From assembly GCF_036373705.1 (NCBI RefSeq), contig NC_089850.1, positions 20,753,256-20,817,255 of the forward strand: a stretch of 64,000 nucleotides of DNA, written 5' to 3'. The notes beneath the pieces were generated by a model. It saw nothing but the letters and a program-made list of their open reading frames with translations, did not search any database and was not told where the DNA came from. This document shows, in pieces, positions 1 through 64,000 of the stretch (positions are counted from its first letter, which is position 1; each line of letters starts with the position of its first letter). This stretch comes from Amia ocellicauda (lineage: Eukaryota > Chordata > Actinopteri > Amiiformes > Amiidae). A program made the position numbers and the translations under genes.

Positions 1-290
1 TGTGTAAAGAAGAGAACCAGGAGTGATTTCTGGTCTTTATGAGCTGTAATTCACTGGGTGTCAAGTGGGCTGCTGCGCCTGTTCAGGGCAGCCTGAGGAA
101 TATGCATCTCTTTGCCCATCTCGACCCTTGTCCTAGCTGTGCTTTACTGAACTGCTTAATTGGAAACTCAACTAGTACTGCTTAATTGCATATGTCATCA
201 CTGGCCAACTGTTAAACAATGCAAGATATTTTCGATATCAAATGAGCAAGAAATGAAAGAAGGTAAAGGAGAGCTGGCGATGGTACCCAC

Positions 291-3200
291 GTCCAGTTTG
301 CCGCCACCTCTCCCATCCAGGTAACTGAAGTGCGATGCTAGGACCTCTCTGAGCTGCTTGATTTTCTTCTCGTTGGGTTGCAGCAGAACCGCCTGGAAGT
401 TGACTGGGAGGCCATACCTGAGTGGGGAACAGATGCATTATGGGGGGGAGTGAGGGGTTGGATGATACTGGCAATATGTTTTCACAGTGTTGATGTGTTG
501 CTGCTGCAGATGTGCTCCACTCTTCTTCCCTCTCAGTGCTATTAAAATCCAGTTATTGTCACAGAAATGTGTACTAATTTTTCAGGAGGCAAAACCAGAA
601 AAATGCAATAATCCCCCATAAAAGAAGTGTCATACAGGGGCAATTTGTTTGTTTTTTAATTAGATTCTTCCCCACAACTTACAAGTTGTAATATTCTATA
701 AATGGTAATATAAACTGAATTAACTTGATTACATAAGTGTCCACTCCTCTTTTAATAGCAATCTTAAATTAGGTAAGGTGTAAGCAATCTCCTACAAAAG
801 TGGCCTCCCCCTGTTAAATTGTAGTGATTCACATGACTTCAAGATCAATTCTGCAGTGCCTGTAGGCTCCCTGTGGTGGATCGTACATTTCAAAGCACTC
901 GACTCAATCGTGATCGCAAAAGAGGTGTCAAATGAACTCCAGATCAAAGTTGTTAAAAGGCACAGCGTAGGGGATGAGTATAAAATAAATATATCACAGG
1001 CATTGGACCACAGTCAAGATTATAAAGAAGTGGAAGGTGTATGGAACCATCAAGATCCTGCCTAGATGAGGCTGTCCCTCAAACTGTGATGACCAAGCAA
1101 GGAGAATTGGCCACTGTCAACTTTGAAAGCAGTACTGACTCAACAAAATCCCAAGCACTCCACAAATCTAGTCTGTATGGTAGGGTGGAAAGAAGGAAGT
1201 AATTACTCATGAAAGCCCACGTTGAATAAGGTTGGATTTAAAAAAAATAAAAATAAACTCTAGAGACTGAGTAGCCATGTGGCAAATAGTTTGGTGGTCT
1301 GACAAATCAAAATAGAACTTCTTGGCCTAAATGCCAATCATTATGTTCGGTGCAAACACAATGCATCACCCAAGGAGCACCTCCTGTGAATTCAGGGCTA
1401 AAACCCATGTAGACGCGTGTTATGTTGCAGCGGCCGGGCAGTGTACCTCAACACAGATTCCACAAACACCCGAAGACCCTTCATGTGGATCCAGGCAACA
1501 AACACCTCGCTGAAATTAACCTTCAGCCATCGCAGGAGGGGGCCCTGTGAACAGATGGTGAGAGAGTGGTGGACAGAAGCTTTAGATCCATTAATAATAC
1601 AGAATTAAGATTTTATCTCAGGATATGACTGTCACTGTCCAGATCCTGAGATGGATGATGATCTAAAGTGGTCATGGCTTCGACAAACCACTGATTGTTT
1701 CTAGGCTTGGCTTTCCCCCGTGTTGTTTCCATAACTCCTGTGTTCACCCCCGACTGCGTAGGGGCAGAGTGGGACGGCCGCCTCACTCACGTATTGCTGC
1801 TTCTGCTCCGTGGTGAAACGTGTGATCTCTTCCTTCTCTGCCTCCAGTTCTGCCTCATCGTAGCTGAATTCACGTACTATAAACCTGCAGACAAGGGAAC
1901 ACAGGCTCTGTGGGAGTTTAAGGGGCTTTTTGACCACTATGAGAGGCCACCTTCACAGCAAAGCAACATGAATGGCAACTAAAATGATTTTATTTTCCTT
2001 TTGGAGTGGAGTGTTTTAAGGGTTTGTCTCACATGGCGTTAACCATGGTGTTTTAAGTCGGTGCTGTGAATAAAGATACTCTTGATTGACCACAAGGGGC
2101 CGAGGCTTACTTGTTTTCCCTGGCCTTCACTCGGAAGTCAGCAACCACCTTTTTGAACAGTGTGACAGTGAAGAGCCCTCCGTCTGAGTCCTCTGTGATT
2201 TTCCTGCAGAGCAGAGCACATTCAGGTGAGCATGACCACACACCAATGCCATACAGAGTGATGTGCAAATAATCAGCAGAAACAGTTACTGCACACTTGC
2301 TGGCAAACCACAGTCCTACATTGTGATGAGAATCTGCACTGAAGGAGGCAGTTTTGAGGGCTATTATATCCTTTGATTATTAAGATTAATCTTATACCAT
2401 CAAACAGGTGTTACAATTGCAAGCAGGCTGATGTCTGCTACTGAAATGTGAATATTTTCTGCAAAATGAAGAATGCACTAATCTCCACTCCCCATCATGG
2501 TACTGAAATGCTATCTCCTAGGAATGAACACCTGACTGTCCTCGGGTGTCTTATGTACTTACTTTGTTGACCGCGGCACTACGAGTTCAGACAGAGATTC
2601 GTAGGTCTTTTCCCAAGTGGTGTCTTGTGTCCTGCAAACCCAGGAAACAATTGAAAGGCATAAAAAATGATATCCCTTTTGCAGTTACAAAATATGATAT
2701 AAACAACAACTAGCAACCATCTATGCTTCTGGGAGTGAGAATTATAATAGATTAATAAAGATGTAAAGATAGATTAATTATAACAGGAAAAATAATAGAT
2801 TTACAAATTCTCTTGCCCTGTCCTCACTTCTGTGAAAAGTGGTACAGTAATACAAGCCTTCGGTGGATTTCCACAGTGTGGGGGTGCAGACAGATTATTA
2901 AATACCCCATGTCAAATTGCAGCATGTACCTGGGCACAACCACAAGCAGAGTGGTCAAGTATTCTGAGTCGAGCACAAAATCGTCCTTCTTGACGATGTC
3001 GGTCAGTGTTCGCGTTAAAAGGTTCCCTCTGGCAATAGGAAAAGACCACCGGTTACAGAGAACAGGAGACATATCCTCACACAGGGAGATGCAATCACTG
3101 GTTTATAATTTAATTTTGTTATGTCTTTCAAACTGGAATGGCAGAAGCATTGGTTTCACCAGCACAAACAAAAGAAACTTAATTGGTTTGGTTCTGTTGT

Positions 3201-4334
3201 TGGGGGGCTAATCGTCGATAAAGTTAAAACCATAATAGATTAAACATTGCTTTTGCCAGTATGGTTTGGTGCAAAGCAGTTAGGACGGGAGACTCACACT
3301 GCTTTCCTCTCGGCCGCCTGCAGATTCCCCTTCAATCGGTTGTACGCCTCCATCTGCGATTTCAGCTCTCCATCAATCTGAGAAACTTGCTGGACAGCAG
3401 AAGACAATGCATTCTGTTAACTTCATTAACCAAAAGAATACATTAATGGATCTATTTGATGAGCTTGACGGTATGTGTATAGCCAATTACATAATGCTTT
3501 CTTTTCAGGACAGTCCCTCAGAAGCTGGAACTGGAAACGGCAAAACCCAGAAAGGAAAATGCAGAGTGACTGTGTGTATGAGAGCCAGATTCACTTATAC
3601 TAATGGTAATTGAGAACTATGTGAAGGTGTTCCCTTATGAAAGTTTAACCACAGTAAATTGGCACAGTAATTAAGCAGTGTCCCCATGGTGTGCCTATAG
3701 ACTTCCCATCATGCACGTGCAGACAGACGCTCACCTTGGAGATGATTTCTGCCAGGCCCTTCAATGGCTGTTTGATCGGGTACTTGGCCATGTCCCATTG
3801 AAAGTTAGTGAGGTACGTCACCAGATCGACTACAACAAGAAACACAAAGACTGTGTGGGCATGGACTGTACTGCACAGATGAATTTCACATAGCACACAA
3901 GCACACGTCTGAAAAAACTCCCCAAATGCACGAAACTCTCATCAGGGTGTTTCTTTTACTGGCAAAAAACAAATTCTTTAGCACAGAGTACAATGCGACC
4001 TAAGAGTTGATCATCTTTAAGGCAACATTATCAACCTGTAACATAAAACACCTTAAAGTGGCAGATCTGTTTTTAAAACCAGGAGCCACACAGAAAACAG
4101 GTGTGTGCAAAAGGGAAAAAGAAAAAAGCACTGGGGACAGTGTTCTCCAGTGGAGACGGTTACCATCAGCAGTGGTCACTGTTTTCCTTCACTGATTCTC
4201 TCTCCATTTGCATCTGATCATTCAATCATTCATTAATTTATTCTCCACCAGACAACACATTGCCGGAGGCTGTGAGGCACAGTTTTAAAAGCGCAACATG
4301 CCCACAACAGCAGGTGTCCAAACAAAGGTCCGAG

Positions 4335-4372
<38 letters not shown>

Positions 4373-6636
4373 CAAATGAAACACAAACACAGCAGCACAC
4401 CAAAGGCATGCAGAACCTCAGCAAAGACAAAATACCCATCAGGGCCTGAAAGTACATTTTCTTGGGCGTTTGGCTTTCCTGCATCTTTTTCGGTCCTAAG
4501 AGGAGGAACATGAGGTCAGAGAACAGGCTGGATGTGCAGTTTTATCACATGAAGAAAGAACGTGTCCATCATGTGTGCTACATGCTCCTGCTGTTAGTGA
4601 GAGAATGGGGGGATGTGCCCGGAGGCTCCCAGCTGCACTCACCGCCATTGGCCAGCAGGTTTTCCTGAAACTTTTCATTAGAGTCTTCCATAACCTGACA
4701 CATGCACTGGGACGTCTTCTTCAGTACGCTGCAGAGATCAAATATCACTTAATTCCAACCTTTTGCTAGACAGCATTTGACATAAAAAATCAGTTCTATT
4801 AAAATGTCAAAAAAACGTATTAAGCCTTATTGTGTGTCTTGTCTTGTACTGTAAACTCAGCATGCTTAGAGGGAACATTTGGGGATACAGCAAGTCTTGA
4901 AGGCCACTGATACTCAGCACAAGATATTCCATAAACAGCAGTTACTTGGAGACATATATTTGGACTATAATCATGATAATAACTATCAATACAACTGGTC
5001 CAAGGGTTAACAACTGGCTACAAGTCAGTAATATGGTCAGCAAGAGCACCGATGTGGCTGTGTGTGTAAGGTGTGCTGTAATGCTTGTAAGAAATGTAGT
5101 GAAGCTGGAGGTTTTCTGAATCGCACTTCAGTCCCCTGTTGCCCAGAGTAAGAGACCTGTGACCTCCGAGTCCTTTTATCTCATTAACCTGTATCTGAAG
5201 TGGCGTTGTCATGTGCCATGTTTTCTTTCAACCTGCTGGTGCTGAACGTAGGGAGCAAAATTTCCTCACACTTTTCATTATTAATTCTCTAGGAATTCAA
5301 TATCAGCGGGCCTGGACTCAACTGACAGACTCCACCGCTGTGCTCGCTTCGACAAGGACAAATGAGAGCAGCTTCACGTCGGCCCCTGTTCCGGAGCCAC
5401 TATTTTGGCAAGAGTTGAACTTAGACCTCGCTTGGAAATCCAGCCTGCCGTCCTGCTGACTGCTATCAATTACTGATGTGAGGGTAATACTGCAACTCTA
5501 CACTGTGGCTGCCTCTGGGGGACTGGCCTCGGAGAGCTGCCACAGAAGAGGAGTGTCTTCAGGAGCTCTAGACACACACATGCACTCGCGCACACACTCA
5601 CATGGAGAAGCACACACACGCATGCACAAGCACACACACACTTGTTCCAGGTGGAATCCAGACTGAACTACCAATTAATTGACCTGCCTCCTCACTCCCA
5701 ATATTAGTTGCTGAGCTCAGATGTGGGTGCTAATGTGTAAGCGATTGCTGGTAAATATTATCAATGTGGTTGTTCTCTTTTTGGTTTGTTGGGTTACTGT
5801 CATCTTTGTGTGAGAATAGTTTTTTTTATGTCAACATGCAAGCATTTTTTTAAATTCCCCCTGTGGTTCTTGAATTGCAACACGTTCATACCTGATCAGT
5901 TGCACTAGGAAAGTTTCTGAGTAAGAGACACTAATTACAAACAGCTCTTGTATCTGTAGGGAGTAAATAAAGATCATTATCCCTTTTTAGCAAACGAGGG
6001 GCCAGACTGAATGAAAACCCGCCTGCCAAATGCAAACGACACCCCAGTACATGATGCCTTGTGAGGGAGGGAGCAGCCTCTGACAAAGGCTGGGGTTTGT
6101 AATTTGACTACAAGTGGGAAGGTGAAAGTCACTTTTAAAGCCAAGAATGAGTTTTGTTTCACCTCTCAACATGGGAGTCCAGTTGCCCCAGCTCATCTGA
6201 GAGCTTGACGAGGAGATCCAAGGTCCCTACCTGTGAGACAATGGAAACATGCATTCATTATGTGGGGGGGTGGGGGGTGTAACTGTTTTTTGTGCATTAA
6301 TAGGAAGAACAAGAACAACGTGAGGAGGGGGAGGAGAAGAACAAAAGAAAATCAGAATAATTAAAGTTTTGAGGAACCGAGTGAAAACTAAAGTAGTAGG
6401 GAAATCACAACTAAAAGAGACCATACAAACCCAATGTCCCCCCGAAAACAAACAACAAACCAAGCCATACGCTAATGGTAGACTGCAGGGAAAGGTTGTG
6501 TGAGTACCTGCAGATCAGGTATTGGGAATTTGAAATTACTAGACATGTTGGCTTTAGTCGTCTCGTGTAGCATTTTCTCCAGATTCTCTTCACTGGTATT
6601 GTCAATGGGAGCAGATATTAACCAGTACTGCGCCAT
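291..6636 (-). CDS. atp6v1c2: V-type proton ATPase subunit C (C2-like), 3' end missing
   Basis: Subunit C of the cytosolic V1 sector of the vacuolar H+-ATPase. It bridges the peripheral stators to V1 and leaves during reversible V1/Vo disassembly. Exons in transcript order, all in frame: 6508-6636, 6163-6230, 4643-4728, 3735-3829, 3298-3389, 2930-3028, 2563-2631, 2111-2203, 1791-1884, 1447-1544, 291-417 (350 codons). The start is the ATG giving [12 protein letters not shown], matching the family's M-EFWLISAP start. Further landmarks are [44 protein letters not shown] and [15 protein letters not shown]. Family length is about 382 aa, so one exon of about 31 codons should lie left of base 1; I do not find it in 1-290. 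GGLFTVTLF and KQQY favour the C2 paralogue over C1, as does the head-to-head position with nol10. The 291 boundary rests on a GTGGGT donor and exact length agreement with the mammalian exon (42 codons). Introns hold a (TA)n tract and a Tc1 relic. Confidence 0.93.
700..1400 (+). mobile_element. Decayed Tc1/mariner transposon relic in an atp6v1c2 intron
   Basis: On the plus strand, 1000-1390 carries a recognisable but broken Tc1 transposase sequence. Landmarks are 'AAGAAGTGGAAGGTGTATGG' near 1027, 'CCTAGATGAGGCTGTCCCTC' near 1062, 'TGTATGGTAGGGTGG' near 1173, 'TAGCCATGTGGCAAA' near 1271 and 'AGAACTTCTTGGCCTAAATG' near 1314. Stops and indels interrupt it. The left part, 727-755 (TTGATTACATAAGTGTCCACTCC), resembles the ends of the 'ATAAGTATTCACCCC' Tc1 family. 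Its C-terminal half and right inverted repeat are missing. It lies opposite to the host gene and ends about 50 bp from the donor of the exon at 1447-1544. Confidence 0.75.
4336..4371. repeat. (TA)18 microsatellite
   Basis: Uninterrupted alternating TA tract in an atp6v1c2 intron. Confidence 0.98.
5565..5645. repeat. Imperfect (CA)n-rich tract
   Basis: CACACA runs broken by ATG, GCG and TCA units, typical of a decayed CA microsatellite in an atp6v1c2 intron. Confidence 0.85.
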
Positions 6637-6659
6637 TTGCTCCACGTCTATGGTCTTCA

Positions 6660-8390
6660 CTGCTAGGAAACTCTCCTACGAAGAGATCAGAAGGGAAAAT
6701 AAAATAACATTGGCACCCTGTCACTATCCTCTAATATCTAAATGTAGGCTTTTATTACCTCATTTGCTTCTGAAATATGTTGAACTGTAAAGGAAACCCT
6801 GCGTCTTTGAATTAAACTCATACACGACTCATACTTAGCTCCGTCTGGTGTTTGAAAGACCTACACCGTGGGGTTGCTGCCGGTATTAGCACAATGGGGA
6901 CTACTGCCGGCCCAGAGGTGGACAAGGGGAGGAGAATGACCACATAATGTTTATACATAGTTGGGTGTGTTAGGGAGGGTTTGTGTTGCTGTCCTGTGTT
7001 CCTCCTTCCCTCTGTACTGACCTTTGTTTGTCTCACCCTAGAAAGTGTCTGATATAACCTCCCTAACTTTCCCCTCAGTGTATCTCAGAGAACAGCCTCC
7101 AGTAAAAGTGGGGGAGGGCAAGTGCAGAATAAAGAAAGGTGTGATCTATAGTCTGAGGGCGCCATAACTATAAAACTTATATATCTTATATATCTTATTA
7201 CATTAGTCACTTTTATGAGATATAGATGATCTCCCAGTTATCAGAACCTTTTGAACACATGGATGTGTAATTTATAAAATTGTTATTCGGGATCTATGTT
7301 TAATTCTACATTTATTTCCCCATTGATCCTCCATGGACCCCCTGGTCCTACCCCATGGGCCCCTTGGAGGAACCCAGGTTAATAACCCCTTCTCTAGAAG
7401 ATCAGTATCTCCACAATATCACTGCCTTGGTGATCCCTTTGTTGTATCCAGTTTAATTCCACATATTTAGACTACTGATAGATTATAATAAAATATGTTT
7501 TCAATTTCCCAGTGAACATTACAGTGGCTGAGCTCCTCAATACCACAAGGAGACGATGACCTTAACCGCCAGGTGCGGATTAAACCAGTACGATAGCGAT
7601 CAACTGGCCTCTCAATCGGGTTCAATTGGAAAAGGTTGAAACGGCAGATGAGGATGAAGATACTCAAAAAGCTGTTCTCCAGTTAGTCTGCTAGGTACCT
7701 ATTCAATCTCAATGTTCGTTGACCTTTCTCAAGGATCAGTCAACCTATTTCAATCTGTAAGCGCCCTGTGCCTACCCTGCGAAAGGCGCTATACTAATTG
7801 ATTGATACTTGCTCAGTATCGGAAGAAGACAGAATTGTCTGTTTTTTTTATAAATGAAAGTTTTACTTTACAAAAGTTAATCAAGAAACTTACTTTTGTA
7901 TACGGAAAAGAAATACAAGTTATACCAAATGGAAACAAAACCAAAAAGACAACAAAAACAAAAACAAAGATGATGTCATGGAAGTCACCAAGCGTTGAAG
8001 AAGCGATTATAAAGTAATGAGCAACAGTAAACCTCCTTACCTTACTCCGCGACCAGAACAATATTTCCACACTTTAAAGAACAGTCTCCTTTTTTACTTA
8101 TTTATTCAACAAACAAAGAGCACGTTTTCTAATATTGTCTTATTGATATATGAGCCATGTGAGGCACAACCAGAATATGAGGTTATGGCAACGTCATAAC
8201 CATCATACAAATATCACTTAATTATATAGGTATTAAAACAAAATATAATTGTACCTTTAGATGCTGTGTCTTGCCTTCATGTCCTCATAAAATCCAGTTC
8301 CAGCGCCTTGGAAAAACTTTGCACAAGTACTGACTGAACTGAAATAATGAAATAAGGTCCACATGAGACCTCGATGCTGCTGTATTTCAC
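6660..8390 (-). other. First (5' UTR) intron of atp6v1c2, with a SINE-like fragment
   Basis: No coding exon is seen. The right part, about 7500-7805, ends in a tail typical of fish short retroelements: 'GTAAGCGCC' then 'AAAGGCGCTATA' then short ATTG repeats. About 7310-7390 is a CCATGG/CCCCTTGG-rich block of unknown origin. The rest is AT-rich and unremarkable. Confidence 0.4.
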
Positions 8391-8440
8391 CTGAGCGCCT
8401 CTCTCTGCTCTCCCCACGGAGCGGTGTGTCTCTGGAGCGG
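8391..8440 (-). promoter_or_regulatory. atp6v1c2: Probable 5' UTR exon and promoter of atp6v1c2
   Basis: Read on the minus strand, a GC-rich segment ends in GGCGCTCAG followed by a GTGAAA donor at 8390, with the AT-rich TATA-like run ATATATTAG just upstream at about 8455-8463. It would splice to an acceptor at about 6660, 23 nt before the start ATG. The start of transcription is a guess; only the donor and TATA-like sequence are visible. Confidence 0.35.
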
Positions 8441-8903
8441 AGTGGAGGCTGTTCTAATATATTACATCACCCACACAGCTTCGCAGGTAAGGGGTGGGGG
8501 GGTTGTAACGTGGTCCTCTCACCTGTCGCTGGGTGTGTCTTTCGTCATATGTTCAATAAGCGGGTCTGCGTGTGTGTTATAGCGCCGCACAGACTTCTTC
8601 CCTGCGGTCTCGTAACAAAGGCACCTCTCGTGGCACAGAATCTCTATTCTCTATTCTTTCGAACAAGCCTCTAAAGTTCGAAACGGTGTTTTTATTGAGT
8701 GGCATTGTTTCACGACGTGGTGCAATCATTGCTCTGCAATTTTATTTACCGGTACATTCTTAGCCTACTTTTCACTTTCTTGCATTCAACAAGTAACTGT
8801 ACACTCAGTATACAAGTAGAGAAAAGGTTAAGTGCATTATGTATAGGCTGCCTGTGACGGCGACACACCTGTGACACTATAACAGCCATTGTGAAAGGAC
8901 AGT

Positions 8904-8930
<27 letters not shown>
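8904..8930. repeat. (TG)n microsatellite
   Basis: Thirteen uninterrupted TG units in the atp6v1c2-nol10 interval. Flanking copies of 'AGCTGTCTTTCACA' and 'AACTGTCCTTCACA' suggest a local duplication. Confidence 0.95.
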
Positions 8931-8934
<4 letters not shown>

Positions 8935-9458
8935 GCTGTCTTTCACAACAAGTACAGTGTGTGTAATAACTGTCCTTCACAAACATTACAGTCAACAATG
9001 GGCTGAGGGAAGGAGTCTTAGAGGACAGTCCAAATAAAAACATGCCAATAACAATAACAGTGCAGTCCGTCATGCACCCCGCATATGCCGGACACTAAAT
9101 ATTTATACTGTTTCCCGATGAGAGAATGCAGTTTTTAAGAAGATTAATATAATCCAATGTTAATGAAACTGGTGTCCATATTTTTATTGTAGATCATTGG
9201 TAGATGGGTGTAGCCCTTTACAGTTTTATCTCTAGGACTGAATCAGAAAAGCTATCACTGATAGTTTAATTAACCATATATATTAAAATAAATGAATAAA
9301 CTAATTAAACTTCTTCAACTAAAATGTTGAAATCCTATTATAGCTATGCATTTATGTATTTATGTATCTCACCTAGAATGCCACAATATACACAGACAAA
9401 TAATGTAAGAGGTGTTAATACACAAGTAACCAAGAATTTATGGAGCACTATGACACAT

Positions 9459-9696
9459 TTTAAAATAAATACACAAAGAAAATCATAAATTAACGAATGA
9501 ATGAATTAATGAACGAATACATACATACATTTAAATAAATTAATACATAAATACATTAATACATAAATAAACGATGCAATAAATACATTAATAATGTAAC
9601 AATGATAATTTATTTGAACATGTATTTATTGATTTAAAAAAATATGTATTTATTAATTTATTTAATTATTCTTTTCTCTGTGTATTCATTTTTAGT
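9459..9696. mobile_element. AT-rich hairpin, MITE-like repeat
   Basis: The left arm (TTAAAATAAATACACAAAGA at 9460) and the reverse complement of the right arm (AAAATGAATACACAGAGAAA, from about 9695 back) match with few changes. The centre is made of ATAAATACATTAAT units. The whole can fold into a long imperfect hairpin, as non-autonomous DNA transposons do. No target-site duplication was confirmed. Confidence 0.5.
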
Positions 9697-9759
9697 TTTG
9701 GCCTGGATTATCCTCCATACGAATTAGGCATTGGAATTACAAATGATCATTATTACATT

Positions 9760-9984
9760 ATACACTGTATCCCAGGCGGAACTACAGTGCCGCTGCCGGA
9801 CTCTGTACGGAACAATGCGCCGCTGCACGCACTTCCGGGTGCGCCGCCGGAATCCCTCCGACTGGAAAGCGTGTTTGGCTTTTACAACGTGGGCCAGCGC
9901 TGGAGGACGGGCGAGATTGCGCTGAACATTTCCCAAGTTTACGTCTATTATTATGAATGAGCTGCTTTACTGAGGGGCTTCAGG
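9760..9984 (+). promoter_or_regulatory. nol10: nol10 promoter and 5' UTR
   Basis: GC/CpG-rich block against an AT-rich background. It carries an ETS-type ACTTCCGG site at 9831-9838 and an AACTACAGTGCC motif near 9780, of the kind seen in housekeeping promoters. No TATA box is seen. The transcription start is not defined by the sequence. Confidence 0.55.
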
Positions 9985-12900
9985 ATGCAGATTTCCAGTG
10001 TTAACGACGTGAAGATTTATAATTTGAGCTACGGAAAATCATTGCCGGAGGTACGAGCAAGAAAACCCACTCAGCATACCGACACGATGCCCAGTTTCCC
10101 TAGTTATACATTTCAACTAGTAGTAGCTGTACGAGATGAGAGTTAGGCCGGAATTACAGCAGCAATATTCTGTCTTGGGATAGTGAGGTGTTAGTGACAT
10201 GTTTATTTGTGGCCAATTTATATTGATGTTCTTCAATGTGAGAGGCTGCTGGATAACTTGTTCTGCTTTGTGTCGAGAATTGTAAAGTGTCGTGAACTCA
10301 ATCTTTCTCTCATCTGCAGTGGCTCTCAGACAGGAAGAAACGGGCTTTACAGAAGAAAGATGTCGGTGAGTGTGTCAGCACTGTCAGTTTAAAACTGAAG
10401 TACAACAGCGATCAGTCATGAGAAAATCACCAAAACACGAGTTCTAGTGATTCTAGGGAGCTTCAGATAGGAGTCTCAGCATCACAGTGTCCATCAGTAA
10501 TGCACACCTAATGCAAACCTACACAAGGTGTCAATCTTCAACAAACTAGAAATTGTTTACAAGTAGGTAAACTAGTAGTGTTTTGAGAAAAATCAGATCA
10601 AACAGAATGCACAAGGCAGAACAGCAGGGGACATGCATGCATTGCCAGTGAGATGACTGATGATCGGTTCTGTAATTTCATATATGAAAAGAGATAATAG
10701 ATGGAGTAACAGCACGGTACATTTCTTCGTAGAGGCACTCAGTGCTGCAATGCAATCCTTGTTATTCTGAATAGTTGTCTATCATATTAACATTGTTGTT
10801 GTTTCCTTACCCCCGAGACATCCGACGCAGGATCGAGCTCATCCAGGACTTCGAGATGCCCACGGTCAGCACGTCCATCAAGGTGTCCCGTGATGGGCAG
10901 TATGTGCTGGCAGCTGGTAGGTGGCGAGTGATGTCCTGGAGGAAGTCCAGAGAAGTGTGTTTTTAGCTGAAATGTAATGAAGGCTGCCTTGTTGGGGAAA
11001 AAAAGTGTAAGAATTTGCCATTTCAAGTTTATGGTTGTTAATGACTAGGTGGTCGTGTGTGGTAAATAAACATTGAGAGGGTTTTAGGTCTGTCTTTTGG
11101 AACAGTCTTCCACCCCTGCTCCTTCTGTATCATGTTCTTTGGACCCATGGTGCTTGTTACACCAGTTGTACTATGAAAAGTCCCTTTTTTAAACCCTGAA
11201 TATCCCTGAAATAATGTTCTTCCATTTAAAGACCCAACAGAGGTTTCTGGCATTATAGCGCTGCCCTTTGATCTTATTTATTCTTTATCTTCTTCTCTCT
11301 CTCTCTCTCTCCCTGTAGGCACCTACAAGCCTCGGATTCGATGCTACGACACGTATCAGTTGTCTCTGAAGTTCGAAAGATGCCTGGACTCCGATGGTAA
11401 GCACATTGTACGCGGTTCAATTATAAATGTGAAGAATTCTGTTGGAGCTCCTGGAGAGAACTGATTGGAGCTTTTTTCAGTTACATTTTAGCTCTGTGTA
11501 GCTGTTTTTTTTTCTTCAATATTTAAAAAAAAAAAAAAAGAGAGAGAGAGACAAAAAGCATTTTCAGCTCTGGACTTCAAGGTGTGGGTGACGTGTGGCC
11601 ATTCAATATGTGTAGAGACTGCGTCTCGCAGCGCCCCCGGCCATATGGGAACGAGATCCGTCTCGCAGGGGACTCTTATCAGGTTGAGCTCTCCACGCAC
11701 CTCTGGGACTCAATCCTGATTTCTGATGAAAACGCACCATCCTGAAGAAGCAGCACAGTGATTCAGTTTGAATCGCAATACAACTTCCCTTCTCGTGCTT
11801 CGACCTGCTCTCAGATTACGCGACAAACTAACAGTCTCACGCACAAATGAGATTCTGCTTGGTTTCCCACATCGTTTAGAGCAGTACTCTCACTGACCTT
11901 GTGATGATGATGTGATCTTTACTCATGAATCTTATTGCCACTAAACAACCACTCAATTTCTCTTCACAGTTGTGGCCTTTGATGTTCTGTCAGATGACTA
12001 CTCCAAGGTAAGGGCAGCTGCAAGGTAGTCCTACCCTGTAAAACAAGCCTACCTTACAGCTAGATGGTACATCACACAAGATTGTTTAGAGCCTCTGTTC
12101 TCTGTGGGGAGAACTCAGTTTGGCTTGTCCTCCTCTTAGGGAATTACATTATACAAGAATGCAAAAATCTGTAGCAGACTTGCTTTAAAACCCACAAACA
12201 CACTGAGTAACAATTATAGTCCTCTGTATCTGCCTCTTGAATGATGAATGCTCACACACTCTCCTGCTGCTGCAAACAAGTAATTTACAATTAAAGGGCC
12301 TTCATTTTCCTTTCTGGTCCCTTCTTTTCACTTGTCCGCCCTGCATAGCTGGTCTTCCTGCACTGTGACCGGTATGTGGAGTTTCATTCGCAAAATGGCT
12401 ATTATTACAAGACCAGGATCCCCAAGTTTGGCAGAGCCTTCTCCTACCACTACCCCTCGTGTGACCTGTACTTTGTGGGAGCCAGGTAAGGAGTCTAGCT
12501 TTACAGATGGGGGTGGAGTACAGTGTTGTATTCCTCCGCAGCTGTCCCAGTTCTCAGACCAGGATCTGTATGTTCTGTTAACATGCCTGCTATGAGTTTC
12601 CCTGCTCTGTCCTAGTGAGTGCATTGCTGTGTGTACTGTGCTGGGGGCACACAGTGGAAGAATAATGTCTCGGTAAGGTATTTTTCCACCCCTCATTGTT
12701 TTTCTCTGTTTTAACAGCTCAGAGGTGTTCAGACTGAACTTGGAACAAGGAAGATTTCTAAACTCCTTACAGACGGATGCTGCGTAAGTACACACTAACC
12801 ATTCAGACTCCTCTGTGTCTCGTGTCTGTTCAAGATAGTCAGTAATGGTCCTGAAGGGTCCGCAGGGGCTTCAGGTTTCTGTTCTTCAGGTTTTACCCTG

Positions 12901-15900
12901 AGCTCTTAACGCTCTGACTCTGCTTGCTATTGTTCTAACAGAGCCAGTGCGGCTCTCCCCATCTCTGACGGGGTCTTCAGTCAGTCCCCTCCAGCACCAG
13001 GCCTAGGGACCCCTGATTTAAAGCATTAAAACAAATCCCAATGTTAAAATGATGCTCGTTTAATCTTTGTGTGCGTTGATTTGAATGCTAAAAAATGGAA
13101 AATGTGACCATCCCCTTGTATAAGTATGGGTGGCTCTCTGTAAGAAGCTTCACAACAGAACAGAGTAACCTTTTTCCTCTCCTGTTCACTTTACAGGGAG
13201 AACAATGTGTGTGATATCAACCCTGTGCACCACCTGTTTGCCGCCGGATCAGCTGAGGTACAGCACGGCCCAGTGTCCTGTTTTTCTCTCCCTCTTGTTC
13301 CTCTGTCTTTCACGCTGGTCTAACCACCTGGCATGAGTGACCGTAAACAGCCCTCTACTCTTCCCCTTACTGTGCCTCGGCTTTAAGGGGGTCGATGCAC
13401 TGAAGTCGGTATGGCGGTGTATGTGGAGTTGTATGCCACTGGAAACTGCACATCTTAAGACAGCACACATACTGAGAGGACATGCTCTGCGGTTTCATGT
13501 GCTGCTGGTCCCTCCACCGGGCCGGTGCTGTCATTGCTCAGTGGGCTGCAGGCCTGGGCTGTCCTGCTTTATGGCACAGCAGCGTTCTTCTCCAAGGAGT
13601 CGCTTTTTACAAAGAGCGTAGAACAGGTGGTCCTGTTTGTTGTTGGTAATGTTGATATGCTTTAGTAACAATAATGCCACACTCCCAGACTGTTCGAAGC
13701 AATAAGGTTTCAGTTGTGAAGGAGCCGTCGTGCTCCTCCTGTGTGTCTCACCCCTGGCCTGCTGTGTCCACAGGGGAAGGTCGAATGCTGGGACCCGAGG
13801 GCCAGGAAACGTGCTGGCATCCTGGACTGCGCTTTGAGCAGCGTCACCGAGAACACAGAGTGAGTGAAGGGGGGGATTTAGCAAATTCCTGGGGGTGGGA
13901 GAGCCACAGCTTCTTCTGATTTGTGTTCCAATCAACCTACCAACTAAACTACCCATCTCCCAGCCCCATAGTTGGTCTCCGTTTCAGGATAATTAGGACG
14001 CAGACACCTGAGACTAAAAAACAAGTGTTGATGAGGGAAATAATCACCCAGAGCTGAAAGCCCTGATTACAGTGCAATTCTGCAGGCGCATGTTTACAGT
14101 GCAGATGCCCCACAGTTTCACTGCCACAGCATAACGGTTCCTGCTGGGCAGAGGTGGGGTCGGCTGGTCCCAGTAGTGCCAAAGCTAGTAGTTCTTACTG
14201 TGTTGGCAGTTTGGGGAGTAAGAAATAAGCGCAGTACTGTCCGGGTGTTTTGACCAAAGCGGAGACCAACATGTGAAACGTAGAGTTTAGTCACAGTGCA
14301 GCGTGGGAACGATGCAGAACCACATGAAACTAAAGCATTATTTCCATACAGTCTGTCACTACGACATGGGCAGGATTTACCACGGAGGATTGATCACAAT
14401 GGATATGCTACCGATTTTAATTGTTTTCATGTCTAAATGTTTACTAAATTAAATGAACTCTGACAACCCTAATTTTCATTTAACACAACATTAAAGAAAG
14501 ACAATTGTACAATTGTAAAGTGGGAAACAAAGTTTTTATTTTATCTCCCCACCCCCAATTGAGTTCATAAGAATTGCTGTGAACCAGCCTAAATCAACCA
14601 CTTCACTTAACCTTCTGGCCGCCATGTCTCTGCAGGGTGGAAGGCCTGCCCTCTGTGTCCTGCTTGAAGTTCAGAGGGGCTCTGCACATGGCCGTGGGGA
14701 CGAGCACTGGACAGGTGCGTCAGAGCTCCTCAGTGAAGGAATGAATGGATAGATAAAAGGGCTTTTGAGTGTCTGTTTCATCACTCCAGATACTGTGCAA
14801 TAGAGACATTTGAAAGGGGCTGTAAAACACTGGTACTCTTAGGTTTTGCTCGAACTCGATGGCACTATAGGCTCATAAAATGATGTGTATTTATAGATTT
14901 TAATTTTATTGTTCCTCCCTCACATGTCTTGCCAAGGTGCTGGTGTATGATCTACGGTCTGACCGGCCTCTCATCGTGAAGGATCATTACTATGGCCTGC
15001 CAATCAAAGCCATCGAGTTCCAAGACCAGTTGGATCTGGTTCTGTCCGCAGACTCCAAGATAATCAAAATGTGGAACAAGGACACGGTGAGGGCCGCTCC
15101 AGTCCTCCAGGGCGACAGTTGGTTCCTGGTTTTAATTGCACCTCCAGTTTTAAGGAAGGAATAGATTGACGCCATTATCAGGAATCAATTCACCCAGTTT
15201 ATTCCAAAATAGTCGTCATGTGTGAAAATCAAAATGTTCTTTGTGCGTGACAAAACTATAATTGTGCATAACATGTTGCTTTTGTTGGACAAAATGTGAA
15301 TTATGTGCACAAAAATCAGTTTCGTCTGACAAAATAAGTATTTGTACAAAATACTCCTTTTGTGGTCGCATGACTATATTAATTTTATTCAGTCTAGTGA
15401 ATCCAATGAAAAGATTTGTTCATTTCATTCAATTATGTATAGAAACAAAACCACTCAAATGGATCTGATTTTCTTGGGTGCAGCTATTATTAGTATTATT
15501 TATTACATTATTACATATTTATTAGTTCTGTAATATTGTTCAGTATTATTACTGCTCGGCATTTAAAATTTAAAGACTATGTATGCTGCAGATTTATTGG
15601 GTAATCCATTTTTTTGTTTCTAACACTTTAATCATAATAATTTTGTGTCACGAAATGAGCATTTTGTTGCATGTAATGATGTTTCCACAAAATTTGTATT
15701 TTGTCCTACTTTTTTATGTGCTTTACCTTTCATGGTTTAAATGAACATGTTAGTATACAGTGGGGGAAAAAAGTATTTGATCCCCTGCTGATTTTGTACG
15801 TTTGCCCACTGACTAAGAAATGATCAGTCTATAATTTTAATGGTAGGTGTATTTTAACAGTGAGAGACAGAATAACAACAAAAAAATCCAGAAAAACGCA

Positions 15901-17765
15901 TTTCAAAAAAGTTATAAATTGATTTGCATGTTAATGAGGGAAATAAGTATTTGATCCCCTATCAATCAGCAAGATTTCTGGCTCCCAGGTGTCTTTTATA
16001 CAGGTAACGAGCTGAGATTAGGAGCACTCTCTTAAAGGGACTGCTCCTAATCTTAGCTCGTTACCTGTATAAAAGACACCTGTCCACAGAAGCAATCAAT
16101 CAATCAGATTCCAAACTCTCCACCATGGCCAAGACCAAAGAGCTGTCCAAGGATGTCAGGGACAAGATTGTAGACCTACACAAGGCTGGAATGGGCTATA
16201 AGACCATCGTCCCCCTGCTCAAGAAAGCACATGTACAGGCCCGTCTTAAGTTTGCCAATGAACATCTGAATGATTCAGAGGAGAACTGGGTGAAAGTGTT
16301 GTGCTAAGGGGACAGGACAACTGCACTGCATCAAAGGGAAGATGGACGGGGCCATGTACCGTCAAATCTTGGATGAGAACCTCCTTCCCTCAGGGCATTG
16401 AAAATGGGTCGTGGATGGGTATTCCAGCATAACAATGACCCAAAACACACAGCCAAGGCAACAAAGGAGTGGCTCAAGAAGAAGCACATTAAGGTCCTGG
16501 AGTGTCCTAGCCAGTCTCCAGACCTTAATCCCATAGAAAATCTTTGGAGGGAGCTGAAGGTTCGAGTTGCCAAACGTCAGCCTCGAAACCTTAATGACTT
16601 GGAGAGGTTCTGCAAAGAGGAGTGGGACAAAATCCCTCCTGAGATGTGTGCAAACCTGGTGGCCAACTACAAGAAACGTCTGACCTCTGTGATTGCCAAC
16701 AAGGGTTTTGCCACCAAGTACTAAGTCGAAGGGGTCAAATACTTATTTCCCTCATTAACATGCAAATCAATTTATAACTTTTTTTGAAATGCGTTTTTCT
16801 GGATTTTGTTGTTGTTATTCTGTCTCTCACTGTTAAAATACACCTACCATTAAAATTATAGACTGATCATTTCTTTGTCAGTGGGCAAACGTACAAAATC
16901 AGCAGGAGATCAAATACTTTTTTCCCTCACTGTACATTATATCTATGAAATGATGTAAGGAAACGTAAATTTTGTTCACAAATATAAAAGTTCCTTTCAT
17001 TTCTTCCACCGCTCTTTTGTATTTTATCCACGAAATGAACTACATGTATTTCGTGTCCTAAATAATGTCCTCTGGGCCTGTGGCTCCCCAGCTCTACTGT
17101 AGACTGTTCCTCATTGGAAGTTTCATTTCAGGGGAAGGTCTTCTCCTCCATAGAGCCAGAGCACAACATCAACGACGTCTGCCTGTATCCCAGCTCTGGT
17201 GAGTGCCTCACCCTGCCCATCAGCAACACCTCTCCTTCAGTGTGTGTGCTTGTGTGTCACTTATGTTGTGTGTGTGTCTGTTTATTATTCTTTGTTTCTC
17301 TGTGTTACACTTTTATTATACTTTTTGAAATTAGATTGAAAATGAGACGGACATCAGCCAGTACAGCTGGTGGTCCATTAGTAATTCTTCCTCCAAACAG
17401 CAGGTGGCACCAGAAGCTGCCACGGTGTTTTTTGGCTTTTATGTCCCACCCCCAGCTCTTCTGACTCCTTAATTAATTACTTTATTCTCTACAGACATCC
17501 GGTTTTGTTACAGGTACATCTTATAAGCAATGAACTGCAAAATACCTTCAAACAATGTTAGATCTGTTTGAGAGCATACTTTGATTAAGTAACATGAGAG
17601 AGAGAGGAGCTGTAGTTGAAACAAGAAAACAGAAGACCTTGCAGCTTACAGGAACTGCACTAGCTAGGACCCAGGTTGTGATGTCATTTCACAAAATGCC
17701 TGGGTGTGCGTCTCCCCATGTCTCCTCTTTTATAATGGTTTAAGATGGTTCTAAGACACAATATA

Positions 17766-17856
<91 letters not shown>

Positions 17857-20800
17857 TTCTTTGTTGTTTAATTGCTATAATTTTGGTGGTATGTTCTTTG
17901 AAAAGGTATAATTAGTTTTAAGCTGTATATGACATGAGATGAGCTCTGAAGTTTAGTCTGGAACTAAATACTGGTAAAGCGTTCATTTTCTTATTCTGGA
18001 AATTATAGCAGGTTAAACACTACGTCTCTGTCTCTCCCTCCAGGAATGCTTTTTACAGCCAATGAAGATCCCAAAATGAATACCTACTACATTCCTGTAA
18101 GTTTTATTTATTTAGTTAGTTTTGAATTGTTTTATTGCATATAAAAGTCAAATAAGTTGACCGCATGCTATCAAAGTCTTTGGCTAACTGTCTTCCTGCA
18201 TTTCATGAAACTTTGTGATGTGCTCACACACTGCTAAGTAGAACAGCTGACATTGACAAACCTTTGCTACGAGATAGTCCAGTGCAAGCAGTAGCAGTTT
18301 ATTTAAATACATGACTGTGTGTTCAGTGTTCAGCTCAGTTGCATACCTCTGTGTAATAATAATAGAATGGTTGGAGAGAAGTAAAGTGTCGCACAGAAAT
18401 TGGAAGTTTGTTGTCTTTTCAAAGTGCTCATGTCTTTGAACTTCACATTTCACTGCTTGGTTGTAATTTACTTTCAGTTGAGACAAGTTTTTTTTTTTTT
18501 TTTTTTCTTTCTTTCTTAAATTTGATTGTCTAAGCAGCAGCAGAACAGTAGTACGCTGGTACATGGGAGATAGAAATGAAACACTGCAGTAGATCTCTCT
18601 GCCTGCCTGTGCTGTCTAGGGAATTTGTCACTCAACGCTTCCTGGGTGGTGGGTGGTTGTCTCGGCAGGGTTCAGCCTGATTTCATACCCCTCTTCCTTC
18701 CACGCCACGCAAGATGATCAGATTAGTAGTTTTGAACAAGGCTTCTGAACTGCTTTTGTTTGCCGGTATGAAGTTCTGCTCCCTCTTCTTCTTCGCCGTC
18801 ACAGTGTTTGTGTTCACCTGCAGGCTCTGGGTCCAGCCCCTCGCTGGTGCTCCTTCCTGGACAGCCTGACGGAGGAGCTGGAGGAGAACCCGGAGAGCAC
18901 GGTCTATGACGACTACAAGTTCGTCACCCGGAAGGACCTGGAGAACCTGGGTGAGGCGAGGCGCCCCGTCCACCCCCCCCTCCCTCTCCTTCTCTTGCAT
19001 TCTCTCTTCCTCTCCCCCTCTCTCCCTGCTCAGGAATGCGCGGTTGCATAACCGTCCTGGAGCCCGCAGGCGACACGTGCCTGGGAGCTGCAGTAAAACT
19101 GACTCTGCAGAAATCAAATCAAAAAGCCCATTTAGTTGAGTCAGCTAGAGTCTGCTGTGGTGTTCAGGGGGACAATTCCTCGATGACCTAGATCAGACGG
19201 CGTATCGCACCGCCTGACTGCACTGCGGGTTAAACCAGGTTAAACCAAAACCTGGGCTCTCGCCTGTGTGAGTGACATGTGACAGCAGGGATAGTCTTTT
19301 CTTTTCTTTTTCCCCCCCTCTTTGAAGAGAGGAGGAGGGGCAAAAAAACATCAGAGAAGCTGCCGCCACATCAGCAGCTCCGTGAAGCGTCCCTGGCACC
19401 CCGGGTCACTGTTTAATCCAGTCACTGGCTGAATGGAGGAGGAGGACAGCTAGGCCTGAAGGATGGGAATATTTTCACTCATAGCCTCTGAAAGCCAGTC
19501 CTTGATAAACCTTTGTCCTGATTGTCTCATGTTCCTGTTTGTAGGCCTCGTGCACCTGATTGGCTCCCCACTACTGCGAGCCTACATGCATGGCTTCTTC
19601 ATGGATATCCGGCTCTATCATAAGGTGTGTCCACCACGCCGCAGTGCTGTTCTTGAGATAACCCATGGCCTCCTGGGTGTGCAGTGCCTGTGACGCTCAA
19701 TGCACACGCACACCATGCTTCTGCAGCACCGTCGCACATCCCCTCTCCGCCCCTCACTCAGGTTTTCAGATGTGATCAGCTGATACCAAACAGACAGGGA
19801 AAGTTTGCCAGTGATAACAGGGGGGTGAATTAATTTAAGCCACTTGTTAATGGGCGACGGTTTTGCCTTTTTTGTGCACGCTGCCTGATAGTGTATCGAG
19901 CTGTGTGCAGACAGTGACTGAGGAGCTCTGTGTTCCTGCTACATAAAGAAAATATACCCCCTCCCGCCACCCGCACTGTGCTGTGCCAAATCTCAAGTCT
20001 GTTTTAACCTTCACCCACAAGGCGTATTTGACAGCATATCTGTTCTGTGTCTTGTCAACTTATTTAGCTGAACAATCACTAGCATAGTGTTCTACATTGC
20101 TATTCTACAATAACAACATGAATAGAAACAATCCTGCACGCATCACCGACTCACCTGGGACAATGCTGATGTTTAGATTGAATTGCTGTTAAAATGTAAT
20201 ATGATTTCTCTAGACGTACTTGTCTGTATCGTGATGCATCTGCTCTGGTTTAGGTGAAGACCATGGCCAACCCATTCGCTTACGAAGAGTACCGCAAGGA
20301 TAAGATCCGCCAGAAGATCGAGGAGACGAGGACTCAGAGAGTGCAGATCAAGGTAGGGCAGTTTGTGCACCATGTGGATGGGATCTTTGTTTCAAGAAAG
20401 GTTGCAGAAGGAAGTTTCTGAACATCAACTGCATCCCAGTTGAGAGTTAGGGGAGATGATCGCGGTCTCCTGTGCAGAGTGGTAACAGTCCCACACATTT
20501 GCTTGTGGGACCACATTTGCGTTTGTGACGCTAAGGGCCTAATTTTCCAAAGCTGGTAAAGCCTTTCCTAGTGCCTCAGACCAGTGTGTGTGTGAGTTAT
20601 TCTAACATCCATACTTTCATACTTTCAGTTTGTCTTCTCACTCACAATGGTTGTCAAAAGACCCCATAAATGATCTTAATTTGAAAATCTGCAAAATGTA
20701 ATACTCTATCCAAACCACTTATACATCAGAAAATCGTGGCCTAAGCAGTTCAGTTTCTGTTTATGTTGACAGTGTCAGAATTTTGATATGTCCAACAGAC

Positions 20801-23800
20801 AGGTTTTTAATGTGTGTGTGCATTATTTGTGTTTGCTTGTTTATTTGTCCTTTGCTTCGGCGCATCGAAACAGAAATTGCCCAAGGTCAACAAGGAGCTG
20901 GCGCTGAAGCTGATGGAAGAAGATGAAGATGCTAAGCAGCTGAAGAAGAAGAAGGGAAAGGTGAGAGAGAGGAGTGCAGCTCCACCAGGGCTTCCCAGCC
21001 GGTGTGCAGCCCCACACATCCAGTCCAGTTCACTTGTATCAGTTCCTGCCAGTGAATAAACAGTGCAGCGCATCAGGATAAACTCAGGTTACTCACTGAC
21101 CGTGTATGATAGCAGTGGGCCGAAGGTTGCACACAAGGTTAGTTTGTTGCACACACTATTTATGTGAAGCAGGTTTACACTAAGGTTGGCAGCTCTTACA
21201 GACTGTTGACGAGGAGCATAAAATGACTTCAGTGCAGCTTCCCTGTTGTGTTAAGGGTATTTCACAATGTTCCTCAGCACTTTTAAGTCAATAAAACACT
21301 GCAATATAGTACAGTACAGTGAGCAACTTGGAGGGAGATTGCTGTATGTAAATGTTCCTTCCCCTTCCCAGAACACTCCCAACATCCTCAGCGACGATCG
21401 ATTCAAGGTGATGTTCCAGAACCCAGACTACCAGGTGGACGAGATGAGCGAGGAGTTCCGGCTGCTCAACCCCATCGTGTCAAAGGTCACGCAGAAGAGG
21501 AAGAAGAAGCTGCGCTTGCTGGAGAAGCAGGAAGCGGCTCAGCAGGTATGGACAGCGGTGCCTGCAGCCTCTGTGTGGCGTGTGCAGTCAGACCTGATCC
21601 ACACACACAACGCACCTACTACACTGCACTACACTGGGCTATACTTCACTAAACTGCACTGCACTACTGTTCACTATACTGCACCTACTTCCTAAAGCAG
21701 CACAGAGCCGTGTGTGACTCGGATCTGAATGTCTTTATTCACCCTGCAGCCCCAGAGTAGGAACACACATTTCTCACACTCTCTCACTGACACACACAGA
21801 CGCACACAAATCAAGATGCCAATACGCATTTGTACTTTGCCTTTTCATGCACTCTTCTATTTTATTTCTATTCTGTTTGAACTGCACACAGTACAGTGAG
21901 GCAGAGGCACAGTAGTCTGGGAGATGGTGCTGAAATGTGTGGTTATAACCTCAGAGCCTGTCCTTCCCTGGCAGCAATTTGACAAGTTACTGTAAAGCCC
22001 CACGGTTCCTGGACAGTGGGGCAGCGTTTCTCGGCAGCGGGGGGGTGCTGCGAGACGCTCATGTGGTGATGGTAACGGGTGCTTTTAAGAGCATGGCTGT
22101 GCCAGCTGGACGAGCTCCAGCCCGAGGCCGGACGGTGGCAGCAGACCTTGGCCTTCTCTCACAGAGCGGAGTGGTTCTCCCCGCCCTGCCCCAGTGGGCC
22201 ACCCTGCAGCTGCACTTTGAATACAGGCCTGCTCTTCTAAGACTGTCCTGCTGTTCACCTGCTTTGGCCCAAACCCAAACTCTTCAGGTGTTGAGGTATA
22301 TCTACATGCCAGTGTAATTTTAAGGGCTTAGTACAAAGCAAAGGTACTTAGTGTCCACCCCCCCCATAAATAATGTTTATTTTTAACACTTTGTGTATTC
22401 TAGTACAGGCCTCTGATATAACCATGCTACTCATGTCAAATGGCTGTGGCAGTGTCTCTATCCTGCTCACAATGCAAAGATACATATGTTGTATGATGTG
22501 TATATTTTTTTAAACCAGCTAAAAAGGTACTACGGTAACAATAAAGGTTGCAAAGCTCCTGGGAGACTTTTATGTTTAGTTTGTTTGTATTGCACCGCTG
22601 CAAGAGGGGCTCCGTCTCCCAGGCAGTGACATCCCCTCACTGTCTTTCCTGCTTTAGGAGGATGAGGAGGAGCCTGAGGGCAAACCCAGCGACGAGGAGA
22701 GCTCCGAGAGCTCCGACGACGACAAGAGCTGGGTGGAGGAGGTGAGGGAGCAGCGCAAGCAGCTGTACCTGGAGGAGAAGGCGCGTCGACGGGAGCGCCG
22801 GCTGCAGGACCGGCACACCGAGCTGGAGCCGCGCTTCTTCGAGATCAAGGCCGGCGAGGAGTTCCGCAGCTTCAAGGACGCGTCCCGGAAACAGAAGCTG
22901 CAGAAGTGAGTGCGGGAGAGATCTGACGCTTCGGCGGCTACTAACTACAGCTGGATCAACACCGCAGTGTTTATTACATTTATACCTTCAGTCCGAGGTG
23001 TCACATTTCACCAGCTTTCATAACGGCAACGCAAGGCATGACTGACCGGAGTTGGTGGTCAGTCTGCCTCTGGTGCCACTGTGTCCCGTTGCGTTGCCCC
23101 GTGTGGGATGGAGCTACTTGCAGTTACAGGCTGTGCTGCTCTCTGCCCTTTGGTTCTCAATGAACATCAGAGAGGCATTGATGTTAGTCTTGCTCCATGT
23201 TTAGCAGGGTATCTGAAGCTTCTGCAGCACGAGCCAAAAGGGCTCTAAATAGCAAGTAGTCGAGCTCATATAGATCTGCTGTCAGCCCCTATATTTTTAC
23301 ATGCTGGGACTTTGCCAGTGTCTAAATATAGCTGCAGTTTAATTTTAAAGAAGTGGCCGGTCCTGGGCCCCGGCTACAGTAGTTACTCATGACCCTGCCA
23401 TCTCGTGTGACATAATCTCCCTTCAGGAATTCACACCGTCATGGTGTCTGGTGAACCTCCTCACCATCTGAAACTTGCAAAAGAATTGGCTTCCACAAAT
23501 AAATGGGTTTTTCACCAAATTTATTTCAAGGCAGAAGTTCAAAACCTAAACTTGCCAAAGATTTTAAAATCACTGCTCTTTTTCCGGCTGAGAACAAATC
23601 CCAGTACTAAGCACAAGTGATGCATGCAAAGGACTTTGGGCTTCAAAACCCCTCAGATTTCCTTATTGTCCTTTCAGCACAGTGTTTATAATCATTTATT
23701 TTGCTGCCTGCATGCAAAGGCAAATATAATATTTTTTGCAGATTGTTGAAGGTCAGTTCGCATCTCTATGCAGTGTCCTTTAGCGTTTCTCTATCAAACT

Positions 23801-25493
23801 TTTTTTTCTTCACCAGGGTCACACTTGAGGACCGTCTGAAGCTGGAGGAGAGCTCTGGAGCCATGGCTGTGTCTGATAACACCGTGGGCAGTAAGCAGGT
23901 CACTTTCACACTGAAGAAGGTGAGTGTCTGATTGCTGAGCTCTTTAATGACTGCGATGGGTCAAACAGCCTCCTCTCCTCTGTCAGTGTCCATTGTGTTC
24001 ATGGTGAGGGCTGAGTAGACATTCAAATGGAGGTTTTTCAATTCAAGAATGGAAAGTATTAAATCCATTCGGTGTAAAAACAGGCGCATATACTTCCCTT
24101 CTTATGATTTCAAAGGGCTGTTCCTGGCTCATCACTTGGCTGCGGTGTTCCTGGTTGGTTATGTAAAGCAATTAAATACAGGTTTACACTGACCACTCCC
24201 CTGTCCTGGTGGTCTCGCTGTGTGGTAGTAGCAGGCTGTGGGAATATGACCCAGGCTTCCAGGATTTCCATGAGAGCCCAGATGTGACGGCCAGTCAGAG
24301 TGAGAATACGACCCCCAGCCCTCGTTCTCGGGTGTCAGTGGTGAATGAACAGTGATGAGTCGGGGGGCTCCTGTTCGGTGTCAGAGCTGTAACATACTCA
24401 TCCCCCTCTGAAGTTACACTCCTTGGACAGTGATGTCTTCTGGGAGTTTGCCGAGTGCACGTTCAGCCTGAATATCAGACAGAAGTTTGCACGCTCTCCC
24501 CCCGGGTCTTTACCCAATTCGTTCAGCTGCCATCTTTACACTTTTCCCTCTAGGGCTGAATCAGTGTTTCAGCAAACGGCAGAGACATCACTGATGCACA
24601 CAGAGTTTAATGAATGATTTTTAACAGACCAAACAAAGATTACTTGATTGAAATTTCAAAGATTACTTTTAATAATTTAGTTCTTGTCTTGTTGTTTTGG
24701 CATTCCTTAAACTGCATTCTGTTTTCTTCAGAAAGCTTCCTTTCTTCTCCTCCTCACACAGAAATTGCCCAGTTTGACTCGCACGCTTCGCTTTCTTGTC
24801 CATTCTCTCCTGCAGACTGACTCAGGGTAGTCGTCCCTTAGTACTGAGCACTGCCATTGCAGTCAGTCAGGACTGTGTTATCTGCAGCCTGCAAGCACAG
24901 GACTGCTAAAGGAAGCCTGGTTTGGAGTCGGACTTTAAAAAGCTCCAATTCCAGACTGCAGTGCAGCAAGCATTGGACCCAAGCCCAGATGAGCTGGGTA
25001 CACAGTCGCTGCCAGGGAGGTGTGTGGCGTAGACCTCTGGTTACCCAGTGACCCGCGCAGGGGCACACACAGTAGTGCGGCCTGGTGGTTCTTGTGCTTT
25101 TTGTTGTCCTGCTCTATTGTCATAACACAGTTGAGGTGACTCTTCTTGTGTTGCGCCTCCATTAGAGTCTGTGTGCACATGTTGTGTGAGTGTTATATAA
25201 GTTAATGTCAATTTTGCTTGACTGTAGATTAGGTTACTCTCTGCAGTCATTTGTTTTTTATGCCAATTTGAGTTCTACTGTTTGACCATTCTTTCCCCTC
25301 CCGCCCCCCTCCCCGTCTCCGGCAGTCGGAGCAGCAGCAGCGGCAGCAGGAGCTGGAGCGGCAGCACCACCAGGAGAGGAAGAACCTGCGGCGGGCCGCC
25401 GGGCATCTCCGCACTGGCCCCCCCCGTGGTGGGGGGCGGGGAAGGGGGCGGGGCGGCATGCGAGGCAGGGGCCGTGGCCGGGGACACTTCTGA
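9985..25493 (+). CDS. nol10: Nucleolar protein 10
   Basis: WD-repeat nucleolar protein (yeast Enp2 family) of the small-subunit processome, needed for 18S pre-rRNA maturation. Exons: 9985-10050, 10320-10365, 10818-10916, 11319-11396, 11970-12007, 12349-12485, 12718-12783, 13197-13257, 13774-13859, 14636-14714, 14937-15086, 17132-17198, 18044-18096, 18824-18950, 19545-19624, 20254-20352, 20874-20960, 21372-21545, 22658-22905, 23817-23919, 25326-25493. They total 2112 nt, 703 aa plus stop, close to the 688 aa of human NOL10. The start [12 protein letters not shown] matches the family. Residues 1 to about 390 are the WD40 region; about 480-508 ([17 protein letters not shown]) is the NUC153 motif; 532-556 is an acidic Ser/Glu/Asp tract. 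The last exon ends in an Arg-Gly tail (680-703) unlike the mammalian end. Exons 3 and 11 use GAG and AAG acceptors. A Tc1 element occupies intron 11. Confidence 0.96.
12840..13025 (-). repeat. Dispersed repeat fragment in nol10 intron 7
   Basis: The segment ending CTCCAGCACCAGGCCTAGGG is the reverse complement of a motif seen again near 50305 (GGTTCCCAATCCTGCTCCTG) and 56115 (GGCCTGGTCCTGGAGGACTC). This implies an interspersed family; its class is unknown. Confidence 0.4.
15984..16083. repeat. Near-perfect palindrome inside the Tc1 element
   Basis: CAGGTGTCTTTTATACAGGT is followed by GAGCTGAGATTAGGAGCAC, a loop of about 15 bp, and then the reverse complement of the same sequence, ending TATAAAAGACACCTG. 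The stem is about 42 bp. It lies between the left inverted repeat and the transposase start and contains a TATAAAAG box on the plus strand near 16070. Confidence 0.9.
16125..16724 (+). pseudogene. Tc1 transposase remnant
   Basis: The frame opens with [20 protein letters not shown] (the N-terminal helix-turn-helix start). It then jumps directly from the 'GYKTI' region to a mid-protein '[13 protein letters not shown]' segment and stops after KVLC at 16307. A second frame, 16398-16724, restores the C-terminal part with [14 protein letters not shown] and [15 protein letters not shown], holding the second Asp and the Glu of the DDE catalytic triad. Most of the DNA-binding domain and the middle of the catalytic domain are absent, so no active enzyme can be made. 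Confidence 0.92.
17761..17853. repeat. (TG)n(TA)n microsatellite
   Basis: A short TG run followed by about 37 uninterrupted TA units in nol10 intron 12. Confidence 0.97.
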
Positions 25494-26190
25494 GGAGTAG
25501 TGTCCTACCACTGCACGGCTCCACAGCTGACCTGGCCAGACCCTTCCTGGCGAGACTGCCCAGTTACTGTGCAAAAACCTTAGCGGCTGAGTAGCTTCAG
25601 TGTCTGGGCTCGTTGTGTGCGTTTAGTGTTGTTCTTATGATGATGATGATTAAAGCTGCATGGGTTGGGTACAGGTGCCCATGGTTGTAGGGAAACGCGC
25701 AGGCCTCCACTCCTCCCCAGCAGGTAATACGGATCCTGCGGTGTGGAGGTACTGTGTGCATCGACCCCGAGCTCAATCTCCAGGAGCACGAACTTCACTC
25801 CTCTTCACGTCAGCCGTGTAATGCAGCTGTGCTTCAGGGCTCTGGTCATGAACTCTGACCTCTGTGCGAGAGCTGCCACTGGCTGCCCCAGCCACTGTGC
25901 CAGCAGACCTTGATGTTATCGCTCCTCTGGTTTTGTTTTGAATGGGAAGTGTTCCCTTGTACAGACAAAACAACTGTATTCCCGATTCAAAGCTTTAGAA
26001 AGTAGGACCATCCTTCCTACTGAAGCACTAAATCAATTACATTTTTAAAACACTTTACCGCATGTGTGTCTTGTTTTTTATTTCATTTCTTTCATTAAAC
26101 CAACTTTGGATCGTTTACTCTGACGAAGGTACTCACCCGCTCACAATGCTGACCTGGATTACTGGCTCAATAAACCCATAGGAGGCTCCT
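25494..26190 (+). terminator. nol10: nol10 3' UTR and polyadenylation signal
   Basis: Follows the TGA stop at 25491-25493. ATTAAA at about 26094 and a canonical AATAAA at 26169-26174 are the candidate signals; the second, with a following TGTT-rich stretch near 26202, is preferred. Confidence 0.6.
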
Positions 26191-26237
26191 GCCAGATTTA
26201 TATTGTTCTTCAGTATACTGATGGAGCGGGGGGGACC

Positions 26238-26239
<2 letters not shown>

Positions 26240-26282
<43 letters not shown>

Positions 26283-26284
26283 AT
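26240..26284. repeat. (ATT)n microsatellite
   Basis: About fourteen uninterrupted ATT units just past the nol10 poly(A) signal. Confidence 0.97.
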
Positions 26285-27150
26285 TAGTGTTTTATAACAG
26301 ATGCCCTTTACCCTAGTTTTTACAAGAAACTTGTGAGGGGGGGCTGTCAATGCTACAGACACCAGTCCTTGGGACGAAGCTCCATTCCAGTCCAGTCGGC
26401 AGGGTCTCCCTCTGCCACTTCTTTCCTCTCTCCTCTCTTTCTCCTCAATCTTCCCTTCTCTCGCTCTTGCTCTCGCTCTCCCCCCCTCCCTTCCTGGCTG
26501 CCCAGCTGTGGCTTCCTTCTTTGTGGAAACAGCAGCTCGGAATTCCTCGGTCCTCCCGGGAGCCGGCGCACATCCCTGCAATCATCCAATCATCCCGCTT
26601 CCGCTTGCCGGGAGGAGAGGTCACGGAAAAAGTTGCCACGGCAGCCACGCTCTATCCTCCGGGGGTGGGGTGTGGGGGGCCTAGACATATGGATGCTGAC
26701 AGTGGGGAAGGGTGGCAGTTTTCAGAAAAGCTAAAAATAAAAACTTGTTCCAGGAAGTTAACCTGTTGAAATGCAATAAAAAAAGATCTTTATAGGTTCT
26801 TCACAGTGAGGGCTGAGTGAATTTGCGTCACATCTGTTGGCTGCTCTGTGCAGGGCAGCTGCTTCAGAGAAATCAATTGTAATCAAAGAGAATCCTTTCA
26901 ATGCCATTTACTTGACCCTCCTCCCCTCTCTGCTTTCTCCCCAATTCAAATCCTGGTTCAGAGCAGTCCTGTGTCAAAGATGCCTTTGTGAGCAGATTCT
27001 CCACAACCAGTGCAGTCTCGTGCCTGTTTGTGCATTATTTGTTTTTAATTATTATATTAATGTGTACCTTAGTGTTTATACATTAGTACAGTGTCTATAG
27101 TCTAAATTATCTTCTATACAGTATTTCTAGAGTACAATGTCCATACAGTA

Positions 27151-27406
27151 CTGTAACAAGGCAAATGAAACACTCCGAGGCTCAATACTGGTTGCGGTGG
27201 TGTGGGGATCTCATTGAATGAAGTGACGGGGTTTAAATAAGGTAAGGCACAGCTGTGGTGAGAGCGCTGATTGCCATCTGCATCAGCGCGGCAGGTGCGT
27301 CCAATTACCCAGCGCCAAAACACTTAAACAAGATGCGGCCGCCAACGCTGATGAGATAATCCAGCCCTCGCCATCAACTGCTGTGACGGGGCCAACCTGT
27401 AACAAG
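27151..27406. repeat. 236 bp block bounded by 10 bp direct repeats
   Basis: CTGTAACAAG occurs at 27151-27160 and 27397-27406. The enclosed sequence is more GC-rich than its surroundings and contains GTGACGGGG twice (about 27220 and 27384). This could be a short insertion with a target-site duplication or a solo LTR; the class is not recognised. Confidence 0.3.
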
Positions 27407-28482
27407 TACAGTTTTATTTTTCCTTCCCCTTTCTTTCTTTTTCTCTTTCACTGGGTGTGTCTCTGGGTTGGTGTCTTCCCCCTAAACTGACTGTACACCG
27501 CAGTGTGTGGTAACCGTGTTGTTGCTTCTGCCTGAATGCTATTGCATGTAGAAACCAGACCTGACTGGCTCATGGAGGAAAGGGAAGGAGAGTTGATGCG
27601 TAGATTCATTACTCAAGACTCCTCTGTTTCTTCCTTTCAAACACTCACTTTGATCTTGTTTCCTAACAAAAGGGTGCAAAATAAAATCACCTTTCAATCC
27701 ACATAACTTCTGAATTCATGAAATCTGACCTAATGCATGAGAACTGAGTAATAAGAGAACAGCAATACACTAATTAATAGACTTCCAGGATAATTTTATT
27801 TTTTGTGAAAAGCAGAAATAGGAGCAGAACATAACTAACGGGCATTTCTCCAAATGGTTGAATCTAGTGTTAAACCTTTCAACATACTGGAGCCAATTAT
27901 TCTTCTGTTCACCATTTGGTGTTTCACTGTGGTTTCCCAGTGACTTTGATCTGAAAGAGTCCAGCCCTGTGAAGATCAGTGCTAACCACTCTGGGTCGGC
28001 TCCCTTCCTGGAGGGCCTTGATGTGGTCTCCAGCACAGAGATGGAATGCCTTCAGAGACACGAGGGAACGTGTGTGACAGCATTTTCACAGCACACAGTC
28101 CCGTAATTACAACAGCAGTCTAAGAGCATCCCTATAAAGAACCAGACAGCAGTGAAACTCCAGAAAGTTCAATTCAGTTCAGTTTTTATTCCCTTCACCC
28201 TTCACAAGTGACCCTAAAGCGCTTCACACATTAAGGAAAAGAAACAGAACAATTGATTATTAGAGATATAAACATTTGTAATGATATTAGTGATAGCCCA
28301 AACTCATAATACTACCAAAAAAAGTATGTATTTGGTTTAAAAATGCTCTCTTTTTATAATACCGGGGGAGAAATTAGCATATTGGTAGCAGCTGCAGGTG
28401 GACTGGGCTGTTTATAAGCCAGGGGAGTGGTTGGTGGGCGTGTGTGGTTTCCTCATGGAAGCAGCTGTCACCTGTGAGAGGA

Positions 28483-28587
28483 GGTGCTGGTGCTGGTGCT
28501 GGTGCTGGTGCTGGTGCTGGTGCTGGTGCTGGTGCTGGTGCTGGTGCTGGTGCTGGTGCTGGTGCTGGTGCTGGTGCTGGTGCTGGT
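28483..28587. repeat. (GGTGCT)n hexanucleotide array
   Basis: About 17.5 perfect tandem copies of GGTGCT with no interruptions. All six frames are open through it, giving artefactual Gly-Ala, Trp-Cys, Ala-Pro and Thr-Ser repeat frames. Confidence 0.98.
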
Positions 28588-31500
28588 CGGGGCCCTCTGA
28601 GCGCCGAGCAATGTGTAGAGCAGGGACCTCTGAGCAGCTCCCTCCCTTGCTCTCCTGCTCGGATCCTCAACACTGCGACACCAGCCTTGCCTGTGCATTT
28701 CAAACAAACACTGCTAAAGAAACGCTGTCCGTAATGCTCTGTCCAGAGGGATGTTTCATACCCAAAGTGCTGGTTTGAGGAAGAGTTGCTGTGTTAGGTT
28801 TACCTGCCTCTTACCTGTTGTGTCATGTCCGGGGTTTGTCTCATTATCAGTCACTGATCGTTGAACATGTCTGTTAGCCGAGTGATTAGATTGTTTTCCA
28901 TTGCTGTGAAGGTAAACGTGTTGTTGATGAGGGGTTGTGACAATATCACCATCTTTCATACTAGACATGTGGCAATAGTCTACCACACTGAACACGAAGG
29001 TCTACACCTTCATTTAAAGGTAGAATGAAAACTTGTCTTAGATGATTTAAACATCTAATGAAAAAGCAACTTGGATGAACTCGTCTGGCATGTTAATACA
29101 CCCAGTGGGAGATTGTGTGGTGCTGTGTGCTTGCAGGGGGTGAGACTGAGGTGTTGTCTCACATGGCTCTGAAACCGGTTGGCTCCAGTTTGCTGCAGCT
29201 CCAACTTGATTACGTAACAGGGTTATCCACTCCTGCAGTCCCAGTCCCAACAAAAGACACTTCAAGGGACAATAGGAGGACAAGCTGACCACACCCAGAG
29301 CATTTCCAACTGTGCTCAGTGAAGAGGAATGTGTGAGTGAGGGCGGGGGGTGTGAACCACGGCGGTGGGGGGCTATCCTGTTTAAAGCAGAGGACCCCTT
29401 CCCCATCTCTGGTGACACACTGCCAGTTTGCACCTCCTCTGAAGACTCCAGACTCCAGAAGAGCTCTCCAGGCTGGCCTCAGGGAAGCCGCTGGTCTGCT
29501 TCTGAGGTGTTTATGAGCTGTGTGTGTAGTGTGACTCAGTCCAGTCCAGCTAGCATGAGGTCACACTGGACTGCATGGTGTCAGTCCTATTAGTAGCACT
29601 GCCAGCAATAAAAACAGGTAGCAATGTATTTTGCCTTATGTATTTCCGAGTGAGTGTTGTGTTTCATCAGTAATTGTGTTTACAGGCGTCAGAATGATTT
29701 GGCTGGTGAACTGATGTCAGCAATGGCTCCTCGCTCTGCGGTTGGTTGGTCTGCAGTGATCTGTCTTGTACCTTAAGCGCATTGTCCCTCTCTGGCCTGG
29801 GAGTGCGGAAATGTTTCTCAGCCCTGCATCTCCTGACTTTGGCCCCAAATGACTTGACTGGATGCTTACCTGAACTAAAACTGCTTCATTGGACCCTTTT
29901 CATTTATTGTTGACTGTTAAGCAGTTGAAATCGTCCAGTTGGGTGAAGAGCTCAGCTGGACCTAAAAAATCGGACGACCCACAGGGCTGACAATCACGGC
30001 TTCTTGCCATTTCCAGCTGAAATACATGAGTCCAGTAACGGTTTTTCAGCAGTCTTGACTTCCTCTTTTCTTTCTCTTCATTTCTCAACAGAGAGAACCA
30101 GGCATTTATATGTTTTGAAGAAAAGTTAAAAGGTGTATCTAAATTGAAGTTTAAAAAGAAAAAGTGGGTGTTTTTTTAACAGAGCGGATTACGCTTTTAA
30201 ATCCCTCAGATTGTGTTCAGAGCTCAGTGAAACATTGTTATAAGGTCTGTATCCCATGACTGACAGCATGGGCTGAATTTTGCCTGTGACCTCACAGGGG
30301 GGATACTGTTGCGTTACTCCGCAGTAGTGTAGCTGTCGCTGGCCAGCGCTGTACCAATTAATGTCACCTATCCCAGCCACAGGTGGGCTTCCCCAGTGCC
30401 ACATAGCAATAACAACAGGAAGGGCTTAACGTTGCTTTTGTTGATTAATTTTTTGGAGGTGGAAGAAGGATAAATACAGATGGCAACAGATTTGTAATGT
30501 GGGCTAAAAGGCCCGAATGACTTAATATAGGAAACAAAAAGACAGGGTTGCTGGGGTGTGAATTCATAGGCTGAGCTGCCCCTGCTTTTACCTTTACATT
30601 GTTACACTGTACGTTCCACATTACATATTACACATAACAACACACTGCTTTGGTGCTTAACACGAACATTTCATCGGAATTCCATTAACGAGTTTTACTG
30701 CTGTAATCACTGGAGCGAGAATGATGTCACCGACTCAAGTGTTGTGCAGCGCTGCTCACCTAAAGCACTTCTCTGATGCGTTGCCATGTATGTCAGCAGC
30801 TTACATTGGGATTCAGTGGTTTTTTTTGTTAATCCAGCAGCGTTATTCTTCATTGCCCTGTCACCTGCTTTTGATTTGGAGTTTCATCATTCACATCCTC
30901 TTACATAAGGAATGGTTGTCCAAAGGTGACCTCTCCCTACTTTTATTTTCCCAACACCTTTGTTTGTTTTAGTTTTTTGTGTGCGTTTCACAAATAAAAA
31001 ATGAATCGGCACATTCTTAACAGCCCTGCCTACCTACCACTCCCTGTTAATCTAATTTCTATGTAATTATACTTTTAAGATCACAGGTAGTACATCTTTT
31101 AAAAAAAAAAAAAAAAATCTTTCTGACCACCAAACATATTAATGGAAAACAACAAATCGACATTGCATTACGCCATTGCGGCAGTATCCTCCACACTGTG
31201 CTGGGCAGTTGTTGAGGGCCGTGCTCGTGGCGTGCGGTCGTGAGAGATCAAAGCGGCTTGTGTGACAAGGCCTTCCTGACACAAGGCCTTCGGGTTCAAT
31301 TTAGTGCATAAGAATCCCGGAATCACTGCAGCTGGGAAAACTGCAGACAGCAAGGAAGGGCTGTGTTGGAGCCGGTCAGCTCCCTCTTGGCACAAATGCA
31401 AATATAGCCTTTTTTTTTTTTTTTTGCATTGGCAACCTAACACTGTTTTGTGTTTTTGTGTGTCTGTGTGTCTGTGTGTGTGTTTGTGTCTGTATGATGA

Positions 31501-34500
31501 CTATATAATGTACTGAAATGAGATTGTGTTGATTCTGAAAGTTAATTTCCAGTATTTTTATCTGCTGGCTCTTTCAAAGACATATACATGGTTTTACCTG
31601 TTTTCCTGCCAGATTGATTATTATTGTTGTAACTGTGTACCAAGGATTGTTGACTTACATGTTTTTCTTTCACTGTAGTAAACATGAATGAAGTGTTTGT
31701 TTGCAGTTTTGTGCTCCTGTGCCGTCGTTACGCAACGCTGCTCTGTACTCTAACTCTCAAAACGGTCAAATCTCAGACTTTTTGTTCCCAGAAGGAATGC
31801 ATGTTTTCTGCCAGCAGCACTCCTCTCATTTCACACCTCTTGCCAGCCCCTGCATGCATTAAGTGTCCGGTCTGGTATCAGTCTGCACACAGGAGTCTTG
31901 ACACCAGGGTTTCCTGCTCCTACACAGACCCAGATGTGCTCAGACATGTGGAGGTTGAAAGGTATGTCCCAGCATTATTTTGAAGAATGCTCTTTTTTTT
32001 TTTTTTCATTCAACATTTCAGTTACATTCCTGCCTGTCTTACATAATAGATACTCACATGTATTTCTTAATAGACAATGTGGCAATCTGTCCACGACTAC
32101 AAGGCAGGAAGGAGTGGTGTAAGGGACCTCTGTGCTGTCTTTTACACTAGTTCACAGCACCTTGGTTTGGATAAAAACTTTTGCTTGTTTGTTTGTTTGT
32201 TTGTTTATGTGTTTCGTGGGTATCCGTGGAGACCACCTACAATTTAAAGAACTATGCGAATTGTAATAAAAACATAACAATCAATGTGTTTTTGACAAAA
32301 TGCTAGTAAAAGCATTACACCAACAGGAATATATATATTTAATAATTAATTTCACCATGTATTATCTTTGGCTGCAGAATTATATTAGCGTATTTCTTTG
32401 GAATGGACATAAAATACTCTAAAGCATTTGAGTCTGACAGCTTTTCCGTATCGCTCTTCGTAACTAGCTGTAATAAAGACCCGTTCCTTTCAGAGCTGGC
32501 TGTTTCTACACCACAGCTGCCATGTATTTTGTATTCTTTCTTTCCAAAAACTTCTGCGCTCTGAGTCATTTCCATGGTAACTAGGCAATGGGCTACAGAG
32601 AGAGGCCTGTTCCTGTACCAGCTGACCTGCTCACACTGGTGTGACTTTCAGAGAGACAGGGAAGTCAAAGGGACTGAAAAGTGATTAAGATCAGATTGTG
32701 TTCAAGCTCATAAGTATGTGGTCACTGTCACCTCTTTAGTGGCAACGGCCTCGAAGACGAGGGTGATGAGGAGCTGGCAAGTACGGTTTGCTGAGGAAGA
32801 GCAGGCTAAATGAGAAAGGATGGGTTAGAAGGAGTCTAGAAAACGCCAGAAGAAAAGCCTGGGCCGGCGCTGGTTTGGTTAGCCAGCACAAAAGGAGCTG
32901 CTTTTACAGAATAATCCTTTCCCACTGCGGCTGTCAATAGGCCCGTTTACACAGCCCGGCAGCCCTGAGCCCGTCTCCTGCTGTCAGCCTCACCCGCAGG
33001 ACTGCTTCAAAGAGCCAAGTGACGCTGATTTGTAAGCAGAGAGCGCGGCGGCTGTTATGAGGGGACGATTAATTCCTGGAAAAAAGGATAACACAGTCCG
33101 CTGTCTAACGTTCCCCCCCCGCTACATTTTAGCGTGTGTGAAAAAGAGAAGAAAAGATCAAAAAAGAAAAAGAAACACAATGGAAAGATGGGACGAGGGG
33201 GTTACGTCAGAGGTTTTTTTTTTATTATTATTGGGTGGGAGCTGGCTAGAGAATTTCTGCAGGGATCCAGTTCAGCCTGACTCTGTCCCGGTCTGTAATA
33301 GGCTGGTGTCTGGGGTTCTGGGTCTTACAGGGCAGACACAAGTTCAGTTTGCTTGTCTTTTTCTGAACTTTGTTGAGTAAACAGCCCCAGAGGCAGCCAG
33401 GTCAGATTACATTTTGTTTGTTTGACATTTTCCCCAAGAGACATGTCTCGGTTCCAGCTTGAAGGAGAAGCATGGGATTGTGAGTGCCGGGACAGGGGCA
33501 CACAGCACTGATCACTTGTTTTACGGTGTTAGAAATTCTCAGGATACACCGATGAAGATGTAACAAGTTTATTATAAAAAAATAAATGCAGGTTAACCCA
33601 GAGCTCTTCTCTCACATGAAGTGATGAAAATAACTAAGGATGTGAGTTGGAGAAGCCTTTTTATAAGTTCAGACAGACAATAGGTTGCAATCTATCAGAA
33701 GTGATTACATATCGTTAAAAAACAGTTATTCAAAATCGATTTACCACATGCATAATAATGAACACAGGCCTGAGTTTGTTACTGTTGTTTAAGTGTTTGA
33801 TGAGTTAATTGGTGCTGGTCAGTATTCGTCAGGCAGCAGATTTAAGACATTGATTTAAGTCCTCAACCTAATACCTGTGCCCCAAAACACACAGCCATTA
33901 TACTGTTTTAGCTGATTGAATATCCTAAAGGCAGTAGCTGTAATACAACTCCAGGAAACTAATAATTAAAGTAGCCTCTAAAAAGGAGTAAATACAAACT
34001 GATTATTGCTTTATAGACAAAATGGAATTAATGACATGAAACCATTAAAAATATGATGAATATAAAGAAAATAATAAAAGTAAATGTTCCCACTAGAATG
34101 ATGTACTGAGTGATTAGCACACTCTAGGTGCTGTTCATGACTCGAACCGCTGATCAGCTGTTTGTAGCATACATTCAATCACAGCAGTTGCATCTATCTA
34201 TAATCACTTCGCCACACGTTATTGTAAATTGAATTGCATGACTCCAGAGTTCACTCATAGTACCAAGAGAAGCATGGTTTTACTTACAGCTCAGTTTATT
34301 TAATGCACATGACTCAAATTTACATTACCGTGAGTATATAATCACAAAATTACATTTATGCACGTCATTCAGTTTCTGGTGCAGGGAATTTAGTTTATGT
34401 AACATTGTGATTGAGTCAGTTATTAATCAGCATTAAAACCATTCAGCTCATTTGCATCTTTACACCAACACATGACGGCTCTGCACCCAAAACAAGAAAG

Positions 34501-37500
34501 GCATTCTCCGCAAGCTTCCCTCGGCCAGGCTCCTGTGTCCCTTCTTTGTCTGCTCACACCAGGCTCTCAGAGGCGAACAACAAGGAGCTGTTGTAGAAAT
34601 ATGCTGACAGTCACTTTTAATTTATCTGAGCTTCACAAAAGAGGGAACAGCTGGTAATATGGAAGTTTTGGGTTTAGTTGAGAATAAGTAGGGTCGGTTC
34701 TGTCGGGAGTCAGGTGGTTTATTCCACAGACCTCTGCAGAGACAAATTCTCGGAGCACTGGCCTCTACTGTGTCTCCCTAAGTGGAATCTTTGTAGTGCT
34801 ACTGTACACTGTGATTTTGAAATAAACCCATACATGTAAAAAGAGGCCATTTAATCAGATTTCATGTGGTGTAAAACAGTATGTTTGTGGTTATAATGGT
34901 TTCTAAGGAGACATCTGTGAGGTGTGGTGTCAGGTGGTTATAGTTCAGGCAGAGCTTTGACATTGAAACCCTTGTGTACTTTAAAGGGCTGGAGGTGCTG
35001 TGAGTTCAGTGTGCAGGCAGCACAGAGACGGCCAGCCTTGTGAAACGTGACGCTGAAGCACAGACTGGTCCTGTGAAGAGTGCCTGGGTCCACAGAGGGT
35101 AAAGACACATCAGGAAAATAGTAATAAATGGCACCATCATTTCATGCTTCCTGCCATGCAGACTGTGGAAAGAGCCATAAAGCAATGACGTTTCAAAGTT
35201 GACTGTAGTATAACCATGATAAAACCCATAGTAACCTGTACGAGAGCAGAGTAAAACTGTGGTAAAGAGTGGAGAAGTATAGGATAGGATGGGAAACCAG
35301 GGCAAAGCCAAGTACACACACAAGAAAACCATGGAAAGAAAATGGTTTAAGTTGCGAAATGACTTTGGTAAACTTTCAATAGTAGGGTTAGAATGAACCT
35401 TGCCCTGAAGACACACTTAGAAGCTACACCTGAAATTTATGAACAACCTGAGTACAACCTGGATACAATAGGTTTAATAAAACCACAGAGTTTCACTCTT
35501 TCAAAATTAATTATTTATTTGACAGCATTTCAAGATTTGTGGGTTTTGGCAGTCAGCAGCACAGCCTTTAAAATTATTAGAAAGCATGTTGAATTGTAAT
35601 AATATAACGTCGTCTTCCTGCATCACGGGTTCCATGCTGCTTAAATGTCAGTCATCCATGGTCTCTCAGAGGCTTTGAGGTTATTAAAATATACATTATG
35701 TCTGCAGAATGGCTTTAACCGCCACTGTGTGGTATTGTCTCAGTTTTTCCTTTTGTCGCCCACAAGCTTCTGTAGAGATACACACACTTTCCACCAAACT
35801 AGAAACGAACGAAAGTGTTTCCACAGGTCCTTTTCCACATGCTGTCTCTGCTCTATGTGCACTGAGGACGTCTAGATGCTCCTACTAATGCTGTATGAAG
35901 CCTACAAAGGATTATTAAAGCTCTTTTAAAAACATCAGAAACTTGACAATTCTGGAGTCTGTGTGGCATTTACCTGCAGGATGACCCTAAACACAGGTAT
36001 CAACTGAATGACTTGAATCTATCAGAAGAAGAAGAGCAATTGGTGGTTGGGCTGCTGCTTTGCTTCTCATTCTCCACAGTGACACAGTGGCTTCCACCAA
36101 TATCACCCATGTATCTGCAGCCTGAGTGGTCAGATCCCCTCTGGAATTTGCACCCCCGTCTCAGACCTGCACAGCCCCGCCACCAGGGTGACAAACACAG
36201 GACTGTGACACGGGGTCTGGAATGCTCTGTCAAGTTCAGAGGGGGTGATGTCACCATAATCACTCAATTTTTGTCTGGTTTAAAGCCCCTCGCAAAGTTG
36301 ACACAGAGCAACAGACTGATAAACTGGGCTACACTAGGTATTGTTAACAGTAGTGTCTGTTCCCTCCAATGCCACTGCGTAAACATAAACATGGTGAAGG
36401 TGAAGGATTTGTGTGGAAAGTTTAATGACAAAGCATGTGCAAAACTGTTTAGGGCCCCAGAGTGTGACTCACCCAGTGGGACAGCTGTGCCTTTGAAGTG
36501 GATTCCGGAAGCGATTCTGTTTTTTCTTTTTCTTTAGAGAGGAAGCCTGTGAAAGACAAGGTAATGATGGTAAAGAAATAAATCTGTTTTGTTCTGTTGT
36601 TTTTTTGTCTCCTGGTTCTGTTTTATAGATACATGGCAGGAATGGCCCGTGCTGTGAAGGAAGCAGAAAGTGTCTGTATTTAAAAAAAAATAAAATAAGA
36701 AAGCCTCTTCCTGGCACAGAGCCTGTATGAGGGAATCCGGGATGTCAGTGTGCTAAGCTAAGGGCCCTGATTTATGTTCTGAAATGTGACTGGCTTATTC
36801 TAGGTCACTTGGGGTGAGTGTTGGCTTTTGTATAGACATGGGCTGCAGAACTTTGGTCCTGGAACAAAGAACAGTATAGCACAGCACAGACACAGACATA
36901 GCACAGCCCTGCACACTTAATTTGCTAATGAGGATTCAGAGAGACTTATAAACTCCACATGACTGGGCTTGACTGCACTGTGCTGGAGTGGTGTTGCCCT
37001 GATGCCATATAGACAGTTGCCAGTATGTGAGCCTGTACAGTAACCTGGGTCTGGGGTCTCCAATAAGGCCACAGCATCTTCTGGTTCCTGTTTCAGTCTA
37101 GCTCCCAGGAACTTAAGTGGTCTGATTACCTGATTAACTGGGATAATTAAATACCGCTCCACAGGCTGTGAATTATGTTTCAGGCAGTGGACCCTTAAAT
37201 CAAAAGAATCTTTAAAGACACAAAGTGTAAAATACCTTTAAACCCTGTTTTACACCTATCTAATTGATCAATTAACCACATCGATTAAGTAATTGAGAGG
37301 GAGAGCTCCAGGTGATTGATCGAGTGGGACATGTGGCACTTCGTTTGGGAGAGCTGTGAGGTTGAGAGGTGCTGAGTCAGAGAGAGAGGGGCGGGGATAG
37401 AGAAAGAGAGGGGGGGACATAGGGACAAAGAGAGAGAGAGAGAGAGAATGATATCAAGAGCTGCCTGGGCTAAATCAGGCCACATTTGTAATGTTGCTGC

Positions 37501-40500
37501 TGCTGCCCCAGAGCTCTCCATTGCCAGTCTACTGTGCTGAATCGGTACCTACGGGTCCACAGCAGCTCGCTGGAGATTAGTGGAACTGAAGCTGAGGTAC
37601 CCTTTCATTACAGTGTCACATTCATGTTCAAATGAAGGAAGGAAGATACAGATATAGATAGATACACACACACACTAACACTTTATAGATCAGTATGTAT
37701 TTATAATCATAACTTTTAAAGCTTGATATGAAGTGTCAGTCATCAGCTTCACTCATTCAGTACAGTGATGATCACTATTAATTAAAGGATATATGCTTTT
37801 ATTTCATTATTTAGAAAGTTAGCTAGCTAGTTAGTTCCTCCTGTATCTCACAGTCTGCATTCCACAGCTATATATTCCCTTATCTGTCCTGCCCTTCCCT
37901 TGGAAATACAGAATACAAACACTTGGGGATAGCAGGTCTGAAGGACAGTCCATCTGCCTTGTGGTCATGTGGCTGCGAAAAGAAAAAAAAAAGAAAGAAA
38001 AGAAATGTGGGTCAGGTGCAGATTAGAGTCTGAGTGATGCTGAATTAGATGTCTCGGATTGCAGCAGCGTGACAAGGGTTTAAAAAAACAAACTTTCAGC
38101 TACGCCGAGCCTGACAGCAATTGGCTGATGTTTTTTAGTGACTTTCTGTTTTTCTACCCTGAAGAAAACCAAACAAACCAAGACCTTTATAAATGACAGG
38201 ATGTTGTGAACTCTCTAAAGGTAGCAGGGAATATGTGATCAATGTAAGGTCTGAGCAGCTGATACAGTATATTTAGTACAAGTACTACATTTCAGGAGTC
38301 TTGAGAGAATTTGTAAAATGTTCTAACACCCACCACCTTCCCTATAACAAACCTCTGTGAAAAAGTGGCGCAATCAACAGCCTGTCGAAATGGTCTGTGA
38401 TAAGGGCATCAAAATCCTTGAAAATAAAGAATCAGGGTGACCTTGTGTAAATGGCCCTGCAGTCAGGCCTATACCCTGAGCTGCAGCAGTGGCTGTGCCT
38501 GGGTATCTGTTCACAGTGGCTTTGAGATGTGTGTTGATGTTTGTCTTCGTTGGTTTTGCACACAAGTAAGAAAAATAAATGGAATCCATCCACAATTAAA
38601 ACAAGTGCCAGAGCTGGATTAAAGAGATTGAACACCTTCAACTATGACTACTACTACCAGTACAAAAAACACAATGACAACATCCATCACTTTGAACATG
38701 GAGAGCCAATCCCGGCCTCGCAGCCCATCCCAGTGCAGCTGCATCCCTCTGCCTGCCGACACGGTGCCAGAGGAAGGGCTGAGGAGGAGGTGTTGGAGTA
38801 AACACACAGGCCGCACGTGAGCCAGGAGCCCTGGAGGACACAGAGAGCAGCTGAGCGGCCGGGCCACGCTCAGAACAGGGGCAGGGCTGACGTCAACCCG
38901 ACATCTATTTCTTACTGATTCCTGGAGACTGGCAGATAGCTTAAGTGTTGGTGAAGGCTGCTCTTCTAATCCCCGGGGTGTGCAGCCTGGCCCGTGTCGC
39001 ATCTTTGGCAGCTTGTTGACACACCTGCAACTGCGAATTGCGCTGGTCTGAGCTAGTTAGGTTTGCTTTAGGAAACAGTCTTCCAATGGCCGTGTTGACA
39101 TGCTTAGTGCAGTGCCCAGTGCTGTGCTTTTAGTCAATCAATCACTTTGTGTTCAATATAGCGCCCTTCACAACAACACATGGTCACAGAGCACCTTCAT
39201 GGATTTAAAACAAAAATCGAGAGTCACAGTAAGCATCAGGTGGGGTCAAAGTCAGCTAAAACTGTGTTCCGTCATCCATTCATACCACGGTGTTCTTGAA
39301 AAGTACACTGACCACTGACACAGAACATGCCCCTAGCCATCTCAGATCAGCACACAAACTCCTTAGCTTATTTACAGAAAAAGAAATTAAAACATACAAC
39401 ATGACTAACTGTGGACACAACACATGCAAGACTGGCTCCAACCTCACCCCTCCAGAGAGGAAGCAACCTTGTTCATGGACTTTCACCTATGTGCTGTTTT
39501 GGGGCGGGGGTTAGTGGGGGGGGGGATGCAAGTAAAAGAAAACAGCAGGATATCAGGCAAACTACAAGAAATGTTATTATTATTACTTATTACTCTTTCT
39601 TGGGTAGGCATCTTACAAAGGTGACTTACAAAGTTAACGAATAACTAGATCACAGTGTATATTTTTAAATGCTTAAAAGTACAGTGTGTGCACTGCATAG
39701 TTTTGAGTTGTTAAGGCTTTCTGTTGTCATAGAAACTTTCTGTTGTCAGGCCTTTCGGTGTCCTGGAGTCCCCAGAGTGTGACCTCTGTCCACAGACATT
39801 ACAATACTGCTCACTGGCCATAACCACAATATAGATCTTATTGAAAAATGCACATGAAACAAAGGAATGGGTAGCCATACAGAAAGAAAGAGCACAGTGG
39901 CAAGAAAGAAACTTAAAACTGCAAAAACAGAGAACTAAACAAGCACAAGTAAACAAAAGCCGTAAGAAAGTATTCGCTAAAGACAGCTTAAAGGAGCAGT
40001 CACGTGATTCTACCATGGTTCTTCTCCGGGGTCAGTACCGGTCAAGGCCAGGGAGGAGCTGCAGATCTTCTCACTGTGTCCACCAAGGACAGAGATGCAG
40101 GTGAATTCTGCTGTTGTCCTGGAGGGCCTCAGTGTAGTCCAGCACAGAACGGTTTAAAAGGGCTCACTGAATCTCCTGCCCTGTGACCACTGTCTGTCTG
40201 CCATACTGGTATTGTTTCTGGCACCTTTAGACTTTCCCAATGAATCCCTCTCCAAGAAGAAGAAAAAAAAAAGCTGAAGGCATGTGGCTCGCCTGTGTTT
40301 TCTGTTTAATGTACGGTGTCGTGTGACGCGCACCACTGACGGGATTGGGAGGCCTGGTAACCTTGTTGACTATAATAAGCATTCTAAATATTTCCTGTTT
40401 GACACAAATATGAAGTGCATAATGCGAATACGATCTTTATCTCCCTGTTCGCCACTGTGCAGATCGGGCCTTTGTCTCCCCTCACAGACCCGCCACTGTT

Positions 40501-43500
40501 TATTTTCTGGATGTTGGAAAACTGATTTTTGCAGCTTCTACTGTTAACGTCAGGGACTTTCCTGAAACAATAATAAGAAGAAACAAAAACTCCATGAGAG
40601 AAATGCTGCCTTAGATTTGTATGTGTGAAGGCGGGTTTTGCTTCGGAAGATGGGGGATAATGAGGCGAGGAGAGAACGGGAATGCAGAGCTATTAATGTA
40701 ATCTTCACGTAAAAAAATGTTTCAAACTCCCATCATCCCATGACAGGGTTATTCGAATGAAACATAAAAGCATGAAAAAAGGGGTTTCAAATATTCCCAG
40801 CTCTGAATTATCTCTGCTTTGTGTTTATCTTACACAACCAGGTTATTAGAGATCAACAATGAAAACCAAGTGTGAAATTAAACATTGTCTATGGCATTTG
40901 ACACCACTGACTGAAAATTTGTTTTGCGTTCACACAAACACAAGCACACACATATTCACACGCACACTCACAGACACACACATGGCGGGACAGGTCTAGT
41001 CCTCAGTGCAGGGGGCTGATTAGGACCTGGAAAACAGGCAATCTGACTTCTTATCCTAATAATGCCTCCAATCAATCAGTCTCTGAGACCTGGGGAGTAC
41101 TGGAAACCAGCCCTGGTGTTCACGTTATAGTTTCAGTATCTCTGCTGAACTGTTTACTTGTGGATTGGAGAACAGAGCCATATCAAAGGGAAGAATGTCA
41201 TCAGATTTTCCTAAGCATATCTTGTTGATCATTTCCTTTTTTTATCATGTGTTTACCTGAAATAACGCCTGTGTTTATGCAGAAGCAGCTTCTCACCCCC
41301 CTGTTGTGGATATTACCCGCCAAGCGGAACTGTTAGCTGTCTGGTTCCAAAATCCCCAGCACCACATATCCTTTATTTACCTGTGCAGGGAAACACAAGG
41401 ACTGCTACCTGACAAGGTCATTGGTCTGCCCCAGCTGGAATCCTGGATAAGTCCCAAGACACAAAGGAAAGGAATGAACAAGGTTATAACAAACAGCACA
41501 AGCTCTGTAACTCATAAGACCTACAAGACTGCATGAGTTAAAAGACAACAGTTACAACAGTTAGACCCCATACTAGGAAAACAACCATTCATTCAATCAT
41601 CTCTACTGCTCTTAAACAGCAGGGTGACCTCATCAGCAGTGAGGTAAGAGGCACTTTACCCACAATCCCTCCAGTAAAAATAAATAAATAAATCATAATA
41701 CATGCATGAATGGGTATGTAAATAATACAGAATTGCAAAACCCTGCTTTGAATAGAAGTAACAGGCAAATGGATGAATCATAACCTGTTTTTTAGCAGCC
41801 GCATCTGTACAGGACATGGGTAAAATCATGAAGAAGATTATACTAAAACAACAATTGGGGTGAGATTGATAATGTTGTTGTTGTTGTTTGTGGCACACTG
41901 CTGGTACTATTTGTTGATTTGCTTCTTTAGCATCGGGAAAGCCAATAGTGCACCACTTCTGGTCTTCTGGTAATCTGTGTGCCTGTTGATCTCCATCTGT
42001 GTCCACCTTGTGTTACCGAGTGGATTAATATGGAAGATCCAGACGCCATCTGACTGTGGAGACACAGGGACAGCACTTCCTCACAAATCAAGCCTGTCTA
42101 GGTCAGTCCCTTAAGGAGAGCGCCTTTGTCTGTGGGCTGTGGGTGGGTTATTTATATATTTATTTTTAATCTTTCGTAAAAGGAACAGAGGAGCGTTTGT
42201 GCTGATGAGATGGCATTGGGGATGGAATAAATCGGAACTGCTTAAGGAAAATCTGGATGGGAAACGTCATGGAAAACCATATGACTCTCACAAATCATAT
42301 TGTGCTGTTGTAATTCCTTTCACTTTGTGTTATTATTTGTTATTGCTGAAGTAGCTTGCAATAGTTATATAATACTACAGTGAATATTCATGAAAATCAT
42401 AAGATCATAATCATGATCGCTGCAATGCGTGAATGACAGAAACAACACATTTTTTTTTTTAGTTCAAACTAAAAACAGTGACATGATTATGGGATTTTTT
42501 CTGACCTGTTAATATGTGTTACTACCACAGACCTGTCTGAACAAAAGTACATTTTCTTCTCATTGTGCTTTGTTGGTTTTACAACCACGTTGTATTGCCC
42601 CTGGGTGAACACAAATCATGTCATGTGAAGGACATTTTTTCAGTGTTACACACAAGCTGAACGTGTGCCATTCCCCAACACTCATCACTCCACTTGTAAA
42701 AGTGTGTTGAGTCTACAACACTGTTGTTTAAAGTCCTGGTAGTGTTTTCATTAACCATGTGACTCCTTAAACATGAGATCAGACAAAGGACATTGGAAGC
42801 AAGTACTTTTGTTTCTTCCCTAAAATGGGACGAGTGGCAAGTCTCAACACTTTTGCACTGCTATACTCAACCTTAAAGGTACCTCCCCCAATACTGACAA
42901 CCACCACAACCCCAGCTCTAGCCAACAGCAAACTCTGAAGCTACACCCAATCTGCCACTCATCTCATCTTGGTGTAACCAGTAGAAACACAACCCTACCA
43001 CTAATTTAAGTGTAGGTTAACAGGATAGGCTAACCCCAACCCTGGCCCTGGATAAAATTTGGATTTAAATTAAGTTTCAGGCTCAGGCTTGGGTTAGGCT
43101 GTGTGTTGGGCTAGGGTTGGGGTAACGATGTGTGAGATCTCAGGATCGTTGGGATATGACTCTGAGGTATTTTGTGTATATAAAAAAAGATGATATCTGT
43201 AATTCTTGCAGTAAAAACAGCAATGTAACGGTTAAATGCAAAAATAATAATGATATAATAATAATACACATACAGAAACACAATTATGCAAAGAAGGGTT
43301 TAACATCCTTTACTGATTCATGTTAGATCATATAATTTGTACGTGTTAAATACTTTTTCACCAGACTGGAACATTCACTTCTAATGTGTTAGAGTACTTT
43401 GTGTAGCACCCATTTAATGAACACCGGAGGGGAAAAACGGAAGGGCAAAATTCACTTCACTGGTTCCGTGCAGCCAGGCACAGCAGACAGACATGGGCAT

Positions 43501-43805
43501 TCGTGGCCACCAAGCTGACCACAGAACAATAGCCTCAGAATCCCTGGCAACAGCTCTGTGCAGCCTTCTTTCAGTTAGAAACTATCGCTTTTTTCCAAGG
43601 AAGGGCAGCGTCTTATGTCAAAACCCATGCCAGCAGTTTATTATGCAAGCAGCTGTTGAATTGCACTGTATGAAAACTTGGGCATGGCATTTGCCAGGCA
43701 AAGGGGTGACTTCACCAAGAAGGCGTCACACCTGGGTTAGCAGTTACAGAAAATTGCATATGTGTCGTCCTGCGTCAAGCCCGGCACTCCATGTTCTCTC
43801 TCAGT

Positions 43806-43976
43806 CCCGCCTCTTTTGGGGTTTCAGCAGCGGATGACGTCACAATGAGGCGAGTCCCCCCTCTCCCCGGGAGCGTGGCCCGCGCGAGACCAAACCGGTT
43901 CCTCGGCCGGTTCCAGCTGGTGTGTTGTCACGGAAACCAGCAGGATATAAATACCCCGGGCTGCGGCGCCGGCTGC
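43806..43976 (+). promoter_or_regulatory. odc1: odc1 core promoter: GC box, CRE, TATA
   Basis: In order: CCCGCCTC at 43806-43813, a perfect cAMP-response element TGACGTCA at 43835-43842, a tandem CCGGTTCC pair at 43895-43902 and 43907-43914, and TATAAATA at 43946-43953. Transcription should begin about 25-30 bp after the TATA box, near 43975-43980. Mammalian ODC1 promoters also combine GC boxes, a CRE and a TATA box, which supports the assignment. Confidence 0.85.
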
Positions 43977-44087
43977 GTATTCACTTCAGTCAGTCGCATA
44001 GAGAGGCTAGAGGGGACGGGGGTGCAGGTTTATTTCATTTCAAGAATTCTGGTCTAATGGACAAAATCTTCGTAAATGCTTTTTAAG
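43977..44087 (+). other. odc1: odc1 5' UTR exon 1
   Basis: Runs from the predicted start (about 43977, inferred from the TATA box) to a TTTTAAG/GTAATC donor at 44087. It contains two upstream ATGs at 44057 and 44076 in different frames. The following intron, 44088-45017, is CpG-rich around 44440-44670. Confidence 0.65.
44057..44086 (+). CDS. odc1 short upstream ORF (9 codons)
   Basis: ATG at 44057 followed by nine sense codons in all (MDKIFVNAF) and TAA at 44084-44086, one base before the exon 1 donor. The +4 base is G; the -3 base is C, so the context is moderate. Short uORFs are known in mammalian ODC1 leaders. Translation here is inferred, not shown. Confidence 0.45.
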   Translation: MDKIFVNAF

Positions 44088-45119
44088 GTAATCATTCATC
44101 ATTTAATTTACAAGTGTTTTATGTCATTATTGTTATTGGGTAGAGCTCTGAATGGCTCGACCCAGGACGTGGCTTCTGGGAGAAACGCGTGTCTGTGGCT
44201 CACAAAGCCCCCGTCGGGTCCTGCTGAATCTCTTGCTGATCTTCCAGTTTTTCAACCTAATTATATTATCTGTAATACGTTTTCTGAATGTAGCGGATGG
44301 TTTATAGATTTCTATTAATTATATTGTGTGTGTATTATATATATTTAGTGAGCTTTAGTATTTGAGAATTTAAGCTCTATGTAAAGATCTTCGCTTTCGC
44401 CAAAACTGTTTTAATTTTGAAATTGGGCTTTTTACACATCCGTGCCTGTACGTCGACATGTGAAGGAAGCGGAGCCGGGCTGAGCGGAGCGGAGCCGCTC
44501 GTGTTAGCGGTGCAGACGGGACTGCGTGCTGATAGGCGCGCGTGCTCTATCCGTGTCTTCCCATTGGCTCCGTCTCGCGTCAATCAGCCGGGTTGAGAGC
44601 CCGCTTGCCTCGTCATTGGCCGTTGTATGTCCTCAGGCCTTGTAGGCGGGACTTGATCTCGCCGGTTCAGTGCGGTTCAGAGACTCCATTCATTCTGTAG
44701 AGAGAGAGGCTATTAGGCCAATATACATTTTTTACACCCCCCCTCCCATTTATAATATACTTCAGGACACTCGCATGCATGACTTCAGTATCTTCAAGTG
44801 GGAGTAATTTAAATCGCACATGCCATTACTGGCAGCGCATAAGCGCGGGTTGCGCTGCGGTGAAATCGGCGGTATTGCGCGCACTGTCACAAGGCTAGTC
44901 TGTACGTTATTGCACTGTCGCTCGTCATGTGGGGTTAATTAAACCTTCCCAGTCATGTTTAACACGATCACAATGTTTTTTGCGATTTGTTTGATTGCAT
45001 GCGTTTTTCTTTTGCAGAATACTCGCTTCAGTAAAGCACATAACGGCTTCTTGGAAGGCCCGGATTTTGCCTTTTATCTGAAAGTGTTCAATTTCAAGGG
45101 CGAACCTCCTTGGCTGTAA
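44076..45119 (+). CDS. odc1 spliced upstream ORF ending in Pro-Pro-Trp-Leu
   Basis: Exonic parts are 44076-44087 and 45018-45119. The splice junction is phase 0 and the ORF runs 37 codons, starting MLFK and ending FKGEPPWL before TAA at 45117-45119. An in-frame TAA lies directly upstream of the ATG, so the ORF cannot extend 5' in this transcript. The ATG context is weak (T at -3, C at +4), and the ATG lies inside the 9-codon uORF in another frame. After the stop, 92 spliced nucleotides remain to the main ATG. The family precedent is the conserved uORF of antizyme inhibitor, an ODC paralogue, in which a PPW motif pauses ribosomes in response to polyamines. Function here is inferred. Confidence 0.5.
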
Positions 45120-45163
45120 AGCTGATCGCAGCTCTGTGACGATCCCATCTCTTTCTTATTCAT
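45018..45163 (+). other. odc1: odc1 5' UTR exon 2
   Basis: Bounded by a TTTTCTTTTGCAG acceptor and a TTCAT/GTAAGT donor, both strong. It carries 33 sense codons of the spliced uORF and its stop. The next exon begins at 45611 after CTTCTACAG and holds 48 nt of leader before the main ATG. Confidence 0.75.
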
Positions 45164-45658
45164 GTAAGTCTTTCACACGCACTCCTGCTGGGCGACCTTG
45201 GTTAGGGTTTGATTTAAAGTTAAATACACACGATTGAGATCCTAACTCGATCATTTAACCTCGGCGAGGGCCTAAGCTCTGAGTCTCCCGAGTGCCGAGC
45301 TCCAATTGCCGACCCCGTGCTTTAGATATAGATGGCGATCTTGGTATATTGTAATTTGTCCTTTTAAAACTAATGTAGAAGTTTACTTGTATTGCAAAGG
45401 GTTGATCTAGTAGTTTATGTAGACTGTATGGTTTGCACATAAGTTAACCAATACTGTTCATATTTAAGGTTATAAACTCAAGTGCAGTTCGTTCCCTAAT
45501 CTATAGTCAATAAAGCAGTGCTTTAGTGGAAAGGTTGCTAATGGGATGTCAAAATACCCTGCCCAGTGTATAATCTTATTTAACCCCCCACTTCTCCCTC
45601 CCTTCTACAGTTTTACATAGCTTCTCCAGTGACTTGATTAAATCAAGCATTAAAGAAA

Positions 45659-48600
45659 ATGAACAGCTACAGCCCTGCCGAGTTCGACCTCACTTTCCTG
45701 GATGAGGGCTTCAGTGCCAGAGACATCGTGGAGCAGAAGATTAATGAGGTGTCCACATCGGTAAGGCAGCCCGGGCCCTGTTTTTTTTTTTTTTTTTTTT
45801 GTGTAGCTCCCCGTGTGTGCCTGACACCCCCAGCTAACACCCTGCCCTCCTGTTCCTAGGATGACAAGGATGCCTTTTATGTGGCAGACCTGGGGGACAT
45901 CTTGAAGAAGCACCTGCGCTGGGCCCGAGCCCTGCCACGCATCACCCCCTTCTACGCCGTCAAGTGCAATGACAGCAAGACCGTCGTCCGCACCCTCGCC
46001 ACCCTGGGAGCCGGCTTCGACTGTGCCAGCAAGGTATGTGTGGCAATACTGTGGCCCCAGACTGGAACTGCAACAGCAGAGCTCAGACGCCTGCTTAATC
46101 GCACATTGCCAGTTCCTGCTGTGGTACTGGCAGTGTTTTTGGGAGGGGGTTAATCAAAATGTTCTCCAGTTCTGGCCTGTAAATTGGATGGGTCAGTCTT
46201 TTTTTAGTTAGTGGAGTTGGTTTTGAAAGATGAGCAGTTTGCTCCAGTGACTGATCCCAGTAAAGGGGATCCTCCAGTAAACATCACTGACGACATCACT
46301 TTCTCCCCACAGAATGAGATTCAGCTGGTGCAGAGCATTGGTGTCGCCCCAGAACGCATCATCTATGCCAACCCCTGCAAACAGGTGTCCCAGATCAAAT
46401 ATGCAGCGGCCCACGGTGTCCAGAAAATGACCTTTGACAGCGAAGTGGAACTGATGAAAGTGGCACGCAGCCATAGCAATGCAAAGTAAGGATCTTCCAG
46501 GTTTTCTCCTTGCTTTTCCTTTTATACTTCTCAGTGTGCTGTGATTTAATACAAGCCTCGGCCCTTTCCTTAAACTCAGTTGGCTCTAAACCTGTCCTTT
46601 TTGCTCATTCTCCAGGCTCGTTCTCCGGATTGCAACCGATGACTCCAAAGCCGTGTGCCGTCTGAGTGTGAAGTTTGGAGCGACGCTGAAGTCTTCCCGG
46701 TTGCTGCTGGAGAGGGCGAAGGAGCTGGGGGTGGACATCATTGGTGTGAGGTGAGTCTGCCTGGCTGTTTCACAGGGCTGGATTGGCACTAGTCCTGCAC
46801 TACATAGACAAGACCTAGTGCTAATCCATCTGTGTAACCTGCATTAGGAGTACGGATAACTTAAGGATTAAATGTAGCAGCTTTTCTTCACTATCCTCTG
46901 GTGAGGTGCTATGGCAGTAGTTGTCCCAAGTAGACCTGTGTGGTTCATAGTTGACCAATTTTGTTTTCCCTTCAATTCAGCTTCCATGTTGGGAGTGGCT
47001 GCACTGACCCTGAGACGTACTCCCAGGCCATTTCTGATGCTCGCTGTGTCTTTGATATGGGGGTAAGTCTCCTCTGCGACATCACGGCTTTCTAGAATTT
47101 GTTAAACATGTTAATTCATGATTTGTGCATCTGCTTTTCTAAAGGATAGTTTTTATTTCAGGAGGAACTCGGGTTCAACATGACACTCCTGGACATCGGT
47201 GGGGGGTTCCCCGGGTCAGAGGATGTGAAGCTGAAGTTTGAAGAGGTGAGTTCCGCCCACATCGCCTCAAGGAAATGTGATCTTATGGGTTCAGCTCGGT
47301 GTCTTAAGAGGTTGCAACATTGTAATTGAACATCTGAAGCTCCAGTAGGATTTTGAACTGCAAAGTTCACACGGAAAGCAGTGGAAATCGTAGTAGGCGG
47401 TCACTGACAATGGGCAGAAGTTGTTGGCGCTTCTGCTGCACTTATTTTTAGAACGGCTATTTTGGTATATGGTCACGTAAAAGCCCACGCTCACGGTTAT
47501 TCCTTCCCTCAGATCACTGCTGTGATCAACCTTGCCCTGGACAAGTACTTCCCAGTGGACTCTGGCGTGCAGGTGATCGCAGAGCCGGGGCGCTACTATG
47601 TGGCGTCGGCCTACACCCTGGCGGTCAACATAATTGCTAAGAAGGTGGTGATGAAGGAACAGTCTGCCTCTGATGGTGAGTAGGGAAAGGGGCAGCGGGT
47701 GTTTGTTTGGGGTCAGGAGGGTGGGTCTCCAGCATAGATCTTGGAGGGCCCTCCTCCACTACAATCCTAATCCCCTAAGACTCCTAAAGCCTAGGAACAC
47801 AATGCACAACCTAGCAGTCTGAGGCGAGGTGCTTCTCTCATTGGCTTCCCTCCCTCCTCTTCCACAGATGAAGACGATGGCACAAACGACAGGACCCTGA
47901 TGTATTACGTCAACGATGGAGTTTATGGCTCCTTCAACTGCATCCTTTATGACCATGCTCATGTCCTGCCCATGCTGCACAAGGTGACTTTTTACTTATG
48001 TGATCTAAATTCTCTTGCTTGCCAGTTTGCTCAAACCTAGCGTGATGTTTCTGTCCAACAGGGAACATTCAGCAGTTCCTTGGTGGATCAAAAAGTTGAC
48101 CTTTTATTTGGGTTGACTTAAAAGGTTTTGTTTAGCCTTTGACTTGCAGATGACCTGCTCACTGACTTTCAACTTGTGATGTGTCCTTTGTCCTAGCAAT
48201 GTTATAATAACCCTCTCTTTGGGTTTCCAGAAACCCAAGCCAGATGAGAAGTTCTACTCCTGCAGCATCTGGGGCCCGACCTGCGATGGCCTGGACCGCA
48301 TTGTGGAGCTGTGTGACATGCCAGAGCTGCAGGTTGGGGACTGGATGCTGTTTGAGAACATGGGTGCCTACACTGTGGCAGCTTCTTCCACCTTCAATGG
48401 CTTCCAGAAACCAGACATCCACTATGTGATGTCCAGGCCTGCATGGTGAGTCTTGGTCTATTGTAACTCCTTCAACCAAGCTGGCTTGCCTGCTGTAACC
48501 ACTGATCTGTAGCTTTGAACATGTACACAATTACCAGGGTAATCTCTATGAACACTAACTTGTTCAGTGTTGCAGTGAAGAAAACTTTAACTTCGGATCA

Positions 48601-48926
48601 CGGCTTGATGTGTATAAATTTGCACACAGATGCCTGCTAGATTTGTGACTATTTTTGTCCAGTGTGGCATGTTTTGGATGTAGTCCCAGGGTTAAAGGAT
48701 AAGACCCTGGCATTCACTACCACTGACTGGAGTGTGCAGGTGGCACGGCATCTTCTCCCTTAACTTTCCCGTTATTTTTGTCTCCAGGCAACTGATGCAG
48801 CAGGTCCGGGAGCAGGGCTTGACTCTGCCTTTGGGGGAGCTGTGCCCCAGCACTCTGCCCTCCTGCTGTGCCTGGGAGAGTGGGGTGGAGCTGCCTGCGT
48901 CCTCCTGCTCCACTCGCGTGCTCTAA
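45659..48926 (+). CDS. odc1: Ornithine decarboxylase
   Basis: PLP enzyme that converts ornithine to putrescine, the first and rate-limiting step of polyamine synthesis; a cytosolic homodimer with shared active sites. Exons: 45659-45760, 45860-46033, 46313-46485, 46616-46750, 46981-47062, 47162-47245, 47513-47675, 47868-47983, 48231-48445, 48788-48926 (1383 nt, 460 aa; human 461). The start [18 protein letters not shown] has A at -3. Catalytic landmarks: PLP lysine K69 (FYAVKC), H197 (FHVGSG), GGGFPG at 235-240, E274 and R277 (EPGRYY), and C361 (WGPTCDG). Residues about 117-140 correspond to the antizyme-binding element. The CA dipeptide of the proteasome degron is kept (C442-A443, human 441-442), but the last five residues read STRVL where the mouse protein ends ARINV. 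These features separate it from antizyme inhibitor, which lacks the catalytic set. Confidence 0.98.
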
Positions 48927-49990
48927 CCAGCACCAGCATTGGAGCGCTGCAGCGTCGGCTTACCTGGGGTGGCATTAGGGACCAGTCGGGTTGATGGCAA
49001 ACTGTATGCAATACTGTGCTTTCTGTATGAAAGATCAGATTAATTCCTGGAAGTTAAAACTTGTCTTCTGTGGGACTTCCTTGGGGCGCCATAGAGGATA
49101 AAGGTGACTCAAACTAGAGTGCATGCTTTAAGATTAATTTATTTTTACTTTCTTCCACGATTCACTGGTTGCAGGAGGTGGTGGGTGGGGGAGTCTGTGG
49201 GAGGGGGGTGCATCTTTCTGCAGATGATGAATAGGTGGTGACTCTTGGGCATGTGTAGCACAGCCTTAGGATGTCGTAGAGCAAGTTTTTCTGGAAAGGA
49301 GTATGGCTGCTACTTATTTAAATACACTGATCTTGTCTTCCATGCAGAAATCGCTTCTAGGGCCCTTGCATACAAAACTTGCCTTTTTTTATTTTTAACT
49401 TTTAATGTTGAGAAGCCAGTTTGTTATGTTTTTAAAAATGGATGTGAAAGAGATGGGATTACATTTACATTGTGTTCCTATGGAAACTTTCTAAATTTTG
49501 TATTTTTTATAAGTAAAATGCGTAGACAAAAAAAATATTGTCATTGTGTTTTCTGTTTAAATGGATACTAATTTACACAATCCACCTATCAATTAACACC
49601 TGAATTATAAACTGAAGTACAATTTTCCCTGGGAAGCAATTTAGTGCTCTGAGGAAATGAAACCTGCAGACACGGTCACTCCAGCACAGGGTGTGAGAAC
49701 CACATCTGTTACAATGGTTCACAAGGCTCTTTTAGAGTGTTGTATCTGAAACTGACCATGGGCCTGGGGCCTTCTGCTACAAAATTAGTCCCATTTATGA
49801 AGATCCTTTAACTGAAAGGTTATGGTCTGAGTGCAAGTGACCAGCTGAGCTTGTGATTGATGCCGAACTTGAAAGGTTCTTAATATTTAGAACCTCTTTT
49901 TGGTGCCGGTAGTCCTGGGATTTTCATAGTCTTACACTAAACAAATGTAAACCCCAAATTCAAGAATTCTGAAGTTTATAGAATTCTAGT
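48927..49990 (+). other. odc1: odc1 3' UTR and downstream flank
   Basis: T-rich sequence after the TAA stop, with ATTTTTA-type stretches near 49380-49520. No canonical AATAAA is seen close by, and an ATTAAA occurs only at about 50006. The end of the transcript cannot be placed from sequence alone. Confidence 0.4.
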
Positions 49991-50009
49991 TAAGGAAACT
50001 AGTCCATTA

Positions 50010-50305
50010 AATATATGGCTTACCCTTGACTGGGAGTACAGATCTGTATCTGTTGGTCACAGTACTTAAAGGGGTAGGTGTGTGGATCAGAAAACCCATA
50101 TCGGGTGTGACCATTTGCCTCATGCTGTGACATCTCCTTTGTGTCGAGCTGATCAGTCTGTTGAATGTCCTGTGCAATGTTGTCCTACTCCTCTTCAAAG
50201 GCTGGGTGAAGCAAATGGATATTGGCTGGCATTGGAAAAGTCATGCATGTAAATCCAGAGCATCCCAAATGTGCTCAATGGGTGACATGTCTGGTGAGTA
50301 TGTAG
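50010..50305 (-). mobile_element. Tc1-like transposon fragment (minus strand)
   Basis: Plus-strand landmarks GTGACCATTTGCCTCATGCT (50107), GAGCTGATCAGTCTGTTGAA (50146), and CCAGAGCATCCCAAATGTGC followed by TCAATGGGTGACATGTCTGG (50255-50293) match the antisense strand of a common fish Tc1 family. Only the N-terminal transposase part is present, with indels. It is cut off at about 50305, where a different repeat begins. Confidence 0.7.
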
Positions 50306-50350
50306 GTTTGTGGTTCCCAATCCTGCTCCTGGGGACCTGGTGTTCTGCTG
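50305..50350 (+). repeat. Dispersed repeat fragment
   Basis: GGTTCCCAATCCTGCTCCTG followed by GGGACCTGG and CTGCTGATTTT resembles segments near 12840-13025 (inverted) and 56115-56180 in this same window. Confidence 0.4.
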
Positions 50351-50892
50351 ATTTTTGATCCACCATCAATTTACTTAAACCTTAATTGAGCTAATTTGCT
50401 TTAATTTTAAAATTGTAATAACTGATAAGTTGGAGAATTTGGATACCCAATATACTTTTATATTCAACCTGATGTCTACAGTGATTTAAAATGTGTATGA
50501 ATCTCTGATTAGGCCAATTATTGATTCAATTAAGGAGTTGAGATACCAGTGATGGGGGAAACCAAGCTTTCCGAAGCATTGAACCATTTGAAGCCTCGAT
50601 GTGTTCGATACATGCTCTCTATAGTGACATCTGCTGGTCAATACCTGGTATTGTGACTGGAGTGATTTGACTATCCGTGAGGAAATCTACAAATGAACCC
50701 ATCGTCATTTTTGATCATTAGTTCAATAAAGGTTATGTGAGAAGCATGTGTCATTGTGTACATGTCCAAAAATATGCGGTCATAAATCTTGCTGTGTCAC
50801 CAAGGTATAAGTTATGTAGTTTAGCCCTTTGATCAATAGAGACTCAAAACTGGATTTTGAAATTATAGCCTACATTTAATATAGCCTAGATT

Positions 50893-51792
50893 CACAGATC
50901 AGAGATTATGACATTATGACCACTGACAGGTGAAGTGAATAACACTGATAATCTCGTTATCATGGCTCCTGTCAGTGGGTGGGATATATTAGGCAGCAAG
51001 TGAACATTCTGTCCTCAAAGTTGATGTGTTAGAAGCAGGAAAAATGGGCAGCGTAAGGATCTGAGCGACTCTGACAAGGGCCAAATTGTGATGGCTAGAC
51101 GACTGGGTCAGAGCATCTCCAAAACTGCAGCTCTTGTGAGGTGTTCCCGGTCTGCAGTGGTCAGTACCTATCAAAAGTGGTCCAAGGAAGGAAAAGCGGT
51201 GAACCGGCGACAGGGTCATGGGCGGCCAAGACTCATTGATGCACGTGGGGAGCGAAGGCTGGCCCGTGTGGTCCGATCCAACAGACGAGCTACTGTAGCT
51301 CAAATTGCTGAAGAAGTTCATGCTGGTTCTGATAGAAAGGTGTCAGAACACACAGTGCATCGCAGTTTGTTGCGTATGGGGCTGCGTAGCCGCAGACCAG
51401 TCAGGGTGCCCATGCTGACCCCTGTCCACTGCCGAAAGCGCCTACAATGGGCACGTGGGCATCAGAACTGGACCACGGAGCAATGGAAGAAGGTGGCCTG
51501 GTCTGATGAATCACGAGTTCAAGGTGTTGACTTGGCCTCCAAATTCCCCAGATCTCAATCCAATCGAGCATCTGTGGGATGTGCTGGACAAACAAGTCCG
51601 ATCCATGGAGGCCCCACCTCGCAACTTACAGGACTTAAAGGATCTGCTGCTGACGTCTTGGTGCCAGATACCACAGCACACCTTCAGAGGTCTAGTGGAG
51701 TCCATGCCTCGACGGGTCAGGGCTGTTTTCTCGGCAAAAGGGGAACCTACACGATATTAGGCAGGTGGTCATAATGTTATGGCTGATCGGTG
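50893..51792 (+). mobile_element. Second Tc1-like element, internally deleted
   Basis: Inverted ends: left CACAGATCAGAGATTATGAC then ATTATGACCAC; right GGTGGTCATAATGTTATGGC then TGATCGGTG, followed by TA. Length is about 900 bp, about 300-400 bp shorter than an intact element of this type. The left target dinucleotide has decayed. It belongs to a different Tc1 family from the element in nol10. It lies between odc1 and the ABHD gene. Confidence 0.92.
51044..51760 (+). pseudogene. Tc1 transposase remnant, frameshifted and deleted
   Basis: An ATG at 51044 is followed by an early frameshift. From 51088 the frame gives a full helix-turn-helix DNA-binding region ([20 protein letters not shown], then [20 protein letters not shown]) to [10 protein letters not shown], which holds the first catalytic Asp. 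The central catalytic part is then missing. The C-terminal part ([18 protein letters not shown] to PTRY at about 51757) continues in another frame. The copy therefore cannot encode active transposase. Confidence 0.9.
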
Positions 51793-53289
51793 TATAATCA
51801 ACATTTATATGGATTTACATATTTATATATACAGGGATGTGGTTGTGTAATGATCCAAGTGATGCAGATATAGAGTTGCGCAGATCTGTCATTGTCAGCC
51901 AATCAGAGACAAGTAATAACAAATCCCACCCTCCGGTATTCTAGCAGCACACAGTCTTGGTTAAGAAGTCGGGAGTCGAGTGCTGTTGTGTGGCGGTGCT
52001 GCCCCCTGTCTTCTTGAAGCCGCAGTGCACTTGACACTGGTGAAGACCGGCAGCACAGCCCTGTCACACTTGGTCTGCAACGGAGCAATAACTGACCAGT
52101 CCACCTCTCACAACATTTTAATTTAAGCAAACGCCTCTAATGTGATGGGACCACCCAGCGCAGTATAAAGTACAGTTAAACACAGTGGAAAACACAAGTC
52201 CTTAATTTCGCCTCTCCCAACATGGCGTCGTAACACCGAAATGACGTGTTGTATATGCAAGTCATCTATTTATCTGTATGTGTTCGCTACCATAGGCGGA
52301 AACGAATGCCTCCTACCACCGCCTCTTTTTTCTCCGTTTTTATCCCTGGATGTATCAATTGACGAGTTCACAAAATAACCTTGTTTTTTCGCCATTCGCA
52401 AAGAACATCTTTATGTGACATTTTCAAGTTCGCCGGAGAAAACAAGTTAGATAATAGAAGCGTCCAGGTTGCTGGGAGAAGGACAACAATTAATCAATCC
52501 GAGTCCGTTGATGTTTCTTGTAAAGGCAGGTTTGGGGGCAGCTATGTGTGGGTCCTAGCGAGCAGTGGTCGGAATAGTCATTCTGTATTGGTTTGACATC
52601 GCCGGTTTACATTCGTGTTGTCCTTACAAATACATGTATAAACGATTGTTTGCGTGTGGTATTCGTGTCTATTTCGCGAGCAATAAAAAGACGTTTAATT
52701 TCGTCTGCAACTGGTACAAGTGGTCAAGTACATAGCGAAGGTCGGATTTATTTGAATACACGGGCGTTAAGATCCTAGTCCTCCGTTTTCTGTATGACGG
52801 GACCGCTACTTCCGCTTTGCTACACTTACAGTACTACTACTACTACTACTATATTAACTTTAATTGATAAGGGATCATTTTGCTTAATGTCGAATGTGAT
52901 GCAACTATTCATTTAAATGTATCCATTCAAATGTTTACAAGACTGGTTGTACTGTGACATAGGAAACGGCAGACCGGCGGTAGCTTTTGATAACATACAG
53001 CACTGTTGACCGGATAATGGGAACCCTGTTTTATTTGAACATTATAATAATATACACGTTTTAGTCACCCTACCTCGACTTAAGCGCCCTTCTGTTTCGT
53101 TATATTGCATTTATACTATCCCGTCTATCTGCATTAGTGAACCTTTTCTGGACCGCCTGTTGTAGAAAAAGCACATTTCAGTCAGTTGGCTGTCGGAGTG
53201 AAAAAGTAACAACTCGGTCGTTTTACGCGTAAACCAGCCGTGTATCCCAAAAGTTCCATCTCAGAAAACCAACCTGTTGTCACTTTCAG
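51793..53289. other. Interval upstream of the ABHD gene
   Basis: Likely promoter and 5' UTR sequence for the downstream gene. CpG-richer patches lie near 52200-52350 and 52560-52770, and a (TAC)n run at about 52831-52849. No coding exon is supported. A strong acceptor (TGTCACTTTCAG) ends at 53289, suggesting the first coding exon is preceded by a 5' UTR intron. Confidence 0.45.
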
Positions 53290-53316
53290 CTATTTTATAA
53301 TTTCCTGTTGGTGATT

Positions 53317-56300
53317 ATGTGGGCCATGTCGGTCATGCAAGTTATCCACGATGAAGTGTTTGAACTGTGTACGGACTACCTGAGCAGGCCCTATGCGCTG
53401 GGCCTGGCCGCTGTCTCGGCCTTCGTGTACTACCTGTGGGGCTCTCAGGGGCAGGTCAGTGTCGGTGTGGAGGGCAGTACTCCACCTGTGACCAGTTACA
53501 GTGCACGTACAATCACTGCTTTCCTCACATTAGTGGTTCTGTATCTCGTTCACTTGCACTTAACCCACGACAGAAAATAACACGTCCGATCCTGAAGGTG
53601 TAATTGATCTGCATGACACAGATGTAATATGAGAATTGTAACTGTAACTGATCACAGGTTTACTTAGGAGATTGCTGCTGCTTTCTAGGTTTTCAGAGGG
53701 CCTTAACCGTTTAGCAAGTCTCATTCCCATAACTCCCCCCTGTTTCCTTCTTTTTAAAGCTACCAAAAAAATATGTTTTGTATTGTTCTGCATTGTAGCA
53801 TGCTGAACATAATAAATACATATCTTTAAAACTAAAGTTTATGGAAAGAATGTAAGTAATGTGATAGTGTGTCACTTATGATTGATTGCATGGAATCTGC
53901 TCACCGTCTATGAAAGTTACATTTTGAATGGAAGCAGGGCGGGAGTTACTTTGTTGTGTTTGTCATGTGCGGAGGAGCAGAGGACCCAGCCTGTCCTCGT
54001 TCACAAATGCAATGTTTCCCCAAATTCTCTCTCTTACTGTGGCCCCAGCTGTACTCACATAGGGACCACAGTGAGAAGTCTGTGTTTGTAGATTGACACC
54101 CCCCCACACCCCAATTGACCACACTTGCTGACCCCTCCTCTCTATGGTTGGAATACTTGTGCAATAAAACAGCCCTGGGCAGCCCTGTTTCTGCAAGCCT
54201 GGCTGTGTCTGGTGTCAGATACCTCTTAATTGTAAAGTGCTGTGGGATCATCTTTCACGAAAGGTGCTACATCAATGCAATATATTATTATAAATTTGAA
54301 GCAATTCAGCATTGCACCAAGGTCATAAACAGTGTGCCAGGTGTTTTAAACAGACCTAGAAAACCCATAGGTTTGCACCTCTGCACCCAGGATCAAGTTC
54401 CTGCCCAGCACTGCAGTAAATGCACAGTGCCATCTGCTCAGTCTTGCCTGTTGTGTCTTCCAGTTCTGTGTCTTTTAGAGAAACGCAGGTTACAGGTACA
54501 CCTGAGACTCACTCTCTCTAACCTGTGCTCCAGATGCCTGTGTTGGTGTGCAGCGATGGCTTCCGGGTGTTCCTGGAGCAGCACTGCCCTGTGGTGGCTG
54601 AGCGCTTCATTCCCACACCCTGGTGCTGGGGTGGCCGTGTGCAGACGCTGGCTCGCGTCCTCATCAAATCCAGCCCTTCCGTCTCCTACAGGAAGTAAGT
54701 AATGCCTTCCCTGTCCCTATTTTTTTAATTTAATTTTAATTTTGTTGTTTTGACAGCACATGAAATAGAATAAGAGATTAGCATAGATCAAATAAAACTT
54801 GAGGTGAATTAGGGGTTTTGTATACTTTGCCCATGTATTGGAAACCATAGTGAATAATTTGTGCACACAGTTTAGTAAAGCACGGGCACAAATTAAACAA
54901 TGGCGAGAGTAAGATTTGTATTTATTTATTTATTTATTTATTTATAAAGCACATGAGGAAGTTTCCCCAACAGAAGAACAGTTGTTGGCATACAAATATC
55001 AGTGTCCATTTATCACATGGAATGTAGTGAGTGATCTGCCTTTTTCTTCTTTGCTCTTTCTCTCCTGCCCCGTCTCATAGTGAGCTGATCAGGACAGTGG
55101 ATGGGGGTCAGATCTCCCTGGACTGGGTGGATAATGTGGACAGTGTTTCGTACCCAGACAGCATATCGCGGCCCACAGTGCTGCTGCTCCCCGGACTGAC
55201 AGGGAACAGCCGGCAGACCTATGTCCTGCATGCAGTCAGACAGGCCACGCGCAGAGGGTACAGGTGAGACACACAGGGCAGATACACACAAAGAGACAAA
55301 CGTAGAGAAGTACAGATAGACTAACACGCAGAAAGAGAGAGAGACACCAACACACACTGACAGATGAACATGGCAGCTACAGACACATGCATTCACACAG
55401 GCACAGCAGCTATAGACATCGAGAAAGACAGTTCCATCTACATAATTGATTCTGTCCACCCCTGATATTTGACCATTTCAGAACTCTGATGAAACGAAAA
55501 CCAAAAAAACATTGCTTCCCACCACTGATCTACAGTAATTTAGTATTTGCTAAAGGGAACCACTTAATATTATTTCCAGGACTTCAGAATTCTTTAAGTA
55601 TATTTGCAGCCATATTCTCATTCCCTGAGGGACAGTCAAGTGTGTGTAAAGTGGGTAGTAGCATTGCGGAGGGGGTGTTAAACGGCTCTCCTGTCTGAAG
55701 AAGAAAGTGCTGCACAGCATCTAAAGGAAACAAGCAATTTGAAATGCATGAAAACTGCTTCTTTTTTTATTTTCCACACGGCATGGTGCAGTCCAGGGAA
55801 AGAGACTTTCATTGTGCAATTCATGCTCTTGACCTGACCTCCCCTGCCTCAAGTCGGTCCGTGTTTTTCCTGGATTGGTGTCCAGTTCTCGTGTTGCCCC
55901 AGCGATGCCAGCAGGGCAGTGCTATTGCTGTAACCTCATTTCTCCTGCTTCTCAGATTTCTTTTCTCACTCTGGGTTCTTACTCTGTCTCAATGTCTCTC
56001 TCTCTGTGTAGAGCTGTGGTGTTTAATAACAGAGGCTTTGGGGGTGAAGACTTACTGGTGAGTAAGATTAATGCATAAGATTAATGCAACGCCTGGCTTT
56101 CAGTAAACCATGAGACTAGGCCTGGTCCTGGAGGACTCCCCGTGTCTGTCGGCTGGTTTTTGTTCCAGCACTGGTTGTTGCCATCTGCATACCGGTCTGA
56201 TGTGACAAGGCTGACATTAGACAGTTGGTGTAAGTTTGGTTAAGATCTCGGTTGGAGCAAACACCAGCAGACACCAGACTCCTCCAGCACCAGCGTTGGA

Positions 56301-58760
56301 TCCACTGGCTGAAGGTAACTGTCCCCCTCTGTGTCCCCCTCCAGACTCCCCTCACATTCTCTGCGGCAGACACCTCGGACCTGGAGCACGTGGTTCTCCA
56401 CGTCCGAGAGAAGTTCCCACAAGCGCCGCTGCTGGGGGCCGGCGTCTCTCTGGGAGGGTGAGTGGATTCATCCAGACAGTCAGCTAATCAGACCAACCAA
56501 GGAAATGGGAACTGGTTGGTTGGGTTGGAATAAAAGCCAGAGGACACTCCACGAAGTGTATTTGATGCCCCTGGTCTAGCTTGACAGGACTCAATCCTGC
56601 AGAGGATCTGAGCGACTGGGAGTCACCCTTGTATACATGTTTAAGTTCAGTGCGCCCTGGAAACCCGATGACTGCAGCTAGAAGCATGTTACAGGTACTT
56701 TGTGTGGTGATTCCTCTTAGAAGCCAGAGCCTGAGATGGATAATGGTACCGATTCCCAGTGGAGTAAAGTGTGTCTCTCTCTCTCAGCATGCTGCTGCTG
56801 AACTATCTTGCCCGAAAGGGTAGTGAGGCAGGGTTGCTGGCAGGGCTCACCATGTCTGTGAGCTGGGACACGCTGGAGTCCTGTGCCTCGCTGGAGCAAC
56901 CAATCAACAGACTGCTCTTCAACCGCCACCTCACCGGAAACCTGCGCAGGACGATCACCAGGTGGGTGGGGTCTTCCAGGGTCACATGGAAGCCAGGCTT
57001 GCTGCTTTTACTTTTACAGTTTTTCTTATTTTTCCTAAGTTTTCTGTCAGCGTGATCCCAATCAGCTTGCAGAGGTGACAACAATGCAATATTAATATAC
57101 AATGTAATGGTTTCACAGGCTTTTATTGATGTATTTGTAAAGACTGGAGTATGTCTGAGAGCTTTGTTATAGCTTAAAAATGTGGTTTAAATTCAAGACT
57201 TTAATGCTTTCAAATTGTGTGGGTTTAATATACTACAGTACCTTTGCACGAGACTTGAGGAACTTGTGAGACCCAGCTGAGAAAGTCTTGTGGTGCCATC
57301 AAGTAAAATATTTTGGACTTGCGCAGAAAGTTTTGATGGTTGTGGTTTTTGCGGTTGTGTATATTTAACCGGTATATATTTATTAGCGCTGATTTGCAGC
57401 TCTTGTTGCTCAGTGTGACTGTGCTGTGTGTCTGCTTTACAGGCACAGGAAGATGCTGGAGTCGGTGGTAGATGTGGACCACGTCCTGCAGGTAGAGTTC
57501 TGGATCCTCCTCACTCACTTCCCCAGAGAGGCACCCACTCGGTCAGGCACCCACTGCTATTGCCTGTTATTATTGCTCTTAGTCTATTTTTCTCTTTCTC
57601 TTTACCCTTTACAATGACAACCCCACTTACTGACAGGTTTGGCACCTGGCCAAAAATAATTGCTGTATCGAGGAGGGCTTTATTATTAATTTTATACGCA
57701 TCTGATTATGTATTAATCTGAAAACCTAAGCTGATATGGTGACAGGGTTTACACACAACTGCGCAGCCCTGTACCCACGGTGTCCCCCTGCTTGTCTTTC
57801 AGTCCCGTACGCTCCGCGAGTTCGATGAGCGCTACACCTCTGTGATGTTCGGCTACAAGACCTGCCAGGACTACTACCGGGACGCCAGCCCCTGCTACAA
57901 ACTACCTCGCACCACCATCCCTGTGCTGTGCCTGAATGCAGCGGACGATCCCTTCTCTCCAGAGCACAGTAAGGCCCACCATCCGGGCTGCACCCCATGG
58001 GCTGATTCTAACTCAAAATATTTATGCACCTGGGCAAGGGGAAAAAAAAAAGTTTAAAATGTTTTGTAGTATGGTGTGAAAGTGCCAAGTTTAGTAGTTA
58101 AATAAATGTTTAATTGTAGGCTAAAATGCTATGATATAGGTTGTTGTTTTTTCTTTCAATTTAGAGGCCAGTGCCTTTGAGCTGTTTGTGAATAAAGGTA
58201 ATGGATACATTTCTAATAGCTTGTGTTCACATCCTTGCCCCTACATCAGAACCACCACAAGATAGTTTGTCACCGTAGGTATGGGCTCTTTACCCCACCT
58301 TTACTCCCAGCACAACATTAACTCACAGCTAGCCACAGATTTTGGCTCTGGCCTATATTCTCCGTACATTACTGTGGATCTGCGCTCTGCAGTGTAACAG
58401 AGTCACAAGATTCTTAGAGTTTGGAAGTGCTGGGCTGCTGAATGCTGTCCAGACCGGTCCAGAGCGGCCCAGACTGTCCTGTACTAGGCCAGGGTGCTGA
58501 CCACTGCCTGGCTCTAACCCCGCTCCCCTCCTTTGTCTCCAGCTATCCCAATGGCAGAGGCCCAACGCCTGCCCAACGTGGCCCTGCTGGTGACAGCACG
58601 TGGTGGACACATCGGTTTTCTGGAGGGCCTTTTCCCACGCGGAGAGGGGTACATGGACCGGCTCTTTGGGCAATTTGTTCAGGCAGTGTTCGAACACCCC
58701 CAGGATCTCAGGGGCGCCTGTGGGATCACTGATGACCCCACTGATACACAGACTGACTGA
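53317..58760 (+). CDS. abhd1: ABHD1/ABHD3-family alpha/beta hydrolase
   Basis: Membrane-anchored alpha/beta hydrolase; ABHD3 is a phospholipase acting on medium-chain and oxidised phosphatidylcholines. Exons: 53317-53454, 54534-54694, 55081-55263, 56012-56057, 56345-56457, 56788-56961, 57443-57491, 57803-57968, 58543-58760 (1248 nt, 415 aa; ABHD3 is 409). A single hydrophobic segment (about residues 27-42) follows the start. The catalytic triad is visible: S211 in GVSLGG, D337 in AADDPFSP, H366 in [16 protein letters not shown] is the conserved oxyanion-side motif. [16 protein letters not shown] resembles ABHD3, while [23 protein letters not shown] and [18 protein letters not shown] are closer to ABHD1, so the symbol is a best guess. 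The ATG at 53326 is an alternative start. The stop codon lies in an ACTG repeat. Confidence 0.9.
53940..54290 (+). repeat. SINE-like retroelement fragment in ABHD intron 1
   Basis: The segment ends with AATTGTAAAGTGCTGTGGGA, then AAAGGTGCTACATCAATGCA and ATATTATTATA. This is the 'TGTAAAGCGC...AAAGGCGCTATATAAATG' tail plus short-repeat end of fish SINE/LINE families. The body upstream is not assigned. Confidence 0.5.
56115..56320. repeat. Dispersed repeat in ABHD intron 4
   Basis: GGCCTGGTCCTGGAGGACTC with TGGTTTTTGTTCCAGCACTG on the left, and GAGCAAACACCAGCAGACAC with CTCCAGCACCAGCG on the right, form an imperfect inverted pair. Each half resembles the fragments at 12840-13025 and 50305-50350. 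Confidence 0.45.
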
Positions 58761-58927
58761 CGCACTGACACACTGACTGACTGACTGATGCACTGACACA
58801 CTGACTGACTGACTGATACACTGACTGACTGACTGACACACTGACTGACTGACTGACATACTGACTGACTGACTGACTGACTGACACACTGATACACTGA
58901 CTGATTGACTGGCACACTGACTGACTG
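58742..58927. repeat. (CTGA)n / (CTGACACA) tandem repeat overlapping the ABHD stop
   Basis: CTGA units, many as CTGACTGACTGACACACTGA higher-order blocks, start within the last six codons of the ABHD gene and run about 165 bp into its 3' UTR. Confidence 0.95.
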
Positions 58928-61900
58928 AATGTTATGGATTCCAGTGGCACAGGGCTATTGATCCCAGTCGATAGAAAGTGTAATGTCAAAGACTACTTGT
59001 ATGTATGTTAAGATTTAAGCTATGGCACCTATGATCTAATATTTATACCATGACTGAATAGAGCAGGAACAATGAAATATTTGTATTAAGACATTTTTAG
59101 TACCTCATGTTATACAAAAAAAGCCTTGTGAGTTAGACATGATTAAGTACGCCTGGCTGTTGTAAGCAAAAGTCACCGGAATATCTCTGCATTTACCACG
59201 GATTGTAAATGCATTTTCCTGAGTAGCGCACAGTGTTTGGGTGTTCACTATATCAGAGCTCTGTGCCAAGCAGACGCTACACTGGAGTAATGCCAGTGCA
59301 TTTCAGTGCCCTCAGCAGGCAGACATTTAATGGCCTTCAGAGACCAATATTGTTTTGTATTATTTGTACTTAATAATAATATGTGATTCACAGCCTTTTT
59401 GAGATTCAATGTAGACAGAGCTAGGGACCAGTTCCTTATGTTCAGCTCAAGTCCGGCCTGAATTCTGCCTGGTCTAGTCCGATTGTGATGCCAGTTCTGT
59501 AACATCTCATGTTCTGCAGTTCCGATTCCAGGATTGGGAATCGGCCCCAGCTGTGAATGTGGATAAGGTAGACTAGATAGTTGTTTCTTTGTTAATGACA
59601 AATAACCCTAGTGACCTCAAGCAGTCTTTGTAGCTGCATCTCAACAGCTAGTTATAGGGCAGGGTGGTTTGAGGATGTTTGGCCCACGTGTAGAACCGTG
59701 GGACGCAGCGCTGCCTCTGGCTGAGCCGATCTGATTGGCTCAGTGTCGTACTTTCACTGCAGGTGCACAATGCTCTTCCGCCATGCCCATCCCTCTGATC
59801 TGGGGGGACAGGTGTGTGTGTGTAATTGTGTCTGTGTGCTGCAGCTGGACTGTGCCTTTAACACCAGCCTGCATGAGCAGCCCAGGGCCTTTCAGGGCAG
59901 GGTCCTGGGAGGATAAAAACAGGGGAAACTAATTTCTTTAGTCATGTATTTTTTATGTTGGTTTTGTCATCTGTTTGTATTAGTAAAGTAAAAACAAACT
60001 GCCTTCAAACAATCTCATATTAGGTCTTATGAAACTTGATTATTTATTATCATTTTCAATGATCTGGAACACAGATACCTGCAATAAGAACAACCATTTT
60101 TTTAACTTGACTGATTGATAATGGTGCTGCTATAAGAAAAAAAAAAAACAGAACCAGCTGTGGGCTGATGTGCAGCGCCGTGTTGTCAGGCTGTGGGACG
60201 CATGGCTGTTCTTCTCGTTGGCTCGTCCGACCGAATGGTGCTGTGCTGCTGTGGAGATGTGTCCATAGCCTCATGACCACCGTGCTCAGGCCTTCGTTTT
60301 TATAACCCTTGCTGTCTGCAAGCCTGAAGAAATGCACAAAATCAGAGGAGAGTCTCTTCACACGCACAACTTCTCTGCAAGACCATCGTCAACACCATGC
60401 ACCGGGGGGTTTGGAATTGAAATGATCCGCATACCAAACCGCCCGTAACCAGTCAGGGCCAGTTGTGTTAAACCGGTATTGACTAGCTTGAGTGTTAGAA
60501 GGTTTTCCCCTCTCCCAGTGTGTCCTTCTGTGGAAATCTGTGCAACTGAAGTCCAGGAACTCTGCAATGCAGAACGAAGTAGTTTAATGCCACTGGCGTA
60601 AAATGCAAAGTAGAAGGAACTGCACTTAAATCAGTAACAGAGGTTTAGTTGAGTGTTTATTTAAAATTTGTCTTTGCTTTATATGGACTATAAAACTATT
60701 GTGGTCTTGCACTTGACTGTGGGCATTATTTTTACACCACTAGTGTACTAGAATAATCATTGATTGTTTTTAATTATATACTTTTAGAAAATATACAAAA
60801 AAGCAAAAAGTTAAGATGGTTGAGGATCCTTGGAGCTGTAGAGATCTCACTGAACAGTTGTTGGGTAAGTTGGAATTGGGCCGCAGGAGGGTAGATCGAC
60901 TGCCCCCTGGTGAATGTGTGTGGATATGATCTCCAGTAAGATGTTGGAATTTACCACACAGCTGTTCATTTCATTGAGATGTGAGTTTGCCAGTCTGATT
61001 TCTGTTTTAGGTGATATTCCTTTTTTTAACCAAGCTCTTATTGTTTTTAAATAATTTTAATTTATTTAAAATTTGAATGTTGAATGCACTGTTTACAGTG
61101 ATTGATGAAAAGTAGCAAATTCAAGAAAGCACTGATGAAGTTTTATCTTTGTGTGGTTTTTGTTTGTGTTTGTAGTTTTAATTCACCAGACGTGTCTTCT
61201 TTCACTGGAAACTGAATTAATTAGATTTATTTTTTGGTTCGGCTCTTCAAAGGATCTTGGGAAAGTATTCAACTACTCTTGCAGAATGTAAAATAAACAA
61301 AACAACAAGCACGATCAGTCTGTGTTATTGCTTATTGGCTTCCCAGCAACACCACATCCTCTCCTCTCTGACAGAGTTGTCATTAGGAGTAAATCCTCCA
61401 GATCACGAAGGTTGTCCAGCTGTTGTATTGCTGTAATTTCACTCTAGCAAGAGATTGTGTTTATTGAAGACTGTTGATTACCCATTTATGTCTGTTTACA
61501 AGCTGAACCGAATGATCAGTTGGTGTATTTAAATATTCAATGTTTCAGTTAAATTATACCCTCACCTCACAACTCACAATTGCCTCTCTCTCACTTTGTC
61601 TGTCTCTGTATCTGCCATTAGCCTGTCTGGAGAAATATGGTTTTGTAACAGAGCCACAACAGTTTTCAGTCACCATAGAGAAAGCAATTCCCCGACTGAA
61701 TGCCCAGTGATTGATATTTTGGTGACTATAGAGCCTGTCAGTCAGTCCTGTTCAAAGCCCGGTGGCTCTGCTGTCCCCCACCGCTGCCCCCTCCCTGCTT
61801 CCTGCCGGCCGCCCCAGGAAGCTGCTCCTGTCAGCTGCTAATTAAATCTTCCCTTAAAGTTTTATGAGGAGCTTAGGAAATAAAAAGGCTGGGAGGGATG

Positions 61901-64000
61901 GCAGGGGGTGGGCAGCAGCTTGAAGGAGCGAAGGTCATGTGTTATCAGTGTCTTTATTCCCTGTGGCCTGATAAGCACCCAAACCAGCACCTCCACTGGC
62001 CAAGGACAGAGGATCCAAAGTATGCGTTTAGGCTGGATCTGAAGGCTGTTGATGACTGGTGTCTGGACTCATGACATGTAAAATCCCCTGTGTTCCCTCT
62101 AAAGCTTTGTGTGTCAGAAATATTTTTGTATTTTCACTTTCCTTGCGATAACAACGCAGCAGACATGATGCCAAGTCAAGGATTGCGTCCTCCTTCGAGA
62201 TTAGCGGAGAATTTCAGAGCTTCCTTGTAAATTCATTGCTTGGTTAGCATTATTTTGAGGGGGGGGTGTTTCGGTATTCTCTAGATGGATTTTGAAACCA
62301 TGTTTTAATTTGAAAAGCTGTGAGAAATGAAACCACAGCACAAGGAGCTCAGATGTCTTAATCTCCAAAGGTTCAATTAATGTATCCTATATTAAAAATT
62401 CCCAAACACTATGTAAGGGGGTCAGCTGGGCAGACCTTAAGACTTGAGTAAGTTAACAGAAATTCCAGCTTTATGGAAACAGGAATATGTTTTGAGCTTC
62501 TTTATTTTCTTTCTTAAACAGATACTGTCGCACACAGACATACTCACTTGGTCTCTCTCTCTCTCTCTCTCACACACACACTCCCTCCCTCCCTCCCTTG
62601 GCATGGAAGCAAGGGAATTTGAGGCAAGCTGGTTAATGTTTCATTTTATTCAGGTACGTGCTGTGATAGGCAGGGTAGCCCAGAGAAGACCTAGGCATTC
62701 AGAGAGACCAAGACAGTAATAAAGAGGGAGAGAGAAAGAGAGGAAGAGCATTATCTGCCTTCATTGTGCAGTTGAGACCGACTGAAAGGGGAACTTTTAC
62801 CTGTGTGCAGTGTACTGGACTGCCCTCCTTCCTGCTGCTCCGAGTCCTCCTGCTGCTCCAGGTGAGTGAGTCTTTCTAGGGGGTACTTTCCCAACCTCTG
62901 CATTGCATCTGGGCAAACTGGACACGAGAGTGTCCTTCAAAACAGCAGGCTGAAAGAAGGTTGTCTGGCTTGCTGATTAGACCTGGCACCTGGGGGGCAG
63001 TTCTGTGGATATATCGTATTTGCTGAGGTTATAAATTAACTTCCATCAGGTATGTGTTATGTAGGTATTTTTCGAAACTGACGCTGCTGATGTTTCTGTT
63101 TGAATAATTTGTCAAAAAGGTGATGTTTTGGTGCAAATTAGTTATTAAAAAAATATATATATATATATGTTTGCTCACCTACAGTAAACTTATGAAAATG
63201 TGAATTAAATTTGTAATTATGTATTCCCCCCTTTCTTCTTGTCCCCTGTCCCCCAGATATTTGTTATTTATAGAAGGCCTTTTATCTCGGTATCTACTCC
63301 AGATTTCTTGATGATATAAAATGGCCCGCAGTGCAAAATCTGAGACATTGACTATTTATCAAGGTGCATATTATATCTGCTCTCTCTCAGTGAGTCAGGA
63401 TAACACAATCTGACTCCCTGAAATCTGCCAAATAACTGCTCTGTGTATTCTAAGACTTTTGCAGCAGTTTGCCTTCATCCCACCCAAATACAACTGTAGT
63501 GTCTCCGACGGGGTGAGATTCTGAGTCTGACACCGATTGTGGAGCAATGTTTTGCTATAGGAATTAACAAGTGGGCATAGAGAGAACATGACTTTCTCAG
63601 CTTTGCTGTATTTTTATCTAAAGAGTTTGCTCATGAGGCTATTGAATGCTTGATTGTTTGTTGTCTGCTGTTAAGGTGTTATTGATACATGTTCACAGTG
63701 TTCTGCATCTCACCAGCAATAAAACAGGGCTATCCCAGAATAAACAAACACATTCACATTGAAGAAGTCAAGACCTGACTGTTTTTTTTTATTTACTAAC
63801 AAATTAATAGAGGATGGGAATGATTTCGCATATCCAAGGTAAGCAGTAACTTTAATAGCAACCTCAGCCCTTGAAACTCCTTATAAGCGTCTAATCTAAA
63901 TGTATTTATAGCTGTGGGCTCCTCACTGTGCGCTGTGTCTCTGCGGGTCCTGAACGATAAATGTTAGAGATTAGAGATTAAATTACAAAGAATTACCAAT
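58928..64000. other. ABHD 3' flank and intergenic sequence
   Basis: No exon chain is supported. AATAAA at about 61289 is far downstream and may not belong to the ABHD transcript. A CT/CA-rich stretch lies at 62550-62600. A splice-donor-like CTGCTCCAG/GTGAGTGAG occurs at about 62861. In mammals HPCAL1 lies next to ODC1 on this side, but none of its coding sequence is present here. The right end is AT-rich and featureless. Confidence 0.4.

Follow-up and report, generated by a model that had tools for sequence, protein, structure and literature searches.

Feedback on ODC, the enzyme at the entry to polyamine synthesis, is usually described in terms of antizyme and antizyme inhibitor. The closest described system to the one treated here is the uCC of AZIN1, on which the founding work is reportedly that of Ivanov in 2008 and 2018. 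The earlier of the two is also said to describe conserved uORFs of ODC homologs from yeast to mammals; these belong to the same gene family as the odc1 uORF below and are likely the same ancestral element. The AZIN1 uCC is a polyamine- and eIF5A-responsive uORF with a Pro-Pro-Trp (PPW) motif (PMC9082881, PMC10855120, PMC11058473, PMC8705083, PMC4458265). When polyamines hinder eIF5A, ribosomes pause at PPW, and others queue up behind them as far as the weak start codon (PMC9082881, PMC11058473, PMC8705083). From start to PPW there are ∼30 codons (PMC9082881), the whole uCC has ∼50 codons with an AUU start (PMC4458265), and its conserved end is PPWxxPS-stop (PMC10855120).

Mammalian ODC1 is reported to have a short inhibitory uORF ∼150 nt ahead of its main start codon (PMC5872159); PMC6067879 counts ODC1 among the genes whose uORFs respond to polyamines, and a review citing Ivanov 2008 states that a uORF impairs ODC translation (PMC8162569). 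The short mammalian uORF, too, is an AUG uORF in the odc1 leader; it is not known to end in PPW or to be homologous to ours. Polyamine-dependent pausing on a leader peptide is also described for the MAGDIS uORF of AMD1, likewise a polyamine gene (PMC4505036, PMC10855120), and for the PS-stop uORF of yeast HOL1 (PMC10855120, PMC11550727). Both resemble what is proposed here for odc1 but differ from it in that the pause occurs at termination and the peptides are unrelated. The excerpted main text of a survey of conserved animal uORFs does not name ODC1 (PMC7530721). In the article excerpts searched, no odc1 is described as having a PPW uORF. Novelty is provisional, and the founding papers may hold an earlier description.

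The odc1 uORF of Amia ocellicauda resembles the AZIN1 uCC in its homologous exon, phase, peptide, PPW codons and ODC-family leader, and in having a weak start ∼30 codons 5′ of the putative pause site (33 in odc1). It is unlike the uCC in that odc1 is the gene of the catalytic enzyme, the predicted start is AUG instead of AUU, the length is 37 instead of ∼50 codons, the end is PPWL-TAA without Pro-Ser-stop, and a second uORF lies over the start.

The odc1 gene and its leader

The odc1 gene was identified on the + strand of the window (the whole stretch of 64,000 nt that was analyzed), and its product matches human ODC with 835 bits vs. 476 bits for AZIN1. The 460-aa model is the first among four splice choices that stay open. 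Promoter, leader and main ORF are laid out as follows.

43946..43953 (+), TATA box TATAAATA of the odc1 promoter, read directly from the sequence
43983..44087 (+), leader exon 1 of ∼105 nt, with donor AAG/GTAATC, the best of the region; the 5′ end is deduced
44088..45017 (+), intron 1, from splice signals
45018..45163 (+), leader exon 2 of 146 nt, by sequence comparison a paralog of the uCC exon in azin1
45164..45610 (+), intron 2, with donor CAT/GTAAGT and acceptor CTTCTACAG/TTTTAC, from splice signals
45611..45658 (+), remaining leader in exon 3, upstream of the main AUG, from sequence and splice-site scoring
45659..48926 (+), odc1 main ORF, 10 coding exons, 460 aa

The TATA box at 43946 places exon 1 at ∼43980–44087, and we infer the start site from it. 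By splice-site scoring, donor 44087 is the top one in 43990–44700, with a value of 2.67, which is below all nine coding donors of odc1 (3.7–7.5). Acceptor 45018 has the richest pyrimidine tract among the seven acceptors listed in 44700–45130, and donor 45163, scoring 5.13, is the best in 45018–45600. The acceptor of intron 2 could instead be 45621 or 45630. The 44087/45018 junction is a prediction from sequence signals; exon 2 is independently backed by an azin1 exon with matching acceptor phase and donor motif. Once spliced, the leader would measure ∼300 nt. Two AUGs precede the main AUG, both within exon 1, and exon 2 is devoid of any ATG over its 146 nt (chance of 6% and 14% under two models).

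Other elements occur around the leader. A consensus CRE (TGACGTCA) is present at 43835–43842, ∼100 nt 5′ of the TATA box. Within intron 1, a GC-rich tract with two ATTGG (inverted CCAAT) motifs extends over 44450–44720 and is a possible second promoter. The last 75 nt of that intron (44943–45017) contain no stop in the uORF frame, which there includes ATGs at 44955 and 44973; a transcript beginning in intron 1 or retaining it would join the PPW frame with a hydrophobic N terminus. Downstream from odc1, at 51088–51774, there is a Tc1/Tc3-type transposase fragment (Pfam HTH_Tnp_Tc3_2, 7.5e-18).

The PPW uORF and its start

Two uORFs, in different frames, begin in exon 1.

44057..44086 (+), uORF1, MDKIFVNAF-stop, which runs in another frame across the start of the PPW uORF, from sequence
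44076..44087 (+), PPW uORF, exon 1 part, AUG CUU UUU AAG (M-L-F-K), in weak start context
45018..45119 (+), PPW uORF, exon 2 part, 33 codons and stop, from sequence and azin1 comparison
45105..45113 (+), Pro-Pro-Trp codons 34–36, CCT CCT TGG, the proposed pause site, from sequence

Joining 44076–44087 to 45018–45119 gives 114 nt and 37 codons, MLFKNTRFSKAHNGFLEGPDFAFYLKVFNFKGEPPWL followed by a stop. The initial annotation had proposed such a spliced AUG uORF ending in KGEPPWL-stop, and it is right at every coordinate checked; rereading of the sequence also finds CCT CCT TGG where it had been placed. The AUG context, TCGTAAATGCT, has T in position -3 and C in position +4, which makes this a weak start, as had been said. 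On the other hand, the intron does not "create" the AUG: All three of its nucleotides belong to exon 1, and splicing merely attaches the old frame. In-frame stops at 44055 and 44073 leave 44076 as the sole AUG entry to the frame within exon 1. Judged from the sequence, AUG 44076 is likely the start of the PPW uORF, although near-cognate codons inside exon 2 may serve. Between AUG and PPW there are 33 codons, and the uORF stops 92 nt before the main AUG. The uORF1, absent from the initial annotation, begins 19 nt before AUG 44076 and finishes 8 nt beyond it.

Could an open stretch of 33 codons happen to end on PPW? An open frame of such length is ordinary, occurring in 18%–23% of simulated exons, and this speaks for chance. 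The combination is not ordinary. In the six genomic frames of the window, PPW falls in the last four codons before 3/6088 stops, and of the 1197 window frames that are open for 33 codons or more ahead of the stop, a single one closes on PPW, namely, the odc1 uORF. We simulated 60,000 exons of 146 nt under each of three composition models: With at least 33 codons open and a PPW close, frame 0 gave 0, 1, and 1 cases, and any of the three frames gave 4, 2, and 1. With the simulation and the match in the azin1 paralog (see below), a chance origin is very unlikely indeed, hardly to be credited.

An azin1 counterpart in the same genome

The source genome (988 Mb in 385 contigs; a single genome) was searched with the 37-aa uORF peptide. 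Two matches occur at E ≤ 10, the uORF itself and C24:1481279–1481380 (35% identity, E 2.18). The C24 frame ends with YNSYPEGLGAALYREQFDFNAEPPWDPS and a stop, i.e., EPPWDPS-stop. Coding exons of an ODC-family gene follow in the same orientation, with ∼2.4 kb between the end of this leader exon and the first of them to be matched, and comparison of the joined partial translation with the PDB identifies the gene as AZIN1 (395 bits vs. 331 for ODC). A match of such an E-value would fall by chance 5′ of either paralog with P ∼1e-5 (5 kb) or 4e-5 (20 kb). Conversely, the last 28 aa of the azin1 frame retrieve azin1 and the odc1 uORF only (E 8.2). When a 48-aa azin1 reading with a guessed exon 1 served as the query, odc1 was missed, and the E-values of 2.18 and 8.2 are by themselves weak. 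At the DNA level, the PPW region CCTCCTTGG is identical in odc1 and azin1, and the pattern GARCCNCCNTGGNNNNNNAGYTGA is found at four places in the genome (odc1, azin1, and two others).

The candidate azin1 exon 1 ends with GCTAAG/GTAATG (donor at C24 1480049), a donor resembling the AAG/GTAAT of odc1. It was chosen among 24 listed donors, all read in phase 0, for its odc1-like donor and an in-frame ATT, and it would give a uCC of 48 codons from ATT in the context GAAATTA, with an in-frame ATG 21 nt upstream. Such a candidate fits the ∼50 codons and the AUU start given for AZIN1 (PMC4458265). At C24:1481369–1481392, the end of the azin1 uCC is PPWDPS-stop, with one residue from Trp to Pro, vs. 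PPWxxPS-stop in PMC10855120.

The third ODC-family member, on C11, is assumed to be azin2. No similar exon was found in the ∼19.7 kb that precede its matched coding exons. There, scanning the sense strand for PPW six or fewer codons from a stop returned one unrelated short frame, and tblastn with the odc1 and azin1 peptides yielded weak matches only (best E 0.09), among them a bare PPWD at position 15413 of the scanned stretch, away from any stop. Searches with the ODC N terminus confirmed 0/26 pattern matches in viral contigs; in the genome contig collection 1/58 matches was confirmed, bacterial and unrelated to the leader.

Common descent of the odc1 and azin1 leader exons

Anchored at their acceptors, both of phase 0, the two exons align without gaps, with 12/33 residues identical. 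The alignment score of 60 is reached by 0/200,000 shuffles; without PPW it is again 0/200,000, and p = 1e-5 if the final seven residues are dropped. For the uORF frame the score is 64, vs. ≤4 in each of the eight remaining frame pairs. At codon positions 1, 2, and 3, 20, 19, and 10 of 33 nucleotides are identical (Fisher p = 0.010, or 0.0065 without PPW), and for the main ORFs of odc1 and azin1, compared in three ungapped blocks with 187 codons altogether, the fractions are 0.66/0.77/0.43. The constraint is of coding type. By NG86, dN between the exons is 0.51 and dS is saturated, hence no dN/dS ratio can be given. With third positions near saturation and positions 1 and 2 in agreement, the frame appears to have been maintained in both genes through most of the period that followed their split. 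The introns flanking the leader exon are at background level (identities of 0.23 and 0.18; the 3′ flank of intron 1 has 23%).

Some sequences common to the two exons lie 3′ of the frame: AGCTGAT, a GATCC(C)ATCTC stretch, and the CAT/GTRAGT donor. One of them is a recognizable element.

45145..45151 (+), CCATCTC downstream from the uORF, also in the azin1 exon, from its position in both genes

It presumably corresponds to the heptamer that is conserved in mammalian ODC leaders and bound by protein. PMC7484617 mentions an ODCBP site on ODC1 by name, without its letters.

That CCATCTC and the exon end are common to both genes outside the frame would fit an exon kept as RNA, for a protein-binding element or splicing signals, with the reading frame incidental. 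The bias between codon positions and the protein score specific to one frame argue against this, as does the ordinary fold of the leader RNA (z -0.86), and we regard such an origin as distinctly improbable. A known RNA family or structure was likewise rejected as a candidate: Rfam gives no family at gathering score within the window, and no repeats are present in 44950–45220.

The shared acceptor, phase, peptide, codon-position pattern, CCATCTC, and donor, between introns at background level, indicate that the odc1 uORF is a paralog of the AZIN1 uCC, as judged by sequence against the azin1 of one genome. The likeness to the AZIN1 uCC that had been pointed out beforehand therefore goes back to common descent, seen in the exon, the phase, the aligned peptide and the shared downstream elements.

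Differential conservation between odc1 and azin1

The two frames part after the tryptophan.

45117..45125 (+), TAA AGC TGA after Trp-Leu; azin1 has CCT AGC TGA (Pro-Ser-stop) at the same place

Following PPW, azin1 reads GAT CCT AGC TGA (Asp-Pro-Ser-stop) and odc1 reads CTG TAA AGC TGA. The TAA of odc1 occupies the Pro position, so that Ser-stop is left outside the frame; the stop comes two codons earlier than in azin1, and Pro-Ser-stop is lost. Such changes are what one would expect of a decaying remnant of the uCC, in which AUU and Pro-Ser-stop were lost and an accidental AUG left a uORF of the ordinary kind, weakly repressive and insensitive to polyamines. The weak AUG context, the two in-frame stops upstream (one directly before the AUG) and the overlapping uORF1 point the same way. 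However, the frame is open from AUG to PPW and the PPW codons are intact; besides, conservation of codon positions 1 and 2, with the third near random, would not last long without constraint on the odc1 side. We consider decay unlikely and favor a frame that has been kept.

Upstream of the AUG, odc1 has an in-frame ATT at 44046, with A at -3 and 14 codons before the junction (13 for the candidate azin1 ATT). Reading from it is closed by TAA after three codons. This ATT may be a relic of the ancestral AUU start or a coincidence.

Proposed working of the odc1 uORF

The odc1 uORF is probably a copy of the AZIN1 uCC inherited from a common ancestor, with its frame kept and an AZIN1-like polyamine working. 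Counted against this reading are the weak donor of exon 1, the weak E-values, the 48-aa search that missed odc1, the lost Pro-Ser-stop, AUG in place of AUU, the competing uORF1, the saturated dS, and the absence of a similar exon at the C11 member. From common descent with the uCC we infer direct polyamine feedback on ODC translation as the leading explanation, and with it splicing in vivo, translation, pausing, and polyamine response of the uORF. By analogy with AZIN1, the most likely function is polyamine-dependent pausing that represses ODC.

The odc1 uORF has the sequence elements that such a working would need. Most scanning ribosomes would bypass the weak AUG at 44076 and go on to the start codon of ODC. 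Those initiating at 44076 would make the peptide and, with eIF5A hindered at high polyamines, would pause at Pro-Pro-Trp. The paused ribosome would block the leader, and scanning ribosomes would queue over 33 codons back to the weak AUG; the queue would lead to more initiation there, and ODC synthesis would fall. Because the stop of uORF1 lies past the second AUG, ribosomes resuming after it would skip the PPW uORF and could reach ODC, which makes uORF1 a possible bypass. Since the stop of the PPW uORF precedes several exon junctions, decay of the translated messages is also possible.

It is an evenly balanced proposition that the PPW sensor predates the ODC1/AZIN1 split and still acts on odc1 in a reduced form (AUG, no Pro-Ser-stop, and a uORF1 bypass). 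If true, the PPW sensor would date to before the odc1/azin1 duplication, and ODC synthesis would be under direct polyamine control, alongside the route through antizyme and antizyme inhibitor. One genome would then offer a natural experiment on one ancestral peptide, with an azin1 copy that has Pro-Ser-stop (AUU being known for AZIN1) and an odc1 copy that has AUG and lacks Pro-Ser-stop. Through this contrast, the separate roles of start weakness, PPW, and Pro-Ser-stop become directly testable. By analogy with AZIN1, ODC may sense polyamines directly during the translation of its own message.
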